Source: Candidatus Binatia bacterium (GTDB taxonomy: Bacteria; Desulfobacterota; Binatia; HRBIN30). From it: a stretch of 64,000 nucleotides of DNA. Below, in pieces: positions 1-64,000 of this stretch. The notes under the pieces were generated by a model. It made no database searches. It saw only the letters and a list, made by a program, of their open reading frames with translations, and was not told the origin of the DNA. A program made the position numbers and the translations under genes. The stretch spans positions 62,001-126,000 of the forward strand of contig JAKLJW010000004.1 in assembly GCA_023150935.1 (NCBI GenBank). The letters are read 5' to 3'. Positions within the stretch are counted from its first letter, which is position 1. Each line of letters starts with the position of its first letter.

Positions 1-1
1 G

Positions 2-1051
2 ACACCCACGGCGACGGAGAGTCCGACTCCCAGCGAAACGCCGACGATTACCCCGACGTCTCCGCCACCGACGTTGACGCGCACCTTCACTCCGAGCGGC
101 ACGGCCACGCACACCCCGACCGTCACCCGTACCGCCACGCCATCTCGCACCGCGACGCGAACCCCCACCAGTTCGCGTACCACCACCCCGACCCCAACTC
201 CGTCTGGAACGCGAACCCCGACGCTGACGCGCACGACGACCCCGACGCGGACCGATACGCCGACCCGCACGCCGACCCGCACCGCGACCGAAAGCCGCAC
301 CCCCACGGCGAGCAAGACGCCGACTGCCACGCGCACCGCCACCCTGACGCGGACGCCGAGTCTTACCCCCACGCAGAGCGGGACGCCGACCGAGACGCGC
401 ACCCGGACGATCACGCCCACGCGCACGGTGACGCCGACGCCCACGCCGACCTCGATCATCCTGCCGGGTCCGCAGATCACGTACTTCGGCCTCGCCAACG
501 CCGAGGGCTTTCCCGTCGCCTCGTCGGGGAAGGAAGGTCTGGATGACGTCTACACGCGCCCGTTCGGCGCTTTCTTTTACATCGTGGTCGAATCGCGCCC
601 CGGTTCCAGCAGCAGCCCCCCCAGCACCAACAGTTACAACGCAGACAACCCCGACGCGGCGCCGGGGTTCCGACTCTGGGCGGATAACGACTTCGGTAAC
701 GGCAGCGAGACGGTTTGCGACGCCGGACCCCTACCGGATTTCCCGCTCGGCGGAGTGCCCAGGGTGCAGACTTACAACCCATCCGACGCGGCCGTGGCAA
801 GGGCGCTGAACGACCTCGGTTGTCGCATAGAGGTAGTGACGGCGAGCAGCCTTGCCTGCACGCTCGACCCGTTCAGTACCGACATCGCCTTCGTGAACAG
901 GCAACAAAGCCTGGTGCAGGCGTGCACTCGCAGCGTCCTCAGTAGCGCCCTGCGTCTTCCGGACGGGCGGACCAGACTGAGCGTGCAATGGCTCGACGGC
1001 GCCGGCAACGCCAGCGCGGTTAAGAGCATCATTCTCAACGTGGGGGGCTGA
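2..1051 (+). CDS. Thr/Pro-rich exported protein, C-terminal part (5' end outside window)
   Basis: The reading frame is already open at base 2, so the true start lies upstream; the TTG at 74 is only an internal codon. About the first 150 visible residues are a low-complexity linker of repeated Thr-Pro-Thr/Ser and Arg-Thr units, the type used as an extended, often glycosylated stalk in surface or secreted proteins. The remaining ~190 residues form a globular-looking domain with four cysteines that I do not recognise. The gene ends 2 nt before the next one and is probably co-transcribed with it. Function unknown; a cell-surface or secreted location is inferred from the linker only. Confidence 0.75.
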
Positions 1052-1053
1052 GC

Positions 1054-1557
1054 GTGACGGCATCCGATCGACCGAGCGAGCGGGGTATGCAACCGGGCCG
1101 CGGTGCGCACCGGGCAGGCGTGGCGGTGCTGGCGCTTGGCGCCGCGCTTTTCGGCGCCGCATCGGCGCACGCTCAGGCGGTGTCGCCTCCGGTAATCATG
1201 GAGCTGGGGCCCGTGGTGCCGCCACCGGCGCCCACCCCCCACCCGGCCGAACGTAAGCGCATCGTCAGCGTTATCACCGTGCAGAACTCCCGGGAGGGCG
1301 AGAGCGTAATCTCTTTCGAGGCCAGCGATTTCGCCGACGAAGGCGACGGCAAGACACGCCCCCTGGCGAGCCGGACCTACTCGCTCGTCGATGACGAGGA
1401 ACCCAAGGGCAAAGAACTGCGGGCCAAGATCCTTCGCGACATCCGCAAACTCGAGCGCGATATGCTCGACTACGCAAAGATCATCGGCCCGCCGAAGGAA
1501 CGCGCCCCGCTCGGGCCCGGCCAGTCGTCTTCGGGCGGTCAGAGACCTTATCGATGA
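1054..1557 (+). CDS. Small exported protein of unknown function
   Basis: 167-residue protein starting at GTG 1054, 2 nt after the preceding stop. Residues ~20-41 form a hydrophobic Ala/Gly/Leu stretch ending in AHAQA, a typical Sec signal peptide with signal peptidase I site. The mature part begins with a Pro-rich segment, then a charged region (ITVQNSREGESVISFEASDF) that looks like beta strands, a helical Lys/Arg/Glu-rich stretch, and a Gly/Ser/Gln tail. I recognise no family. It is probably periplasmic and may work with the upstream Thr/Pro-rich protein, but that rests on adjacency alone. Confidence 0.65.
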   Translation: MTASDRPSERGMQPGRGAHRAGVAVLALGAALFGAASAHAQAVSPPVIMELGPVVPPPAPTPHPAERKRIVSVITVQNSREGESVISFEASDFADEGDGKTRPLASRTYSLVDDEEPKGKELRAKILRDIRKLERDMLDYAKIIGPPKERAPLGPGQSSSGGQRPYR

Positions 1558-1755
1558 GGAGTCCTGGCGGCCCCCCGCTCGGACGATTCGGGGTCGGAGT
1601 CGCCCCCGCCGGGCTGTCGGGCGCGACTCCCGTGTAGCACGCCGGTGCAGTTGACGCGGATGGCGGATGTGGCGGTGCCGGCTCTCTCCCGGCGGCGCCG
1701 CGAAGGTTGTTGCCGCGGGCCGGGACCTTGCACGCCGAGGGGCGGAGTGGTTTGG

Positions 1756-3033
1756 ATGCGCCTGATGTTAGCCGACGCGGCGCGTCCGGCGCTCCGAGCG
1801 TTGATCGTGGTGGCGGTCATGACTGCCTCTTCCGTCTCGGGGATCGAGGAGCCTGCGCCCCTTCCGTTGGCGGCGGCGATCGCGCGCGTGGAGCGGGTGG
1901 CGCCGCAGCTACGGGCCGCGGCGGACCGCGTCGACGCGGCGCGTGGCGCTCTCCATCAGGCCGGTCGCTTCCCCAACCCGTTGTTCGAGGCGAGAGCCGA
2001 AAACGTTCGCGTCGACAGCAACGTATTTACGGCGGGCAATCCGCCACTCGACTTCTTCGCCTTGCTCAGTCAGCCGGTGGAACTCGGCGGCAAACGCAGC
2101 ACGCGCACCGCGGTTGCCGCCGCCGACCTGCAAGCCAGCGGGGCCGAACTGGAACTGGCCGAACGCCAGGTCAAACTCGACACCATGCGCCTTTACCTGG
2201 CGGCCGTCCGCGCCCGCGAACTCGCCGCGTATTTCGCCGAGAACCGCACCGAACTCGACCCGCTCCTCGAGGTGGTGCGCCGCCGTGTCGTTCAGGGCTA
2301 TACCGCTGCCGCCGACCTCGCGAAGTTGCAGGCGGAGGCCGCCCGCGTCGACTCGCAACTCGCCCAGGCCCGCTTCGACCTCGAACGCAGCACGCTGGCC
2401 CTCGGCGTTAACATGGGCGACGACACTCCCGTCGCGCCGGCTCGACTGGTCGAACCGCCCCTCATCGACCTGCCTCCGGAAAGCGCCGATGTTCTTGCCG
2501 CGCGCATCGTCGAAGCGCAACCGCTGTTGCGCGCGACGCGGGCCCGCCTGGAGCGCGCCCACGAGACGGTACGGCTGCAGAAGGCCAGGCGTATTCCCGA
2601 CCCCCTCGTCACTGGCGGCTACAAACGCGTCGACGATCGCGACACTATCGTCATGGGGGTGGTGGTGCCGATTCCCGTTCTCGACACCAACGCCGGCAAC
2701 ATCGAACGCGCCCTAGCCGAAGAACGCGCCGCCGCCGCCGACATCGAGGCGTTGCGCCGTCAGCTCGCCGCCGAGGCGATGGCGTTGATCGCCGGCGCGC
2801 GGGGCCTGACCGAGCGGGCGCGCCGAATCGATGCCGATCTCGTCGAGCCGGCTCACGTCGCACGGCAGGCAGCCCGCTCCACCTTTCGCGAGCTCGGCAG
2901 CAACGTCCTGGCTCTCGTCGACGCGGAACGTGTCCATACCGAGGCGCATCGCGATGCGCTCGATGTGACCCTCGAAGCCATCGCCCGGGCCTTCGAAGTG
3001 CAAGTTGACCTGCCCGCCGAGCTGGCGCCATGA
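1756..3033 (+). CDS. TolC/CzcC-type outer-membrane efflux protein
   Basis: Outer-membrane channel of a tripartite heavy-metal efflux pump. I start it at ATG 1756 (425 aa) because a GGAG lies ~9 nt upstream and the N-terminus is then a signal peptide (hydrophobic residues ~13-29); an upstream in-frame extension exists but looks untranslated. The body shows the two long coiled-coil repeats of the OEP family, with a PVELGGKR segment after the first beta portion that is typical of CzcC-like proteins. The stop overlaps the start of the adaptor gene by 4 nt, so adaptor and channel are translationally coupled. The metal is suggested by the RND pump downstream. Confidence 0.88.
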   Translation: MRLMLADAARPALRALIVVAVMTASSVSGIEEPAPLPLAAAIARVERVAPQLRAAADRVDAARGALHQAGRFPNPLFEARAENVRVDSNVFTAGNPPLDFFALLSQPVELGGKRSTRTAVAAADLQASGAELELAERQVKLDTMRLYLAAVRARELAAYFAENRTELDPLLEVVRRRVVQGYTAAADLAKLQAEAARVDSQLAQARFDLERSTLALGVNMGDDTPVAPARLVEPPLIDLPPESADVLAARIVEAQPLLRATRARLERAHETVRLQKARRIPDPLVTGGYKRVDDRDTIVMGVVVPIPVLDTNAGNIERALAEERAAAADIEALRRQLAAEAMALIAGARGLTERARRIDADLVEPAHVARQAARSTFRELGSNVLALVDAERVHTEAHRDALDVTLEAIARAFEVQVDLPAELAP

Positions 3034-4247
3034 CCTCTCCACGGCCCGTCGGTAAGCTGATCGTGTTCGGCGGCCTCGTCGCCGTCGCGGCCACCACCGC
3101 CATTATCGGATGGCGATCACGGCCGGCCCCTCCCGCGCCGGTGGCGGCGGTCCACGAGGCAGCCGACACGGTGCGGCTGGATGCCGCGCAACGCACGGCC
3201 GCCGGGATCGTCGTGGAGCCGGCCCGCGCGGAGCAACGCACCGAGCAACTCGAGGCCCCGGGCACTCTGGCGGTCGACGGAGCGCTCACCGCCCGCATCG
3301 GCGCCATCGTCGAAGCCAAGGTCCTCGCCGTCTTCGTGCAGGTGGGCGACCGCGTGCACCCCGGACAGGTTCTTGCCGAGCTCCACAGCCACATAATTCA
3401 CGAGTCGTGGGCGGCGTACCGCAAGGCCCTTGCCGAACGGAAACGTGCGACCGCCGAACTCACATACGCCGTCGAAGCGGACGAGCGCGCCCGCCGCCTC
3501 TTTGCCGACAAGGCCGTTTCGTTGCAGGAGGTTCAGCGAACCCAGGTCGACCGCGACCTCGCCGTCCAGGCGCTCGATATGGCGAACACCGAAGTTCGCC
3601 GCTCCGCGGAGGTGATGGAGCATCTCGGCATCACTTCCGGGGACGACCCGCGCGGCGAAGGGGGCGAGCAGATCCCCGTGCGCTCGCCGATCGGCGGGGC
3701 CGTCCTCGAACGCCTCGTCACCGAGGGCACGGCGGTCACCGCGGGCGCGCCGCTTTTCGTGGTCAGCGATCTGTTGCGGCTGTGGGCACTCGCCGAGGTC
3801 AACGAGACGGCTCTGCCGCTGCTGCGCGTGGGCTCGCCGGTAACCCTGCGCGTCGCCGCGTATCCGGCCGAGACTTTTTCGGGCACCATCGTCTTTGTCG
3901 GCGATACGCTCGACCCGATCACCCGCCGCGTGACGGTACGGTGCAGCGTCCCCAACCCCGACGGCCGGCTGAAGCCCAACATGTTTGCCACCATCACCTT
4001 CGAGACGCGCGCGCCGCGTCAGGTCGTAACCGTACCCACGGATGCGGTGCAGGACCTCGACGGCACGCAGGTGGTGTTCGTGACTACCGACGGGGAGACC
4101 TTCACGAGTCGACCGATCGCCACCGGCACGGAGGCGGGCGGGCGTGTCGAAGTCGCCGCCGGATTGGCCGCCGGCGAACGCCTCGCGGTCGCGGGCAGTT
4201 TCTTGCTCAAGTCGGAGTTGCTGAAGAGCGCGGCGGCCGAGGAGTGA
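3030..4247 (+). CDS. Periplasmic adaptor of heavy-metal RND efflux (HlyD/CzcB-like)
   Basis: 405 aa membrane-fusion protein linking the RND pump to the outer-membrane channel. One N-terminal membrane anchor (about residues 10-27) is followed by a lipoyl-like half (VLAVFVQVGDRVHPGQVL), a coiled-coil hairpin (about 110-200), the second lipoyl half, and beta-barrel and membrane-proximal domains ending in the usual GERLAVAGSFLLKSEL. There is no His- or Met-rich metal-binding N-terminal segment, unlike CusB or some CzcB proteins. It overlaps the TolC gene by 4 nt and is 4 nt from the pump gene, so the three form one operon. Confidence 0.9.
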   Translation: MTSPRPVGKLIVFGGLVAVAATTAIIGWRSRPAPPAPVAAVHEAADTVRLDAAQRTAAGIVVEPARAEQRTEQLEAPGTLAVDGALTARIGAIVEAKVLAVFVQVGDRVHPGQVLAELHSHIIHESWAAYRKALAERKRATAELTYAVEADERARRLFADKAVSLQEVQRTQVDRDLAVQALDMANTEVRRSAEVMEHLGITSGDDPRGEGGEQIPVRSPIGGAVLERLVTEGTAVTAGAPLFVVSDLLRLWALAEVNETALPLLRVGSPVTLRVAAYPAETFSGTIVFVGDTLDPITRRVTVRCSVPNPDGRLKPNMFATITFETRAPRQVVTVPTDAVQDLDGTQVVFVTTDGETFTSRPIATGTEAGGRVEVAAGLAAGERLAVAGSFLLKSELLKSAAAEE

Positions 4248-4251
4248 GCCG

Positions 4252-7200
4252 ATGTCGCCGCTCGACAGGTTCGTGGCCCTCGCCCTGCGCGAGCGGTTTC
4301 TGGTGCTCATCGGGGTTGCCGCCCTTGTCGTCGTCGGCGTCACCGCCTACGAAACGATCCCCGTCGAGGCGTTTCCGGACCTGACCAGCAACCAGGTCGT
4401 TATCGTTGCGGAAGCCCCCGGCCTGGCGGTGCCGGAAGTCGAACATCGCATTGCCTATCCGATCGAGACGGCGGTGATGGGCGTCCCGGGCGCCGAACAG
4501 GTACGGTCACTGTCGAAGTTCGGGCTGGCCATGGTGACCGTGGTGTTCGACGACGACGTGCCGACGTATTTCGCGCGCCAGCTCGTTACCGAGCGCCTCA
4601 ACGATGCGCGCGCCCGCCTCCCGGCGGGCGTCGAGCCCACGCTTGGACCTGTCGCCACCGCCTTCGGCGAGATCTACCATTACCTGATCGAGGGCGACGA
4701 CAACGACCTGATGACGCGCAAGACGCTGCACGATTGGGAAGTCCGCCAGCGCCTGCGCTCGGTGAAGGGCGTGGGCGAAGTGAATTCGTGGGGTGGGCAG
4801 ACACGGCAGTTTCAGGTTGTCGTCGATCCCCGTAAACTGGAGAAATACGGGCTGGCGCTGCGCCAGGTGCTGCGCGCCCTCGCCGATAACAACACCGCGT
4901 TCGGCGGGGGCTTCATCGAACATCGCTCGGAGCGCTATACGGTCCGCGGCCTCGGTCTGGCAGCCGGCGTGGACGATCTGAAGCGCATCGTGTTGGCGAG
5001 CAAGGACGGTGTGCCGGTCTTCGTCGGCGACGTTGCCGACGTGATCGTCGCCCCCATGCCGCGCAACGGGGCGGTGACACGGGACGGCAAGGGCGAAACC
5101 GTTTCCGGCATGGTGATCTTGCTGAAGGGGGAGAACGCGAAGAGCGTCGCGGAGCGCGTCAAGGCGCGGGTCGACGAGATCGAGCGATCGTTCCCCGCCG
5201 GGGTGAAGCTGCAACCGTTCTACGATCAAACCGAAGTGATCGATCGCACGACGCGGACGTTGCGTACGAACCTGATCGAGGGTTCGCTGCTGGTGGTCGC
5301 CGTGCTGTTCGTGTTCCTGCGCGATGTCCGCGCCGCCTTGCTCGTGGCGCTGGTCATCCCCCTGTCGCTGCTGGCGGCCTTCCTCGGCATGCGGGGTTTC
5401 GGGATATCGGCCAACCTGATGTCCCTCGGCGCCATCGACTTCGGGCTCATCGTCGACGGTGCGGTGGTGATGATGGAGAACTTCATCCGCCGCCGGGAAG
5501 ACCTGCCTGCGCTGCCGGCAACGGCAACCGAGCGCCGCGCCTTCTTCACGTCGGCAGCTACGGAAGTGGCGCGCCCGGTGCTCTTCGGGGTGCTGATCAT
5601 CATTGCGGTGTATCTACCCATCTTCACGCTCCAGGGTCTCGAGGGGAAGATGTTCCGGCCGATGGCGATCACCGTCTGCTCGGCCATCTTCGGGTCGCTG
5701 GTCCTGTCGCTCACGGCGATCCCGGTGCTCGCCTCGTTGGTGTTGCGGCTCGACACCGCCAAGCATCGCGAGGACTGGTTCGAACGCCTGCGCGTCCTGT
5801 ACGTCCACCATCTCGCTGCGCAGATGGACCGCCGCCTCCGTACGATCGGCGTGGCGACGTTAGCGGTGGTGGTGGCACTGGGTTCGATTCCATTGCTGGG
5901 CACGGAGTTCATGCCCAAGCTCGACGAAGGCTCCATTCTGATCGAAACCCGCAAGCTGCCGTCGGTGGCACTCGAGGACTCCGCCGCCATCTCGACTCGC
6001 ATCGAACAGCAATTGCTCGAGTTTTCCGAGGTGCGCCGGATTGTGACCAAGATCGGGCGGCCCGACCTGGCCACCGAAGCCATGGGCATCTACCAGGGGG
6101 ACGTCTACGTCCTGTTGCACCCGCACGAGGAGTGGACCACGGGGCGCAGCAAGGAGGAACTCATCGATGCGATGGCGGCGAAGCTCTCGGGGATGCCCGG
6201 GGTGACCTTCAATTTTACGCAACCGATGGCGATGCGACTCGACGAAGTCGTATCCGGGGTCAAGGCCGACGTGGCGGTGAAGGTATTCGGTCCGGACGCG
6301 GCCGTACTGGAGCGTCTGGGCACGAAGATCTCCGAGGTGCTGGCCAGGGTTCGCGGCGCAGCCGACCTGCAAATCGAAGTCCTTTCCGGCGCCGCGCAGA
6401 TGCAGATCGACATCGACCGCGACCAGATGGCCCGCTACGGACTCAACGTCGCCGACGTGCGCGAAGTGGTGGAAACGGCAGTCGGCGGTACGGTGGCCAC
6501 CGAGATACTCGACGGGGTGCGGCGGTTCGGCGTCGCGGTGCGGTTTCCCGACGACCTGCGCAAGGACACGGCGGCGGTCGCCGGCATCCTGCTCACCGCT
6601 CCGGGGGGCGAACGGGTGCCGCTCGGGCAGGTGGCGCGCGTGCACACGGTGCGCGGCCCCGAGGTCATAAATCGAGAGGACGGCGAGCGGCGCCTGGTGG
6701 TGCAAACGAACGTCCGTGGCCGTGACATCGGTAGCTTCGTAGCCGAGGCGGAAGACCGGATCGCCGCCGCGGTGCAGTTGCCGATGGGCTACTACATGCG
6801 CTGGGGCGGACAGTTCGAAAACCAGCAACGGGCGACGCGGCGGCTGGCGGTGGTGGTGCCGCTGTCGGTGGCGATCATCTTCATTCTGCTGTACGTGACC
6901 TTCGACCGGGTGCGGCAGGCGGCGCTGGTCATCCTCAACGTTCCGTTCGCGCTCATTGGCGGAGTCGCCGCCCTGTGGCTGCGCGGCATCAACCTGAACC
7001 TATCGGCATCGGTCGGTTTCATCGCGCTGTTCGGTGTTGCCGTGCTCAACGGCGTGGTGCTCATCGTCGCGATCAATCAGTTGCGCAGCGACGGCATGAC
7101 GCTGCGGGCAGCGATCGTGACGGGTGCCGGAAGGCGACTGAAGCCGGTGCTGATGACGGCACTCGTGGCGTCACTGGGGTTCGTGCCGATGGCGATATCG

Positions 7201-7365
7201 ACCGGCGCCGGAGCGGAGATTCAGCGGCCCCTCGCCTCGGTGGTGATCGGCGGCATCGTGACGTCGACGCTGCTCACCCTGGTCGTGTTGCCGACCCTCT
7301 ACGAAATGATCGAAAGCCGGGTAGAGCGTCGCCGCGCCGCCCGTGAGCGCATCGCAATTCCCTGA
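4252..7365 (+). CDS. CzcA-type heavy-metal efflux RND transporter
   Basis: 1037 aa inner-membrane proton/cation antiporter with 12 expected membrane segments and two large periplasmic loops. The TM4 proton-relay signature DFGLIVDGAVVMMEN (Asp396, Asp402, Glu409) is intact and is the form seen in divalent-cation (Co/Zn/Cd/Ni) pumps rather than the Cu/Ag CusA form. The N-terminus (AYETIPVEAFPDLTSNQV) and the GTEFMPKLDEGSILIETRKLP segment are family hallmarks. With its adaptor and channel it should export divalent metals from periplasm or cytoplasm. No metal-responsive regulator is visible next to it. Confidence 0.93.
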   Translation: MSPLDRFVALALRERFLVLIGVAALVVVGVTAYETIPVEAFPDLTSNQVVIVAEAPGLAVPEVEHRIAYPIETAVMGVPGAEQVRSLSKFGLAMVTVVFDDDVPTYFARQLVTERLNDARARLPAGVEPTLGPVATAFGEIYHYLIEGDDNDLMTRKTLHDWEVRQRLRSVKGVGEVNSWGGQTRQFQVVVDPRKLEKYGLALRQVLRALADNNTAFGGGFIEHRSERYTVRGLGLAAGVDDLKRIVLASKDGVPVFVGDVADVIVAPMPRNGAVTRDGKGETVSGMVILLKGENAKSVAERVKARVDEIERSFPAGVKLQPFYDQTEVIDRTTRTLRTNLIEGSLLVVAVLFVFLRDVRAALLVALVIPLSLLAAFLGMRGFGISANLMSLGAIDFGLIVDGAVVMMENFIRRREDLPALPATATERRAFFTSAATEVARPVLFGVLIIIAVYLPIFTLQGLEGKMFRPMAITVCSAIFGSLVLSLTAIPVLASLVLRLDTAKHREDWFERLRVLYVHHLAAQMDRRLRTIGVATLAVVVALGSIPLLGTEFMPKLDEGSILIETRKLPSVALEDSAAISTRIEQQLLEFSEVRRIVTKIGRPDLATEAMGIYQGDVYVLLHPHEEWTTGRSKEELIDAMAAKLSGMPGVTFNFTQPMAMRLDEVVSGVKADVAVKVFGPDAAVLERLGTKISEVLARVRGAADLQIEVLSGAAQMQIDIDRDQMARYGLNVADVREVVETAVGGTVATEILDGVRRFGVAVRFPDDLRKDTAAVAGILLTAPGGERVPLGQVARVHTVRGPEVINREDGERRLVVQTNVRGRDIGSFVAEAEDRIAAAVQLPMGYYMRWGGQFENQQRATRRLAVVVPLSVAIIFILLYVTFDRVRQAALVILNVPFALIGGVAALWLRGINLNLSASVGFIALFGVAVLNGVVLIVAINQLRSDGMTLRAAIVTGAGRRLKPVLMTALVASLGFVPMAISTGAGAEIQRPLASVVIGGIVTSTLLTLVVLPTLYEMIESRVERRRAARERIAIP

Positions 7366-7370
7366 GCAGG

Positions 7371-7417
7371 CCCCCACGCCCCCAAGCCCTCAGGCCCCCG
7401 CGGCCCCCGCGGCCCCC
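7371..7417 (-). repeat. G-rich tract with G-quadruplex potential
   Basis: On the minus strand this stretch has six G-runs (five of GGGGG, one of GGG) separated by 3-5 nt, enough for a G-quadruplex. It covers the last codons and 3' end of the DUF4326 gene and the gap to the RND gene. A core of the form GGGCTTGGGGGCGTG recurs at 13373-13389 upstream of the HSL-type hydrolase, so it looks like a dispersed element rather than codon bias. Confidence 0.5.
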
Positions 7418-8106
7418 AAATGCACATTCGCCAGTTCGACGAGGATTTCGCCGTGGCAGCGGCGCGGCGGGCAATTGCAGCCGAGGACCTTGCCGCGCAG
7501 GTGCTGTACGTCGCGCAGCAGTAGCGGCTGACGGATCAGCCAGTGCCGATAGCGGGCAATAACGGCTTCGCGCGAACCGTCCCGATCGAAATGGAACGGG
7601 CTTGCCCATCGCGAGGGCCTGCCAATGAAGACGTCGAACGGCACCGTGCGGCAGTTGACGAGCTGGGTTCTAACGGGGTTGCCGGGGGCCGACGTTCGCG
7701 TCGCCACCTCGCGCCACGCTTCGCGGAAAGCGGCTTCGTACGGCCCGTCGCCGCCGTTCCACGCAATCGGCAATCGGTTCTTGGTCAGCGCCGAGGCGGC
7801 CGCGCGTGGGGAAAATCGGTAGCCCGGGAAGTAAGCGAGCGGCGGGTCCAGCGGGCTTAGCCCGCGGGTCACATATTCGGTGTAGCTCGGGTCGACGATT
7901 CGCCCGTCGACCTCGCACCAGCCGTGCTCGATAACGTAGGGATCGCGTGGGTGCACGATCACCCACCCTTCGACGTAGCGCGCCGCGGGGCCGAGGTGGT
8001 GTACCGCCGTGGCGGCGTTGCGCCAGCAGCGGCGTGCCCGCGCGCGAACCCGCCGCGCCACTGTGGACGCAGTCTCGGTGTCGACGATGTGTGCCCCAGT
8101 GTTCAT
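7390..8106 (-). CDS. DUF4326 domain protein with an extra N-terminal domain
   Basis: About 238 aa from ATG 8106 (GAGGATGGG lies ~12 nt upstream; ATG 8139 is an alternative). The C-terminal ~80 residues match DUF4326: a [13 protein letters not shown] motif, then a helical stretch and [15 protein letters not shown] with clustered Cys/His that could bind a metal. The N-terminal ~130 residues contain a segment reading EGWVIVH...[16 protein letters not shown], which looks like a small separate domain fused to DUF4326; I cannot name it. The C-terminus is an Ala/Gly tail encoded by the G-rich tract. Function unknown. It is divergent from trpB2. Confidence 0.7.
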
Positions 8107-8264
8107 CGGGCTTGCATGCCCATCCTCGGCAAATGGCATCGCAAAGGCCAAGTGTATATTGGCATTGGTTTTATCGGGAGGACCACGGTATTGGAAGCAA
8201 GAAAATCGAGGGCCGGTTGCGGGGGCTTTCGGCAGCCGGCTCGCCGAAGCATGAGGAGTCCACG

Positions 8265-9632
8265 GTGAGCGAACGTCGCATTGTGCTCTCGACGCGGGAA
8301 ATCCCGGAAGCCTGGTACAACCTGGTTGCCGACCTGCCGCGACCGGTGCCCCCGCATCGACACCCCGCTACCGGAGCGCCGGTGACGGCTGCCGACATGG
8401 CGGCCATTTTTCCGCCGGCATTGATCGAGCAGGAGGTAGCCACGGAAAGGTGGATACCCGTCCCCGAGCCGGTGCGCGAGCAGTTGGCCCTGTGGCGGCC
8501 GACCCCGCTCGTTCGCGCCGTCAATCTCGAGAAGCATCTCGGTACCCGGGCACGCATCTACTACAAGAACGAGTCGGTCAGCCCGGCCGGTTCGCACAAG
8601 CCGAACACGGCGGTCGCGCAGGCGTACTACAACAAGATCGCCGGCATGGCGCGTCTCAGCACCGAGACGGGCGCCGGTCAGTGGGGCTCCAGTCTCGCCT
8701 TCGCCTGCGGTCTGTTCGGCCTCGAGTGTAAGGTCTACATGGTGCGCGTCAGCTACGAACAGAAACCGTACCGGCGGTCGCTGATGCGCCTCTGGGGTGC
8801 CGAGGTGGTGCCGTCGCCGTCGCCCGACACCGAGGCCGGGCGGGCCGTCCTTGCCCGAGACCCCGAGTGCTCCGGCTCGCTCGGCATCGCCATCAGTGAG
8901 GCGGTGGAAGATGCCGCCAAGCGCCCCGACACCAACTACACCCTCGGTAGTGTCCTCAACCACGTCTGCCTGCACCAGACGGTCATCGGTCTGGAAACCG
9001 AGAAGCAGTTGGCCCTCGCCGGCGAAACGCCCGACATGATCATCGGCTGCGCGGGCGGCGGTTCGAATCTCGCCGGCATTGCGTTCCCGTTCGTGTCGCG
9101 CACGCTCGCCGGCAAGGGGCCGCGCCTGATTGCCGTCGAACCGGCGGCGTGTCCGAGTCTCACCCGCGGCAAGTACGCCTACGACTTCGGCGATTCGGTG
9201 GGCCTGGCGCCGATGGCGTACATGTACACGCTGGGCCACGGGTTCATGCCGTCGGGGATCCATGCCGGCGGCCTGCGCTACCACGGCATGGCGCCCATGG
9301 TTTCGCTGCTGCGCCACATGGGCGTCCTCGAAGCGGCGAGTTACCGCCAGAGCGAAGTGTTCGAGGCGGCGGTGACGTTTGCGCGCACGGAGGGGCTGTG
9401 CCCGGCACCGGAAACCGCTCACGCCATCCGGGCGGCGATCGACGAGGCGCTGCGAGCCAGGGCGGCGGGCACTTCGCCGTGCATCGTCTTCAACCTTTCC
9501 GGCCACGGCCACTTCGACCTCGTCGGCTACGAGAAGTATCTGTCGGGCGAACTCGAAGACGTCGAGCTTACCCAGGAGTCGATCGACTCGACGCTTGCCG
9601 CACTGCCCACCGTGCCGCAGGCGGCGGCATGA
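8265..9632 (+). CDS. trpB: TrpB2-type tryptophan synthase beta-like protein
   Basis: 455 aa PLP enzyme converting indole and serine to tryptophan. The GTG start at 8265 follows AGGAG with ~7 nt spacing and gives the expected TrpB2 N-terminus. The PLP lysine is in [12 protein letters not shown] (Lys112) and the phosphate-binding loop is [11 protein letters not shown]. Length and the inserts around [19 protein letters not shown] mark the TrpB2 subgroup, which usually lacks a dedicated TrpA partner and may salvage free indole. No trpA or other trp gene is nearby, which fits that role. An in-frame extension upstream contains Trp codons but has no stop before the gene, so I do not read it as a leader. 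Confidence 0.88.
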
Positions 9633-9690
9633 CCGCCCCGCAGCTTTTCTTTTCCCTCGAACCCTCCTCCGGCCCGGCATCGTCGTCCAT

Positions 9691-12417
9691 ATGAAGGCCT
9701 CGTCCCCAACCGCGACAAACGTTCCCAGGGGTGCCGAACAACAGCGTCTCGATGAAACCGCGCAACGTACGCGCCACTGGAACCGCTGGGGGCCGTTCCT
9801 CAGCGAACGGCAGTGGGGCACGGTACGAGAGGACTACAGCGCCGGCGGCGACGCATGGAACTATTTCACCCACGATCAGGCGCGCTCTCGCGCCTATCGC
9901 TGGGGCGAGGACGGCATTGCCGGCATCTGCGACCGCCACGCCCTGATTTGCTTCGCCCTCGCGCTGTGGAACGGGCACGATGCGATCCTGAAAGAGCGCC
10001 TGTTCGGGCTGGCCGGACCCGAAGGCAATCACGGGGAAGACGTCAAGGAATACTACTTCTATCTCGACTCGACGCCGACTCACTCGTACATGCGGTACCT
10101 CTACAAGTACCCGCAGGCGGCGTTTCCGTATGCCCGCCTCGTCGACGAAAACCGCCGCCGCAACCGCGATGAGCCGGAGTTCGAGCTGATCGATACCGGC
10201 GTATTCGACGGCGATCGTTACTTCGATGTCGAGATCGAATACGCCAAGGCAGCGCCGGAAGATATCCTCGTTCGCATACACGTCGCCAACCGCGGGCCCG
10301 AGACGGCGGAAATCCACGTCCTGCCGACGCTATGGTTCCGCAATACCTGGTCGTGGGGCGTCGGCGAGCGCCGCCCTCACGCGACTCGCGACGATCCCGT
10401 AGCCGGTGCCGCTACCATCGCGGTGCAGCACGGGTACTACGGCTCACGCTGGCTCTATGCCGCCGGTGCGCCGCCGCTCCTCTTCACCAACAACGAAACC
10501 AATACGCGCCGCCTGTTCGGCGCCACGGACGGTCCGACCTACGCCAGGGACGGTATAGACGACTTCGTGGTCAACGGCGTGGCCGCCGCCGTCAACCCTC
10601 GGCAAACCGGCACCAGGGCCGCCGCGCACTATCGACTGGCGATCGCCGCCGGACAAACGGTTACGCTGCGGCTTCGTCTGACCGACACGGCGATCGCGCC
10701 CGGCGGCGACCCCTTCGCTTCCGCCTTCGACGCCACGGTGGCGCAGCGCCGGCAGGAAGCCGACGAGTTCTATGCCGGCGTTATCCCCGCGGACCTCGAC
10801 GCCGCCGGTCGTGCGGTCATGCGTCAGGCGTTAGCGGGATTGTTGTGGAGCAAGCAGTTCTACCACTACGACGTGAAGCGGTGGCTGCGGGGCGATGTGG
10901 GTATGCCGGAGCCACCGGCACCGCGCCTCCGCGGCCGTAATTGCGAGTGGGAACACCTCTTCAACGGCGACGTCATCTCCATGCCCGACAAGTGGGAGTA
11001 CCCGTGGTACGCGGCGTGGGACCTCGCCTTCCACTGCGTGGCTCTGGCGCTCGTCGATCCCGCCTTCGCCAAGCAACAGCTCATTCTCATGCTGCGCGAG
11101 TGGTTCATGCACCCGAACGGGCAGATTCCAGCGTACGAGTGGGCGTTCGGCGACGTCAACCCGCCCGTGCACGCGTGGGCGGCGTGGCGCGTTTACAAGA
11201 TCGAGGGCCGGCGGCGAGGCCGCTGCGACCGGAACTTCCTGGAACGTGTGTTCCACAAGCTCCTGCTCAACTTCACGTGGTGGGTGAACCGCAAGGACGC
11301 CTCCGGACGCAACATCTTCGACGGCGGGTTTCTCGGGCTCGACAATATCGGCGTGTTCGACCGCCGCTCCGACCACCTTCCCAGCGGTGCGCGGCTCGCG
11401 CAGTCCGACGCCACAAGCTGGATGGGTATGTATTGCCTGAACATGATGGCCATCGCGCTCGAGTTGGCGCGCGAGGACAAAGCTTACGAGGACGTGGCCA
11501 GCAAGTTCTTCGAGCACTTCGTCTACATCTGCCGCGCCATGAACGACTTCGGGCGCGACGGCATAGATCTGTGGGACGGGCGTGACGGTTTCTACTACGA
11601 CGTGCTCTACATGCCCGGTCGCGCCGCCACGCCGATGCGGGTCCGCTCGATGGTGGGGCTGATCCCGCTGTTTGCGGTCGAGACCCTCGAACCGGGAGAT
11701 GTCGATAGTTGTCCGGGGTTCAAGCGGCGCCTGCAGTGGTTCATCGAGAACCGGCCGGAACTGGCGGACTTCATCGAGATCGTTTCGACGGAGGCCGGCC
11801 CACGCCGCTTTCTGTCGCTGGTCAATCGGGCGCGCCTGCGGCGGGTGCTGCGCTACATGCTCGATCCCAACGAGTTCCTGTCGCCGCACGGCATTCGCTC
11901 CCTGTCGCGCGTCCATCGCGACCATCCGTACGCGATCGAGATCGGCAACGAGCGGTACGAGGTCCATTACGAGCCGGCGGAATCGCGCACCAACATCTTC
12001 GGCGGCAATTCGAACTGGCGCGGACCGATCTGGTTTCCGGTCAACTTTCTGCTCATTGAGTCGCTGCAGAAGTTCGATCATTTTCTCGGCGATGAATTCC
12101 GGGTCGAGCACCCCGTAGGCTCGGGCAAGGAACTGACTCTGTGGGAGGTTGCCACTGACCTCTCGCGGCGGTTGACCCGTATCTTCCTGCCCGGAGAGGG
12201 CGGCCGGCGGCCGGTATTCGGTGGCACGGAAAGGTTCCAGACCGACCCTCACTGGCGCGATCTGATTCCGTTCTACGAGTACTTCGACGGAGATACCGGC
12301 GCGGGACTCGGTGCCAGCCATCAGACCGGCTGGACCGCGCTGGTGGCCAAGCTGTTGCAGCAAAGCGGAATGGAACGGCCGGCAGTCGCCGGCGGACATC
12401 AACGGCAACGCACATAG
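9691..12417 (+). CDS. GH63-type (alpha/alpha)6-barrel glucosidase / mannosylglycerate hydrolase-like
   Basis: 908 aa cytosolic protein (no signal peptide) of the bacterial MGH1/GH63 group, which hydrolyse alpha-glucosides or glucosyl/mannosyl-glycerate. An N-terminal beta-sandwich-like half (residues ~1-370) precedes an (alpha/alpha)6 barrel. Recognisable barrel segments are [12 protein letters not shown], whose Asp is at the expected general-acid position, [16 protein letters not shown], and [16 protein letters not shown] near the C-terminus, the usual region of the general base. ATG 9691 is the first Met with a plausible N-terminus; no clear Shine-Dalgarno is present. It starts 58 nt after trpB2. 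A role in compatible-solute or storage-sugar turnover is inferred from the family. Confidence 0.83.
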
Positions 12418-12420
12418 CCC

Positions 12421-12496
12421 GGGAACGCGGGCGTCCAGCCCGCTCGCCGGTGAATTCAAGCGCCTGGCAAGGAGCGGGCGGGACGCCCGCGTTCCC
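12421..12496. repeat. REP-like inverted repeat
   Basis: Two 25-nt arms (12421-12445 and 12472-12496) are complementary at 24 of 25 positions with a 26-nt loop; the core is GGGAACGCGGGCG / CGCCCGCGTTCCC. It lies 3 nt after the GH63 stop codon. Its shape, GC content and intergenic position fit a REP-type palindrome; it could also act as a 3' mRNA-stabilising hairpin. No T-run follows, so an intrinsic terminator is unlikely. Confidence 0.7.
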
Positions 12497-12603
12497 AGGA
12501 AGGCGTATCACGGCTCCGCTGGCGACTTCGGCCCTGGTCGTGTCCCTCTTCACACCGCTCGCGATTTCGATCATGGTGGACGCCGCCAATACAGGAGCTG
12601 ACG

Positions 12604-13350
12604 ATGCAGGGTCTGGACGGGAAGATCGCGTTCGTCACCGGTGCCGCTCGCGGCATCGGGCGGGCGATCGCTAACCGGCTCGCCGCCGAAGGGGCGACGG
12701 TGGTCGCGGCCGACATCGATGCCTCCGGTGCGCAGAAGACCGCCGCCGAGATCGGCGGCGCCGCGTTGGGACTGACTCTCGACGTCACCGACTCGGGGTC
12801 GATTCGTAGCGCCGTGGCGAACGCCGAGCAGCGGCTGCAACGTATCGATGTCCTTGTGAACAACGCCGGCTGGGACAAGGTCGAGCCTTTCGTGCAGTCG
12901 ACGGAAGACACCTGGGACCGGGTGCTTGCCATCAACCTGCGGGGCCCGATCGCGTGTACCCGCGCCGTGCTCGACGGTATGATTGCGCGCCGGGCCGGCC
13001 GCATCGTTAGCATAAGCTCGGACGCCGCCCGCGTCGGCTCCACCGGAGAGGCCGTGTACGCTGCCGCCAAGGCCGGCATCATAGGCTTCTCGAAAACGCT
13101 GGCGCGCGAGCTGGCGCGCTACGGCATCAACGTAAATGTCGTCTGCCCCGGTCCGACCGATACCCCACTGCTGCAGGGCATCTCGGCCGAGAATCCGAAG
13201 ATCGCCGAGGCCCTCAAGCGCGCCATCCCCTTCGGCCGCCTCGCCGACCCCGCCGAAATCGCCGCCGCGGTGGCCTTCTTCGCGTCCGACGACGCGGCGT
13301 TCGTCACCGGTCAGACACTGTCGGTCAGTGGGGGGTTGACGATGGTTTGA
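12604..13350 (+). CDS. SDR-family oxidoreductase (FabG/BadH-like)
   Basis: 248 aa NAD(P)-dependent short-chain dehydrogenase. It has the Rossmann motif TGAARGIG (residues ~14-21), acidic ADID after beta-2 favouring NAD(H), NNAGWD, catalytic Ser in SISSDAARVG, YAAAK (Tyr/Lys pair) and the C-terminal SVSGGL. NNAGWD with this length resembles 2-hydroxycyclohexanecarboxyl-CoA dehydrogenase (BadH) and 3-hydroxyacyl-CoA dehydrogenases, so a hydroxyacyl-CoA substrate is likely. AGGAG precedes ATG by ~6 nt. The neighbouring alpha/beta hydrolase is probably co-transcribed. Confidence 0.85.
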   Translation: MQGLDGKIAFVTGAARGIGRAIANRLAAEGATVVAADIDASGAQKTAAEIGGAALGLTLDVTDSGSIRSAVANAEQRLQRIDVLVNNAGWDKVEPFVQSTEDTWDRVLAINLRGPIACTRAVLDGMIARRAGRIVSISSDAARVGSTGEAVYAAAKAGIIGFSKTLARELARYGINVNVVCPGPTDTPLLQGISAENPKIAEALKRAIPFGRLADPAEIAAAVAFFASDDAAFVTGQTLSVSGGLTMV

Positions 13351-13358
13351 GAGATCGA

Positions 13359-13395
13359 GGGCGTGAGGACGCGGGGGCTTGGGGGCGTGAGGGGG
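13359..13395 (+). repeat. G-rich tract in the hydrolase leader
   Basis: Three GGGGG runs and one GGG separated by short spacers on the plus strand, 20 nt upstream of the hydrolase start codon. It shares the GGGCTTGGGGGCGTG core with 7371-7417 (opposite orientation). On the mRNA it could form a G-quadruplex near the ribosome binding site. Confidence 0.45.
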
Positions 13396-13415
13396 TTATT
13401 GAATGGAGGAAGGCG

Positions 13416-14369
13416 ATGACGTTCGATCCGGCAGCGTTTCTTTCGGAGGCGGTCGATCCGGAGACGGCCGCGTTCAATGACACCGTCGAGCAATTGATTG
13501 CGACGCAGCCGCCGATCACGGAGTTCGCGCCGCAGGCGATTCGCGACGCGCGCGAGTCGGGGGCGTCGCTGTACGGTCCCGTGGTGCGTGTGGACTCGGC
13601 GACCGAGCGCCGGATTCCCGGTCCGGCCGGTCCGATAACGCTTCGCCAGTTCATCCCCGACACCGTAAAGGGCGTCTGCCTGCACATTCACGGTGGCGGG
13701 TTCATGCTCGGCGCCGCGCATCATCACGACGTGCCGCTGTCGGGGTTGGCCGCGCACGCCGAGGTGGCCGTTGTAAGTGTCGAGTACCGGCTCGCTCCCG
13801 AGAACCCGTATCCTGCCGGCACCGACGATTGCGAGGCGGCGGCGGTATGGCTGGCGGCGCACGCGCGGCGCGAATTCGGCACCGACCGCCTCCTCATCGG
13901 CGGCGAATCCGCCGGCGCCAATCTGGCCGCCGCAACCCTCCTGCGAATGCGCGACCGCCACCGGTTCACCGGCTTCGCCGGCGCCATGCTCACGTTCGGC
14001 GTGTTCGATCTCGCCATGACGCCGAGCGCGCGCCGCTGGGGCACGCGCAACCTGGTCATCAACACCCCGATCATGCAGTGGTTCTCCGACCACTACGTTC
14101 CGGCCGCCCGCCGCCGGGATCCGGACGTATCGCCGCTGTACGCCGATCTCGCCAACCTGCCGCCCGCGATCTTTACGATCGGAACGCTCGACCCGTTGCT
14201 TGACGACAGCCTGTTCATGCACGCCCGCTGGCTCGCCGCGGGCAACCGCGCCGAGTTGCTGGTGTTCCCCGGCGGCATCCACGGCTTCATCGCCTTCCCG
14301 ATTGCGATTGCCCGTCAGGCGAACGAGGCGATCGTAAGGTTCCTGCGCCAGGCCCTCACCCCCCCTTGA
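13416..14369 (+). CDS. HSL-family alpha/beta hydrolase (esterase/lipase)
   Basis: 317 aa. ATG 13416 follows GGAGGAAGG; the in-frame upstream extension is discarded. It has the hormone-sensitive-lipase oxyanion motif HGGG (residues 92-95), the nucleophile elbow GGESAGAN (Ser165), an acid in GTLDPLLDD and the catalytic His in GGIHGF. These enzymes cleave short- to medium-chain esters in the cytosol. It probably shares an operon with the SDR 65 nt upstream and converges on the RACo-like gene, with a 14-nt 3' overlap. Confidence 0.87.
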   Translation: MTFDPAAFLSEAVDPETAAFNDTVEQLIATQPPITEFAPQAIRDARESGASLYGPVVRVDSATERRIPGPAGPITLRQFIPDTVKGVCLHIHGGGFMLGAAHHHDVPLSGLAAHAEVAVVSVEYRLAPENPYPAGTDDCEAAAVWLAAHARREFGTDRLLIGGESAGANLAAATLLRMRDRHRFTGFAGAMLTFGVFDLAMTPSARRWGTRNLVINTPIMQWFSDHYVPAARRRDPDVSPLYADLANLPPAIFTIGTLDPLLDDSLFMHARWLAAGNRAELLVFPGGIHGFIAFPIAIARQANEAIVRFLRQALTPP

Positions 14370-15792
14370 GGCGCATCGCTTCCACGAACGCGTCTTCGAA
14401 GCGGGGATCGGCGGCGAGTTCGAGGTGGCGGACATCGGCGGCGATGCGGTCGAGTAGCTGCTGCCGCCGTGACGGCGCCAGCAGCAGCATGCGGGCGCCG
14501 CGCAGGGCGGCGTTGCCGGCGGCGACCGGTGCGGTCGCCCACGCGGGAAGCAGACCGATGCGGCGCGCACTTTCGGCGCGAACGTAGTTGCCGAAGGCCC
14601 CTGCGAGAAACACCCTGTCGGTGCGTAACACCCGATCGCCCAACAGCAGTTGCAATCCCGCAGCCACGGCGCCCTTGGCGAGTTGCAGCTCCCGGACATC
14701 GGTCTGCGAAAGCGCCACGTCCGAGGCCAGCGGGATGGACCCACGGCCGCCGGCGAGACGGCCACTACCGTCGATCCATCCGAGCGCAAGCGCGCCAGTG
14801 ACGGCATCGACGACGCCGCTGCCGCACAGGCCGCGCGCCTGCTCGCCGCCGATGACGTGACACACGAGGCGGCCGTCGTGAACGTCGACCCGATCGATTG
14901 CGCCGTGCCCCGCCCGCATGCCCCGGCCGATGCGCCCGCCCTCGAAAGCCGGACCCGCCGCGGTCGAGACGCAGACGATACCGTGTCGGTCGCCGACGGC
15001 GATTTCGCCGTTGGTTCCAAGATCGAGCAGGGCGGTCGGTTCGCTTGCGTCGAGCATTCCGGTGGCCACGATTCCGGCCAGCAGGTCGCTGCCGACGAAG
15101 CCGCCGATACACGGCAAGAACGCTGCCGGCGCGCCCAGCACGGCCGGCGGCAGTGCGCGGAGGCCCAGCGTCGGGGAACGAAACGGCACGAACGACAGCG
15201 GCGTCACGTCCAGATCGCAGCACAGGTGATGCATGGCAGTGTTGCCGACCAGCACGATCTCCTCCAGCGGCCCCATGCCGCTCAGCATGGCGCGCAGCTG
15301 CGAGCGGATGATCTCTCCGAGGCGTCCGGGCTCGCGCCGGGCGTGCTCGATTCGGCTCATGAGATCGGCCCCGTAGCGTGCCTGCTCGTTGAGCGCCGTT
15401 TCCACGGCGGTAACTTCGCCCGAGGCAAGATCGACGCGTTGTGCCACCAGCGTCGTGGTGCCGACGTCAATTGCCGCGCCGGCGCCCGGTCGCGGCTCGA
15501 ACGGCACGGCGGTCTCGTCGGTCAGGATCTCGCGCGACCATTGCGCGACCTCCAGTTCGATCGGACCACCGGCGACTCCACGGCAGGCCAGTCGCCAGCC
15601 ATCGGCGATTTCCTGCTCGGTGAGCGCTTCGCTCATCCCGGGCGTGACCGGCACCTCCCCGGCCACCACTCGGATGGCGCAACCGCCGCAGAGCGAGGTG
15701 CCACCGCACGGGAACTCGACCCCCGCATCGAACAGGAAATCCTCGATCGCGCCGTCCCGCGCCGGATCGTAGCGCAAGCGCCGGTGGGTCAT
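14356..15792 (-). CDS. RACo-like ASKHA ATPase with N-terminal 2Fe-2S domain (DUF4445)
   Basis: 478 aa. ATG 15792 has GGAGGGG upstream. The N-terminal ferredoxin-like domain holds C-x5-C-x2-C...C (Cys29, Cys35, Cys38, Cys70), a 2Fe-2S cluster site. The rest is the ASKHA actin-like ATPase fold of DUF4445, with AIDVGTTTLVAQ, LVGNTAMHH, DLGTNGEIAVG and CGSGVVDAVTG motifs. Family members reductively reactivate inactive Co(II) corrinoid proteins of methyltransferase systems at the cost of ATP. The DUF1638 gene directly upstream is the usual companion. No corrinoid protein or MttB/MtbA methyltransferase is in the window, so the client must lie elsewhere. Confidence 0.87.
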   Translation of the reverse strand: MTHRRLRYDPARDGAIEDFLFDAGVEFPCGGTSLCGGCAIRVVAGEVPVTPGMSEALTEQEIADGWRLACRGVAGGPIELEVAQWSREILTDETAVPFEPRPGAGAAIDVGTTTLVAQRVDLASGEVTAVETALNEQARYGADLMSRIEHARREPGRLGEIIRSQLRAMLSGMGPLEEIVLVGNTAMHHLCCDLDVTPLSFVPFRSPTLGLRALPPAVLGAPAAFLPCIGGFVGSDLLAGIVATGMLDASEPTALLDLGTNGEIAVGDRHGIVCVSTAAGPAFEGGRIGRGMRAGHGAIDRVDVHDGRLVCHVIGGEQARGLCGSGVVDAVTGALALGWIDGSGRLAGGRGSIPLASDVALSQTDVRELQLAKGAVAAGLQLLLGDRVLRTDRVFLAGAFGNYVRAESARRIGLLPAWATAPVAAGNAALRGARMLLLAPSRRQQLLDRIAADVRHLELAADPRFEDAFVEAMRLKGG

Positions 15793-15814
15793 GAGTCGGG
15801 AATCCCCTCCGGTA

Positions 15815-15864
15815 GGGGCAGGCCTCGTGCCTGCCCGGGGACGCGCAGGCCCTGTGCCTGCCCC
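15815..15864. repeat. Two adjacent REP-like hairpins
   Basis: Two short palindromes side by side: GGGCAGGC/GCCTGCCC (arms at ~15816-15823 and 15829-15836) and GCAGGC/GCCTGC (15845-15850 and 15856-15861), both around a GCAGGC core. They lie between the DUF1638 stop and the RACo start. They may be REP units or stabilise the processed operon mRNA. Confidence 0.55.
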
Positions 15865-15943
15865 CCGCACCGGCGGAACGTAGCAACCGTGACGCTTGCC
15901 CGAACCGCGTCCGCCGGCAGAGGGGCACTGGTCGACCGGGTCT

Positions 15944-16678
15944 TCACGACGGAATCCGTTCCGCGCGGATCACGCCGTCGTCGTAGCTGGCCACGATCCG
16001 ATAGCCCGGCTCGACGACGAGGAAATCCGCGGGGTCCCAGTCGCCGGCGACCAGGGCGCGAAACAGGCGCAGGTCGCCGGGGATCTTCGCGAATGCCCAC
16101 CCGCTTTCGGCCGCCTCCGCACGCGCCGACTGCGCGCAGGTTTCATCCGGTTCGAGTCCGGTCTCGATGAACGTCAACTGCCGGTAGACCCGGCGGACGC
16201 GGGCGATCTCGTCGTAGAGGTAGCGGCCGTTGTCTTCGCCGTAGCGCGCGATCAGGTCGTCGAGGGTGATGCCGGCTTCGCCGTCGACGCCGAGTTGTTC
16301 CATGCCGCGGCCGCGTTCCACCCAGCCCGTCGAGCGGTAGAAGACGCCGGAATTCTCGGCGAAGTGACGCGCATAGCGCTGGCGACTGCCCATGAGCAGG
16401 GCGATGCAGTCGTGAGCCCGCGGTGCCACCAGCGGCACGCCGCGCGCTTTTAGGCCGTGCAGGCCGTTGCCACAGAGGGCGTAACCGAGCAGCACCGCGT
16501 CGTGGCGCGACGGCTCGGCGCGGTCGACGGCGGCTTGCAGAGTTTGCAGCATGCGCACGCAGCCGGAGTCGTGCAGCCCCTTCGGCTGAAAGTCGACGTC
16601 GACGATATGCGGCGAGTGCGCCACGGCGTCGGCGAGTTCGCGCAGCAGGACCTCACAGGCGACCAACAGGTAGCGCAT
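15944..16678 (-). CDS. DUF1638 domain protein
   Basis: 244 aa with the DUF1638 pattern: an N-terminal CEVL segment, LLGYALCGNGLHGL, a PRAHDCIALLMGSRQRYARHF segment (conserved Cys/His), and a C-terminal WDPADFLVVEPGYRI. Family members occur almost always with corrinoid-dependent methyltransferase or RACo-type genes, and the downstream RACo-like gene fits. The conserved Cys and His could bind a metal or corrinoid; biochemical function is not established. It starts 3 nt after the GT39 stop, so the three minus-strand genes form an operon. Confidence 0.82.
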   Translation of the reverse strand: MRYLLVACEVLLRELADAVAHSPHIVDVDFQPKGLHDSGCVRMLQTLQAAVDRAEPSRHDAVLLGYALCGNGLHGLKARGVPLVAPRAHDCIALLMGSRQRYARHFAENSGVFYRSTGWVERGRGMEQLGVDGEAGITLDDLIARYGEDNGRYLYDEIARVRRVYRQLTFIETGLEPDETCAQSARAEAAESGWAFAKIPGDLRLFRALVAGDWDPADFLVVEPGYRIVASYDDGVIRAERIPS

Positions 16679-16681
16679 CGG

Positions 16682-18442
16682 TCATCCCGTATAGCTTGCC
16701 AGCACCAGCCGCCGAAACCGCTGCCGTTCCTTTTCCGGGCCGCCCCGGAGGAGTTCGCGCCAGCGCGGGTCGGCCGCACACTGGGCTGCATCCCAGCGCT
16801 TTTCGCTCAGCAGATAGTATCCCGGCGCCGGCGCGATGCAGGGAGCCGAAGGGTCCGGCGCCTGCCGCACGGCGACCGAGCGTCGGACGTGAAACAGGAA
16901 CGAGTTGGTGAACTGCTGGTTGACGTCGAGGAAGGACAGCGTGGTGCCGGCCGGCACCACGCTGTTAACCTGGGCGGCGAACGGCCGGAAAGACACGGCC
17001 TCGCCGCGCATGATTTGGTCGGCCGAAACGCCGATGCCTAGCACGAGGGTGGCGAGTCCGACGAGGGCGCACGCGGCCAGTTCGCGGCGGCCTGCCAGCC
17101 ACCAGCGGATCGTGAGGTCGATGGCGATGCCGCTGCCGACAACGAGCGCCATGACCGGCAACAGGTGATCCCGCAGGTGCACGCGCCACCAGTACAGGTA
17201 GCTGCCCTGGTGATGCATGCCCCAGCCGCCGGCACCCAACCACAGCGCGAGAACGCCGGCGAGGGCGACCGCCGTCAGTCCGCCGATTACCGCGTCGGCA
17301 GCGGCGGGCATCGCCCGCGCGAGGACCGACCCGCGGCCCCGCGCAAAGGCCGGCACCAGCCACGCCGCCACGAGGATGGCGAGCGCCGGCCGCAGCGGCA
17401 GCAGGTACGCCCGGCGCTTGCCGACGGACAGCGTGAACAGTGCGAGCATCCCGAGGAACCAGAGCCCGACGAAGCGCAGGTCGGCAGACGGGCTGGTACA
17501 CTGTTGGACAGTCGGGTCGTTCGCTCGGCGGTCGGGTCGCCAGCCGCCGGCCACCACCCACGGCAGCAGCAGCGTCCATGGCAGTCCGAGCGTGACGAGC
17601 GGTTCGACGTAATACCAGGGCGGTGAGCGGTCGAGGCCCCCGGTGAGGCGGCGGACATTCTCTTCGAGGAGATGGAGAGCGAGGAACTCGCGTCCGCCGA
17701 CCACGGTGGCGGCGGCGTACCACACTGCGGGAAGCCCGGCGGCCAGTGCCGGAACGGCGGGTGTGAGGAAGGTTCTCCAGCCGCGACCGGGACGGAGGAC
17801 GATCACCCCGAGGCTCAGGACGAGGGCGACGAGTGCGAGGCCGAGGGGTCCCTTGGCGAGCACGGCCAGGCCGGTGCACAGGGCGGCGACGAGAGCGGAG
17901 CGGTGGCCGGCGTTGCCGGCACAGACGAGCCAGCCGAGCATGATGGCGACGACGGCGCAGGCGGCGAACACCATGTCGACCCGCGGGTCGCGAGCGCCGA
18001 TGGCGAACTGGGGTGTGGTGACGAGGACGAGGCCGGCCCAGAGGGCGACCTGTGGGCCCGCGATGCTGCTTGCGAAGAGATAGGTCGCGACGACGGTGGC
18101 AACGGCGGCGAGCAGCGCCGGGAGGCGGACGTCGAGCAGGTCGACGCCGCTTCCGCGGAGCGTGGCGGAGAGGGCCCCGAGCCACGGGTAGAGCAGAGGT
18201 TTCTCGGGGAGTTGCACACCGTTGCGGCGAGGGAGAACGAAGCCGTCGCCGTTGGCGACGTGAACGATGAGCTGCGGCTGCACGGCGTCGGCGTCGTCGC
18301 GCAGGTCAGCGGAATCCGCGCGATAGCCGAAGACGAAGAGGGCGAGGGTGGTGAGGACGAGCAGATGGAGGACGCGGCCGCAGGCCGGAGACCGGGGGCT
18401 GGGCGAAGGGAGAATTGAGGCTGGATGCCGGAGGCTGGCCAC
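16682..18442 (-). CDS. GT39 / ArnT-like membrane glycosyltransferase
   Basis: 586 aa integral membrane protein with about a dozen hydrophobic segments, from GTG 18442. It resembles the dolichyl-phosphate-mannose-mannosyltransferase/ArnT family: after TM1 an acidic luminal loop (residues ~45-55, RDDADAVQPQ) takes the place of the catalytic DE motif, followed by NGVQLPEKPLLYPWLGAL, the counterpart of the NG...KPPLYYW signature. Such enzymes transfer a sugar from a polyprenyl-phosphate carrier to lipid A, protein or polysaccharide on the periplasmic side. The acceptor cannot be predicted. First gene of the GT39-DUF1638-RACo operon. Confidence 0.8.
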   Translation of the reverse strand: MASLRHPASILPSPSPRSPACGRVLHLLVLTTLALFVFGYRADSADLRDDADAVQPQLIVHVANGDGFVLPRRNGVQLPEKPLLYPWLGALSATLRGSGVDLLDVRLPALLAAVATVVATYLFASSIAGPQVALWAGLVLVTTPQFAIGARDPRVDMVFAACAVVAIMLGWLVCAGNAGHRSALVAALCTGLAVLAKGPLGLALVALVLSLGVIVLRPGRGWRTFLTPAVPALAAGLPAVWYAAATVVGGREFLALHLLEENVRRLTGGLDRSPPWYYVEPLVTLGLPWTLLLPWVVAGGWRPDRRANDPTVQQCTSPSADLRFVGLWFLGMLALFTLSVGKRRAYLLPLRPALAILVAAWLVPAFARGRGSVLARAMPAAADAVIGGLTAVALAGVLALWLGAGGWGMHHQGSYLYWWRVHLRDHLLPVMALVVGSGIAIDLTIRWWLAGRRELAACALVGLATLVLGIGVSADQIMRGEAVSFRPFAAQVNSVVPAGTTLSFLDVNQQFTNSFLFHVRRSVAVRQAPDPSAPCIAPAPGYYLLSEKRWDAAQCAADPRWRELLRGGPEKERQRFRRLVLASYTG

Positions 18443-18497
18443 TGTCGATCCCGGGAAGGGTTAAACCCTGACGGGGCGGCACCTTACCACCTTAACA

Positions 18498-18534
18498 AGG
18501 ACGGAACCCAACCCCGGGCTACCGGTTCCGTCCT
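18498..18534. repeat. Inverted repeat, possible terminator-like hairpin
   Basis: Perfect 11-bp arms AGGACGGAACC (18498-18508) and GGTTCCGTCCT (18524-18534) with a 15-nt loop, between the GT39 start and tRNA-Val. No T-run on either side, so it is not a convincing intrinsic terminator; it could be a REP unit or a protein-binding palindrome. Confidence 0.55.
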
Positions 18535-18590
18535 CACTTGAACCCCCAATTCGGCTGTGTTAGCCCCAACGCCTGCACGACGCTGCGGTC

Positions 18591-18664
18591 GGTCGCATAG
18601 CTCAGCTGGTTAGAGCGCCTGCCTCACATGCAGGAGGTCCGTGGTTCGAGTCCACGTGCGACCA
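18591..18664 (+). tRNA. tRNA-Val (anticodon CAC)
   Basis: 74-nt cloverleaf. The acceptor stem GGTCGCA/TGCGACC is perfect, the D-arm reads GCTCAGCTGGTTAGAGC, the anticodon stem CCTGC/GCAGG encloses loop CTCACAT with anticodon CAC, and the T-arm is CGTGG-TTCGAGT-CCACG. The discriminator base is A and no CCA is encoded. It reads GTG codons. A gene-poor repeat region follows directly, as is common at tRNA integration sites. Confidence 0.97.
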
Positions 18665-19298
18665 CTTCCATCCTTGACCTACTGTTTCGCGACGTTGGCG
18701 GCGTGGCGAGCTCGGGAACCTCAGCTGCGGCGGTACCGACCGAGGCATCCATGATTCTCGTGCGACGGGTGCAAACCCGCCTGTCCGGGGGGCAATATCT
18801 GTTTCCCAGTTCACGGCCGTCACCTTTGGCGGGCCGACCACGACGAGGTATTCTCGGCCTGCCGATGGAAGCTGACACGCCCCCTTTGGCCGCCGGCGGG
18901 CCGGAAAGGCCAAAGCTGGGTGATCGGCTGCGCTGCGACTCCGCTCGGCTCGCCGGTGGTGCGGGCGGCAGCAATTCGTACCACCCGCGGGTTCGATCGT
19001 CGTCGGGGAGATCCCGCACCGCAACCCGCATATCCATGCCGGTCACGAGCGTACGCCCGTAGCGCCGTCGAGGGCAATCGCTGCATTCGCTCCGCGCCAA
19101 GGCCTGTGGGGGCGCTGCGCTACTACTTCCGAGAATCCTCGCGGCGCGCAGAGATTTCGCAGGCGGTGGAACGCGACCTCCGGGCGCGTTCGGCGGGGCG
19201 GCGGAGTGGTGTCCGCCATGCCCCACACCGCCCCGAGCGCGCCCGGAGGTCGCGCTCCACCACGCTCCGGTTGGGTTGCGCTCCTCACCGATCTCTTG
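18665..19298. other. Gene-poor region downstream of tRNA-Val
   Basis: No open frame here looks like a real protein: candidates on both strands overlap, are Arg/Pro-rich and match no family I know. Apart from the palindrome at 19165-19261 I see no ordered element. I find no second copy of the tRNA 3' end that would mark an attachment site. It may be the scar of old insertions. Confidence 0.5.
19165..19261. repeat. Large REP/MITE-like inverted repeat
   Basis: Two 29-nt arms (19165-19193 and 19233-19261) are complementary at 27 of 29 positions around a 39-nt loop; the core is GCGACCTCCGGGCGCG. Arm length and an internal loop fit a REP doublet (BIME) or a small MITE. Confidence 0.65.
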
Positions 19299-19420
19299 GA
19301 ACGTCGAAGCTCACCAGCCGGCGCCGGACCGGAACGCTGCCGGCTTCGCCGCGCGGCCCCGAGCATGGTGGGTGTCCAACACCAGCCCCCGAGCATGGTG
19401 GGTGTCCAACACCAGCCCCC
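19299..19420 (+). repeat. Dispersed repeat copy A with a 30-bp tandem duplication
   Basis: Bases 19299-19385 are about 90% identical to 20373-20459 (copy B), both 87 nt. The element ends in GGTGTCCAACACC, a short perfect palindrome. In this copy the last 30 nt are duplicated exactly: 19361-19390 and 19391-19420. The frames that read through it are not genes. Its two copies flank the yefM-yoeB locus. Confidence 0.8.
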
Positions 19421-19576
19421 GCCCTTGGTGCGCAGCTCCTGGCGTGCCGTCCCTACGTTCCGTCCGTCCGCGTCCGCGGCCCGAGATCGGATTGCGAGAA
19501 CTACGCACCACATGCGGTTGACGCCGACGCGGCCGATTCGAACAAGAAACGGTACAGTTCGGAGGTTCGGTTATTG

Positions 19577-19825
19577 ATGGATGTCGTCGGTTACACTGCC
19601 GCCCGGCAACAGCTCGCGAAGCTCATGGAATCGGTGGTCGAAGATCGTCGTCCAGTCATCGTGACCCGACGGAAGGCGCCGGCCGTGATCATGCTCGCGC
19701 TGGAAGAGTACGAGGCCATGGCCGAGACGCTCCATCTCCTGCGCAGCCCGAAGAACGCGCGGCGCCTGCAGAGGGCCGTGCGCGATGCGAACCGGCGGCG
19801 CTTCGTTCGCAATCCGAGCGGATGA
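19577..19825 (+). CDS. yefM: YefM/Phd-family antitoxin
   Basis: 82 aa DNA-binding antitoxin. ATG 19577 has GGAGG upstream. The N-terminal domain (GYTAARQQLAKLMESVVEDRRPVIVTRRKA) is the Phd/YefM dimer fold that binds the operon operator, and LEEYEAMAETLHLLRSP followed by a basic C-terminal tail is the toxin-neutralising part, aligning closely with E. coli YefM. The stop overlaps the toxin ATG (ATGA), the normal yefM-yoeB layout. The cognate toxin frame carries a premature stop, so the antitoxin may now be an orphan. Confidence 0.93.
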   Translation: MDVVGYTAARQQLAKLMESVVEDRRPVIVTRRKAPAVIMLALEEYEAMAETLHLLRSPKNARRLQRAVRDANRRRFVRNPSG

Positions 19826-20088
19826 TCGAGCGCTGAACCGCCGGTGCTGCGCAAGACTACCGCTGGTTTCGCAAGCGAGATCCGAAGACGGCTCAGCGCA
19901 TCGATAGGATCATCGCGGACGTGAAGCGCCGCCCCGTTTCGGGACTCGGCAAACCCGAGCCCCTGCGGGGCAACCTCAGCGGCTGGTGGTCGCGGAGGAT
20001 CACCGGCGAGCATCGCCTGGTCTACCGAGTTGTCGGCAAGGGATCGGGACGAGAGCTGCAGATTGCGCAGCGTCGGTATTATTACTGA
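19822..20088 (+). pseudogene. yoeB: yoeB toxin gene inactivated by a TGA at codon 5
   Basis: The frame from ATG 19822 to TGA 20086-20088 encodes an almost perfect 88-residue YoeB mRNA interferase: DYRWFRKRDPK, GLGKPEPLRGNLSGWWSRRI, TGEHRLVYRV and a C-terminal RRYYY that keeps the expected catalytic and terminal aromatic residues. But codon 5 is TGA (19834-19836) where YoeB proteins have Trp (MKLIW in E. coli), a single TGG-to-TGA change. No in-frame start follows until GTG 19921, too late for a functional enzyme. The rest of the frame is undamaged, so the mutation is recent or a sequencing error. Confidence 0.9.
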
Positions 20089-20372
20089 TATTCGCGCCTC
20101 GGATCGGTTCCTCCGGGACGTAGGGGTGCGCCGGCGGCGGTCGGATGCGGCGGTTGTCCGAAACGTCTTCGCCTTACGCGGTGTTCTCGACATCGACGTG
20201 TTTGCCGTGACTACAGAGCCGCGGGATTAAGCGGTGCCGGGTTGCCGGGCAGCCGGCGGCCGCTCCCTCGTAGACGTCCAACCGCTCGTGGTCCAACTCC
20301 ATCGCTGCGTGCCCTCAGTCCGTGTACGAGTACGTGTACCGCTTCGCTGAGTACGTGTACGGAGTGGAAGCC

Positions 20373-20459
20373 GAACGCCGAAGCTCACCAGTCGGCGCCG
20401 GACCGGAACGCTGCCCGCTTGGTCGCTCGGCCCCAAGCATGGTGGGTGTCCAACACCAG
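20373..20459 (+). repeat. Dispersed repeat copy B
   Basis: 87 nt, about 90% identical to copy A at 19299-19385, with the same GGTGTCCAACACC palindrome near its right end but without the tandem duplication. Its right edge coincides with the point where the HEPN reading frame on minus loses similarity, suggesting the repeat inserted into or recombined with that gene. Confidence 0.8.
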
Positions 20460-20465
20460 TCCGGC

Positions 20466-20631
20466 CCCAGGCTTCTTGGCCCGCGTGGAGGTGCAGCGCT
20501 TTCACGGCCTTCTCTCCCGCCTGTTGCGCGGCGAAGCAGACCCACTCGTGACGTCCCGCACGCCGCGAATCCTCGGCCTGTTCGAGGTCGCGCCGTGGCT
20601 GCGTCAGCCAGTCGCCACTGAGGTCCGCCAT
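20466..20631 (-). pseudogene. Truncated HEPN-domain gene
   Basis: From ATG 20631 (minus) the protein begins like a HEPN protein: DWLTQPRRDLEQAEDSRRAG, then HEWVCFAAQQAGEKAVKALHLHAGQEAWG, matching the first two helices and the QQAxEKAxKA core. Similarity stops at about 20466, where repeat copy B begins; beyond it the frame translates repeat sequence. The remaining helices and the R-x4-6-H motif are missing. HEPN genes usually pair with an MNT nucleotidyltransferase; no such gene is recognisable upstream on minus. Confidence 0.7.
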
Positions 20632-20895
20632 TGCAGCCGCGTTGTATCACGAGGGCGGTCGCGCCGCGATCGAGAGGACGAGCCGCGGGCGGGCCGCGGC
20701 GCCGCTGCGGGCGTAGCGGGCCACCCGGCACCCGGCCGTGCGCGACATCCAGGTCCTCGCGCAAACTCTTGACCGACAACGGCGACCCGACGCGCCCGCC
20801 GATCCCCATGCCCCGGCGCATACAGCCGTCTGCGGCGGTTGCACGGCCCCGGACGTCCTATACGGTAGGAGCAGACGATAGGAGGAGACGACCGC

Positions 20896-21483
20896 ATGGC
20901 AACACTGGCGGCCCTGGCTGGAAGCGCGCGACGGGATTCGTTCAACAAGAAGGCTCTGAACGTCATGGCGCGCGGCGCCCGCGACGCCGGCGCGCAGGTC
21001 ACCGTGATCGATCTCGCGGACTTCCCGTTGCCGATCTACGACGGCGACTGCGAAGCCGAACTCGGTATCCCCGAACCAGTGGCGCGCCTGCGCCAGATCT
21101 TCGCCGACCACGACGGCATCCTGATCGCCGCGCCCGAGTACAACGGCCTGATCACGCCGCTGCTCAAGAACACCTTCGACTGGCTGTCGCGCCCGTACGG
21201 CGAGCGCCAGGCGCAGTCCGGCCTGGCGTGCCTCCGCGGCAAGGTTGCCGGCGTGGTTTCCGCCTCGCCGGGCGCATTCGGCGGCATCCGGGCGTTGCCG
21301 ATCACGCGCCAGTACCTCGCTAATCTCGGTCTGGCGCTCGTCGCCGAGCAGGCCGTCGTCAGCGCCGCCCACACCGCCTTCGACGGGGACGACCTCCGCG
21401 ACGAAAAACTGCGCGCCGCGGTCATGACCGTCGGCGCCGCGGTCGCCCGGCTGGCGGAGGCCGTGCGCACGCTGCACCGCTGA
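20896..21483 (+). CDS. NADPH-dependent FMN reductase (quinone/chromate reductase type)
   Basis: 195 aa flavodoxin-like enzyme reducing quinones, azo compounds or metal oxyanions with NAD(P)H. It has the FMN phosphate loop GSARRDSFNKK (residues ~9-19), the APEYNGLITPLLKNTFDWLSR flavin/dimer motif and a C-terminal GALRALPITRQYL-like segment. AGGAGG precedes ATG 20896. It is transcribed alone, just right of the degraded islet, and probably protects against oxidative or xenobiotic stress. Confidence 0.88.
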   Translation: MATLAALAGSARRDSFNKKALNVMARGARDAGAQVTVIDLADFPLPIYDGDCEAELGIPEPVARLRQIFADHDGILIAAPEYNGLITPLLKNTFDWLSRPYGERQAQSGLACLRGKVAGVVSASPGAFGGIRALPITRQYLANLGLALVAEQAVVSAAHTAFDGDDLRDEKLRAAVMTVGAAVARLAEAVRTLHR

Positions 21484-21597
21484 CCTGCCGGACCCGCTTC
21501 ATAGCAACGCAGGGGCGCCGGGGGAGGATCTCAATTGAGGTTCCCGGAAAACCTCGCCGGCGGGTCGGCTACGTTCCGATCCGCGGGGTAATCCAGG

Positions 21598-22128
21598 TTA
21601 CGGGGCGGGCCGATCGACCTCGCGTGGTGGGCGGGCGCGGAAGAGGTGCGCGACCATCGTGACCGCGGCGAGCACGTTGCCGAACAACACGTCCGGCAAC
21701 GACAGCGCCTCGCGCGGCAACGCGGAGAACGTCATCGCAAAGGCGAGGAACGCGAACCCCAGAATAACGAACAGCAGAATGACCGCGAGCACGACGTTAA
21801 TGCGATGCTCGAACAGGTCGAGCAACCGCGCCGCCGCGATGCCGATGATGACGAAGACCGAGGCGTGTACGACCGTGAACAGGGCGCTCACGCCGAGCGA
21901 CGGCGCCAACGAAGAGGTTTCCCCACCCCCGTAGAACAACACCGTCCCGAGCACCGTCGGCGTGTACAGCATGTGCCCCCGACTGAAGTCGAGGTACAGA
22001 AACCAGAGCGCTACCGTCAGCGCGCCGACCAGCCCGCTGGCAGCCCCGTGCAGATAGATGGACGCATCCGCGCGGTCCGCCTGTGTTCGCGTGGATTGCG
22101 AAGGTAACGATCCAGGTTGAGCACTCAT
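21598..22128 (-). CDS. Four-TM membrane protein of unknown function
   Basis: 176 aa from ATG 22128, which has GGAGG ~8 nt upstream; the long in-frame extension upstream overlaps the symporter gene and is not used. A polar N-terminus of ~30 residues is followed by four hydrophobic segments (about 35-58, 80-107, 112-136, 145-165), each next to charged loops. I recognise no family. The repeated TM-loop-TM layout suggests two similar halves. It follows the symporter on the same strand after 227 nt. Confidence 0.7.
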   Translation of the reverse strand: MSAQPGSLPSQSTRTQADRADASIYLHGAASGLVGALTVALWFLYLDFSRGHMLYTPTVLGTVLFYGGGETSSLAPSLGVSALFTVVHASVFVIIGIAAARLLDLFEHRINVVLAVILLFVILGFAFLAFAMTFSALPREALSLPDVLFGNVLAAVTMVAHLFRARPPREVDRPAP

Positions 22129-22355
22129 GGCGCCCTCCTCCCCGGCAGCGGCGGCCGGAACCTGACTGACATCACCCTCAGACGCCTCGGAGTCTAATCC
22201 TATTCCCGGCGGAAAGCGATGCGCGAATAAGTCGCCCCCCGGAAGAACGCGAGTTGGCAGTCCCACGGGGATGACCCCGGCCTCCGCTTCTCGGGCACGG
22301 ACCCGAAGATCGGTGCGACCGTGCTCTCTTACGTTCCGACTCGTTGGGAGGCTCT

Positions 22356-23618
22356 TCAGCGTGCCGGTAGCGTACCCGGCTCGCCCCGCGAGACGACGAC
22401 TGCCGCGGCGAGGTCGCCCGTGACGTTGACGGTCGTCCGGCACATATCGAGGAATCGATCGACGCCGAGGATCATGCCGATACCCTCCACTGGCACGCCG
22501 ATGACCCCGAGAATCATTGCCACCACCGGGATCGAGCCCGCCGGCACGCCGGCAGTGCCGATACCGCCGAGTATGCAAACGAACACCACCATCGCCTGCT
22601 GCGCCAGAGTGAGGTGGACCCCGTAGAACTGGGCCAGAAACAACACGGTAACCCCCTCGAACAGTGCCGTGCCGTTCTGATTCGCCGTCGAGCCGATGGT
22701 CAGGACGAAACGACTCACGTGCGCCGGCAGCCGCAACTCCTTTTCCGCCACCTCCAGTGCCGTCGGCAATGTCGCGTTGCTCGAGGCGGTCGCAAACGCC
22801 GTCACCATCGCCGCCCGCACGCCGCGATAGAAGCGCCGCGGCGACATCCCCCCCAGCCACTGCACCGCCGCGGCGTAGACGACGAATTGCTGCACCAGCA
22901 GCGCGACGACAACCACTCCGACGTAGGCCCCGAGTTGCCGCAGGACCTCCCAACCCAGACGCGCGGTAAGCGAGAACAGCAGGCATGCCACTCCGAGCGG
23001 CGCCAGCCGGATCACCACTTCCAGCAAGCGCATGACCACGTCGAACAACCCCTCGAGCGCGACTTCGAACCGTCGCGCCGAGTCGGTGCGCGTCACCAGC
23101 AAACCGACCCCGAGAAACAACGAAAACGTCATGACCGCGAGCATGTCCCCGTCGGCCATTGCCTTGACGACGTTACTCGGCACGAGTTGCACAATGAATC
23201 CCACGCCCGACGCGCCCGCCGCCGTCGCCGCCGGCGGCACTGCCGCCGCCCGTTCGCTCAGCTTTTCCCGCAGCGCCGGCGGCAAGCCGTCGCCCGGCCG
23301 CACGAGATTGACCAGGGTGACGCCGATCGCCACCGCGATGGCCGATACCGCCACCGTGTAGGCGAGGGTCTTCAATCCGACGCGGCCCAAATGGCGCATG
23401 TCGCCAAGTCCGGCAACGCCGAGTGCGAGCGCGGTGATGATCAACGGAATGACCAGCATGAACAGCAGGCGGAGGAAGATCGCGCCGAGCGGCTCGACGA
23501 TCGTCGCCAGCACCCAGCCTAGCCCCGGCGAGTCTCCGAGAACCGCGTGCGCCAGCACACCCATGCTGGCGCCGATAATCAGGCCCGCAAACATGCGGGC
23601 GGGAAGGCTGTGCCGCAT
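22356..23618 (-). CDS. DAACS-family dicarboxylate/amino acid:cation symporter
   Basis: 420 aa inner-membrane transporter (GltP/DctA superfamily), ATG 23618. Visible hallmarks are the first hairpin region (ATIVEPLGAIFLRLLFMLVIPLIITAL), the Ser-rich re-entrant loop FATASSNATLPTAL, the TM7 segment GSTANQNGTALFEG (in place of the usual GATxNMDGTA) and the second hairpin LGGIGTAGVPAGSIPV. The Met-to-Gln and Asp-to-Asn changes in TM7 touch the Na+ site, so coupling to H+ or altered cation use is possible. It lies 94 nt downstream of aceE and could be co-transcribed. Confidence 0.87.
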   Translation of the reverse strand: MRHSLPARMFAGLIIGASMGVLAHAVLGDSPGLGWVLATIVEPLGAIFLRLLFMLVIPLIITALALGVAGLGDMRHLGRVGLKTLAYTVAVSAIAVAIGVTLVNLVRPGDGLPPALREKLSERAAAVPPAATAAGASGVGFIVQLVPSNVVKAMADGDMLAVMTFSLFLGVGLLVTRTDSARRFEVALEGLFDVVMRLLEVVIRLAPLGVACLLFSLTARLGWEVLRQLGAYVGVVVVALLVQQFVVYAAAVQWLGGMSPRRFYRGVRAAMVTAFATASSNATLPTALEVAEKELRLPAHVSRFVLTIGSTANQNGTALFEGVTVLFLAQFYGVHLTLAQQAMVVFVCILGGIGTAGVPAGSIPVVAMILGVIGVPVEGIGMILGVDRFLDMCRTTVNVTGDLAAAVVVSRGEPGTLPAR

Positions 23619-23712
23619 CGCGCCGGGAGTATGGCGGTAGCCGCCCACCCCCGCAACGGGAGAGACCCCGATGGGGTCGGCTCGTCGAGCCGGCCGCCGC
23701 GCCACGGCCGCC

Positions 23713-26373
23713 TCAGCTTCGGGCCGGATCCGCCTTTTCCGGGTCGATCCCGAGATCCTCGATAGCTCGGGAGACGGCCGCGGGGGAGAGGTCGCCGCGG
23801 CGACTGAGCGCGTACAGCGCGGCGACTGCGATGCTGGCGGCGTCGACCTCGAAGAAGCGACGCAGCGAAGCGCGCTCGTCGCTGCGACCGAATCCGTCAG
23901 TGCCCAGCGCAAACAGTCCCGCGGGAACGAACGGCGCCAACTGGTCGGCCACGATCTTCATCGCGTCGCTGGCGGCGACGATCGGGTAAGGCTCTCGCGC
24001 GAGTACCTCGGCCAGATACGACTGTCTCGGCTCCGCGAGCGGGTGCAGCATATTCCACCGTTGCACAGCCAGGGCGTCGCGGCGCAACTCGGTCCAGCTC
24101 GTGACGCTCCAGACCTCGGCCGCCACCTGGCGCTCCGCCAGTATGCGTTGTGCCTGCCACGCTTCGCGCAGGATGGCGCCGCTGCCGAAGAGGTGAACGC
24201 GCGGCCAGTCTGCGGGGGCACCGGACGGCGCGAGTTTGTAGATGCCGCGCAGGATGCCGTCGCGCGCCCCGTCCGGCATTGGCGGATGAACGTACATCTC
24301 GTTGGCGACCGTCAGGTAGTAGAACGCGTCCTCCTGCTCCACGGCCAGCCGCCGGATGCCGTCTTCGACGATGACGGCGATTTCGTGGGCGAACGCCGGG
24401 TCGTACGCCCGCACCGTCGGCACCGTACTGGCGAGGACGTGGCTGTGCCCGTCCTGATGCTGCAGGCCCTCGCCGGCGAGCGTCGTGCGGCCGCTCGTGG
24501 CGCCGATCAGGAAGCCGCGTCCCCGCGCGTCGGCGTTCTGCCAGATCAGGTCGCCGATGCGCTGGAAGCCGAACATCGAGTAAAAGAAGAAGAACGGGAT
24601 GGTCTGCACCCCGTGCGTGGCGTGGGCGGTACCGGCCGCGGTGAACGACGCCATGGCACCGGCTTCGGAAATGCCTTCCTCGAGCAACTGCCCGTCGGTC
24701 GCCTCGCGATAAAAGGCGACGACGTCGGAGTCGACGGGTTCGTAGCGTTGCCCCTTGGAGGAGTAGATCCCGAACTTGCGAAACAACGCGTCCATGCCGA
24801 ACGTGCGGGCTTCGTCCGGAACGATCGGTACGATACGCGGGCCGATCTCCGGATCGCTCATCAGTTGGCGGAGTAACCGCACCAGCACCATCGTCGTGGC
24901 CACTTCGCGCTCGCCGGAGCCGCCGAGGTACTCGGCGAACAGAGCCCCGGGGGGCGGTGCGATCGCGGTGGCGCGCGGCTGTCGGCGCGGCAGCGGACCG
25001 CCGAGAACGCGGCGCCGCTCGCGCAGATAGTCGAGTTCTTCGCTGTCGTCGGGCGGCTTGTAGAAGGGAATCTCGTGCAGGTCGGCGTCGCCGATCGGGA
25101 TGCCGAGGCGGTCGCGGAAGTGGCGCAACTCCTTCTCGTTCAGCTTCTTTTGCTGGTGCGTAACGTTGCGGCCTTCGCCTGCTTCGCCGAGACCGTACCC
25201 CTTGATCGTCTTGGCCAGGATTACCGTGGGAGAACCGCGGTGCTCGCAGGCCGCCTTGTAGGCCGCAAAGACCTTCTCCGGGTCGTGCCCGCCGCGGCGC
25301 AGCTTGCGCAACTTGGCGTCGGTCAGGTCGGCGACGATCTCCAGCAGGCGCGGATCGGTGCCGAAGAAGTGCTCGCGAATGTACGCTCCCGATTCGACTG
25401 TGTACTTCTGGTACTGGCCGTCGTTCACCTCGTTCATCCGCTGGACGAGGACGCCTTCGGCGTCGCGCGCCAGAAGCGGGTCCCAATCGTCGCCCCAGAC
25501 GACTTTGATGACGTTCCAGCCGCCGCCGCGGAAGATGGCTTCGAGCTCCTGGATGATCTTGCCGTTGCCGCGCACGGGACCGTCGAGCCGCTGCAGGTTG
25601 CAGTTGACGACCCATACCAGGTTGTCGAGTTCCTCCCGACTGGCGAGCGTGAGGGCGCCTAGAGCTTCCGGCTCGTCCATTTCGCCGTCGCCGAGGAAAG
25701 CCCAGACCCGACCGGTGGGCCCCGACACCAGTCCGCGCGCTTCGAGATAACGGTTGAAGCGGGCCTGATAGATCGACGAGATCGGCGCCAGACCCATCGA
25801 GACGGTGGGGAACTGCCAGAAGTCGGGCATCAACCAGGGGTGCGGGTACGAAGCCAGCCCACCGCCGGGGGCGAGTTCGCGGCGGAAGTTGAGGAGTTGC
25901 CGCTCGGTGAGGCGGCCCTCGATAAAGGCGCGCGCATATATGCCGGGGGAGGCGTGGCCCTGGAAGTACACCTGATCTCCGGAGCGGCCCTCCTCCGCGG
26001 CGCGGAAGAAGTGGTTGAAGCCGACTTCGAACAGTGTCGCCACCGAGGCGTACGTAGAGATGTGGCCGCCGATACCTGCGGAACGCTTGTTTGCGTGGAC
26101 CACCATGGCCATGGCGTTCCACCGAATGACGTTCTTGATGCGGCGTTCGATTTCGCGCTCGCCGGGAAACGGTGGCTGGAGCTCCACCGGGATGGTGTTG
26201 ACGTAGGGTGTGTTGAGGACGGCCGGCAGTGCCAGACCCAGCTCCTGGGCGCGGGCGACGAGGCGACCGACAAGCCGCTGGCCCTGGGTGCGCCCGTCGC
26301 TGCTGACGAGTCGATCGAAGGCAGCCACCCACGCATCGAGGCCGGCGGCCTCGGAATCGGCGATATTATGCAT
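23713..26373 (-). CDS. aceE: Homodimeric pyruvate dehydrogenase E1 component
   Basis: 886 aa, the normal AceE length. It decarboxylates pyruvate with thiamine diphosphate and passes the acetyl group to the lipoyl E2. The ThDP-binding motif is GDGEMDEPEALGAL ... NCNLQRLDGPVRGN; the N-terminal NTPYVNTIPVELQPPFPG and the HANKRSAGIGGHISTYASVATL active-site region are family hallmarks. ATG 26373 has no Shine-Dalgarno but an 22-nt palindrome lies 10 nt upstream. No E2 (aceF) or E3 (lpd) gene is next to it, unlike most bacteria, so the complex is encoded at several loci. Confidence 0.95.
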   Translation of the reverse strand: MHNIADSEAAGLDAWVAAFDRLVSSDGRTQGQRLVGRLVARAQELGLALPAVLNTPYVNTIPVELQPPFPGEREIERRIKNVIRWNAMAMVVHANKRSAGIGGHISTYASVATLFEVGFNHFFRAAEEGRSGDQVYFQGHASPGIYARAFIEGRLTERQLLNFRRELAPGGGLASYPHPWLMPDFWQFPTVSMGLAPISSIYQARFNRYLEARGLVSGPTGRVWAFLGDGEMDEPEALGALTLASREELDNLVWVVNCNLQRLDGPVRGNGKIIQELEAIFRGGGWNVIKVVWGDDWDPLLARDAEGVLVQRMNEVNDGQYQKYTVESGAYIREHFFGTDPRLLEIVADLTDAKLRKLRRGGHDPEKVFAAYKAACEHRGSPTVILAKTIKGYGLGEAGEGRNVTHQQKKLNEKELRHFRDRLGIPIGDADLHEIPFYKPPDDSEELDYLRERRRVLGGPLPRRQPRATAIAPPPGALFAEYLGGSGEREVATTMVLVRLLRQLMSDPEIGPRIVPIVPDEARTFGMDALFRKFGIYSSKGQRYEPVDSDVVAFYREATDGQLLEEGISEAGAMASFTAAGTAHATHGVQTIPFFFFYSMFGFQRIGDLIWQNADARGRGFLIGATSGRTTLAGEGLQHQDGHSHVLASTVPTVRAYDPAFAHEIAVIVEDGIRRLAVEQEDAFYYLTVANEMYVHPPMPDGARDGILRGIYKLAPSGAPADWPRVHLFGSGAILREAWQAQRILAERQVAAEVWSVTSWTELRRDALAVQRWNMLHPLAEPRQSYLAEVLAREPYPIVAASDAMKIVADQLAPFVPAGLFALGTDGFGRSDERASLRRFFEVDAASIAVAALYALSRRGDLSPAAVSRAIEDLGIDPEKADPARS

Positions 26374-26695
26374 GTGACAATTCTACGCTGCGCCGAGAGC
26401 GTAGCAACGGAAGCGGCAGCGCCGGCCGATGTTTAGTCCGCGCATCTCCTGCCGTTTCCTTCCTCGGCGCGGGCTACCGCCCGCAACCCAAAGCGAACAA
26501 CCAGCCCGTTCGCCCGTGCCGAACCTGTCCCTCGATTCGCCGCCTGAGCCCTTCGATACGCCGATTGAGAAGACATCGGCTACTCAGGGCGATCGGGTCA
26601 TCGAGAAGGCGCTACTTGGGACGAACGGCGGGGCACAGCCGCTCCATGGCCTGAAGATTTCTTCGCGCCGTGCGCGCAAACACGGAATTCGTAAA
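26374..26695. other. Intergenic region upstream of aceE
   Basis: 322 nt between the SDR stop and the aceE start. A plus-strand frame here runs antisense into the SDR gene and looks spurious. The only structured element is the palindrome at 26383-26404. The aceE promoter should be here; TTGCTA-N16-TAGAAT on minus overlaps the palindrome and is a possible but unproven candidate. Confidence 0.4.
26383..26404 (-). promoter_or_regulatory. Palindrome upstream of aceE (possible operator or 5' hairpin)
   Basis: CTACGCT-N8-AGCGTAG, a perfect 7-bp inverted repeat 10 nt from the aceE start codon. It could be an operator for a dimeric repressor overlapping the promoter, or, if transcribed, a hairpin next to the translation start, where no Shine-Dalgarno is seen. 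No cognate regulator is nearby. Confidence 0.35.
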
Positions 26696-27460
26696 TCAGC
26701 CCAGCGAGTGGCCGCCGTCGACGTACAGGGCGGTACCGGTGACGTAGCTCGTGGCATCGGAGGCGAGGAAGATCGCCGCCGCGGCGAGCTCGGCCGGATC
26801 CCCGAGGCGGCCGATCGGTAGCTCCGCGACGAAACGCCGGCCGCGTTCGGAGGCGAAGAACTCGGCGTTCATGTCGGTGAGGAAGTAGCCGGGACAGAGG
26901 GCGTTCACCTGGACGTTGTGACGGATCCATTCGAGGGCGAGCGTGCGGGTGAACTGCACCAGCGCGGCCTTGCTGGCGGCATAGGCAGCCATGTAGCGGG
27001 CGACTCGCGTGGCCATGACCGAGGCGACGTTAATGACCTTGCCGCTGCACCGCTCGATCATGTGCGGACCGACATGTTTGCAGCACAGCATGGGTCCGCG
27101 GACGTTGATGTCCATGATCCAGTCCCACCGGCTCGTGTCCATATCGACAACCGCGCCGGTCTCGCCGACACCGGCGTTGTTGACCAGGATGTCGATCTGT
27201 CCGCACCGGCCGAGCACCTCGGCGACCATGTCCTGGATGCTGGCCTCGTCGGTAACGTCGGCGCTGACCGCAATCGCCCGCGCTCCGCCGGCGGCAAGCG
27301 AGTCGGCGACGGCTTCGAGGTCGGCCCTGGTGCGGCTGACCAGGGCGACGGTCGCACCGGCTTGCGCCAGCGCTTCGGCGATCGTGCGGCCCAATCCCTT
27401 ACTCGCCCCGGTGATCAGCGCGACGCGCCCGGTCAGATCGTGCCACTTCGGTGTCGTCAT
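26696..27460 (-). CDS. SDR-family oxidoreductase (gluconate 5-dehydrogenase/FabG-like)
   Basis: 254 aa from ATG 27460. Motifs: TGASKGLG (~17-24), SRTR after beta-2 (Arg suggests NADPH), NNAGVG, catalytic Ser in NVASVMATRV, YAASK and C-terminal YVDGGHSLG. It resembles classical SDRs of the gluconate 5-dehydrogenase/3-oxoacyl reductase group; the substrate cannot be told from sequence. It is a single-gene unit upstream of aceE on the same strand, 322 nt away. Confidence 0.83.
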   Translation of the reverse strand: MTTPKWHDLTGRVALITGASKGLGRTIAEALAQAGATVALVSRTRADLEAVADSLAAGGARAIAVSADVTDEASIQDMVAEVLGRCGQIDILVNNAGVGETGAVVDMDTSRWDWIMDINVRGPMLCCKHVGPHMIERCSGKVINVASVMATRVARYMAAYAASKAALVQFTRTLALEWIRHNVQVNALCPGYFLTDMNAEFFASERGRRFVAELPIGRLGDPAELAAAAIFLASDATSYVTGTALYVDGGHSLG

Positions 27461-27776
27461 GGGGCGAAGATAGTCGACGCCCCTGCCCCCGCTGTCAATC
27501 GGAGAGTGGGAAACGAAGGTGACGGGTAGGTCGTGCAACTGCGTGTGGCTAACAAAGCCGCTTGCGCGACGACAAGAGTGCGCATGCCGGAGGGCCGAGG
27601 TGGGAGTGTCTGGCGTCGGGCGCCGGATCTGGCGTCCGAGCGACTCGGCTTGGGCTCGCGGGCCCTCTTACTCCGGCATACGCACATGCTCCGGCACGAC
27701 GTCGAACCACGTCCGGTCGGGCTGGCAGGAGCGCTTCCGTATACGTATGTGCCGCTGCCGCCGGTTGGCGGTGACC
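27461..27776. repeat. Intergenic stretch with an imperfect inverted repeat
   Basis: 316 nt with no gene. GTGCGCATGCCGGAG (27578-27592) and CTCCGGCATACGCAC (27671-27685) are complementary at 14 of 15 positions around a 78-nt centre, and the motif CTCCGGCA occurs again at 27689-27697. It looks like another REP-type element in the gap between the SDR and the Hpt gene. Confidence 0.5.
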
Positions 27777-28166
27777 TTACGCGGCGGCCACGTCCCGTGG
27801 GTCGGCGGCCAGCAAGGCGCCGAGCAGCGGGGCAATCCGATCGAGTTGCTGCCGAACCGCCTGACAGGCCGGACCGGCATCGGCAAGTGCACCCGCGCGG
27901 GCCAGGCTTTCCAGCGTCGCGGCCGAGGCGGCGACCTGACTGGCGCCGATTGCGCCCGCGGAGCCCTTGAGCGAATGGGCTTGCAGGCAGAGGTCGCCGG
28001 CGTCGTTACGATCGAGGGCGGCCTGCAGGGCGGTCAGGCGTTCCCGATAATCGGTCAGGAACAGGTCGATGATCTCCCGCATGAGATCGGGGTCCTCGTC
28101 GAAGCGGGCCTTGATGTCGGCCGCGTCGACTACGGCGGTTTCCGGATACGTGCTGGTAGTGTGCAT
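27777..28166 (-). CDS. Histidine phosphotransfer (Hpt) domain protein
   Basis: 129 aa single-domain four-helix Hpt protein. The phosphoacceptor is His64 in CLQAHSLKGSAGAIGA, with the usual downstream Gly-rich turn, and the last helix reads AVRQQLDRIAPLLGALL. It relays phosphate between receiver domains and has no kinase activity. It starts 24 nt after the PilB-type gene, whose C-terminus is a receiver domain, so receiver and Hpt are likely partners. No hybrid kinase is encoded next to them. Confidence 0.88.
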   Translation of the reverse strand: MHTTSTYPETAVVDAADIKARFDEDPDLMREIIDLFLTDYRERLTALQAALDRNDAGDLCLQAHSLKGSAGAIGASQVAASAATLESLARAGALADAGPACQAVRQQLDRIAPLLGALLAADPRDVAAA

Positions 28167-28190
28167 GGTGCTCCCTCGTGCCCGTTTGTT

Positions 28191-30608
28191 TCAGGCGGAT
28201 AGTCTGAGCGGCGCGACGTTACTGATCCGCGCCACGGGTGGTTGCCCGGCGGGCTGATCGCTGGGCAGGACGGCCCCGTAGGTTCGTTCGAGCAGACGCC
28301 GCACGCGCGCGAGCAGTTCGGCCCGGGCGAACGGCTTGGCGATATAGTCGTCGGTGCCGGAATGGAAACCACGCGCGCGACTGCCCGCATCGTCGAGCGC
28401 GGTCAACATGAGAATGGGCGTGAACGCCGTGCGGACGTTGCGGCGCAGGCGCTCGCAAACGTCGAACCCGTCCATTCCCGGCATCATCACATCGAGCAAG
28501 ATGAGATCGGGTACGGTTTCCTCGGCGAGCTGCAGGGCCTCGGTGCCATCGGCCGCCGTGGTCACGGTGATCGGAATGCCGCCGTGCTCGAGTGTATGGC
28601 TCACCAAACGACGCATGTCCGGTTGGTCGTCCACCACGAGGGCATGGAAGACCCGGGTCGCAGGCGCTTCGGAGATGGCCGCCACCGGCGCCGCGGGAGG
28701 AACGGGTGCCGCCGGGCGGGCAGCGATTGCGGCGACGGGGGCAGGTTTCTTGGCGGCGTTTCCGCAGTACGGGCAAACCAGCCACTCGCTCTGGAGTTGC
28801 AGTCCGCAGCTTCCGCAGTTGTTGCGTAAGGCCGTCGCGCAGTGCGGACAGACCGCGAAGTTCTCTTCGACCTGGCGGTTGCAGCCCGGGCAGTAGGTGG
28901 CTTCCGATTCGATATCGACCACGCGCAGGATCTCTTCGACCGTCGTGACGCCGGCCAGCGCTTTCTCGACGGCATGGTCGGCGAGCGTCTTGAGACCCTC
29001 TTCGCGCGCCGTGGCGCGCAGCGACGCTTCCGGTGCCCGGGTCTCGATCAGCGCCGCGACCTTGCGCGTTATCGGCATGACCTCCAGCACGGCGGTGCGG
29101 CCCAGGTAACCGGATTTGTGGCACGCCGGGCAGCCCTTGCCGTGCATGAATCGCTGGGTCGTGTCGGTGAGGTGCAATGCCGCCAAAGCCGTCGCTTCGG
29201 GTTCGTAGGGCACCGCACACTTCGGGCAGATCTTTCTGACCAGGCGCTGCGCGAGAATCAGGTGCAAGGACGACGCGAGCATGTAGGGTTCGATGCCGAG
29301 GTCGAGCAGACGACTGATCGTTGCGGCCGTATCGTTGGTGTGCAGCGTGCTGAGCACGAGGTGACCGGTCTGCGACGCCCGCAGCGCGATCTCGGCGGTT
29401 TCGTTGTCGCGGATCTCGCCGACCAGAATGACATCGGGGTCCTGGCGCAGAATCGATCGCAGGGTGCCGGCGAACGTCAGTCCCTGGCGTTCGTTGACCT
29501 CAACCTGGTTAACGCCGCGCAACTGGTACTCGATGGGGTTTTCGATGGTGACGATGTTGCGCTTGGGCGAGACGATCTCGGCGAGCATCGCATAGAGGGT
29601 CGTGGTCTTGCCGCTTCCGGTGGGGCCGGTCACCAGCACCATGCCTTCGGGACGGCTGATGGCGTGCCTGATCAGCGAGCAGTCGCGCTCGGACAGGTTG
29701 AGGCGTTCCAGACCGTCGGGGGCGTTGGTCGGATCGAGAACGCGCATGGTGACCTTTTCGCCGAATTGGGTCGGCAGACTGGAGAGCCGCAGATCGATGA
29801 GCGATTCGCGATAGCGGAGATTGATTCGGCCGTCCTGCGGCACGCGCCGCTCCGTGATGTCGAGCTTGGCGAGAACTTTACAACGGGCGACCAGCGGGTC
29901 CTGCACCCACTTCGGCAGCCGGAACGCCTCCTGCAAGACGCCGTCGACGCGGTAACGAACGCGGACTTCGGACATGCTGGGCTCGATGTGCACGTCGCTG
30001 GCCCCGCCGCGTATGCCTTCGAGTAAGATGACATTGAGGAGTTTGACCACCGGCGGCAGGGCGCTTTCGCGCATGAGTCCCTTGAGGTCGAGGCCCTCAT
30101 CGGTGATTTCGGCGACTGGAACCTCGCCTTCCTCGGGGATGCCGTCGAGGTAGGTGTTGAGGGAATCGTCCAGATGGTAGGCATGCTGCAGGGCGTCCCG
30201 CACGGCGGTCGGCGTTGCGACCTCGACAAAGACGCGGCGGCCGGTGGCGAATTCGATGTTGCGGCGCAGGTCACGATTGAGCGGGTTGGCCATCGCCACG
30301 ACGATGCCCCCGTCGAAGGCGCGTAGCGGCACCACTCCCTGGCTGGCAAGCTCCTCCTTGACGAGGCTGGTTACCGTCCCGCTGAGGGCCTGAGTCGGCA
30401 GGTTGACGAAAGGCATTCGGAGCTGATCGGCAATGGTCCGAGCCACCTCCTCTTCCGACCGGCCCGCCCTGGCGACGACCCACTCGATGGCTGCTTCCTT
30501 ACCCTCGGCAAGGTCTGCCTGCGCCTCCTGCACCTGATCCGCGGTGAGGGTGCCGGCCTGACCGAGCAGCTTGATGAGTGCGTGCTCCTGATTGGTTTGT
30601 GATTGCAT
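28191..30608 (-). CDS. PilB/GspE-type secretion ATPase fused to zinc ribbons and a receiver domain
   Basis: 805 aa from ATG 30608. Residues ~1-150: GspE/PilB N-terminal domain. ~185-520: hexameric ATPase with Walker A GPTGSGKT (328-335), Asp/His boxes, Walker B VILVGEIRD (393-401) and the tetracysteine CPKC (461-464)/CPAC (493-496). ~573-616: extra double zinc ribbon (CPGC, CPHC, CGSC, CPYC). A Pro/Ala linker then leads to a receiver domain (~650-775) with acidic DD, phosphoacceptor Asp706 and Lys in IAKPFAR. Normal PilB/GspE stops before the ribbons. The fusion suggests pilus or secretion motor activity gated by phosphorylation. No other pil/gsp gene is in the window. Confidence 0.9.
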   Translation of the reverse strand: MQSQTNQEHALIKLLGQAGTLTADQVQEAQADLAEGKEAAIEWVVARAGRSEEEVARTIADQLRMPFVNLPTQALSGTVTSLVKEELASQGVVPLRAFDGGIVVAMANPLNRDLRRNIEFATGRRVFVEVATPTAVRDALQHAYHLDDSLNTYLDGIPEEGEVPVAEITDEGLDLKGLMRESALPPVVKLLNVILLEGIRGGASDVHIEPSMSEVRVRYRVDGVLQEAFRLPKWVQDPLVARCKVLAKLDITERRVPQDGRINLRYRESLIDLRLSSLPTQFGEKVTMRVLDPTNAPDGLERLNLSERDCSLIRHAISRPEGMVLVTGPTGSGKTTTLYAMLAEIVSPKRNIVTIENPIEYQLRGVNQVEVNERQGLTFAGTLRSILRQDPDVILVGEIRDNETAEIALRASQTGHLVLSTLHTNDTAATISRLLDLGIEPYMLASSLHLILAQRLVRKICPKCAVPYEPEATALAALHLTDTTQRFMHGKGCPACHKSGYLGRTAVLEVMPITRKVAALIETRAPEASLRATAREEGLKTLADHAVEKALAGVTTVEEILRVVDIESEATYCPGCNRQVEENFAVCPHCATALRNNCGSCGLQLQSEWLVCPYCGNAAKKPAPVAAIAARPAAPVPPAAPVAAISEAPATRVFHALVVDDQPDMRRLVSHTLEHGGIPITVTTAADGTEALQLAEETVPDLILLDVMMPGMDGFDVCERLRRNVRTAFTPILMLTALDDAGSRARGFHSGTDDYIAKPFARAELLARVRRLLERTYGAVLPSDQPAGQPPVARISNVAPLRLSA

Positions 30609-30883
30609 GACGCTGTCCACTCCCGTGTCCGTATGCCGCAAGCTGCATGCCATCAGCCACGCAGGTGGCGGTGATAGATGAATGGCAAGCCCGTCCGCCC
30701 GCCGTGTCAGCTCTTCGCCGGGAAGTGGTCGAAATGACACGGCGGTGACGACTTCCTTCGTGAATTTGCGCGGTTAGCTGCTGTGGCAGGTGCTGGGGCG
30801 AATGCGCGAAAAGAGCCGGGTGGGCGAAAAGGACCAGGCCATGGGCGGTCGACAATCGGCCCCGAGTCGGGCACACCAACGCC

Positions 30884-33274
30884 GTGCGGGCCCGTACAGG
30901 TCGAAATCTCGGTTGCTGGTGTCTCGCGCGTTTGACGCTCGCGCTTCTTGTAGCCGCCGGCTCGACGATTCCGCGAACCGCGCCGGCGGCAGCGCCCTCG
31001 GCGCCGGCCTGCGTCGGTGACAGCGAACCTCTCTGTGCCTGGCCGGAAGCCGCGGGTTGGGACGAGTCGCCGAACGAAGCGATCGTCGCGCGGGCGCGCG
31101 TGGCATCGCCGGGTGCGTATCCGCGTTACTGGACGGGTCGACAGACCTACTGGACCGTCGTCGGTGTGCCCGAGGACGACAAGGAGGGGCTGTTCAATGA
31201 CGACGGGATGCTCGAAGTCGACACCGGCGCGTTCTCGATCGAGCCGTTCCTGTTCGCGGACGGCCGGCTGATCACGTGGGCGCAGGCGAACACGGCGCAG
31301 CGCCTTGAGGACGGCGAACTGCCCATCCCGACGGTCACGTGGTATGCGGGCGCACTGCGCCTCGCCGTTACCGTGTTTGCCGACGGTGCGCCCGGGGCGT
31401 CGTCCATCGTCGCGATCTATCGGGTCGCCAACGCCGGGAGCCGCACCGCCGATGTCGATCTATTCGTCGCCGTGCGGCCGTTTCAGGTTCTGCCGCCTTG
31501 GCAGGCGCTTAACATGGTCGGTGGCGCCACTGCCATTCACGAGCTCGCTTGTGCCGGCGGCCGCGTGCTTGTCGACGGGGTGCCGCGTCTGCTGACGCTC
31601 ACCGCGGCGCACGCGTGCGGTGTGACCGGCGGCGGCGAAGGAACGATCGCCGACTTCCTCGCCGACGGACGGCTGCCGGTGCGGACCCGGGTCATGGATC
31701 CGGCCGGCAGCGCTTCCGGCGCCCTCCACTACAAGCTGCGCGTCGCCGCGGGAGCCGTCTCCGAAGTCGCGATCGAGGTGCCGCTGCACGGTCAGGAGGG
31801 GTCGCTCGAGGCGCCGCCGCGGGCCGCGGTCCTCACCCGCCTCGCGGCCGCAGTCGGGTTCTGGCGCGCTCTTCTGCACCGGGTCGACATCCGCGTGCCC
31901 GCGCCGGCGTTGCCGCTGATAAGGACCCTGCGTAGCAACATCGCCTACATTCTCATCAACGCCGACGGTCCGGCGATTCAGCCGGGCTCGCGGACGTATG
32001 CCCGTTCGTGGATTCGCGATGGCGCGATGACGTCGGCGGCACTGCTCGAGATGGGTTTTCCGGGCCCGGTGCGGAACTTCATTCGCTGGTACGCGACTTA
32101 TCAGCTCGAGGACGGGCGGATCCCCTGTTGCGTGGACCGCCGGGGTGCCGACCCCACTCCCGAATACGACAGCAACGGGGAGTTCATTTACGCGGTAGCG
32201 GAGTACTACCGGTACACCCAAGATGCGGCGTTGGTTGACTCGATGTGGCCGGCGGTTGTCCGGGCGGCGGCCTCGATCGATGAGCTGCGCCAACGCCGCC
32301 GCAGCGACGCTTACCGGGGCCCGGAGCGCCGAGCGTATTTCGGGCTGATGCCGGAATCGATCAGTCATGAAGGCTACGCGCGGCGCCCGGTGCATTCGTA
32401 TTGGGACGATTTCTTCGCCCTGCGCGGTCTTGTCGACGCTGCGCGATTGGCGTCCGTCGTCGGCGACGCGGCACGGGCTGCCCAATTCCGGGTGTGGCGC
32501 GACGAGTTCCGGGGCGACGTTTACGCGTCGATCGAGCGCACCATGCAGGAGCGCAAGCTCGAATACATACCGGCGTCGGTCGAGCTGGGCGATTTCGACC
32601 CGAGCTCGACCGCAATTGCGGTAACTCCGGGAGGTGAGCTCGGGTATCTGCCGGACGCCGCTCTGCGGCGGACGTTTGCGCAGTACGCAGAGATCTTTTC
32701 CCGCCGGCGCGTGGCTTCCGATTGGGAGGCGTACACGCCGTACGAACTCCGCAACGTGGGCGTGTTCGTCAGGCTTGGCGAAACCGATCAGGCCTGGGCG
32801 CTGTTGGAGAGCGTGCTTGCGGACCGCCGCCCGCCCGGGTGGAACCAATGGCCGGAGATCCTATGGCGCGATCCGACCGCGCCGCAGTTCGTCGGCGACA
32901 TGCCGCACACGTGGATCGGTTCGACTTACGTGCAGGCCGTCCGCAGTCTGTTTGCCTACGAACGCGAAGCCGATGAAGCGCTGGTGCTCGCAGCCGGCGT
33001 GCGGCCGGAGTGGGTCGACGCCCCGGGCGGGACGGGTGTGAGCCAATTGCCCACCTACTACGGTTCCCTCGACTACACGATGCAACGCGAAACGCCGGCG
33101 AGGTTACGGGTGCGGGTGGGCGGCAACCTGAAGGTGCCTCCGGGCGGTATTGTCCTGGCGGGACCGAGGCCGGAATTGCCGGTTGCGGTTACGGTCAACG
33201 GGCGGCGCACGGAAATCGGGGAGCGAACGGCGATCTCCATTACGGAGCTTCCCGCCGATGTCGTGATCGAGTAG
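30884..33274 (+). CDS. Exported six-hairpin (amylo-alpha-1,6-glucosidase-like) glycosidase
   Basis: 796 aa from GTG 30884 (TTG 30932 is an alternative). A hydrophobic segment at ~16-38 ending near APAAA is a signal peptide, so the enzyme is periplasmic or secreted. A beta-sandwich N-terminal half (~60-340) leads into an (alpha/alpha)6 barrel with SRTYARSWIRDGAMTSAALLEMG (Asp in the position of a catalytic acid), PEYDSNGEFIYAVAEYYRYT, SYWDDFFALRGL and GWNQWPEILWRDP. These features resemble glycogen-debranching/GH15-like enzymes. The substrate, an oligo- or polysaccharide, is unknown. It is divergent from the PilB-type gene. Confidence 0.72.
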   Translation: MRARTGRNLGCWCLARLTLALLVAAGSTIPRTAPAAAPSAPACVGDSEPLCAWPEAAGWDESPNEAIVARARVASPGAYPRYWTGRQTYWTVVGVPEDDKEGLFNDDGMLEVDTGAFSIEPFLFADGRLITWAQANTAQRLEDGELPIPTVTWYAGALRLAVTVFADGAPGASSIVAIYRVANAGSRTADVDLFVAVRPFQVLPPWQALNMVGGATAIHELACAGGRVLVDGVPRLLTLTAAHACGVTGGGEGTIADFLADGRLPVRTRVMDPAGSASGALHYKLRVAAGAVSEVAIEVPLHGQEGSLEAPPRAAVLTRLAAAVGFWRALLHRVDIRVPAPALPLIRTLRSNIAYILINADGPAIQPGSRTYARSWIRDGAMTSAALLEMGFPGPVRNFIRWYATYQLEDGRIPCCVDRRGADPTPEYDSNGEFIYAVAEYYRYTQDAALVDSMWPAVVRAAASIDELRQRRRSDAYRGPERRAYFGLMPESISHEGYARRPVHSYWDDFFALRGLVDAARLASVVGDAARAAQFRVWRDEFRGDVYASIERTMQERKLEYIPASVELGDFDPSSTAIAVTPGGELGYLPDAALRRTFAQYAEIFSRRRVASDWEAYTPYELRNVGVFVRLGETDQAWALLESVLADRRPPGWNQWPEILWRDPTAPQFVGDMPHTWIGSTYVQAVRSLFAYEREADEALVLAAGVRPEWVDAPGGTGVSQLPTYYGSLDYTMQRETPARLRVRVGGNLKVPPGGIVLAGPRPELPVAVTVNGRRTEIGERTAISITELPADVVIE

Positions 33275-33395
33275 GGGCAGGTGACGACGTTGTCCGTACC
33301 GCGATTCATAGCGTTGACACAACGGCGGTCGTGCGGTACCCGGCGTATCCGGTTGCGAGCCGTGCGGGCGTGACCGCACGGCTCGCGGTCTGAGC

Positions 33396-34208
33396 ATGCC
33401 ATCCAAGTACGTTTGCATCGACGGCATTGCCGTCAATTACGTATACACCGGCCGCACGACGCTGCCCGCGGTGGCGCCGGCATTCGCGACCGGCGAAGTC
33501 GTGCTCTTTGTCCACGGCGCGGGCTGGAACGCCCAGATCTGGCGCGACCAACTGGATGCGCTGGCGGCGGCGCACAGTCCGGTGGCGGTGGACCTGCCGG
33601 GGCATGGGCGATCGGGTGGGACCGAGAGCCTGGGCAGCGTCGCGGCGTACGCGGCGTGTCTGGCCAACTTCGTGCGGGCGCTGAGCCTGCGGCCATGCGT
33701 GGTTGTCGGTCACGACCTCGGCGCTGCCGCGGCGCTGGCCTATGCGGCGGCCGAGCCGGCACGGGTGCGTGGGTTGGTTCTCGTCGGCGCGGGGGCGCGC
33801 ATGGCGGTGGCTGCGGAAACGATGGACACCTGGAAGCGGGTAACGCAGGGCCGCCAGCCGCAGCCGTTCGCGCCGGACATCTTCGCGCCCGGCACGGACA
33901 TGGCGATCATGCGCAGCGTGTGGAGCGAACAGGTGAAGACGGACCCGCGGGTGCGCTACGGCGACCTCCGTGCGCTCGACGCCTTTGACGCCGCAGCGCT
34001 GGTGGGAACGATCCGGGTGCCGACCCTGGTGGCGGTTGGCAATGCCGACGCGATGCTGCCGGTCGAGGGCGCCCGGGATCTGCAAGAGAGGATTGCCGGG
34101 GCGAGGTTGGAAGTTATCGACGGGGCGGGACACATGGTCGCGAACGAGCAACCGGTGGCGTTTGCGGAAACGCTCCTGCGGTTTCTGGGACAGACGAGCC
34201 GACCGTGA
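33396..34208 (+). CDS. Alpha/beta hydrolase with Asp nucleophile (dehalogenase/epoxide-hydrolase type)
   Basis: 270 aa. HGAGWNAQIW gives the oxyanion region (residues 40-49); the nucleophile elbow is VVVGHDLGAAAAL with Asp107 where esterases have Ser. The acid is in VGNADAMLPVE and the His in GAGHMVANEQP. An Asp nucleophile is the mark of haloalkane dehalogenases, haloacetate dehalogenases and epoxide hydrolases. It lacks the HDWG-type Trp after the Asp, so I cannot choose between these. It lies ahead of the thiolase/hot-dog cluster on the same strand. Confidence 0.82.
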   Translation: MPSKYVCIDGIAVNYVYTGRTTLPAVAPAFATGEVVLFVHGAGWNAQIWRDQLDALAAAHSPVAVDLPGHGRSGGTESLGSVAAYAACLANFVRALSLRPCVVVGHDLGAAAALAYAAAEPARVRGLVLVGAGARMAVAAETMDTWKRVTQGRQPQPFAPDIFAPGTDMAIMRSVWSEQVKTDPRVRYGDLRALDAFDAAALVGTIRVPTLVAVGNADAMLPVEGARDLQERIAGARLEVIDGAGHMVANEQPVAFAETLLRFLGQTSRP

Positions 34209-34399
34209 TCCGGAAGTCGACTGTGCTACCCAGACGCGGAGACACCGAGCGGATGCGGAACCGACGGATCGACGAGCGTGAAGCGGCGCGGACCCGCAGC
34301 CTGAGCTTGCCGGCGAAGTCTCGCGGCGCTCGCCGGGCGGCTATCTCCGTGCCCCGGTTCGGCGGCGGTCTGGTCTTCGTTTCCGCACGGAGGTAGCCG

Positions 34400-35551
34400 A
34401 TGGGGTTCGGGCGGCAGGTGGTCATCGCCGGCGTTTACGAGCACCCGACGCGGTGGGCGCCGGAGAAGACGCAGTATCGGATCCATGCCGAGAGTGCGCG
34501 TGGCGCCCTGGCCGACGCGGGTCTCGGTATCGGCGACGTCGACGGGTACTTCACGTCGGGTGTCAGTCAGATGGGTATTCTGTCGCTGGCCGACTACCTG
34601 AACCTGCAGCCGCGATTCCTCGACTCGACCTCGATCGGCGGGTCTTCGTTCGTCGCCCACGTGACGCACGCGGCGGCAGCGATCGGCGCGGGCTTGTGCG
34701 AGGTGGCGCTGATCACCTACGGGAGCACGGCGGCCTCGGAGCGCTTCGCGGTCGGTACCGGCGGTGGGTTCGGCGGCGACCCGCCGGATCAGTTCGAAGC
34801 CGCGTACGGGCCGACGGTCGTGGGTGCGTACGCGCTGGCGGCGCAGCGGCACATGCACGCCTACGGAACGACCTCGGAGCAACTGGCGCAGGTGGCGGTG
34901 ACCACGCGGCGGCACGCCGGGCTCAATCCGGCGGCGAAGTTCCGCGACCCGATCGCCGTCGACGACGTGCTGGCGTCGCGGATCGTGTCGGCGCCGTTGC
35001 ACTTGCTCGATTGCTGCATCATCAGCGACGGCGGTGGAGCGATCGTCGTAACTACGGCGGAGCGCGCCCGCGACCTGCGGCGACCGCCGGTGTACGTTCT
35101 TGGCGGCGCGGAGGCATGCTGCCACACGGGCGCCGGGCACCGCGATCTCACCGACATGGCGGCCAGCCAGTCGGGTCCGCGCGCCATGTCGATGGCGGGA
35201 GTTGGGCACGCCACCGTCGACATGTGCATGATCTACGACTCGTTCACGATTACCGTGGTTATGACACTCGAAGCGCTGGGGTTCTGCGGCCGCGGCGAGG
35301 GGGGCGCGTTCGTGTCGGAGGGGCGGATCGGTCTCGGCGGGGCCTTGCCGATCAATACGGACGGCGGAGGGCTGTCGTCGAACCACCCGGGAATGCGCGG
35401 TATTTTCCTGGTGATCGAAGCGGTGAAACAGTTGCGCGGCGAGTGCGGTGTGCGCCAGGTGCCCGACTGCCGGATCGCGTTGTGTCACGGAACCGGCGGG
35501 ACGCTCGGATTGCGGCACAGCGGCGCCACGCTGGTGCTGGGACGGGGGTGA
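34400..35551 (+). CDS. SCP2-thiolase-like protein (possible retro-aldolase, Ltp2-like)
   Basis: 383 aa thiolase-fold protein. The position of the thiolase nucleophile Cys reads STSIGGSSFVAH, with Ser instead of Cys, so it is not a normal thiolase. The fold is complete (HAAAAIGAGLCEVALITYGS, DCCIISDGGGAIVVT, INTDGGGLSSNHPG). This class is typically encoded next to a DUF35 OB-fold protein, as here (7 nt downstream); in actinobacterial steroid catabolism the Ltp2-ChsH2(DUF35) pair cleaves a C-C bond by retro-aldol reaction. An acyl-CoA aldolase or lyase is therefore likely; the substrate is unknown. Confidence 0.8.
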   Translation: MGFGRQVVIAGVYEHPTRWAPEKTQYRIHAESARGALADAGLGIGDVDGYFTSGVSQMGILSLADYLNLQPRFLDSTSIGGSSFVAHVTHAAAAIGAGLCEVALITYGSTAASERFAVGTGGGFGGDPPDQFEAAYGPTVVGAYALAAQRHMHAYGTTSEQLAQVAVTTRRHAGLNPAAKFRDPIAVDDVLASRIVSAPLHLLDCCIISDGGGAIVVTTAERARDLRRPPVYVLGGAEACCHTGAGHRDLTDMAASQSGPRAMSMAGVGHATVDMCMIYDSFTITVVMTLEALGFCGRGEGGAFVSEGRIGLGGALPINTDGGGLSSNHPGMRGIFLVIEAVKQLRGECGVRQVPDCRIALCHGTGGTLGLRHSGATLVLGRG

Positions 35552-35558
35552 GATCTCG

Positions 35559-35978
35559 ATGGCCGAGACGAAAGCGTCGGGAAAGCCGGTGCCGCGGGTC
35601 GACGAGGAGTCGAAGGGCTACTGGGAGGCCTGCGCACGGCACGAGTTGTACGTACAGCGATGCCGGGACTGCGGGACGGTACGGTACTACCCGCGGGCTT
35701 TGTGCCCGACCTGTCTGGCCGCAGATCCCGAGTGGGTGCTTTCGTCAGGTCGGGGCACCGTGTACACCTACACCGTGACCTATCAAAACCTTGCGCCGGG
35801 CTTCCGGGAGAGTGTGCCGTATGTGCTGGCGTACGTGGAGCTCGAAGAAGGTGTCCGGCTGCTGACGAACATCGTCGACTGCGCCCCGGATGCGGTTCGC
35901 ATCGGTATGCCGGTCGAGGTCACGTTCGACGACCTGACCGCCGACACATCGATCCCTAAGTTCCGTCCCGTGTCGTGA
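35559..35978 (+). CDS. Zn-ribbon OB-fold (DUF35) protein
   Basis: 139 aa, ATG 35559, 7 nt after the thiolase-like gene. An N-terminal helix (SKGYWEACARHELYVQRC) is followed by a rubredoxin-like zinc ribbon CRDCG...CPTC and an OB-fold barrel (GTVYTYTVTYQNLAPGF, VPYVLAYVELEEGVRLLTNI). DUF35 proteins bind thiolase-fold partners and, in the Ltp2 system, complete the aldolase active site and channel acyl-CoA from a hot-dog hydratase. Two hot-dog proteins follow in this operon. Confidence 0.88.
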   Translation: MAETKASGKPVPRVDEESKGYWEACARHELYVQRCRDCGTVRYYPRALCPTCLAADPEWVLSSGRGTVYTYTVTYQNLAPGFRESVPYVLAYVELEEGVRLLTNIVDCAPDAVRIGMPVEVTFDDLTADTSIPKFRPVS

Positions 35979-35997
35979 CCGCGTCGACTACCCGGGC

Positions 35998-36651
35998 ATG
36001 ATTCTCGATCTGCACACCCATTCCGAGGCGTCCGAGGACAGCCGCGTGCCGGTGGAGGCTTATTTGAAGTGGCTGACCCGCAAACGCGACGTGTTGCCGC
36101 TCGATGGCCTGGTGCTGACCGAGCATCGGCAGTGGAATCCGGCGGCGGATTACCGGGCGCTGGAGGACAAGTACGGCTTGCTGATCCTGCGCGGTGCCGA
36201 GGTGGAGACCGATTACGGGCACATGCTCGTCTACGGCGTCAATGCCGACCTGACGGCAAGGTTCGACTTCGCCAACGTGCGCCTGCCGGCTCAGGCGTTT
36301 GTGCGGGCCGCGGCCGTGTCGGGAGCCCTGGCGTTGCCCTGTCATCCGGGGCGGCCGACGATCGGATTGTGCGAGCACTACGCAACCAGGCCGCCGCTGG
36401 AGGGGATCGTCGCCGTCGAGGCGCTGAACGGCGGCAGCCGGCGGGGCGAGAACGAGCGCGTGCAGGCGCTGATCGAGCGCTACGGCTACCGGGCAGTCGG
36501 CGGCAGCGATGCGCATTTGGCGAGTTTCATCGGCATCTGCGCGACCGAAATCGATGCGCAGATTCGCACGGTCGAGGATCTGGTCGAGGTGTTGCGGGTC
36601 GGCGGTTACCGGCCGGTGGACTTCCGGGAGCGGGCGAAGGTGGGAGGGTGA
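35998..36651 (+). CDS. PHP-domain metal-dependent phosphoesterase
   Basis: 217 aa with the four PHP motifs: DLHTHSEASEDS (motif I, His-x-His), GLVLTEHRQW (II), LPCHPGRPTIG (III) and GGSDAHLASFIG (IV), together a trinuclear metal site. Family members hydrolyse phosphomonoesters or nucleotides such as pAp or AMP. In an acyl-CoA cluster it might dephosphorylate a CoA- or nucleotide-derived product, which is speculation. Its stop codon shares one base with the start of the next gene, so it belongs to the operon. Confidence 0.85.
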   Translation: MILDLHTHSEASEDSRVPVEAYLKWLTRKRDVLPLDGLVLTEHRQWNPAADYRALEDKYGLLILRGAEVETDYGHMLVYGVNADLTARFDFANVRLPAQAFVRAAAVSGALALPCHPGRPTIGLCEHYATRPPLEGIVAVEALNGGSRRGENERVQALIERYGYRAVGGSDAHLASFIGICATEIDAQIRTVEDLVEVLRVGGYRPVDFRERAKVGG

Positions 36652-37064
36652 TGGTGTCGTCGATCGATCGGTCGATAGTCGGCAGCGAATTCGATCGTTG
36701 GGTCTTCGCTCCGGTGACCGAGGCGGAGGTGCGCGCCTATGCGGAGGCATCCGGGGAGCCGGTCCGCGAGGACGGGGACGCCCTGGTAGCGCCGGTGACC
36801 TTCGTCTTGCGCCTCCGTGGCAAGCGCTTCATGCCGGCGAACATGCCTCAACTCGGTACGATGGGATTCGACGCGGGCAAGGACATGGAGCTGGGAGTGC
36901 CGGTGCGCGTGGGCGACGTCCTGACGGTGGTAGGCAGCGTCCACGACATCTACGAGAAGACGGGCCGAAGCGGCACGATGGCGTTCGTCGTCCTGCGCAC
37001 GGAGGTTGCCAATCAATCCGGCGAGCATGTGGCAACTATCGATCAGCGCTTGATGTTCCGGTGA
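36651..37064 (+). CDS. Hot-dog fold protein, MaoC N-terminal-like
   Basis: 137 aa; ATG 36651 overlaps the PHP stop by 1 nt. It resembles the MaoC-like dehydratase N-terminal family (FAS1_DH): WVFAPVTEAEVRAYAEASGEP, then a hydrophobic hot-dog helix, PVRVGDVLTVVGSVHDIYEK and a final strand. The D-x4-H catalytic motif of hydratase 2 is absent. It probably pairs with the following hot-dog protein as a heterodimer, like ChsH1-ChsH2, in which the acyl-CoA sits between subunits. Confidence 0.75.
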   Translation: MVSSIDRSIVGSEFDRWVFAPVTEAEVRAYAEASGEPVREDGDALVAPVTFVLRLRGKRFMPANMPQLGTMGFDAGKDMELGVPVRVGDVLTVVGSVHDIYEKTGRSGTMAFVVLRTEVANQSGEHVATIDQRLMFR

Positions 37065-37075
37065 GTGGGGGGAGC

Positions 37076-37489
37076 ATGCACGATCTCGATATCGGCGACG
37101 AACTGGCGACGGAGTCGTTGACGCTGAGCGGCGACCGGGTGCGGGCGTATGCGGAGATCGCCAACATGCCCGGGGCGCGGTTCAGCAGCGACGAGGAGGC
37201 ACGGAAGGAGGGACTGCCGGGGCAGATCGTGCCGGGAAACATGAGCCTGGCTTTGTTTTCCGGGCTACTCTCGCGATCGATTCCGGACGGGCGGATAGAG
37301 CGTCTGAGCGCCACGTTTCGCGCGCTGGTTCGTCCGGGGCAGCCGCTCGTGCTGCGGGGCGTAGTCACCGAGAAGCGCCACGCAGAAGAGGGCGACACTC
37401 GTCTCGAGTGCGACCTGGTGATGGAGAACGCCGAGGGGGAGCGACTCGTGACCGGGACGGCGACGGTCAGGCTACGGCTTGGCGGCTGA
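37076..37489 (+). CDS. Hot-dog fold protein, MaoC-like
   Basis: 137 aa, ATG 37076 after [27 protein letters not shown] replaces the usual GDxNPxH segment, so both catalytic residues of MaoC hydratases are missing, while [45 protein letters not shown] and the C-terminal strand keep the fold. It should pair with the previous hot-dog protein. Its 3' end overlaps rplS on the other strand by 18 nt (convergent). Confidence 0.77.
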
Positions 37490-37858
37490 ACTGGCGGCCG
37501 CGGTTCCGGGCCTGGCGGTGGTCTTTTCCTCGATGCGGGCCGCCTTACCGGAGCGTTGGCGCAGGTAGTACAGCTTGGCGCGGCGCACGAGGCCGCGGGT
37601 AACCACTTCGATCTTGTCGATGCGCGGGGAGTGGACCGGGAAGGTTCGCTCCACACCGACGCCGTAGGACACCTTGCGGACCGTAAACGTCTCACGGGTC
37701 GAGCTGCCGCTGCGCCGCAGGACGAAGCCCTCGAACACCTGGACTCGTTCCTTCTCGCCCTCGATGACCTTCACGTGGACGCGCAAAGTGTCCCCGGGTT
37801 TGAAGGATGGGATGTCGGTGCGCAACTGGGCGCTCTCGATTGCGTCGATTACGTTCAT
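37472..37858 (-). CDS. rplS: 50S ribosomal protein L19
   Basis: 128 aa. I use ATG 37858 because AGGTGG precedes it by ~6 nt; an in-frame GTG lies 9 nt upstream. The sequence has the L19 hallmarks: [47 protein letters not shown] and [17 protein letters not shown]-terminal tail of ~15 Ala/Thr/Pro-rich residues is extra. Last gene of the ffh-rpsP-khpA-rimM-trmD-MTase-rplS group. Confidence 0.96.
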
Positions 37859-37900
37859 GACGGCCACCTCGCGGCAGGAATTCGAAGCGGAGATGGGTGT

Positions 37901-38461
37901 TTAGCGTGCGCCCCGGAGGCGGTCAAGCATGATTGCCGCGGCGGCGCGTACCGACAGGTGATTGTAGTCGGTGGGGCCGGAGATGGGTTCGAGGGCGAGG
38001 TCGGCGCGGGCGAGGATCTCCGGCGCGAGACCCCAGCCGGTTCCGAGCACAAGGAGGTGAGGTTCGTCGCTGGTGTCGAGGCGGGCGCGCAGGGTTGCGA
38101 ACGACACGCGGTTGGCTCCCGGGCGCGCGGAGGTTACGACGACGCACGGACGGCGACCGGTCAGGCGTTCGACCGTGAGTAGAGTGGTATCGAGGTCCTG
38201 TTCGAGGCTGACCAGTTCGAGGGCCTCTTTGCGGGTGACGTTGTAGGTGCCGCCGAAGCCGGTGTCCCAGTGTTCGAGGATCTTTGCCGCGAGGATGCGC
38301 AGGGGGCGGGTCGGTGTGGCGACGAAGAACGCGCGGACGCCGTAAGTCCTGGCGGACCTGGCAATGTCGTGGATGTCCATGTTCGTCACCGCGGTGGTGA
38401 CGACGATGCCGTTCTTGTCGATTACGGGATAGTGCAAGATGACGACGAACAGCTCAGCCAT
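37901..38461 (-). CDS. SPOUT-type RNA methyltransferase
   Basis: 186 aa from ATG 38461, overlapping the trmD stop by 8 nt. It begins [18 protein letters not shown] and has [21 protein letters not shown], and the C-terminal knot region [14 protein letters not shown] and [20 protein letters not shown], typical of a SPOUT trefoil SAM-binding site. The family occupies this place between trmD and rplS in Geobacter-type genomes and is annotated only as RNA methyltransferase. The modified nucleotide is unknown. Confidence 0.83.
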
Positions 38462-39188
38462 TGCGGGACCTGTCGAGGCCGGCGAGCAGGGCGCGATCTT
38501 CGTCCGACAAGCGGGCGTTGACGAGCAGGTCGGGGCGCCGTTCGAGGGTGCGGCGCAGGGATTGTTCCCGGCGCCAGCGAGCGATGGCGGCATGGTCGCC
38601 GGAGAGCAGCACGTCGGGTACGCGCTGGCCGCGGAACTCGGGCGGGCGGGTGTAGTGCGGATACTCGAGCAAACCGTCGGCGAAGGACTCCTCGACAACC
38701 GAGCGGGGGCCGCCGAGCACACCGGGGACGAGGCGGCTCACGGCATCGATGACCGCGAGCGCCGCGACCTCGCCGCCGGAGAGGACGAAGTCGCCGATCG
38801 ACAGTTCGGCGTCGACGAAGGATCGGACTCTTTCGTCGACACCTTCGTAGCGGCCGCAGACCAGGGCGACCGCCGGTTCGGTGGCGAGTGCGACGGCACG
38901 CTCTTGAGTGAACCGGTGGCCTTGCGGCGAGAGCAGTATGCGGCGCGGGGCTACGGGTCCGGTACCGAGGGCTTCAAGCGCGGCGACCATCGGCTCGGGT
39001 TTCATTACCATGCCGTCGCCGCCCCCGTAGGGGGTGTCATCGGTGACGCGGTGCTTGTCGGTGGCGTAGTCGCGGATGTTGTGCAGATGGAAGGTGAGGG
39101 CGCCGCGTTCCTGGCCTTTGCGAAGCATGGAGGCCGACAGCGGTGAGGCGAAGAACTCCGGAAAGAGCGTGAGGATGTGGAAGTCCAT
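38454..39188 (-). CDS. trmD: tRNA (guanine37-N1)-methyltransferase
   Basis: 244 aa TrmD, which methylates G37 next to the anticodon to prevent frameshifting. The N-terminus [30 protein letters not shown], the knot segment [13 protein letters not shown] and [23 protein letters not shown] are diagnostic. ATG shares one base with the rimM stop, and the 3' end overlaps the RNA methyltransferase gene. Confidence 0.97.
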
Positions 39189-39703
39189 CAGATGTCGAGC
39201 AGGCCCGGCGGCGGGTCGATGACGATGCGGCCGCCCTGCACATCGATTTCCTTGACGATGTCGGCGACGAGGGGGACGAGGTGTTCGCGGGAATCGGCGC
39301 GGACGACGCAGACATCCGCGCTTGGCAGGGGCATTATCTCAACTACCGTCCCCACGGCGGTGCCGTCGAGGGTGACCATGGCAAGGCCGAGGATCTGACG
39401 GTGATAGACCTCGCCGGGGTCGGGTGCGGGCAGTGCGGAGGCGGGCACGCACACCTCGGCGCCGACGAGGGTTTCGGCGGCGGTCATCGACGTACAGTCC
39501 TCCAGCGTAAGGAGTTGAAGGTGTTTGTGCGGGCGGACGGCGATGACGCGCCGAGGCTGTTCGGCGCCGTTCTGGCGCAGGATGACGATCGAACCGGCCT
39601 TGACCGTAGTGGAGGTCGGATTGAAAGGTGCGAAGCGGATTTCGCCGCGGATACCGTGTGGCTTAACCACCTTGCCCAGCGACACGAGTGTCTCGTCGGT
39701 CAC
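39188..39703 (-). CDS. rimM: 16S rRNA processing factor RimM
   Basis: 171 aa from GTG 39703, chosen because homologues start just before [16 protein letters not shown]; an upstream ATG at 39763 would add 20 unrelated residues. It has an N-terminal beta-barrel and a C-terminal PRC-barrel ([24 protein letters not shown] ... [23 protein letters not shown]). RimM binds S19 and helps 30S head maturation. No strong Shine-Dalgarno precedes the GTG; translation may be coupled weakly. Confidence 0.93.
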
Positions 39704-39784
39704 GGCGAGTTCTCGAAGGGCGTGGGGGGCCGCGAACGCCCACGCCGGGCGGCGGTGCCGCACCGGCGGGGGCGGAGAGCGGCG

Positions 39785-40021
39785 TTACTTGTCCTCGACA
39801 ATTTCGAGCACCACCTTGCGGTTGGTGCGCGAGGCGGCGGCCGTGAGAATGGTGCGAATGGATTTTGCGGTACGCCCCTGTTTACCGATGATGCGCCCGA
39901 GGTCCTCCTTGGCGACCTTCAATTCGAAGACGGAGGCGGTATCGCCCTGCGTCTCCTTGACCTCGACCGCGTCCGGGTCGCTTACCAGCGAGCGGGCGAG
40001 GAACACCACGAGATCTTTCAT
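39785..40021 (-). CDS. khpA: KH-domain RNA-binding protein KhpA
   Basis: 78 aa, almost entirely one KH domain with the GxxG loop in GRIIGKQGRTAKSIRTIL. KhpA proteins bind RNA and often pair with KhpB/Jag. It overlaps rpsP by 4 nt (ATGA) as in many bacteria. Confidence 0.95.
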   Translation of the reverse strand: MKDLVVFLARSLVSDPDAVEVKETQGDTASVFELKVAKEDLGRIIGKQGRTAKSIRTILTAAASRTNRKVVLEIVEDK

Positions 40022-40329
40022 GTCTGGGTCTCTCCGGGGTCAGGATTGGTGGCCGTAGAGATCGCCTCGCTCGGGGGTGTGGAGAGCGCCTGCAGTCCGC
40101 TGCGTTTGAGAAGCTGACGAACGGTGAGGCTCGGCTGGGCGCCGCGCTGCAGCCAGTGGGTCAGCTTATCTTCCTTGATGACCACACGCGATGGGTTCTG
40201 CGAGGGGTCGTAAGTGCCGATCTGGTCGAGTCGCCGGCCGTCGCGCGGCGCGCGAGAGTCGGTAACGATAATGCGATAGTACGGGCGCTTCTTAGCGCCG
40301 TGCCGAGAGAGCCGAATCGCTGTTGCCAT
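40018..40329 (-). CDS. rpsP: 30S ribosomal protein S16
   Basis: 103 aa. MATAIRLSRHGAKKRPYYRIIVTDSRAPRDGR and IGTYDPSQNPSRVVIKEDKLTHWLQRGAQPS are diagnostic for S16. A ~20-residue acidic C-terminal tail is extra. It starts 36 nt after ffh in the same operon. Confidence 0.97.
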   Translation of the reverse strand: MATAIRLSRHGAKKRPYYRIIVTDSRAPRDGRRLDQIGTYDPSQNPSRVVIKEDKLTHWLQRGAQPSLTVRQLLKRSGLQALSTPPSEAISTATNPDPGETQT

Positions 40330-40365
40330 GGTTGGACTGTAATCCTTTCGAGTGGGGTGAGCAAT

Positions 40366-41697
40366 CTAGGTGGGGAGGCCCGGGGGCACACCGCGGCCCA
40401 TGAGCTTCCCCATCTGTTTCATGACCTTCTTGGTCTGCTGGAACTGTTTCAGCAGGCGGTTGACGTCAGATACCGAGACGCCGCTACCTTCCGCAATGCG
40501 GCGGCGGCGGCTGCCGTTGATAATGAGGTGATTACGGCGCTCTTCCTTGGTCATCGAGCCGATGATGGCCTCGACGCGTTTAATTTCGCTTTCGGCGTGG
40601 CTCATGTCCATACCCCGGGTGACTTTCTTCATGCCCGGGATCATGCCGAGGAGATCGCCCATGGATCCCATCTTGCGGACGACCTGGAGCTGTTCGCGGA
40701 AGTCTTCCAGGGTGAATTCGTTGCGGCGGAGTTTGCGTTCGAGGGCGAGCGCTTGTTTTTCGTCGTAGGCGCGCTCGGCCTTTTCGATGAGCGAGAGCAT
40801 GTCGCCCATGCCGAGGATACGCGACGCCATGCGGTCCGGGTAGAAGGGTTCGAGGGCGTCGAGTTTTTCGCCGGTGCCGACGAAGAGCACGGGGGCGCCG
40901 GTGACGGCGCGCACCGAGAGCACGGCGCCGCCGCGCGCGTCGCCGTCGAATTTGGTCAGCAAGACGCCGCTCAGATGCAATCGGTCGTTGAAGCCGCGGG
41001 CGACATTGACGGCATCCTGTCCGGTCATGGCGTCGACGACGAGCAGGATGTGATGAGGCGTAATGGCGGCCTTGAGTCGTTCGAGCTCCTGCATGAGCGG
41101 CTCGTCGATCTGCAGGCGGCCGGCGGTATCGATGAGTACGACGTCGTGGCCGTGATTGCCGGCGAAGGCGACGCCGGTGCGGCCGAGCTCGACGGGATCG
41201 TCGCCGGCGTGAGCGGGATGGATCGGGCAGTCGATCTGCCGGGCGAGGACGTTCAACTGTTCGATGGCGGCGGGCCGGTAGACGTCGGCCGGTACGAGAT
41301 ACGGGCGGCGGCCGAGGTCGGCTTTCAGGTAGCGAGCGAGTTTACCTACGCTGGTGGTCTTCCCCGAGCCGTTGAGGCCGACGACCATGATCGCCACCGG
41401 AGGGGAGGCGGAGAGGTCGAGCGGGGTCACGCTGCCGCCCATGACGGCGGTAAGCTCGTTGCGGACGATCTTGACGAACTGTTGGGTGGGGGTCAGGCTG
41501 GCGCGGACTTCTTCGCCGATCGCCTGGGTGCGGACGCGGTCGGTGAAGTCCTTGACGACCTGGAAGTTGACGTCGGCTTCGAGCAGCGCGAGGCGGACGT
41601 CGCGGACGGCATCCTCGATGTTGCGCTCGGTGATCTTCCCGAGGCCGCGCAGTTTGCGGATGGTCAGGTCGAATCTTTCGCTGAGCGCGTCGAACAT
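40366..41697 (-). CDS. ffh: Signal recognition particle protein Ffh
   Basis: 443 aa SRP54 GTPase from ATG 41697 (a long upstream frame extension is not homologous). N domain ~1-90; G domain with GLNGSGKTTSVGKLA (G1), DTAGRLQIDEPLM (G3), TKFDGDARGGA (G4) and GTGEKLDALEPF (G5); M domain with the Met-rich MGSMGDLLGMIPGMKK finger and a C-terminal RRRRIAEGSG RNA-binding segment. It targets nascent membrane proteins to FtsY. First gene of the operon down to rplS. Confidence 0.97.
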   Translation of the reverse strand: MFDALSERFDLTIRKLRGLGKITERNIEDAVRDVRLALLEADVNFQVVKDFTDRVRTQAIGEEVRASLTPTQQFVKIVRNELTAVMGGSVTPLDLSASPPVAIMVVGLNGSGKTTSVGKLARYLKADLGRRPYLVPADVYRPAAIEQLNVLARQIDCPIHPAHAGDDPVELGRTGVAFAGNHGHDVVLIDTAGRLQIDEPLMQELERLKAAITPHHILLVVDAMTGQDAVNVARGFNDRLHLSGVLLTKFDGDARGGAVLSVRAVTGAPVLFVGTGEKLDALEPFYPDRMASRILGMGDMLSLIEKAERAYDEKQALALERKLRRNEFTLEDFREQLQVVRKMGSMGDLLGMIPGMKKVTRGMDMSHAESEIKRVEAIIGSMTKEERRNHLIINGSRRRRIAEGSGVSVSDVNRLLKQFQQTKKVMKQMGKLMGRGVPPGLPT

Positions 41698-41902
41698 AGT
41701 TGACCGGGGTGGAGTCGATTGGGTTGGGGGTGCCGCGAAACTGAAACCGCTACTCAACGGGCTACCGGATGTCAATGGGCGTGGGGCCGTTGTTCGCGGG
41801 TCGTCCGATTGGTTCTGTCGTCCGATTGGTTCTTGAAACTTGCGGTACGCCTTGGTCACATGTGGGGGAACGCAGCTTCCTGCGGTCGTCGCACGCCTCG
41901 AT

Positions 41903-44900
41903 ATGCGCCCAGCGTTTCCAGCCAGAGCCTCCACGCCGGACCCGACTCTCGACGTATGGACACCGGCTTTCGTCGGCCGGGCGCACGAGCTGGGCGTTTT
42001 GGAGGCGGCGCGGCTGGCGGTGCAGGGGGGCGAGAGCCGTATCGTCCTGGTTGCCGGCGAGCCCGGCATCGGTAAGACGCGGCTGGTGACCGAGGCGCTG
42101 GCGCTGGTGCAGCAAGGCGGGGTTCGGGTGTTGCGCAGCCGGTGCTGGGAGGGGGGCGGTGCCCCGGCTTTCTGGCCCTGGGTGCAGCTCCTGCGGGGCA
42201 TCGTCGACGCTCCGGGTGCGGCCAGGGTGCTGGCGAACGTGGGGGTTGCGGCCGGCGATCTGGTACTGCTGCTGCCGGAGATCGAGGGGCATGTGAAGGC
42301 TCCGCCGACTCCGCCGGCGCTGGACGCGGAGCAGGCCCGTTTCCGGATGTTCGAAACGGTACTGTCGCTGCTCAAAGCCGCCGGCGCGCAGAGGCCAATG
42401 GCGCTCTGGGTGGACGATCTGCACGCGGCCGATGCGCCGTCGCTGGAACTCCTGCGGTTTGTGGCCGCGCACCTGTCGTTTCCGGGATTGCTGCTGGTCG
42501 CCTGCTACCGGGATACCGAGGTGGTGGTGGCGGAGAAGTTCCAGCGTGCCCTGACGGCGATGCTTCGAGCTCCGCAGTGCAAGCGCTTGCATCTGAGCGG
42601 ACTCGACGCGACGGACGTCGGTACCGTGGTCGGGGAAGCGCTTGGAATCGAGCCGCCGGCCGGCCTTGTCGAGGAGTTACGCGCGCGCACCGACGGCAAT
42701 GCTCTGCTGGTCACCGAGCTGACACGGGCGCTGGTCGACCGCCGACACGCCGATGCGGACGATTGGCGGGAGGTTGTCGCCCGCGTACCGCCCACGTTGC
42801 GTGACGTCATCGGTTCGCGTCTTGCCGAGTTGTCCGCGGAATCGCGGAAGGTGTTGGAGGCGGCCTCGGTTGCCGGTCGCGATTTCGAGGTTTCGTCGGT
42901 GGCGGCGGTGACGCGGCTGGAAACGGGCGCGGTGTTTGCGGCGCTCGATCGCGCCGCACGGCTGGGGATGGTGATGCCGGTGCAGGAGGCGGCCGATCGT
43001 TTCCGCTTCGCGCACGCGTTGATACTCGACTGCGTTTACGCGGGGGTGGCGCCCGCTTCCCGGATGACGTTCCATCGCGGTCTCGCGGTCACGCTGGCGG
43101 CGCGATACGGGGACCGGGACGGACAGCATCTGGCCGCGATCGCGCATCACTTCGGTGCCGCGGGCGGGTTGGAGGATCGGCGCGAGGCGTTCGCGTACCT
43201 GCTGCGGGCCGGCAAGCATGCGCGGCGTCTTCTGGCGTTCGAGGAGGCGGCGGAGCACTTCACGCGTGCGCTCGAGATCGCCCCGGACGACGATTCGGTG
43301 CGCTTCGAGGTTCTGTCCGCGCTTGCCGACGCCCAGCGCAACGCCAGTCAGCCGCAGACCGCGCGAGAAACGGCGCAACTGCTGCTGGAGATTGCCCGCA
43401 AGGTTGGCGACCCGGAGCTGTGTGCCCGGGCGGCGCTGGCCTATGCCGGTCCCCCAATTCTGGGTCAGCCCGATCCGGAGGTTATCTCGGTTCTCGAGTG
43501 GGCGCTCGCGCGTATGGCCGGAATCGAGAGCCCCTCGCACGTGCGTTTATTGGCCCGCATGGTGAGTGCCTTATCGCTGGCGCCATCGCAGGAAAGGCGG
43601 GCGGCGTTGGCGCGCACCGCGCTCGACATGGCAGCGCGCATCGACGACTTCGAGGGTCATACGGCGGCGGTCTTTGCGGCGCATGACGTACTATGGCTTC
43701 CGGACCGCTCTCTTAACGTCGTGCAGTGGATGGACCTGATAAGCGGATATGCGGCGGATAGAGGTCACGGAGAGGTCGAGGCTCTGGCACAGCTACTGCG
43801 GTTCACCCTCGTGTTGCGGGAAGGAGATATGGAAGCAGCGGCCAGCAATGCCGATCGTTGCGCCGCATTGGCGGACGAATTACGCCAGCCCCGTCATTCC
43901 TGGCAGGTCACCGCGATGCAAGCCACACTGGCAGTGGTGGAGGGCCGGTTCGCGGACGCGCAAAGGCGAGCAAGTGAGGCGCTCGCTATCGGGTGTGGCG
44001 GCAATATTGCGCTCGCGGAATTCTACTACGTAGCGCACATGATGGGCATTCTCCGCGATGTCGGAGGTCTTCGAGGCATTGTTCAGAGGGTGCGGACACT
44101 GGCGCGGCTGTACCCGGAGATGTGCGTCTGGGAAATGGCGCTCTTGTTCGTAGAAGCGGAGACGGATCGGCTGGACCGGGTCCAGCGGATGCTCCAGAGA
44201 CTGTCCGTCGACGAGATCTCGAACAACTTTTATTGGCTGCTTTCCTGCGGCCTGCTTGCCGAAGCTGTCGCCAGGGTCGGCCATGCGGGCTTGGCGCCCG
44301 ATCTTTACGACGCGATCCATCAATATGACGGGCAGGTCCTTTCGATTGGAGTGGCTGCTTATCTCGGACCCGTCGCGCGTTACCTCGCCCTGCTTGCAGC
44401 GGTCAGTGGCCGACACGAAGTTGCGCAGGAGCATTTTGCGTCGGCGCTCGATACGGCGCAGCGCATGAAGGCTGTGCCAATGGTCGCTCGCATCAAATAC
44501 GAATGGGCCGCGAGTCTGGTGCAAGCCGGCTATTCCTTGACCGCTCCGGAGGTGGTGGTTCTCGTCGACGGTGCGCGAGAGCTGGCGCGGCGCCTCAGGA
44601 TGCGTCCGTTGTTGCGGCGTTTGGAGCGGTTCGGGCTTACGCTTGATACTCCGACTCAGGCATCGATGCCCGCAACGCGACGGGTCAAGGGCTTTGGGGC
44701 AGCCTCTAACGGATCGGTTCCGCGAGAGAGCGTCGAGCGGTACTTCAGCCGCGACGGCGATGGTTGGGTGCTCGGTGGCGCCGATCGTAGCTTTCGGCTC
44801 CGCGATACGCGGGGCCTGCGCTATCTTGCCTGGTTGGTGCAATATCCGGGGCGGGAGGTGCACGTGCTCGAGCTGGTCGGGGCGGATTCCGGGACGCCGG

Positions 44901-45322
44901 CGGCTGGTGGCGTGGGAGCGCGCGGGGCGGCCGTGGCCGCGGGTCTGACGATCGGTGGCGGGGGTATGGGGCCGATCGTCGACCTCGATGCCCGCCGGGC
45001 GTATCGCGAGCGGCTACGCGATCTGCGGGACCGGTTGGCGGAGGCGGAGGCCAACTGCGACCTCGGGCGCATGAGCGCCGCTCGCGAGGAGATCCGACAC
45101 CTCTCGCGCCAACTCGCAACCGGCGGCGGGATCGAAGGCGAAGGGGCGGGCGCCGGTTCCGCAACCGAGCGCGCGCGTATCAGTGTGCGCAACAACATCG
45201 CCAACGCCCTGGCGCGCATTGCCCGGCACGATACCGACCTCTGGCGCCACCTTGCCAACAGCGTCAAGACGGGCACCTTTTGCAGCTACGAACCGGAACG
45301 TCCGGTTCGGTGGCGATTCTGA
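41903..45322 (+). CDS. Large AAA (STAND-like) ATPase with TPR region and a conserved C-terminal module
   Basis: 1139 aa from ATG 41903. FVGRAHELGVLEAARL followed by Walker A AGEPGIGKT (51-59) and Walker B LWVDD (168-172) defines an AfsR/LuxR-LAL-type AAA_16 ATPase. The middle ~500-900 is helical and TPR-like. The C-terminal ~180 residues contain LRDTRGLRYLAWLVQYPGREVHVLELVG, a Glu/Arg-rich coiled coil and SVRNNIANALARI...LANSVKTGTFCSY; this module recurs in large actinobacterial-type AAA regulators but has no named function. No LuxR HTH is visible. Likely a signal-responsive regulator; it points at the histidine kinase (convergent). Confidence 0.75.
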   Translation: MRPAFPARASTPDPTLDVWTPAFVGRAHELGVLEAARLAVQGGESRIVLVAGEPGIGKTRLVTEALALVQQGGVRVLRSRCWEGGGAPAFWPWVQLLRGIVDAPGAARVLANVGVAAGDLVLLLPEIEGHVKAPPTPPALDAEQARFRMFETVLSLLKAAGAQRPMALWVDDLHAADAPSLELLRFVAAHLSFPGLLLVACYRDTEVVVAEKFQRALTAMLRAPQCKRLHLSGLDATDVGTVVGEALGIEPPAGLVEELRARTDGNALLVTELTRALVDRRHADADDWREVVARVPPTLRDVIGSRLAELSAESRKVLEAASVAGRDFEVSSVAAVTRLETGAVFAALDRAARLGMVMPVQEAADRFRFAHALILDCVYAGVAPASRMTFHRGLAVTLAARYGDRDGQHLAAIAHHFGAAGGLEDRREAFAYLLRAGKHARRLLAFEEAAEHFTRALEIAPDDDSVRFEVLSALADAQRNASQPQTARETAQLLLEIARKVGDPELCARAALAYAGPPILGQPDPEVISVLEWALARMAGIESPSHVRLLARMVSALSLAPSQERRAALARTALDMAARIDDFEGHTAAVFAAHDVLWLPDRSLNVVQWMDLISGYAADRGHGEVEALAQLLRFTLVLREGDMEAAASNADRCAALADELRQPRHSWQVTAMQATLAVVEGRFADAQRRASEALAIGCGGNIALAEFYYVAHMMGILRDVGGLRGIVQRVRTLARLYPEMCVWEMALLFVEAETDRLDRVQRMLQRLSVDEISNNFYWLLSCGLLAEAVARVGHAGLAPDLYDAIHQYDGQVLSIGVAAYLGPVARYLALLAAVSGRHEVAQEHFASALDTAQRMKAVPMVARIKYEWAASLVQAGYSLTAPEVVVLVDGARELARRLRMRPLLRRLERFGLTLDTPTQASMPATRRVKGFGAASNGSVPRESVERYFSRDGDGWVLGGADRSFRLRDTRGLRYLAWLVQYPGREVHVLELVGADSGTPAAGGVGARGAAVAAGLTIGGGGMGPIVDLDARRAYRERLRDLRDRLAEAEANCDLGRMSAAREEIRHLSRQLATGGGIEGEGAGAGSATERARISVRNNIANALARIARHDTDLWRHLANSVKTGTFCSYEPERPVRWRF

Positions 45323-45446
45323 CCTCCCGTCGCTGCCCGCTTTCGTGCCGCCTCGCTGTGCGGGAGTTGGTTCCTGCCGGAGACACCTGCAGCCTCGCCG
45401 GGAGCGGCGGGGAAAAAAGCAGCGGCGTCGTCCGGGGCGGCTTCGG

Positions 45447-47579
45447 TTACCCCTCGGCGGCAGCGGCGGCCGGTTGGGTGGCGTTGTGGTCGCTGGTGGG
45501 CAGGGAGACGAGGAAGCGGGTGCCGGCGCCCTCGCTGCTTTCGACGGCGATGAAACCGCCGTGTTCGGTGACGATCTGATTGGCGATGGTCAACCCGAGG
45601 CCGGTACCCTTGTCCTTGGTGGTGAAGAAGGGGTTGAAGACGTTCTCCAGGAGGTCGGCGGGGATGCCGGCGCCGGTATCGCGTACTTCGATCTGACCGC
45701 AGGGCTCGCCGTGATGCTCGGTGGGGCGGCAGAGCACCGTAACGTTGCCGTCGGGGGGGGTCGCCTGGATGGCGTTGAGCACGAGATTGATCAGCACCTG
45801 TTTGATCTGGTCGGCGTCGGCGAGCACGGGGCGCAGGCTGGGGTCGGGCACGTAGTCTAGGGCCACCTTGTGCTTGCGGGCCTCGGGGGCGAGCAGGGCC
45901 ACGACGCGGTCGGCGACCTCGTTGAGATCGATGGGGCCCACGGTGGGGGTGGGGGAGCGGGCGAAGGTGAGGAGCTCCGAGATGAGAGTGGTGATACGTT
46001 TGACCTCGCCGGAGGTGAGCGAAAGGAAGGTCGTAAGGAACTCCTCGTCGTGCAACCTTTCGGGGGCAAGTTGGAAGAAGGTCTGGATCGACACCAGGGG
46101 ATTGCGGATTTCGTGGGCGATGCCGGCGGCGAGGGTGCCGAGTGCGGAGAGGCGGTCGGAGCGGCGAATGATTTCCTGCGAGCGTTTGAGCTCTTCGTAG
46201 AGGCGGGCGTTTTCGAGGGCGATGGATGCCTGGGCGCCGAGGCCATCGAGGATCTGGAGTTCGCCGGAGAAGAACGCGTCGCGGGTGCGTTTGGCCCCGA
46301 GGGCCACGAAGCCGATCAGGTCGCCGCCGCCCTGGAGGGGAATGCATGCCTGCCAGCCGTTGCGCGTGCACACTTCGTGGACGCGCGGACGCTCGTCCCC
46401 GGTTGCGGTGGCCTCGATCTCCTCGCGCAGGGCGGCCTGACGGCGGCGGTGGAGTGCGGTCAGGAAGCCGTCGCTGTCGGCGAAATGATCGTCGGCGGGC
46501 GGAACGCCCAGCGCGTGGCTGACGGTAAAGACGCGGCCGGAGGGATTGCTGAGGGCAACGGCGACGCGATCGAGCCGCAGGGTTTCGCGCAGGGTAGCGG
46601 CGAGGTCCCGCACGAGCCGGTCGCGGTCGAGGATGCGGACCAGGGAGCCGGAGAACGCCATCAGGACGTTGCGGTCCTCGTACTTGGTGCGGAAGAGAGA
46701 TTGTTCCAGCCGCGTTTCGGCGCGCATTCTGAGCGCCGGAAACAGTACGCCGACAGTTATCAGCATGAGCAATATGGCGAAGGAGAAATCCGTGTGCACC
46801 TGGCCGAAGGAGGCTCGTTGAAGCCAGAGTGCCAGGACGAAGGCGGGGGCGATAAGCACCACTGCCACCCCTGCATAGGCAACCCCCTTGGTAACAACGA
46901 TGTCGATGTCGATTAGTCGGTGACGTATGATCGCGTAGGCGATCACCGCGGCCAGAGCCGCCGTGCCAAGTGGACCGAGGGGGTATACCGGGACCCCGTA
47001 GTTCCTCAGGAGGTTGGTGAGTGCGAGCGGAACGGCAACAATCGCGCCCCCTATCCAGAACCTAATGCGGACACGGGTCCTCAGATCGGACGTGTCGCGG
47101 TATCCGGCGGCAGCCGCGGCGACGGCAACCGCGAAGTTAATCAAGGTGGAGAGGGTAAAGAGGCCGAGCAGACGGGTTGGTTCCGATACCCATCCCATGG
47201 GCTCCTGGCGAAGACCCGAGACTAACAGGTCGCCGGCGTTGAGGATCGCGAGAAACGAGGAAAAGGCATAGTCTATCTGCAGGGCTCGTCGCCAACCGGG
47301 TCGCAGCGGGCCCCGGACCGCCAGCATGAGGTGCAGAATCGCCGGGGGAAGGAACATAACCGCCGTGCGGCAGATGCGGCTGAGTGAAAATGCAAGATTG
47401 TAGTTCTCCACGGATTGGAGGATGAAGAAGTTCAGGTTCCAGAAAACGAGAAGAATGGCGAGTACTACGAAGGCGGTTCGCAGGCTGTCGCGCTGTGCCC
47501 GTCGCGCCACGACGGCGGCGAGCACTAGGTTCGCAACGGCGGCTAAGAGTGGGGTGAGACCCGGCAGCGCGCGGATCAT
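45447..47579 (-). CDS. Membrane sensor histidine kinase with GAF domain
   Basis: 710 aa. About nine membrane segments in residues 1-310 form an unusual polytopic sensor, followed by a GAF domain (~325-460), a HisKA dimerisation domain with phosphoacceptor His489 in [12 protein letters not shown], and HATPase_c with N box [12 protein letters not shown]1 DTGAGIP and G2 [13 protein letters not shown]. The start is 5 nt after the FeeM-like stop, so the two are co-transcribed. No response regulator is in the window. A lipid or membrane-embedded ligand is plausible given its partner gene. Confidence 0.88.
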
Positions 47580-47584
47580 GGGAA

Positions 47585-48184
47585 CTAACCGGGAAAGCCG
47601 GCTGAACTCGTTTCGAACAGGAACCGCACCAGGGTCGGGTGCCTTTCGGAATGGACGCGCTCGATCGCCAAGATGTCGAGGTGCATCGGGTATACTTCAC
47701 CCCAGACCGGATGTTTGAAGGCTTCCGCGAATGGGCGGAAGAACGCCGAGCGGTATAAACTCCGAAGGTGCGGCAAGGACAGGATCAGGAAGTCGGTGAT
47801 CGCCCTCTGACGGGCTCGCAAGATGGCGAGCTTCAGCATGCCTAGCGGAATGAACTGCCGGCTGCTGATGGTGCGCTGGTCTTCCCGGATTACGAAGCGG
47901 TCCAAGTAGGCTGGTGTCCGTGCTCCGAGCAGCAATTTGTCTATGTCGACAAACCCCTCGATCGGGAACGGCCGCTGTTCGGGACCGAGCAGGCGGAATG
48001 CCGCTACGATCGTGCCGTCCGGCCCGCGAGCCATCAGATGGTCGGCGGTCGTATCGAAGGAGTCCACACCCTCGTTGTTCAGGGCGGCGGTGTATACGGT
48101 GCGGCGGAGCGCCAGCACCTCCGAGGTCTCAGTCGCACCAGCAACGCTGAAACTCAAACCGTGCAACAGCTTGGCGGGGTCCAT
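47585..48184 (-). CDS. FeeM-like N-acyl amino acid synthase (GNAT/autoinducer-synthase fold)
   Basis: 199 aa. LALRRTVYTAALNNEG, then DTTADHLMARGPDGTIVAAFRLLG, LDRFVIREDQRTISSRQF and a C-terminal EVYPMHLDI follow the pattern of FeeM-type N-acyl amino acid synthases, relatives of AHL synthases. FeeM takes an acyl chain from an acyl carrier protein and puts it on an amino acid. The divergent ACP gene begins 219 nt away and would be the donor carrier. The assignment is by pattern only; a plain GNAT acyltransferase is the alternative. Confidence 0.68.
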   Translation of the reverse strand: MDPAKLLHGLSFSVAGATETSEVLALRRTVYTAALNNEGVDSFDTTADHLMARGPDGTIVAAFRLLGPEQRPFPIEGFVDIDKLLLGARTPAYLDRFVIREDQRTISSRQFIPLGMLKLAILRARQRAITDFLILSLPHLRSLYRSAFFRPFAEAFKHPVWGEVYPMHLDILAIERVHSERHPTLVRFLFETSSAGFPG

Positions 48185-48269
48185 GGGCGTATGCCTCGGT
48201 GTGGCGTCGCGCCGGCAGGGCGCGTGGAAGCCCGACGCGAGTGTGGCTTAGCAATCTGTGAAAAGCCGC

Positions 48270-48297
48270 TTGATTTGTCTCCCACTTTTCGTATGTT
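48270..48297 (+). promoter_or_regulatory. Weak candidate promoter for the ACP operon
   Basis: TTGATT (48270-48275) - N16 - TATGTT (48292-48297) in the 219-nt gap between the divergent FeeM-like and ACP genes. The region is less GC-rich than its surroundings, as expected of a divergent promoter. The boxes are only partial matches. Confidence 0.3.
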
Positions 48298-48403
48298 CCC
48301 CTGCGATTGTCTAGGTAGTCAAGTGCGATCTTAACCGGATATTCTGGAAAGCTCCCTCCTGTCCGAAGTGTCCAGCCAGCCACATATGAGACCAGAGGTG
48401 TGC

Positions 48404-48667
48404 ATGAGGGTGATAAGTAGAGCCGTGGTGCGCGACCGTCTGGCCCAACTGCTTGGGGAGATAGGGGGGATTCCTGCGGAATCCATTACCGACGCGGCGG
48501 GCGTCGATGACCAACTGCAGATGTCTTCGCTGGCGTTTCTGGAGCTTCAAGCGGCGCTGGAAGATGAGTACGAGATCCAAATCGATCCTATTCAGGTCGT
48601 GGAGTTGAACCAGTTCGGAAGGATCGTCGACTACCTGTACGACCGGCTGACCTCTCCTCAGTCATGA
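48404..48667 (+). CDS. Acyl carrier protein
   Basis: 87 aa from ATG 48404 (AGGTG just upstream; ATG 48386 is an alternative). It has the four-helix ACP pattern with QMSSLAFLELQAALEDEYEIQI in the helix II region. Ser42 is the expected phosphopantetheine site, but the usual Asp before it (DSL) is Ser (SSL), a change that may alter the choice of PPTase. Its stop overlaps the start of the acyl-CoA dehydrogenase gene by 4 nt. A FeeM-like gene faces it and a ketosynthase follows, so it is a dedicated carrier, not the housekeeping AcpP. Confidence 0.83.
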   Translation: MRVISRAVVRDRLAQLLGEIGGIPAESITDAAGVDDQLQMSSLAFLELQAALEDEYEIQIDPIQVVELNQFGRIVDYLYDRLTSPQS

Positions 48668-49806
48668 CCCTATTCTCGGAGGCCCATGAGGCCTTCCGGC
48701 AGCGACTGCGCGCGTATGTAGAAGGCCGGCTGACTCCCAATGCCGACGAGTGGGAGGCGCAGTGGACCCTGCCCCGCTCGGTGTTTGCGGAGATGGGCAG
48801 TCAGGGGTTCATCGGAATGTCGAGGGATCCCGCCTACGGAGGTCAGGGACTCGACTTCGGGTACGATGTTGTGCTGGCTGAGGAATTGCCCCGGTCCAAG
48901 ATGCCCGGGCTGTCCCTGAGTGTGGTGTTGCAGAACAGTCTTGTCGTGCCGTTGCTGGCGTGGCAGGCCAACGACGAGCAAAAACGCGAGTTCTTGGCCC
49001 CCGCGATTGCCGGCACGCGAATTGGGGCGGTGGCGTCGACCGAACCGGACGGGGGCTCGGATATCCTTCGCGGCACCCGTTGCGAGGCGGTCAGCGACGG
49101 CGATCACTGGGTGGTGACTGGCGAGAAGCTCTACATTACCAACGGGCCGATCGCCGACTTCGTCATCACGCTGGCGAAGACCCGCGAGACCGTCTCGCCG
49201 ACGAGTTTCACGCTTATCATCGTGCCCACCGACACGCCCGGGTTTCGCGTCAAAGAAAGCCTCCGGAAACTCGGCATGCACACCTCGCCGACCGGATGGC
49301 TGGCCTACGATGCCTGCCGCGTTCCAAAGCGCCTCACGCTCGGCAGACTCAACGTCGGGTTCTTCTACCATACGCAGAACCTGCTGGAAGAGCGGCTGAT
49401 GGCGGGCGTCTGCTCGGTCTCGCTCGGCCAACTGATTCTCGATGACACGGTCCGCCACTTACAGCGGCGCATCGTCTACGAGGCGCCACTGTCGAACCTG
49501 CAGACCGTACGCCATCGCATCGTCGAACATGCCACCGAACTCGAGATGGCGCGGCACTTCGTATACTCGGTGTGCGAGCGTTACCGCGATGGCAAGGTCG
49601 ATGCGAAAGAGATCTGTATGATAAAGTTCCGCGTGGTCGACATGCTGCACGACCTCGTGACGGACTGCATGCAGATGCAGGGCGGCGCGGGCTTCCTATC
49701 CGATAACTGGATCACGCGAGTTTACAGGGACATGCGGGTCCTCAGCCTCGGCGGTGGCGTATCGGAGCTCATGAAAGACATTATAGCGGGTTATTTGCGA
49801 TTGTGA
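48664..49806 (+). CDS. Acyl-CoA (or acyl-ACP) dehydrogenase
   Basis: 380 aa FAD enzyme that introduces an alpha,beta double bond in an acyl thioester. GFIGMSRDPAYGGQGLDFGY, STEPDGGSDI, WVVTGEKLYITNGPIADF and MQMQGGAGFLSDNWITRVYRDMRV are family motifs. At the C-terminal position of the usual catalytic Glu (IYEGTSE) it has LGGGVSE, with Gly364 aligned to Glu; some ACADs keep the base elsewhere in the fold. Coupled to the ACP gene by a 4-nt overlap, it may act on the ACP-bound chain. Confidence 0.87.
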   Translation: MTLFSEAHEAFRQRLRAYVEGRLTPNADEWEAQWTLPRSVFAEMGSQGFIGMSRDPAYGGQGLDFGYDVVLAEELPRSKMPGLSLSVVLQNSLVVPLLAWQANDEQKREFLAPAIAGTRIGAVASTEPDGGSDILRGTRCEAVSDGDHWVVTGEKLYITNGPIADFVITLAKTRETVSPTSFTLIIVPTDTPGFRVKESLRKLGMHTSPTGWLAYDACRVPKRLTLGRLNVGFFYHTQNLLEERLMAGVCSVSLGQLILDDTVRHLQRRIVYEAPLSNLQTVRHRIVEHATELEMARHFVYSVCERYRDGKVDAKEICMIKFRVVDMLHDLVTDCMQMQGGAGFLSDNWITRVYRDMRVLSLGGGVSELMKDIIAGYLRL

Positions 49807-49844
49807 CTTGTGATAAGCGCCGTGCTGTGTAATAAGCTTGGACC

Positions 49845-51101
49845 GTGGACCGGGCCGTCATTACCGGCATCGGGCTTGTGGGTCCGACCGGGTTCGACGT
49901 GCGAGGGTTTTGGGACTCTATCCTCAGGGGGCCCGCGTGCGTTCGCCGCATCACCCGCTTCGATCCCACCGGCTATGCATCCCAAATTGCAGCAGAAGTC
50001 CCGGACCGCAGCTACGAAGAGCTGATTGACCCGCGCAAGGTTCGCACCACCACCCACGTGACCCGCATGGCACTGGCGGCGGCCGAGTTTGCCCTGCGGG
50101 ACGCGCGTTTGTCGACGCACTGGGAGGACCCGACCCGGGTCGGCGTCATCGTCGGCACGTCGCTCGGGGGTTGGTTCGAGGCCGAACAGCAGCATTCTAT
50201 CCTGCTCGAACGCGGTGCCCGCCGCGTTAACCCGTTCATCGCCAACGGTACGCCCAATCATGCGGCCGGCGCCGAAGTTGCCGGCGCGCTCGGGGCGCAA
50301 GGGCCGCAAGCCACGTTTTCGAGCGGCTGCGTCTCCAGCCTGCAGGCCATCGGTCACGCCGCCATGCTCGTGCGCACCGGCGAAGTGGACGTGTGCGTGG
50401 CGGGCGGGTTCGAGAACCCCATTGCGCCGCTGATTATGGCAGGGATGGGCAGAACCCAGGAGCTGTCGGCGCGCAATGACGATCCGCAGCAGGCGTCTCG
50501 CCCGTTCGATGCCGAGCACGCCGGTATCGTGCTCAGCGAGGGCAGTTGCTTCGTCCTGATCGAGAGCCCGGAACGGGCGGCCGCGCGCGGTATCGATCCT
50601 TATGCGGACGTTCTGGGTGCGGCGTCTTCCTGCGACGGCGCCGGCCTGTTTGGCGTTGACCAGTCGGGAAAGGCGGGAGCCAGCGCGATTCGCCGCCTGC
50701 TCGAACGTGCCGGCCTGCAACTCGACGAGGTCGATTATATTTGCTCCCACGCCAACTCGTCGCCGCTTTTCGATCGCAAAGAGACTACCGTGGTAAAGGC
50801 CGCGTTCGGAGACCACGCCGGCCGCCTCGCGATCTCTTCTATAAAGGGGGTCATCGGTCATCCGTTCGGCGCTTCCGGCGCCTTTCAGACGGCGGCCTCG
50901 GCGCTGGCTATTCGTCATCAGACAATACCGCCCACTCATAACCTCAGGACACCCGACGCGGCGTGCGATCTCGACTATGTCCCCGGCGAGCCCCGCCGCT
51001 GCGCGGTCCGGAAAGCCCTGGTCACCAGTTACGGATACGGCGGGCTGAACAGCTATCTGTTGCTCGGGGCACTTAACGGCGCCGCCCCGGCCGCAGCCTG
51101 A
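49845..51101 (+). CDS. Beta-ketoacyl-ACP synthase (KAS II-like)
   Basis: 418 aa condensing enzyme from GTG 49845. Catalytic triad: Cys162 in SSGCVSSLQA, His302 in ICSHANSSPLFD and His339 in IKGVIGHPFGASGA with Lys334; all intact. Terminal motif GYGGLNSYLLL replaces GFGGxN. It extends an ACP-bound acyl chain with malonyl-ACP. 38 nt after the dehydrogenase and on the same strand as the ACP, it completes a small elongation/desaturation module. It is more like specialised KAS enzymes than housekeeping FabF. Confidence 0.9.
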   Translation: MDRAVITGIGLVGPTGFDVRGFWDSILRGPACVRRITRFDPTGYASQIAAEVPDRSYEELIDPRKVRTTTHVTRMALAAAEFALRDARLSTHWEDPTRVGVIVGTSLGGWFEAEQQHSILLERGARRVNPFIANGTPNHAAGAEVAGALGAQGPQATFSSGCVSSLQAIGHAAMLVRTGEVDVCVAGGFENPIAPLIMAGMGRTQELSARNDDPQQASRPFDAEHAGIVLSEGSCFVLIESPERAAARGIDPYADVLGAASSCDGAGLFGVDQSGKAGASAIRRLLERAGLQLDEVDYICSHANSSPLFDRKETTVVKAAFGDHAGRLAISSIKGVIGHPFGASGAFQTAASALAIRHQTIPPTHNLRTPDAACDLDYVPGEPRRCAVRKALVTSYGYGGLNSYLLLGALNGAAPAAA

Positions 51102-51175
51102 CTCCAACCTCCGGTCCAACCCCTTCTGACGCACTAGTTCGCGAGTTCGTCGCATGGTGCGAAGAATTCCGGAAT

Positions 51176-51229
51176 GCGGATTTCGGATTGCGGACGACGG
51201 ATTCATGAGTTCCGCAATCCGAATTCCGC
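51176..51229. repeat. Inverted repeat between convergent genes
   Basis: Arms GCGGATTTCGGATTGCGGA (51176-51194) and its near-exact inverse complement at 51211-51229 (18 of 19), 16-nt spacer. It is followed by GCGGGCGCAGCCCGC, another small palindrome. Lies in the 230-nt gap between the ketosynthase and MMPL genes, and could act as a bidirectional 3' hairpin or be a REP unit. Confidence 0.65.
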
Positions 51230-51331
51230 AATGGGTTGCGGGCGCAGCCCGCGCTGAGGTGGAACGTACTCGGATCGCGGTGTTCCCGGCGGCGGACGGT
51301 GCGGCTGCTCGCCGGCGCCGGCTGTGACCCC

Positions 51332-53740
51332 TTACGCTTCTACGATGTCGACCTGAACGTGTGGCGCTTCCGTGAACTCGCGGCGGAGGCCGCCAACCGC
51401 GAGATGCTCCGGCTCCTCGGCCGGCGGTTCCTGCGGATTGGCAGTCAGCAAGAACCGGGGCCGGCCGACGACCGTTAGGGCCGGGATCACCGCCAGGGTC
51501 GCCAGCGCACTGGTGCCGATGATCAGGGCGGTCAGCACGCCGAGTCGAATCCAGAGGCTGAAGCCGGAAAACGGCAGTACCAGGTACCCCAGCACCACGG
51601 CGGACGAGACGAAGAAAATGGCCTTCCCCGAGGTCTGCAAACTGGTCGCGATAGCCGCGGGTAGATCGACCGTCCCGCCACGCAACTCCTCGCGAATGCG
51701 GAACAGCAGGTAGATGACGAAGTCGGCGCCGATGCTGACCCCCATGGCCGTGAACGCCGCCGTGGTCATGTCGAGCCACGTGCCCGACCACCCCATTGCT
51801 CCCAGCGTGACGATCGTCGCGATACAGAGCGGCGTGAGGACGAGCAGGCCGCCGATCGGCGAACGCAGGGCCACCGTGGAGAGCACGAAGATGATCAGCC
51901 CGACCTGCACCATGTTGGCCAGCTTCTCCCGAATCACGACCTCGTTCATGGCGGTCTGCACGCCGAGCGTCCCCCCCGCGACCCCCACCTCGACCGGAAG
52001 ACCCTCGAAGCGGCGGTCCACGTAACCCTGTACGCGCTCGATGAACGCCGCCGAGAAGGCAGCACTGTCGGTCTTACTCAGCGCCCGGACCACGGCGTTG
52101 CGCTGTGCCGGGTCGACGACGGCGCTCAAGCCGTCAGGCCCCGCAGCCATATCGTAGAGCAGAAGATACTGACTGATGAGCCGCGCGTTGTCCGGGATGG
52201 CGTAAGCCGCGGCATCGCCCCGGTTCATGGCCTTGTGCATGCGCTTTACGTGTCCGGCGATCGACATTACCCCGCCGACTTCCGGCTCATCTTCCAGAAA
52301 CGCCTCGAGATCGCTGAGGGCATGAAGGACCGCCGGCTCGGTCAACACGCCGTCTCGCGCGCCTTCGATCAGCAAACGCAACGACGCTGTCCCCTGCAGT
52401 TTGTCGTTCAGGAGGGCATCGTCCTTGCGCACCTGCGTTGCGGGCGAGAACCACAGGCGAAAGCTGTTGTCCACATGAAGCCTCAGGGCGCCGAGGCCGG
52501 CAACGATCGTCACCAGGGCCGCAACCGTGAGCACGGCTCGCGGCCGTGCCGTCACGACGCCGGCAATCGCGTCGAGGGCACGACCCAGCCAGTGGCCCTC
52601 CCGTTCGCGCTGCATCTCGCGCAGCTTCGGCGCCGGGAGGAGGCAGCGGCAGGCGGGCGTGAACGTCATCTCGATAAGCAGCGCGCTGCCGATTCCCGAA
52701 GCGAGCAGCAGTCCAAAGACGCGCACGCTGGTGACATCGAAGGTGAGCAGAGAACTGAAACCGGCGACCGCAACCAGGCCCGCGGTCAACATGACCGGAC
52801 CCACCGCAACGATCGACGCCACGACCGCCTCGCGAACGTCGCCAAGGCGCGCGAACTCCTCGTAAAAGCGCTTGAGGATCTGTACCGCGTGACCGGCCGC
52901 CACGGCGAGGATCACCACCGGCGTGATGGCGCTCCACGTGTCCATCGGCTCGCCCGAGAGGCCCATGATGCCGAGCGCCCAGAACACGCTGAGCAGCGCG
53001 GTGACCAGCGGTAAGAGCATCGCCTGCACGGTGCGGAAGGCCTCGTAATGGATCAGGCCGATCACCAATACCGCTACCGGAAACAGGACGGCGATCATGC
53101 GGGTGTACTGGGTCAGCCAGTAGCGGAGGATCGGTGCCCCCGCGAGTGCGACGATAACCGTGTCGTCCCGCTCCGGAGCGACGATCGCCTCGATGCGGTC
53201 CGCAATGGCGATGTCGGTCAGGCGGTCGTCGAATTCGGCCAGAATGACGGTGGCAGTGCCGTCCTCCGACACCAGATTGCCGTGGAACAGCCTGTCGCTG
53301 TCGACGTTCCGGCGCAGGTCGGCCACGCTCGCGGAGTCGATCGCACCCTCGGTAAGCAGGGGGCGCACTTCCATCGTATCGTCCGCGCCCGGGAGCACGG
53401 CCTTTACGTACGGACCGGCAAGGCTGAACAGGCTGGTTTCGATAATCCCGGGGGTCTTCTGCAAGCGTTGGGTGATGCGCCGGACCTTACCGAGCATGGC
53501 CGGTGTGTAGATATCGCCCGAGGTAGCGATGAGACCGATAACCACCACCGCCTCGCCGCCGAACAGATCCGCGATGCGATTCTGGATTTCCACGAACCGA
53601 TGGTGCTGAGGCAGCGCCGCGCGGCGGCGGATCTCGAGGTGGACATGGCGAATCTGGGTGGCCAGGAAGGCCGTGACCAACAACACCGCGGTCAGCACAG
53701 CGACGGGATGCCTGACAACAAAAGCGATGTAGCGTCTCAT
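51332..53740 (-). CDS. MMPL-family RND exporter
   Basis: 802 aa with two repeats of one TM + large periplasmic loop + five TMs. DTWSAITPVVILAVAAGHAVQILKRFYEE and AAFTAMGVSIGADFVIYLLFRIREE are the paired TM4/TM10 segments of the MMPL/HpnN family, in which the acidic or polar residue drives proton use. Such transporters move lipids, hopanoids, siderophores or lipid signals. It stands convergent to the KAS gene, beside the FeeM-ACP-KAS cluster, and could export its product, though it has its own promoter and may be independent. Confidence 0.85.
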   Translation of the reverse strand: MRRYIAFVVRHPVAVLTAVLLVTAFLATQIRHVHLEIRRRAALPQHHRFVEIQNRIADLFGGEAVVVIGLIATSGDIYTPAMLGKVRRITQRLQKTPGIIETSLFSLAGPYVKAVLPGADDTMEVRPLLTEGAIDSASVADLRRNVDSDRLFHGNLVSEDGTATVILAEFDDRLTDIAIADRIEAIVAPERDDTVIVALAGAPILRYWLTQYTRMIAVLFPVAVLVIGLIHYEAFRTVQAMLLPLVTALLSVFWALGIMGLSGEPMDTWSAITPVVILAVAAGHAVQILKRFYEEFARLGDVREAVVASIVAVGPVMLTAGLVAVAGFSSLLTFDVTSVRVFGLLLASGIGSALLIEMTFTPACRCLLPAPKLREMQREREGHWLGRALDAIAGVVTARPRAVLTVAALVTIVAGLGALRLHVDNSFRLWFSPATQVRKDDALLNDKLQGTASLRLLIEGARDGVLTEPAVLHALSDLEAFLEDEPEVGGVMSIAGHVKRMHKAMNRGDAAAYAIPDNARLISQYLLLYDMAAGPDGLSAVVDPAQRNAVVRALSKTDSAAFSAAFIERVQGYVDRRFEGLPVEVGVAGGTLGVQTAMNEVVIREKLANMVQVGLIIFVLSTVALRSPIGGLLVLTPLCIATIVTLGAMGWSGTWLDMTTAAFTAMGVSIGADFVIYLLFRIREELRGGTVDLPAAIATSLQTSGKAIFFVSSAVVLGYLVLPFSGFSLWIRLGVLTALIIGTSALATLAVIPALTVVGRPRFLLTANPQEPPAEEPEHLAVGGLRREFTEAPHVQVDIVEA

Positions 53741-53967
53741 GTTCGCCGCCCTCCCTCGGCGCTATTCCTCTTTCGGTGCCGGTCTACTCTTTCCCGTCGA
53801 CCACGCCCACCGCGCTCCCCTGGTTCCCGAGGGAACATTGCGCGGCGGCGACCGCCTCCGGCACGTGCCGGGCAGGGGTCGCAGATATCACATTCGCGCC
53901 CGCCATCAACTGCAATTCCGTCCCGGTCTCGCGAATGCCGCCGGCTTGGCGAGTGCGTAAAACTAAT

Positions 53968-53996
53968 TTGACGTAAATGCTGCGTAGTGCGATAAT
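53968..53996 (+). promoter_or_regulatory. Sigma70-type promoter of carD
   Basis: TTGACG (53968-53973), exact 17-nt spacer, GATAAT (53991-53996), 38 nt before the carD start. Both boxes match the sigma70 consensus in five of six positions. The window around it is AT-richer than average. Confidence 0.75.
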
Positions 53997-54034
53997 CCGC
54001 CTTCCATCCTGTGCGAGCCAGGGAGGACAACCTA

Positions 54035-54517
54035 GTGTTCAAGGTCGGCGAGAAAGTCGTCTACCCGGCTCACGGAGTCGGCGTCATCCACAGTGTACAG
54101 ACCCGTACCATCTCCGGGAGCGAGAAGACGTTTTACATGCTGAAGATCCTGGAGAATGACATGACCATCATGATCCCGACGGAGAACGTCGATTCGGTCG
54201 GGCTCCGGCGGATCATCGGCAAGGAGATGGTCACCAAGGTCTACAAGATCCTGCGCGAGCGCCGGGTGCAGATCGATCAGCAGACCTGGAATCGCCGCTA
54301 CCGGGAGTACACGGAGAAGATCAAGACTGGTTCGGTCCTCGAAATCGCTACGGTTTTGCGTGATCTATGCGTTCTCAAGAGCGACAAGGAATTGTCCTTC
54401 GGGGAACGCAAGATGCTGGACACGGCGCGTAACCTGCTGGTCAAGGAACTCTCGATTGCCCGGGCTCATCCAGAAGAGAAGATCATGGAGGAGCTCACGG
54501 ACATCTTTTCGCACTAA
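54035..54517 (+). CDS. carD: CarD-family RNA polymerase-binding regulator
   Basis: 160 aa. GTG 54035 is preceded by GGGAGG with 8-nt spacing. The N-terminal Tudor-like RNAP-interaction domain starts [17 protein letters not shown] and the C-terminal helical DNA-binding domain spans ~70-160 ([25 protein letters not shown]). CarD proteins bind the RNAP beta subunit and stabilise open complexes, often at rRNA promoters. A strong promoter lies directly upstream. nadK and recN follow on the same strand. Confidence 0.95.
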
Positions 54518-54608
54518 CCCCCGATCCCCGTGGCCGGCGACACTGCGCGTCGGCGTCGGGTTAGCGGTGCCTTCCGGGTGGCGCCCGGCCTATGGTAGCC
54601 TCCCTCCT

Positions 54609-55463
54609 GTGCGGATCGTCGGGGTAGTCGTTAAGCGGGGTAGAGACCAGGCCAGAGAGCTGGCCCGGCAACTCGGCGCCTGGCTGGCGGCCCGCGGCGT
54701 TTCCGTGTTGGTGGAGCCGGACAGTGCGGCGAGCATCGGCTACGGCACCCCGGCGAGCAAGGAGGACATGCTTGCCGCCGCCGATCTGATCGTCGTGCTG
54801 GGGGGAGATGGTACGCTTCTCAGCGTCACCAGGCTTATGCAGCAGCGGCCCGTACCCATCCTCGGTGTAAACCTTGGTGGGTTGGGTTTCCTGACCGCGC
54901 TGACGACCGACGAGCTTTTTCCGACCATCGAAAACGTCCTGGACGGCAAGTTCGAGATCGACAGCCGCATGACCCTCGATGTCATCCTGCGTCGCGGTAC
55001 GGCGGTGCTTGCCCGTCGGCAGGTGTTGAACGAGGCGGTCATCACGAAGGGCGCCCTGGCGCGCATAATTGACCTGGAAACCACTGTCGATGGTGAGGAG
55101 GTCTGCGTCTACAAGGCCGACGGCCTGATCGTGACGACGCCAACCGGCTCGACCGCTTACTCCCTCTCCGCCGGGGGGCCGATAGTTCACCCATCGGTGG
55201 GGGTGATGGTGCTGTCTCCAATTTGTCCCCACACACTGACCAATCGACCGATAGTTCTGTCCGACTCGGCGGTAGTCTGTGTTACCGTGCGTTCGCCGGA
55301 TGAGGATGTCGTTCTGACTATCGACGGTCAGGAAGGGCTGGCACTGCAGAGCAACGACGTTGTCGAAGTGCGCAAGGGGGCGATGCGGGTGCCGCTCGTG
55401 CACTCGGCGCGCCGGACGTACTTTGGGGTGTTGCGCAGCAAGCTGCGTTGGGGCGAGCGGTGA
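54609..55463 (+). CDS. nadK: NAD kinase
   Basis: 284 aa from GTG 54609; upstream in-frame codons are not homologous. GGDGT (65-69) binds ATP, and [17 protein letters not shown] is the second family motif. It phosphorylates NAD to NADP. It lies 91 nt after carD and 84 nt before recN; the nadK-recN pairing is widespread in bacteria. No Shine-Dalgarno is evident at the GTG. Confidence 0.95.
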
Positions 55464-55547
55464 CGGTTGCGGGTCGGTCGCCGAATCCGGACGTGGAGAT
55501 GCTGCAAGGGACGGCGTCGCTGACACTACCGGCGATTGCATAGAGCC

Positions 55548-57245
55548 ATGCTGCGCCACCTGCGAATCGCGAACTTCGCGGTCATCGACGAACTCGACAT
55601 CGGCTTTGCCGCCGGAATGAACGTCCTCACCGGAGAAACCGGTGCCGGCAAGAGCGTGATCACGCGCGCCATCGACTTGCTGTGCGGCGGTCGCGGCAAC
55701 GTCGACGTTATTCGCACGGAGGCTCGGGAGGCGCTCATCGAGGGCCTGTTCGACGCCGACGACGCGGTGCGACGCGTCCTGGTCGACGGTGGGTTTGAAG
55801 ATGCCGACGAGTTGCTGGTCCGTCGCGTCATCAGCCGCACTGGTAAGGGGCGCATCCACATCAACGGCGCGATGGCAAACACCGCTCTTCTGTCTCAGCT
55901 CGGCAGTCGCCTGGTGCACGTCTACGGCCAACACGAACAGGCGCTCCTCTTGCGACCCGACAGCCATCTGGAGCTTCTCGACCAGTTTGCCGGGCTCGGC
56001 GACACCCGTGCCGAAATGGCCGCGGCTTATGCCGATTACCGCGACGCGTTGGAGCGTTGGCAAGCCCTCACGGCTTGCGGCGAGGTGGCGCGTCAACGTG
56101 CGGAGCTATTGCGTTTTCAAGTGGATGAATTGCGGGCGGCACGCGTGGAGGCCGGTCTCGAGGCGGCTCTGCAGCAGGAACGCGAGCGCCAGCGACATGC
56201 CGAAAAGCTGGCGCGATTGTGTCAGGAGGGTGATGAAATCCTTTACGCCGGCGACGGCGCCGTGGTCGGTGTACTGGGGCGGTTGGCGGGACAGCTCGCC
56301 GACGCTGCCCGCATCGATCCGGGGTTTGGCGAAGGGGCTGACCTGACGCGGCAAGCAGCCAGCCAGATCGAGGAAGTGGCCTTGCAGTTGCGGCGGGCCG
56401 GCGACCGCATTCGAGTCGATCCGGAGCGGCTCGACGAGGTGGAAAATAGGCTGGCGCTGCTGGCACGCTTGAAGCGCAAGTACGAGATTCCCGCCGATGC
56501 GCTACCGGGGCGCCTGGCGGCACTGGAGGCGGAGCTGGTCGTGCTCGAAGGCGGCGGCACCGACCCGGCCGCGGCGCAGCGGGAGGTCGATATCGGCGCC
56601 GAGCGGGCACTGGCCCTGGCGCAGCGGCTTTCGGCGGCTCGCCGCGCCGCGGCCGGGCGACTCGAGCGGTGCATGGGAAAGGAACTCGCAGCGTTGGGTA
56701 TGGACGGGGCGCTGTTCCGCATCGAGTTCGCGCGCAGTGCCAGGGGGGCCGGCGCCGAAACCGCAACCCCGGCGGATCTGACGGCAACCGGGATTGATGT
56801 CATCGAGTTCTTCCTGTCGGCGAACCCGGGTGAAGACCCGGCGCCGCTCGCACGCATCGCCTCGGGAGGCGAACTGTCGCGCATCATGCTCGGGCTCAAA
56901 GCGCTTACCGCCGGCGCCGGGGAGGTGCCGACCCTGATCTTCGACGAGGTCGACGCCGGCATCGGCGGCGGCGTCGCAGAGCAGGTCGGACAGCGCTTGC
57001 GGGGCATCGCCCGCGGACGCCAGGTTCTCTGCATAACCCACTTGCCCCAGATCGCGGTTCTGGCGGACCACCATCTCGCAGTCGAAAAACGGGTAGCCGG
57101 CGGCCGGACCTTTACGACCGCGCGCGGACTCGATGCCGACGAGCGCGTCCGCGAGATCGGGCGCATGTTGGGACCCAGTACGGGGGTCGATGCCGAACGC
57201 TACGCCAGGCGCATCATGGCGGCGGCCCGCCCGACGGAGGATTAA
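55548..57245 (+). CDS. recN: DNA repair protein RecN
   Basis: 565 aa SMC-like ATPase for double-strand-break repair, ATG 55548. Head motifs: Walker A TGETGAGKS (28-36), YGQHEQALLL, signature SGGELSRIMLGLKAL and Walker B LIFDEVDAGIGG; the middle ~150-370 is coiled coil. C-terminal THLPQIAVLADHH is the RecN D-loop/H-region. Length is normal. Same strand as nadK. Confidence 0.96.
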   Translation: MLRHLRIANFAVIDELDIGFAAGMNVLTGETGAGKSVITRAIDLLCGGRGNVDVIRTEAREALIEGLFDADDAVRRVLVDGGFEDADELLVRRVISRTGKGRIHINGAMANTALLSQLGSRLVHVYGQHEQALLLRPDSHLELLDQFAGLGDTRAEMAAAYADYRDALERWQALTACGEVARQRAELLRFQVDELRAARVEAGLEAALQQERERQRHAEKLARLCQEGDEILYAGDGAVVGVLGRLAGQLADAARIDPGFGEGADLTRQAASQIEEVALQLRRAGDRIRVDPERLDEVENRLALLARLKRKYEIPADALPGRLAALEAELVVLEGGGTDPAAAQREVDIGAERALALAQRLSAARRAAAGRLERCMGKELAALGMDGALFRIEFARSARGAGAETATPADLTATGIDVIEFFLSANPGEDPAPLARIASGGELSRIMLGLKALTAGAGEVPTLIFDEVDAGIGGGVAEQVGQRLRGIARGRQVLCITHLPQIAVLADHHLAVEKRVAGGRTFTTARGLDADERVREIGRMLGPSTGVDAERYARRIMAAARPTED

Positions 57246-57277
57246 CCGCAACGATCACCGCAAACGGGTTTCTTGTC

Positions 57278-57307
57278 TTGACATTTTTGTCGCCGCGGGC
57301 ATAGCAT
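57278..57307 (+). promoter_or_regulatory. Sigma70-type promoter of the outer-membrane protein gene
   Basis: TTGACA (57278-57283), 18-nt spacer, TAGCAT (57302-57307), 85 nt before the ATG. The -35 is a perfect consensus and the -10 is weak. Confidence 0.6.
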
Positions 57308-57392
57308 CCGCCGCGATGATGATAAGGGGGGCAAGCAGGGTCGTGAATCGTGGATCGCAGGGTAAGCCGGTGATCGTGCGCAAGGAGGGGCG

Positions 57393-58262
57393 ATGAAGGG
57401 TGTAGCGCAGCGGTGGATGGTAGTCGGTCTGGGTGTGGCGGGGGTACTCGTGGCGGGGACGGCCTCGGCGGCCGATGTCTCCAACAATGACCGCCTCTGG
57501 CTGAACTTCACCAGGGAGACCGCGACGGTCGAACAGGGCAAGTTCCGCATCGAGACCAAAGGGTTAATCGTGTGGAATCAGGGTGATCCGAAGCTGAACA
57601 TGGCCGGGTTCCCGTTGCCGAAGAATGCGGAAAGCCTCACCGGCGGCACGCTTGCTCTGCTCGGTACTTACGGCTTCATGCGCGGCGCCGAGGGGGGCTT
57701 CCAGATCACCGGCGTATGGCAGAGCTTGCAGACCAGCCCGACCAACACCTACGACAACACCGCCGATGTCGGCGATTTCCTGCTCTATGCCAAGATCGGC
57801 CGGCCGTTGAAGGAGTTGGTCGATCTTCCGGCCAATATGGACGAGATCGAAGAGATGGTCAGTCTTGGCGGCGGCATCGAGATGACGATGCCGAACGGGC
57901 CCACCAGCAAGGGCGCCGGGTCCGGTTCGTTCGGTGCAAACCCGTTCATGTCCACGCGGGTGGAACGTGGGCCATGGGCCCTGATGGGGCACCTCGGTTA
58001 CTACTTCTATACTCCCGACGCTCCGGATGTGTTCACGTACGACATTTCCGGCGTCTTGCGGGCCAGCGACAGATGGGGGATCCGCTGCGAGTGGAGCGGG
58101 CGCGTGTTCCAATCGGGGCAAACGATCTGGGATGCGGTGTTCATGCCGGGCCTGGACATCAACATAACGGACCTCCTTGTCGTCCGCCCCAGCGGTATGG
58201 TGGGCAACACCAAGTATGCGCCCTCATACGGCATCGGTGTTGGCCTGGCCGCAGTGTTCTAA
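57393..58262 (+). CDS. Putative outer-membrane beta-barrel protein
   Basis: 289 aa; AAGGAGGGG precedes ATG 57393, the best Shine-Dalgarno in the window. Residues ~9-27 are a signal peptide ending GTASA/AD. The mature chain alternates polar and hydrophobic residues in strands with many Gly, aromatics at strand ends, and a C-terminal GIGVGLAAVF ending in Phe, as in outer-membrane barrels. A transporter-like or MetA-pathway phenol-degradation-type barrel is possible. The strong promoter and RBS point to an abundant protein. Substrate unknown. Confidence 0.65.
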   Translation: MKGVAQRWMVVGLGVAGVLVAGTASAADVSNNDRLWLNFTRETATVEQGKFRIETKGLIVWNQGDPKLNMAGFPLPKNAESLTGGTLALLGTYGFMRGAEGGFQITGVWQSLQTSPTNTYDNTADVGDFLLYAKIGRPLKELVDLPANMDEIEEMVSLGGGIEMTMPNGPTSKGAGSGSFGANPFMSTRVERGPWALMGHLGYYFYTPDAPDVFTYDISGVLRASDRWGIRCEWSGRVFQSGQTIWDAVFMPGLDINITDLLVVRPSGMVGNTKYAPSYGIGVGLAAVF

Positions 58263-58300
58263 AGGGGAAGCGAACCGCCGGGCGGCTGCCCCGAAGGGGC

Positions 58301-59050
58301 CTACGTGCGGGACGGCTCGTAGGCGACGCGAACCAGCACCAGACCGTGCGGCGGGGCGGCGGCTCCCGCGGCCGTTCTGTCGCCGTGCGCGAGTAGCTCC
58401 TCGATGGCCGTCGCCGGCCGGCTGCCCAGCCCGATTTCGACCAGCGTGCCCACGATGTTGCGCACCATACACCGGAGGAAACCATTGGCCTCCACGGTGT
58501 ACATGATCATGGCGCCGCGCCGCTCGACGGCGCTGGCAAGAACGATGCGGCGGGCGTGGGCGGCATCACAGTCGGCGGCTCGGAAGGCGCTGAAGTCGTG
58601 CTCGCCAAGCAGCGCCGCCGAGGCCGCGCGCATGGCAGCGACGTCCAGCACGCGCGGTATGTGCCAGGCGAAACGCCGCCAGAACGGCGACTGATAGCCG
58701 GTATTCCAGACGCGATAGGTGTATACTCGACTCGAGGCTTCGCGGCGCGGATCGAAGCCGTCGGCGACGAGGGCGGCGGTCGTTACGGTGACGTCGGGGG
58801 GAGTGAGGGCGTTTAGCGCCCGCAACAGCTTGTTCGGAGAGAGGGACCGATCGAGGGTCAAGCCGACCACTTGGCCGCTTGCGTGCACTCCCGCATCCGT
58901 ACGCCCGGCTGCCGCGACACGACGCAAGCTGCCATTGAGGCGTGCGACGGCCTCCTCGATGACACCCTGCACGGTGCGCACATCGGGCTGCACCTGCCAC
59001 CCCCGGAAGTCGGTCCCCTCGTACTGCACCGTCAGCTTGTACCGTGGCAT
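58301..59050 (-). CDS. truA: tRNA pseudouridine(38-40) synthase
   Basis: 249 aa from ATG 59050. YEGTDFRGWQVQPDVRTVQG, catalytic Asp52 in AAGRTDAGVHASGQV, SRVYTYRVWN and FLRCMVRNIVGTLVEIG are TruA hallmarks. It modifies U38-40 in the anticodon stem-loop. It follows the Asd-like gene by 37 nt, an order also seen in the E. coli usg-truA operon. Confidence 0.95.
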   Translation of the reverse strand: MPRYKLTVQYEGTDFRGWQVQPDVRTVQGVIEEAVARLNGSLRRVAAAGRTDAGVHASGQVVGLTLDRSLSPNKLLRALNALTPPDVTVTTAALVADGFDPRREASSRVYTYRVWNTGYQSPFWRRFAWHIPRVLDVAAMRAASAALLGEHDFSAFRAADCDAAHARRIVLASAVERRGAMIMYTVEANGFLRCMVRNIVGTLVEIGLGSRPATAIEELLAHGDRTAAGAAAPPHGLVLVRVAYEPSRT

Positions 59051-59087
59051 ATCAGGGATCGCGGCAGGACCTGGCAGACCCCGCCCC

Positions 59088-60107
59088 TCAGAGGTGCTCG
59101 CGGACCAATACCTCGGCGATCTGTACGGCATTGACCGCCGAGCCTTTGCGCAGATTGTCGATCGTCAGCCAGAGGTCCAGCCTTGGCGGAGGGTCGACCA
59201 CTCGCACTCTGCCGACGCAGACCGCATCCTTACCCACGGTGTCGGCAGGGGTCAGGTAGCCACGGGCATCGGTCCCACTGTCGAGCACCACCCCGGGCGC
59301 GGTGCGCAGTATCTCCTGCGCTTCGGCCGCCGTCAAAGGACGTTCCGTGTCGATCGTGGCGGCGACGCCGACGCCAAAGAACACGGGAACACGTACTCGG
59401 GTAATGCTGGATGGAAGATCGGGGGTTTCGAGCAATCTGCGCAACCCCGCGACGGCGCGCGTTTCCTCGCTCGACGACCCTCCCGCCAGCGGCTCGCCGA
59501 CCAGAGGTATCGCGTTGAAGGCCAGCCGCTGCGGAAAGACGTCGTGACCCGGGCTGCGTCCGTTTAACAGATCGACGGTTTCGCGCTGCAACTCCTCTAC
59601 GCCCGCGCGCCCCATCGTGGAAGCGGGCTCGAGGGTCGTGGCCACCAATCCGCGCAGGCCCGCGGCGTTGCGAACCGGGGCGAGTGCGACGGCAAGCGCA
59701 ACGACTGCGGGGTCAGGTGTGGCCAGAACTCGCCGGTTGGTGTAGTCGGCGACGGCGGCGGCATTCACTTCCGGCACCACCAGCGGTACGGTCGGGTCAC
59801 CGGCGTGGAGTTGGGTGAGGTCGATCACGACTGCTCCGTCGGCGGCCGCCCGCGCGGTCCATTCGGCACTGACGGCCTCGGCGGCAGCGAGAAAAACGAG
59901 GTCCGTCCCGGCAAAGCGGGCACCTTCCAGCAACTCGACCCGTGCCGTCAGATCGCCACATCTCGCCGTATCGCCGGCGGTCTGCACCGAAGCATACAAC
60001 TGCAGCGCGCCGAGCGGGAAGCCACGCTGTTCGAGGACGGCGACGATTTCGGCGCCGACCAGACCCGTCGCACCAACGACGGCCACCGAGTATGTGCGGT
60101 CTTTCAC
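59088..60107 (-). CDS. usg: Aspartate-semialdehyde dehydrogenase homologue lacking catalytic residues (USG-1-like)
   Basis: 339 aa from GTG 60107 (GGAG upstream). The Rossmann start VAVVGATGLVGAEIV, VIDLTQLHAG, VVPEVNA and the C-terminal DNLRKGSAVNAVQIAEVL are Asd-family. But the NPNCST catalytic loop reads TPDPAV: the nucleophile Cys is Pro133. The STYQAVSG Gln is Glu160, and the YGHSE His is Val246. With all three lost, aspartyl-phosphate reduction is unlikely. E. coli Usg is an inactive Asd relative also encoded upstream of truA, so this is probably the same. It is 31 nt after leuA. A true asd should exist elsewhere. Confidence 0.82.
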   Translation of the reverse strand: MKDRTYSVAVVGATGLVGAEIVAVLEQRGFPLGALQLYASVQTAGDTARCGDLTARVELLEGARFAGTDLVFLAAAEAVSAEWTARAAADGAVVIDLTQLHAGDPTVPLVVPEVNAAAVADYTNRRVLATPDPAVVALAVALAPVRNAAGLRGLVATTLEPASTMGRAGVEELQRETVDLLNGRSPGHDVFPQRLAFNAIPLVGEPLAGGSSSEETRAVAGLRRLLETPDLPSSITRVRVPVFFGVGVAATIDTERPLTAAEAQEILRTAPGVVLDSGTDARGYLTPADTVGKDAVCVGRVRVVDPPPRLDLWLTIDNLRKGSAVNAVQIAEVLVREHL

Positions 60108-60138
60108 CCGATCTCCGGTTCCAGCGGCACGGACGCCT

Positions 60139-61692
60139 TCAAGGGCCGACGTCGGCCTGGTGTTGACGGTAGCGTGACCGTCGATGTTCGAGTTTGTTGA
60201 GCGCATTGACGAACGCGAGGGCACTGGCGTGGATGATGTCGGTATGCGCGCCCTGTCCGTTGGCGGTAACGCCGTCCGCGTCGATGAGACACGAAACCTC
60301 GCCGAGAGCGTCGGTGCCGCCGGTTATGGCTTTAACGGCGTAGCGCTCGAGCCTGGGGTGTACGCCGGTGATGTCGGCGATGACCTTGTAGCAGGCGTCG
60401 ACCATGCCATCGCCGGTGCCTTCGCCGTAGCGTTCCTGCCCGTCGATGCGCAGGCGTACCGCGGCCCGCGGCAGCGCCGAGGTAGATGCCGTGACGTCCA
60501 GCTCCAGCAGTTCGTATCGGTCGGGTGCCCGGACCGCCTCTTCGGTGACGATCGCGAGCAGGTCTTCGTCGTAAACGCTCTTCTTCAGGTCGGCCAGCGC
60601 CTTGAACCGGGTGAAGGCCTTGTTCATGTCGACGTCGTACAGGTCGATGCCAAGTTCCTTGAGTCGCATCGCGAAGGCGTGGCGGCCCGAGTGTTTACCG
60701 AGCACAAGGGTATTGCTGCTGATACCCACCGACTCCGGCCGCATGATCTCGTAGGTGAGCTTGTCCTTGAGCACGCCGTCCTGGTGAACTCCGGCCTCGT
60801 GGGCGAAAGCATTGGCGCCGACGATCGGTTTGTTGGCGGGGACGGTCAGGCCGGTGACTTGCGCCAGCAGCCTACTGGCAGGGAAGATCTGCTCGGTTTG
60901 GATGCCCGTGTGGAGATGGAAGAAGTCGTCGCGCGTCTTGACCGCCATCACGACTTCCTCGAGCGAGGTGTTGCCGGCTCGTTCGCCGATGCCGTTTATC
61001 GTGCACTCGATCTGGCGGGCGCCGTTGCGGACGGCAGCCAGCGAGTTGGCTACGGCCATGCCCAGGTCGTTGTGGCAGTGCGCGCTCCAGCGTATCCGAT
61101 CGCCCCCCGGGGTAGTGCCGATCACGTAACGGAAGAGGGCGCCATACTCCTCGGGCACCGCATAGCCCGTGGTGTCCGGGACGTTGATCGTCGAAACCCC
61201 CGCCTTGATGACCGCGGTGAACACCTTGACCAGGTATCCCGGGTCCGATCGAGAGGCATCTTCGGCGGAAAACTCGACATAGTCGATGTGCTTGCGGGCG
61301 AACTCGACCGCCCAGCAGGCGGCGTCGATTACTTCCTGCCGACTCATCGAAAGCTTACGTTCGAGGTGCAGATCCGAGGTGGCGATAAAGATGTGGATGC
61401 CTGGCCGTTTGGCTTTCTTCACCGATTCCAGAGCCTGAGTGATGTCGGCTTCGCGGGTGCGCGCCAGACTGAGCACAATGGGGCGCGCCACCGCCTCGGC
61501 TACTCTGGCGACGGAATCGAAGTCGCCGGGGGACGAAACGGCAAATCCCGCTTCGATGACGTCCACACCGAGCTTCTCGAGCTGGCGGGCAATAACGATC
61601 TTTTCCTCGACATTCATCGTCGCGCCCGGCGACTGCTCGCCGTCGCGCAGAGTGGTATCGAAGATCCAGACTTGGTTCGGGTCGGCGGTCAT
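60139..61692 (-). CDS. leuA: 2-isopropylmalate synthase
   Basis: 517 aa, first enzyme of leucine synthesis (acetyl-CoA + 2-oxoisovalerate). ATG 61692 is preceded by GGAGGGAGA. The TIM barrel begins WIFDTTLRDGEQSPGATM and contains HCHNDLGMA (metal site) and the ANKPIVGANAFAHEAGVHQDG region. The C-terminal ~130 residues are the leucine-binding regulatory domain, so the enzyme should be feedback-inhibited. It also appears controlled by the leader upstream. It sits after pssA in an ilvC-psd-pssA-leuA run. Confidence 0.96.
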   Translation of the reverse strand: MTADPNQVWIFDTTLRDGEQSPGATMNVEEKIVIARQLEKLGVDVIEAGFAVSSPGDFDSVARVAEAVARPIVLSLARTREADITQALESVKKAKRPGIHIFIATSDLHLERKLSMSRQEVIDAACWAVEFARKHIDYVEFSAEDASRSDPGYLVKVFTAVIKAGVSTINVPDTTGYAVPEEYGALFRYVIGTTPGGDRIRWSAHCHNDLGMAVANSLAAVRNGARQIECTINGIGERAGNTSLEEVVMAVKTRDDFFHLHTGIQTEQIFPASRLLAQVTGLTVPANKPIVGANAFAHEAGVHQDGVLKDKLTYEIMRPESVGISSNTLVLGKHSGRHAFAMRLKELGIDLYDVDMNKAFTRFKALADLKKSVYDEDLLAIVTEEAVRAPDRYELLELDVTASTSALPRAAVRLRIDGQERYGEGTGDGMVDACYKVIADITGVHPRLERYAVKAITGGTDALGEVSCLIDADGVTANGQGAHTDIIHASALAFVNALNKLEHRRSRYRQHQADVGP

Positions 61693-61725
61693 GACTCTCC
61701 CTCCGTTTGCGGCGCTGCAAACACG

Positions 61726-61797
61726 AAGGGCCACGGGGGGAGCTGCCCGTGGCCCTTCTAAAACAAACCTGCCACGGGCGGGGCTCCCGCCCGTGGC
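61726..61797 (-). promoter_or_regulatory. leuA leader: mutually exclusive hairpins (putative attenuator)
   Basis: Reading on minus: hairpin B has perfect 12-bp arms GCCACGGGCGGG (61797-61786) and CCCGCCCGTGGC (61782-61771) with a 3-nt loop. After a 13-nt linker, hairpin A has perfect arms AAGGGCCACGGG (61757-61746) and CCCGTGGCCCTT (61737-61726), then CGTGTTTG. CCCGTGGC of B can instead pair with GCCACGGG of A. CCCGCCCG inside the leader ORF (61849-61842) can pair with CGGGCGGG of B. Five segments with alternating pairings result, the arrangement of a ribosome-mediated attenuator. The U-tract after A is weak. Confidence 0.68.
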
Positions 61798-61821
61798 GTC
61801 GTTTCGCAGCGTCAGTTTTGC

Positions 61822-61905
61822 CTACGCCGCTCCAGACGCTCCGGGCGGGCCCGGAAGCAACAGTTCCGCAAGGAGCAACCCGAGCTTCTGGATCGACGCG
61901 AACAT
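61822..61905 (-). CDS. leuL: Leucine leader peptide LeuL (27 codons)
   Basis: An 84-nt ORF on minus from ATG 61905 to TAG 61822. It begins MFASIQKLGLLLAELLLPG and has seven Leu among codons 8-17, by far the densest Leu run in the region. AGGTG lies 7 nt before the ATG. It starts 9 nt after the pssA stop and ends 24 nt before the first leader hairpin. The design matches amino-acid leader peptides that sense charged tRNA-Leu. It is too short for routine gene calling. Confidence 0.8.
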   Translation of the reverse strand: MFASIQKLGLLLAELLLPGPPGASGAA

Positions 61906-61914
61906 GTTTTGCAC

Positions 61915-62757
61915 CTAATCGACGGCTGGAGGGTTGTCAAGCATGGTTTCGCGTGGCGGGCGGCCGTCGGCGCCCTGGCCGCGGTTCAGCCGGCGCCCGC
62001 GCAGGCGCCGCAGCCGCAGCCATCCCCAGCGCACCGGACCGGAAGCTGCGTAGCACCAGAATACGGCGAACAACATGATCTGCGGCTCGGCAATCAGCAG
62101 CATCAGGAGCACGATGCCGGCGATCAGCAGCGAGAAAGGGTGGCGTCGGTAAAGGTCTCCCTCTTTGAAGCTGAAGAACTTGACCGCGCTGACCATCAGT
62201 CCGGCAAGGGCGTAAGTCACAAACAACAGCAAGAGGTTAGCGTAGGTCGGACCGTCGCCGCCGAACCGGTAGTAAACGAGGACGCTCGACGCGATGACCT
62301 CGGCGGCCGCCGGGATCGGAAGCCCGGTGAAAAGCCGCTTCTCGCCGACGTCGTACTGGACGTTGAAGCGCGCCAGTCGCAGCGCCCCACACGTAACGTA
62401 CAGAGACGCCGCCAGCCAGCCCCACGTGCGAAGGGGCTCCAGCGCCCAGCGATAAACCAGGATGCCCGGGGCGACACCGAAGGCCACCAGGTCCGACAGC
62501 GAGTCGTATTCGATGCCGAATCGGCTGGTGGTGCGCGTCAACCGCGCGATCCGCCCGTCGAGGACATCGAACACGTTGGCGACCAGCACGGCGATGGCCG
62601 CCGACAGGAAGTCGCCGCGCATACTGGCGATGATCGAATAGAACCCGGCGAACAACCCGCCTGTGGTGAGGAGATTCGGGAGCAAATAGACACCCCGATG
62701 CAGAGGGCGGCGCGGTCCGTCGGGACGAACCGGCGCGGCGGCGGATGCGAAACCCAT
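61915..62757 (-). CDS. pssA: CDP-diacylglycerol-serine O-phosphatidyltransferase
   Basis: 280 aa from ATG 62757 (overlapping the psd stop by 1 nt; a GTG 9 nt upstream is an alternative). The CDP-alcohol phosphotransferase signature DGRIARLTRTTSRFGIEYDSLSD (DG...AR...G...D...D) is intact and is surrounded by about eight hydrophobic segments. It makes phosphatidylserine, the substrate of Psd encoded just upstream. The C-terminal ~40 residues are Arg/Gly-rich. Its 3' end abuts the leucine leader. Confidence 0.94.
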   Translation of the reverse strand: MGFASAAAPVRPDGPRRPLHRGVYLLPNLLTTGGLFAGFYSIIASMRGDFLSAAIAVLVANVFDVLDGRIARLTRTTSRFGIEYDSLSDLVAFGVAPGILVYRWALEPLRTWGWLAASLYVTCGALRLARFNVQYDVGEKRLFTGLPIPAAAEVIASSVLVYYRFGGDGPTYANLLLLFVTYALAGLMVSAVKFFSFKEGDLYRRHPFSLLIAGIVLLMLLIAEPQIMLFAVFWCYAASGPVRWGWLRLRRLRGRRLNRGQGADGRPPRETMLDNPPAVD

Positions 62758-63386
62758 CAAGGCCACTCCGCCAGTACCGTTTCGCCGGCAACGGCACGGT
62801 CACCCACCGCAACACGAACGCGAGCCGCCCGGGGCAGATAAACGTCGGCGCGCGAGCCGAACTTGATCATGCCGTAACGCGATCCTTGCTCGACCCGGTC
62901 TCCGGGTCGCAGTCGGCAGACGATGCGCCGCGCGACAAACCCGGCGATCTGTACGCAGCACAGCCTCCTGCCCGCATCGTCTTCGAGCAATACCGCCGTT
63001 TGTTCGTTATCGAGCGAGGCCTTGTCGGCAAAAGCACGGAAGTATTTTCCCGGATGGTGGTGCACATCGAGAACCCGGCCGCTAACCGGGGCACGATTCA
63101 CGTGCACGTTCAGAGGCGACATGAAGATGCTCACGATAGTCGCGTCCGTATGGAGAAAGCGCTCGTCCCGGACCGTCCCCATCTTGATAATACGCCCGTC
63201 GGCCGGGGCGAGGATCAGGCGAGGATCCGCGGGGCAGTTCCGTTCCGGGTCGCGAAAGAAACTGACGGCGAACACCGTCGCGGCGGCTGCGACGGACGCG
63301 GCGACCGTCCAGCCGAGGACGTACAACACCGCCGTTGCCAGCGCGGCGGCGGCGATCGAGTGCAGGCCGTCGCGGGCAATGGGCAC
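62757..63386 (-). CDS. psd: Phosphatidylserine decarboxylase, short type
   Basis: About 209 aa from GTG 63386, where homology begins (VPIARDGLHSI); a CTG at 63419 is another option. One N-terminal membrane span (~residues 9-45), FFRDPERNCP, APADGRI, SIFMSPLNVHVNRAPVSG and the self-cleavage site GMIKFGS, where Gly-Ser is cut to form the pyruvoyl group, mark the short (PSD-A) class. It converts phosphatidylserine to phosphatidylethanolamine. Lies 29 nt after ilvC. Confidence 0.9.
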   Translation of the reverse strand: MPIARDGLHSIAAAALATAVLYVLGWTVAASVAAAATVFAVSFFRDPERNCPADPRLILAPADGRIIKMGTVRDERFLHTDATIVSIFMSPLNVHVNRAPVSGRVLDVHHHPGKYFRAFADKASLDNEQTAVLLEDDAGRRLCCVQIAGFVARRIVCRLRPGDRVEQGSRYGMIKFGSRADVYLPRAARVRVAVGDRAVAGETVLAEWP

Positions 63387-63415
63387 ACGCCAGCCACGCG
63401 CGGAATTCGTTGCCG

Positions 63416-64000
63416 TCAGCTCTTGCTCCTGTCGACGAGGCGGTCGCTCGTCAGCCACGGCATCATCTCTCGTAGCCGGGCGCCCACCTCCTCGATCGGG
63501 TGACGGGCCGCCTCCCGGCGCAGTTCGCGGAAGTGAGGCATGCCGCAGCGGTACTCCGTAATCCATTCCTCGGCGAACCTGCCGCTCTGGATTTCTTCGA
63601 GAATGGCCCGCATTGCGGCACGGGTCTCTTCGCCGATCACACGCCGGCCGCGCGTCATGTCGCCGTACTCGGCCGTGTTGCTGATCGAGTAACGCATGTT
63701 GGCGATGCCGCCCTCATAAATGAGGTCGACGATGAGCTTCACTTCGTGCACGCACTCGAAGTACGCCATCTCCGGTGCGTAGCCCGCAGCGATGAGGGTC
63801 TCGTAACCGGCGCGCATCAGTTCCGTGAGGCCACCGCAGAGAACGGCTTGCTCGCCGAAAAGGTCCGTTTCGGTTTCTTCTTTGAACGTGGTTTCGAGGA
63901 CGGCCGCGCGCGTACCGCCGATGCCCTTGGCGTAGGCGAGACCGATCTCCCTGGTGTTGCCGGTGGGGTCCTGATGGATGGCCAGCAAGCACGGCACGCC
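63416..64000 (-). CDS. ilvC: Ketol-acid reductoisomerase, C-terminal part (5' end outside window)
   Basis: The last ~194 residues are present and the frame runs off the right edge. [28 protein letters not shown] and [33 protein letters not shown] are the knotted C-terminal domain with the Mg-binding Asp/Glu residues. Length of this portion matches class I IlvC. It makes the branched-chain precursor consumed by LeuA. First visible gene of the ilvC-psd-pssA-leuL-leuA run. Confidence 0.97.

Follow-up and report, generated by a model that had tools for sequence, protein, structure and literature searches.

A FeeM/LuxI-superfamily acyltransferase paired with a 7TM-GAF sensor kinase in Binatia: a possible acyl signal synthase and its receptor

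What would a bacterium make with a small acyltransferase, an acyl carrier protein of its own, and two further fatty-acyl enzymes, and why should a sensor kinase gene directly follow that of the acyltransferase? The question is raised by a locus in a 64,000-nucleotide stretch (here called the window) of contig JAKLJW010000004.1 from a Candidatus Binatia bacterium (assembly GCA_023150935.1). An earlier note, made from the sequence alone, had placed a FeeM-like acyltransferase gene (AT) divergent from genes for an acyl carrier protein (ACP), a dehydrogenase (ACAD), and a ketosynthase (KAS) and had proposed a minimal signal system with its own sensor kinase (HK). The open reading frames of all four genes were confirmed (Table 1), and ACP, ACAD, and KAS each scored well above the Pfam cut-off. 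The translational or close coupling that the note had described was also found, since ACP shares 4 bases (ATGA) with ACAD and 38 bases separate ACAD from KAS. On the other strand, HK starts 5 bases past the stop codon of AT. HK and the MMPL transporter gene belong to the conserved set of genes, though both lie outside positions 47585-51101. No response regulator adjoins HK within the window, no LuxR was seen at the locus, and a search of the AT/ACP divergent region for sigma-54 and sigma-70 consensus sequences gave no excess over chance.

Table 1. Features of the locus, in positions of the window
Feature	Position	Strand	Evidence
HK, 7TM (PF16927-like)-GAF-HisKA-HATPase sensor kinase, 710 aa	45447-47579	-	Pfam and curated-model matches
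AT, acyltransferase assigned to the FeeM/LuxI superfamily, 199 aa	47585-48184	-	ORF list, Pfam, AlphaFold model
AT/ACP divergent intergenic region	48185-48406	.	Promoter consensus search
ACP, dedicated acyl carrier protein	48407-48667 (likelier start; alternative 48368)	+	PF00550, 35.4 bits
ACAD, acyl-CoA/acyl-ACP dehydrogenase-like	48664-49806	+	PF00441/02771/02770
KAS, FabF-type ketosynthase	49845-51101	+	PF00109, 142 bits
MMPL/HAE3-type RND transporter, convergent with KAS	51332-53740	-	Domain match and conservation

The AlphaFold model of AT (mean pLDDT of 85) has FeeM (2G0B) as its top structural match, with a Z score of 19.0 and 2.7 Å over 176 residues at 11% identity; the next chain has a Z score of 16.7, and the AHL synthases TofI, RpaI, LasI, and BjaI reach about 15. 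By its modeled fold, AT belongs to the FeeM/LuxI superfamily, which it shares with LuxI-type AHL synthases such as TofI, BjaI, and RpaI, and not to an unrelated GNAT clade. When searched alone against Pfam, the window AT reached Acetyltransf_5 alone, scoring 19.8 bits where the cut-off is 22.4, and matched neither FeeM (cut-off, 27) nor Autoind_synth (PF00765). Its homologs L014 (35.0 bits), L012 (30.7 bits), and L018 (35.8 bits) pass the FeeM cut-off, and for a profile built from nine ATs the top match among PDB sequences was the AHL synthase TofI (34.7 bits, E value of 1.2e-7). The "FeeM-like" label of the earlier note thus holds for the fold and for the homologs but not for the score of the window protein itself, nor for its active site. 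The residues D41, D44, and R64, whose spacing we take to be the LuxI DxxD...R pattern, are invariant across the nine aligned ATs. In the family alignment, however, the position of FeeM Glu95 is occupied by Tyr93, and AT likewise lacks the glutamate found in the WExSR motif of LuxI. Seven of the eight ATs of the order have lost this glutamate, to Tyr, Gln (four), or Leu (two); it is kept only in L014, which has the same setting, and in all ATs of a second clade. The glutamate is essential in the N-acyl amino acid synthase Nas354 (PMC4897644), and because it is replaced in AT, the designation of the window protein as an N-acyl amino acid synthase is unproven. Neither the acceptor of AT nor even its activity can be read from the sequence.

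These substitutions, together with the very fast divergence of AT described below, could mean that AT is catalytically dead and acts as a ligand-binding partner of the kinase, which we consider improbable. The three invariant residues and the well-ordered FeeM-like fold of the model argue against it, as does the retention of the glutamate by L014, an orthologue in the same setting. GNAT enzymes, moreover, are able to work without that glutamate.

The proteins other than AT have canonical catalytic residues. ACP retains its pantetheine serine, within an MSSL motif rather than DSL; the Cys-His-Lys-His set of KAS (C162-H302-K334-H339) is intact; and ACAD has Glu243 at the isovaleryl-CoA-dehydrogenase-type catalytic position, these positions being assigned by the usual features of each family. 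The active sites of the enzymes at the locus are thus intact, the AT glutamate excepted. KAS forms its own clade, being 51 to 64% identical to its orthologues and 39% identical to the best other KAS of the window genome, and the other KAS proteins of the genomes compared are about 29 to 39% identical to it. From the sequences, chain elongation or 2-enoyl formation by KAS and ACAD is plausible, and a dedicated supply of acyl-ACP is consistent with FeeM-type chemistry. FeeM systems also have a dedicated ACP near the acyltransferase, and an AMP-binding ligase, another point of likeness, occurs together with an extra second ACP at the locus of one relative. Unlike FeeM, AT is here always paired with a sensor kinase.

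That pairing is the most constant feature of the locus. Of the order's 15 genomes, 8 carry an intact AT with an adjoining HK (G000, G003, G005, G006, G008, G009, G010, and G012); in addition, G001 has an AT truncated at a contig end, beside HK, and G007 has a frameshifted copy of AT. In 5 genomes of a second family (f11), AT and an HK belonging to this same kinase family are divergently arranged, and several of these genomes also have an MMPL gene and an NtrC-type regulator gene near the pair. Pairwise identities of AT and of HK are correlated across 13 genomes (r = 0.87). KAS orthologues are present in 11 genomes of the class, every one of them in this order, and this HK is present in 10 of the 11; the KAS of the remaining genome, G011, lies at a contig edge. 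ACP is found in 9 of these 11 genomes and ACAD in 7, so the co-occurrence of the gene set with AT that the earlier note had expected is borne out. The AT-HK pair is the invariant core, which ACP, ACAD, and KAS join in most of the order. The earlier note, which proposed a minimal signal system with its own kinase, underplayed this pairing, and a minimal FeeM cluster understates a locus whose core is the pair and whose kinase family adjoins different fatty-acyl enzymes in further phyla. MMPL adjoins KAS in G001, G007, G008, and G012 and adjoins AT in the second family. KAS in G012 lies 44 kb from the AT-HK pair, beside the MMPL gene and downstream of another kinase gene.

AT diverges very fast. 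Within one genus, represented by three genomes, the ATs share 36 to 38% identity despite synteny, and the syntenic neighbors are 41 to 93% identical, mostly above 60%, the two 41% pairs both coming from one further-off open reading frame. Within the same genus, KAS is 81 to 89%, ACAD 77 to 86%, and HK 67 to 70% identical; between G008 and G010, AT is 33% and KAS 78% identical. This hypervariability fits either a changing specificity or a relaxed constraint. Hypervariability of the sensor domain of HK was also considered and was rejected, as the ratio of sensor to kinase identity (0.84 to 0.89) lies inside the range of other kinases from the same genomes (0.51 to 1.14).

HK has its phospho-acceptor at H489 and by sequence appears to be a distant relative of PrsK, matching the PrsK model (TIGR02916) at 150.2 bits, below the equivalog cut-off of 300. 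The stimulus of PrsK has been termed obscure (PMC1569441). Against PF16927 (HisKA_7TM) the window HK scores 23.5 bits, under the cut-off of 28.6, which is passed by the HK orthologue L013 (34.8 bits) and by related kinases elsewhere (36 to 73 bits); all 10 kinases scanned with Pfam matched this family, 9 above the cut-off and the window HK below it. A fold search with the 7TM domain returned weak GPCR-like seven-helix matches, none at an E value of ≤0.001. A search of the window genome for an orthologue of the f11 NtrC protein gave generic NtrC-type matches only.

The resemblance to PrsK, which likewise joins an N-terminal multihelix domain to a GAF domain, raises a second alternative, namely, that the locus is kin to the PEP-CTERM regulatory set (PrsK/PrsR) but stands on its own, with an exosortase-associated acyltransferase and a PrsK-like kinase that govern surface proteins or exopolysaccharide. 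The exosortase-associated acyltransferase is distantly related to AT, and one AT orthologue matches exosort_acyl at 41 bits, although the cut-off is 112 and the scores of both proteins are thus far under the curated thresholds. A link of N-acyl amino acid synthases to PEP-CTERM systems has been published (Craig 2011, as cited in PMC4897644). Exosortases occur in each of the 9 genomes tested from the order, but this is weak evidence because the genomes in that test all carry AT-HK. No exosortase lies at this locus, those of the window genome are on other contigs, and the three f11 genomes tested all have AT-HK without an exosortase. We consider this explanation unlikely.

The AT alignment was too poorly conserved for a genome scan, and GTDB species genomes were therefore scanned once with the 7TM domain of HK alone, which yielded 79 loci. 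A gene for a fatty-acyl enzyme or an ACP lay just upstream on the same strand at 19 of the 68 loci with enough upstream sequence, a number whose effective value is smaller because one of the sampled loci comes from the order to which the window belongs and several come from a single phylum, the Omnitrophota. Acyl-enzyme genes numbered 20 within 3 kb of the kinase (415 kb of sequence) and 1 at 6 to 9 kb (254 kb), which given the exposure corresponds to a P value of 0.0006, or 0.012 once related cases are removed. This clustering spans several phyla, and the enzymes vary: KAS beside the kinase (L073, L074, L076, and L131), KAS-ACP-alpha-oxoamine synthase (L084), oxoamine synthase (L120, L123, L132, and L138), KAS-ACP-ICMT-KAS (L105), KAS-ICMT (L088 and L090), KAS-GNAT (L106), a FeeM-like protein with ThiF (L107) or with ACPs (L087), and a LuxD-like acyltransferase (L101). 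In the window's class, family f5 has KAS-HK-NtrC operons (L186, L188, and L190), and L187 and L192 have LuxD-methyltransferase fusions directly 5' of the kinase gene. An NtrC-type regulator gene adjoins the kinase gene at several loci. None of the oxoamine synthases reaches any of the curated cut-offs shown; their top scores are mostly against serine palmitoyltransferase, an enzyme of membrane lipids, and for this reason they were not assigned to CqsA.

This last result, together with the KAS-kinase pairs that have no transferase (L073, L074, and L076), suggests that lipid synthesis in general may be what the kinase senses or controls. The chief rival explanation, which is less likely than not and which the evidence distinguishes only loosely from the reading favored below, is that the locus is a two-component system controlling a specialized or membrane lipid, in which AT, ACP, KAS, and ACAD would make an N-acyl or related lipid (a biosurfactant, antibiotic, or lyso-aminolipid), the MMPL transporter would export it, and HK would switch the genes on in response to another cue, such as the state of the membrane, which is what DesK senses. 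The transporter conserved next to KAS or AT would suit such a system. Acetyltransf_5 also includes aminolipid acyltransferases. The known products of FeeM-type enzymes are surfactants or antibiotics (PMC4897644). However, the locus has no second acyltransferase of the OlsA/PlsC type, the variability of AT far exceeds that of the neighboring genes, which would be unusual for a structural lipid enzyme, and the kinase stays constant while the types of adjoining enzyme change.

The reading that we favor, with a probability that falls just short of even, is that the locus encodes the synthase of an acyl (lipid) signal together with its own membrane receptor kinase. A signal with its own receptor is the simplest reading because of the conserved adjacency of the two genes, the dedicated acyl supply, the transporter, and the hypervariable synthase. 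Comparable arrangements, with a small-molecule synthase gene next to that of a multihelix membrane histidine kinase, are LuxM/LuxN and CqsA/CqsS (PMC13220807) and PhcB/PhcS (PMC8578825). Some of the related kinases likewise adjoin either an oxoamine synthase, which is a member of the superfamily of CqsA, or a methyltransferase fusion that can be likened to PhcB. The known pairs nevertheless use other synthase and kinase families, and the dedicated ACP-ACAD-KAS set sets the present locus apart from them. Points against the favored reading are the loss of the AT glutamate, the lack of a response regulator gene adjoining HK in the window, the ordinary variability of the HK sensor part, the serine palmitoyltransferase-like scores of the oxoamine synthases, the KAS-kinase pairs that have no transferase, and the chance that AT varies through relaxed constraint. 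We infer all of the chemistry, export, and ligand sensing in the following scheme. An acyl chain carried by the dedicated ACP would be extended by KAS together with housekeeping reductases and perhaps given a 2,3 double bond by ACAD. As a FeeM/LuxI-type enzyme, AT would then move the chain from ACP onto a small acceptor, probably an amine. The product would either diffuse out of the cell or be exported by the MMPL transporter, and HK, as a 7TM-GAF kinase, would bind it and phosphorylate a regulator, probably of the NtrC type, encoded elsewhere in the genome.

More tentatively, we suggest that in several little-studied phyla 7TM-GAF kinases (PF16927, PrsK-like) may serve as receptors of fatty-acyl-derived signals. 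The synthase partner of each kinase would be exchangeable, being FeeM/LuxI-like in some cases and an alpha-oxoamine synthase, a LuxD-methyltransferase, or KAS with ICMT in others, and the FeeM-like synthases would diversify fast, changing their specificity. Neither the AT-kinase pair nor the fatty-acyl linkage of the kinase family was reported in the literature searched, which covered few subscription journals. The linkage offers a testable guess at the ligand of HisKA_7TM/PrsK-type kinases, namely, the fatty-acyl product of the neighboring enzyme, and it supplies ready-made synthase-kinase pairs. If the suggestion is true, it would extend lipid-autoinducer signaling between cells to several uncultivated lineages and would add new acyltransferases with unusual active sites.

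An apparent 880-aa open reading frame in G007 resembled a fusion of AT and HK; it was rejected as a frameshift artifact because the N-terminal part of HK is out of frame. The homologous contigs that bear names are from metagenome-assembled "Deltaproteobacteria."

Ketosynthase (KAS) genes adjoin relatives of the window's 7TM-GAF sensor kinase in several genomes. At three loci within the window's own class (L186, L188 and L190), a KAS-7TM kinase operon is followed by a protein combining sigma-54 AAA and HisKA domains and by an NtrC-type regulator, a gene order repeated in the Syntrophaceae contig L076. The kinase-adjoining KAS homologues with substituted catalytic histidines (see the table below) are possibly chain-length-factor-like partners. 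Alpha-oxoamine synthases occupy a similar position; besides the Omnitrophota contig L084, they lie immediately upstream of the kinase at four further loci (L120, L123, L132 and L138), the first three with an additional N-terminal stretch of ~150 aa. A LuxD-like acyltransferase takes this place in L187, L192 and L101; in L187 and L192 it is fused to a SAM methyltransferase domain, an arrangement that recalls the logic of PhcB/PhcS by analogy.

The pairing of a FeeM-like synthase with a ThiF-like protein, found in L107, is known from N-acyl tyrosine and tyrazolone clusters. Within the window's own order, the acyltransferase-kinase operon of genome G009 carries a fuller acyl-loading set, and in genome G007 (L182) the acyltransferase, kinase and acyl carrier protein (ACP) genes all have frame breaks, which are probably sequencing indels. 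In the window itself, an AAA_16/TPR open reading frame is convergent with the kinase gene.

Coordinates of the features (locus-internal unless marked as window)
Locus	Coordinates	Strand	Feature
L107	7053-10806		FeeM-like synthase, then ThiF-like protein, then 7TM kinase
L012 (G009)	3341-8400		Acyltransferase-kinase operon extended by second ACP and AMP-binding ligase
L105	7481-8725		KAS homologue, one or both catalytic histidines substituted
L072	1993-3237		As L105
L131	216-1463		As L105
L187	7616-9340		LuxD-like acyltransferase, 7TM kinase directly downstream
L192	910-2658		As L187
L101	5153-8986		As L187
L084	1817-6720		Consecutive KAS, ACP, alpha-oxoamine synthase, 7TM kinase
Window	41840-45322	+	1160-aa AAA_16/TPR frame, TTG start

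Follow-up and report, generated by a model that had tools for sequence, protein, structure and literature searches.

Why do a leucine-rich reading frame and two perfect palindromes lie between pssA and leuA in an uncultured soil bacterium? The question arose in the window, by which we mean the whole stretch of 64,000 nucleotides analysed. Our answer is that transcription of leuA is probably attenuated here by a ribosome-mediated mechanism that senses leucine and has the six-segment logic of a his-like leader, a computational reading to which we give a probability of about 0.84. The leader, its promoter, the helices and their conservation are supported by sequence comparison.

A leader ORF and its promoter

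The features of the locus are listed in Table 1. A Leu-rich frame of 27 codons had been predicted between the two genes, and it was found again on the - strand: seven of its codons are Leu (codons 8, 10-12 and 15-17, CTC TTG CTC CTT CTG TTG CTT). The two hairpins that follow had been described as perfect and 12 bp long; both are perfect, but only hairpin B has 12 bp, hairpin A counting 13. A repeat finder matched the 15 nt of segment B to segment C (61849-61835 with 61800-61786) with 87% complementarity. The original prediction comprised five segments. The number becomes six with a missed helix that begins nearer the 5′ end, 61898-61879 with 61844-61825. Segments are called A to F in this tandem architecture, as in his, and 1 to 4 in a single-hairpin architecture, as in trp. 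The region folds far better than its dinucleotide-shuffled versions (z = -3.8; none of 200 was as good).

Table 1. Features of the pssA-leuA region, in positions of the window
Feature	Positions	Strand	Sequence, basis or remark
pssA, putative CDP-diacylglycerol-serine O-phosphatidyltransferase	61915..62766	-	named from the sequence and in the original prediction
-35 hexamer TTGACA of leader promoter	61935..61940	-	sequence; inside pssA 3′ end
-10 hexamer TAGGTG	61912..61917	-	overlaps pssA stop codon TAG 61917-61915
leader ORF, 27 codons + TAG	61822..61905	-	MFASIQKLGLLLAELLLPGPPGASGAA*; predicted translation
segment A	61879..61898	-	ORF 5′ part, overlaps first Leu codon; 20 nt, 80% complementary to 61844-61825
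segment B	61835..61849	-	CCCGCCCGGAGCGTC; ORF 3′ part; contains the first segment (61849-61842) of the original prediction
segment C	61786..61800	-	GACGCCACGGGCGGG; 61797-61786 is the hairpin B 5′ arm
segment D	61771..61782	-	CCCGCCCGTGGC; hairpin B 3′ arm; then AGGTTTGTTTT (61770-61760)
hairpin B (C:D)	61797-61771	-	12 perfect bp, 3-nt loop
segment E	61746..61758	-	GAAGGGCCACGGG; hairpin A 5′ arm
segment F	61725..61737	-	CCCGTGGCCCTTC; hairpin A 3′ arm; tail GTGTTTGCAGC
hairpin A (E:F)	61758-61725	-	13 perfect bp, 8-nt loop
leuA ribosome-binding site	61697..61704	-	GGAGGGAG; sequence
leuA, 2-isopropylmalate synthase, regulated gene	60139..61692	-	ATG at 61692; LeuA searches

The leader had been credited with a Shine-Dalgarno motif of its own, AGGTG. 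This motif falls instead inside a -10 hexamer, TAGGTG, 17 nt from a TTGACA, and the last codons of pssA, the upstream gene, contain this predicted promoter. Six nt separate the hexamer from the ATG of the leader, which makes the leader mRNA, transcribed from its own promoter, probably leaderless. Transcription generally starts about 7 nt past a -10 box, which would give these leaders a 5′ UTR of 0-6 nt, and of about 0 in the window. Transcripts beginning at the leader start codon, as predicted here, are those of the Sinorhizobium meliloti trpL attenuator (PMC7298713) and of mycobacterial polycysteine ORFs (as cited in PMC13236596); these concern other amino acids and other phyla.

Conservation and covariation in the Binatota

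LeuA searches assign the window genome to Candidatus Binatota/Binatia (among the matches are records named Candidatus Binatia, Binatota and Binatus soli), and 95 distinct Binatota leuA loci were compared. Relatives might have lacked a Leu-rich ORF, which would have spoken against the prediction; about 60 of these loci have a Leu-run leader ahead of leuA, 29 of the tandem-hairpin and 29 of the single-hairpin class. The count of about 60 also takes in a near-duplicate (L048), a truncated contig (L035) and L114 of genome G008, where the leader MNARSHNALGLLLLGLLLPCPPAASGGA stands ahead of a duplicated leuA copy. At L114 (G008:C8:149000-153000), the leader is followed by a shorter duplicated leuA, a full leuA and a leuB-like gene, the leader staying at the operon start. 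L102 and L105 look like further leader cases. Binatota-like leuA loci were also seen on contigs labelled Klebsiella pneumoniae (L039), Desulfurellaceae (L048) and Uhrbacteria (L099). The first two are probably mislabelled or come from mixed metagenome bins; for L099, on a long branch, we are unsure of this reading.

The promoter is conserved along with the leader. All 26 of the tandem-class relatives scored have an exact TTGACA, with a spacer of 17 or 18 nt. From the -10 box to the start codon there are 6 to 12 nt in the relatives (mode 9, mostly 8-10), compared to 6 nt in the window. Of 58 leaders, 43 scored 9 or more out of 12 for this promoter, as did 0.4% of control positions. Shine-Dalgarno-like matches are mostly 0-4 nt long before the leaders and mostly 4-7 before leuA.

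Covariation in the pssA-leuA gap of relatives had been put forward as a check, and the pairings proposed earlier (ORF segment with the 5′ arm of B, 3′ arm of B with the 5′ arm of A, and hairpin A itself) proved conserved or covarying in the 29 tandem relatives. The shuffled controls keep phylogenetic relatedness, the structures were derived from the same sequences, and pair counts support rather than prove the helices: C:D has 91.5% of cells paired, with 21 double-sided changes against 9.8 in shuffles, and E:F 92.9%, with 38 against 11.6, the strongest covariation among all helices. Segment E drifts (GCCACGGG, GCTGCGGG, GCCGTGGG) and F compensates. The variation of E consists almost only of one-sided transitions which keep its pairing to the near-constant D, so that D:E has 98.7% of cells paired, against 37-48% in slid controls. 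For B:C, 76.4% of cells are paired (34-51% when slid), and in this tandem set no covariation beyond shuffles was found. The A:B helix was seen in the window only. The arrangement is thus that of a his-type, six-segment attenuator: C:D, D:E and E:F are conserved, and B:C is paired.

In the single-hairpin class, the 3:4 hairpin (CGCCCCGGG..CCCGGGGCGTTTTCTTTTT) has 96.0% of cells paired, and 16 of its changes are double-sided, where shuffles give 2.9. The antiterminator 2:3 has 92.5% paired and 7 such changes (shuffles 1.0), among them AU to GC and UA; 1:2 is 85% paired, with no covariation. Pairing and covariation, together with the folding described below, point to mutually exclusive terminator and antiterminator helices.

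The LeuA tree groups the single-hairpin class into one clade (support 100); with midpoint rooting, its deepest split has tandem forms on either side. Roughly one third of the loci have no leader, and most of these belong to two clades, of 24 and 5 loci. The presence of leaders on both sides of the deepest split means that the Leu leader was probably ancestral in the Binatota and was lost a few times, which is the simplest reading of these sequences. Several loci that have no Leu leader (L042, L045, L053, L060, L063, L078, L085, L090, L093 and relatives) share a conserved terminator-like hairpin, CTCCCGYTGGC..GCCGCGGGAG-TTTTT, situated 10-60 nt before leuA, near its ribosome-binding site; no leader ORF was seen there. 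This hairpin may be an attenuator of a different type.

The proposed switch and its terminator

We infer a leaderless start, ribosome stalling, termination and a response to leucine from this arrangement, as follows. The promoter in the last codons of pssA would give an almost leaderless mRNA beginning at the leader ATG. Under a shortage of charged Leu-tRNA, the ribosome would stall in the first cluster of Leu codons (8-12), preventing segment A from pairing with B. The free segment B would pair with C and leave D free for E, neither C:D nor E:F would form, and the polymerase would read into leuA. With ample leucine, the ribosome would reach the stop codon and sit on segment B, or its release would allow A:B to form; C:D and E:F would then form, and transcription would stop at B, at A, or at both.

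The first Leu cluster had been proposed as the sensor, and predicted folds agree. With a ribosome at Leu8, B:C forms, followed by D:E once E is made. A stall at the second cluster already leaves C:D, and this designates the first cluster as the sensor. A ribosome at the stop codon would mask just the 3′ half of segment B; RNA made to the end of hairpin B then folds into C:D, and RNA made to the end of F gives, at equilibrium, a mixed structure of C to F, not two separate hairpins. With a stalled ribosome, the full transcript refolds at equilibrium to C:D and E:F. Since equilibrium favours these two hairpins once F is present, the switch would have to be kinetic, acting during transcription.

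The codon CTT makes up 25% of the leader Leu codons in the tandem class and 26% in the single class, against 3% and 7% in leuA, and it is the last leader Leu codon in 23 of 30 and 20 of 29 cases, respectively. Rare codons are important for the leu attenuator of Salmonella (PMC1183508); rare Leu codons are found in both systems, CUA in E. coli and Salmonella leu, CUU here.

Which hairpin terminates? The original prediction gave this role to hairpin A. A proper U-tract does follow A in many relatives (L018, L044, L055, L101, L109 and L110, with little or none after B), but in the window genome B has the better one. A first reading of ours, that A is no terminator for want of a U-tract, was dropped in view of these relatives. 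The termination signal is at hairpin B in L031, L032 and L007, where B is followed by GTTTTT(T) and A is degenerate, and in L010, which has no E:F hairpin left. It is shared or weak in L036 and in the window, where both U-tracts are poor (AGGTTTGTTTT after B, GTGTTTG after A); more generally, the U-tract before the structural gene is clear in most relatives and weak in the window genome. Judging from these tracts, hairpin B may also, or mainly, terminate in the window genome. A single decision, B:C or not, governs both hairpins, and can explain that either one carries the termination signal.

The same observations could be read as those of a four-segment, trp-type attenuator, in which B would be the sole terminator here and A a relic, or a stem stabilising the mRNA. 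This would fit the better U-tract of B in the window, the four loci with their signal at B, and the single-hairpin attenuator of a whole sister clade (29 loci); it fits poorly with E:F having the strongest covariation, with the conservation of D:E, and with the better U-tract of A in the six relatives named above, and we hold it to be unlikely. The six-segment switch remains our preferred reading. The leaderless RNA or its peptide might in addition act in trans, like rnTrpL and peTrpL of S. meliloti, whose trpL has the leaderless 5′ end predicted here (PMC7298713), and the peptide C-terminus PPGASxG is indeed conserved in one subgroup. The encoded RNA segment B explains this conservation, however, and peptides differ outside the subgroup, making such a role improbable. 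Finally, it is very improbable that generic tandem intrinsic terminators or REP-like palindromes stand by coincidence next to a Leu-rich ORF: the 4-kb region does contain more hairpin-plus-T-run sites than expected (10 against 2.8, hairpin B ranking top), but conservation extends jointly to the Leu run, the promoter, segment B of the ORF and the hairpins, the ~30 nt from hairpin A to leuA are too short for a promoter and a ribosome-binding site, so that a plain terminator would silence leuA, and in the whole 5.3-Mb genome the pattern GCCACGGG-N3-20-CCCGTGGC is present only at hairpins A and B, which excludes the REP origin that had been a worry from the start.

A degenerate version of the hairpin pattern was not enriched in the genome either (6 against 16 in the control). 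Concerning known RNA families, Rfam Leu_leader (RF00512) gave no match at the gathering threshold, nor any among matches up to E=10, and no T-box or riboswitch family matched in the window. Two sub-threshold, hairpin-driven Rfam matches, ar7 and ar14, were taken as chance because they scored less than half of the gathering score.

Related leaders ahead of other operons

A covariance model, R1, was built from 26 Binatota leuA leaders only. In the window genome it scores 104 bits at the window site and below 17 bits elsewhere, save on the opposite strand of the site; the leuA attenuator is the only significant match there. Over 148 genomes of the GTDB phylum, by its breadth probably Desulfobacterota, matches at E<=0.01 were found in 56 genomes, where chance would give one or two if the rough E-values hold. 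With downstream genes named by Pfam, and leaders assigned by our own run score and partly by eye, about 49 of the 54 classifiable matches have a cognate-codon leader. Trp-run leaders precede trpE (6 of 6), trpD (1 of 2) and trpB2-like genes (2 or 3 of 4). DAHP synthase genes have a cognate leader in 18 of 18 cases (14 Phe/Tyr, 4 Trp), ADH-synthase-like aldolases a Phe/Tyr leader in 6 of 6, and class I aminotransferases in 7 of 8. Leu leaders were found for leuB (2 of 2) and leuA-like genes (2 of 3), an Ile/Val/Leu leader for ilvB (1 of 1), and Phe leaders for AMP-ligases (2 of 2) and binding proteins (2 of 2). None of the 20 loci tested among these matched an Rfam family.

The DAHP synthase genes fall into two sets, one with Trp-run leaders (L123, L152, L154, L177) and one with Phe/Tyr-run leaders (L120, L126, L130, L131, L137, L142 and others), and the type of leader predicts which amino acid controls a given isozyme. 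FFFCFF leaders stand ahead of Peripla_BP_6 amino-acid-binding protein genes in L168 and L184, predicting a Phe-controlled transporter. Phe-rich leaders also precede phenylacetate-CoA-ligase-like genes (AMP-binding_C_2) in L134 (FFFFFYF) and L183 (FFYFSYF), which suggests that these ligases serve aromatic amino acid supply.

In these remote relatives, B:C is re-made at each locus, for instance as CCGTCCGCCC:GGGCGGACGG in L130 and CTGTCTACCC:GGGTAGACAG in L131. It is partner-specific, with a mean duplex energy of -25.5 compared to -19.2 for mismatched partners, and the true partner is among the top two of 26 in 27 of 74 cases. By its construction R1 favours matches that carry the motif. As an independent check, trpE genes were collected by Pfam in 59 genomes, and 11 of 30 loci had a Trp-run leader just upstream. 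All 11 leaders have hairpins with a CCRYGG-type core, most of them tandem (e.g. L202, L205, L216, L218, L222, L223; by eye). The trpE locus of the window genome (L203, G000:C3) has no Trp-run leader.

Hairpin arms of different operons in the same genome are slightly more similar than those of unrelated pairs (0.717 against 0.670, permutation 0.027). The near-self-complementary CCRYGG pairs with itself using G-U, which allows any two of the arms C to F to pair; a common constraint may explain the likeness as well as copying does. Only tentatively, and at somewhat less than even odds, can we propose that a CCRYGG tandem core is a portable cassette, which Leu, Ile/Val, Trp and Phe/Tyr operons of this phylum have acquired by copying or have retained, with the leader codons and B:C alone changed, and that the single-hairpin clade of the Binatota reflects one conversion between six and four segments.

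How do these leaders compare to known systems? Like the Salmonella and E. coli his attenuator (PMC1183508), the leuA leader has a cognate codon run, the A:B, C:D and E:F helices opposed to B:C and D:E, and an extra hairpin between the leader and the last hairpin. It differs from his by responding, as predicted, to leucine, by being probably leaderless, by its shared CCRYGG arm core, and by a C:D that often has its own U-tract, so that both hairpins may terminate. With the E. coli and Salmonella leu attenuator (RF00512) it shares a Leu-codon leader of a leu operon, but it belongs to another phylum, has tandem hairpins, and is not matched by that covariance model. The LEU element of Actinobacteria (PMC1262725) also places a Leu-codon leader ahead of leuA; that element is a pseudoknot, with its base stem paired to the Shine-Dalgarno box of leuA, unlike the tandem terminator-like hairpins found here. 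An attenuator of the aromatic supraoperon in Desulfovibrio vulgaris (Merino database, PMC1173090 Table 7) is an earlier computational prediction in a deltaproteobacterium; it does not concern leucine, and the passages on it describe no tandem-hairpin cassette or operon-to-operon similarity.

The leader type had been thought undescribed. Its principle is that of classical attenuation, and its six-segment logic is the known his type (PMC1183508), not a new one; as to the lineage, our search, of mainly open-access papers, found no leucine attenuation in the Binatota and no tandem-hairpin family common to several operons. The finding adds predicted RNA-level control by leucine to an uncultured lineage for which none was found described. 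R1, which has no counterpart among Rfam 15 matches, detects many attenuators that are not annotated and predicts for each operon the amino acid that controls it, e.g. for Trp- and Phe/Tyr-controlled DAHP synthases. Finally, the extra hairpin of his is thought to lower basal read-through (PMC1183508), and orthologous leuA genes with either a six- or a four-segment attenuator would provide a natural test of this theory.
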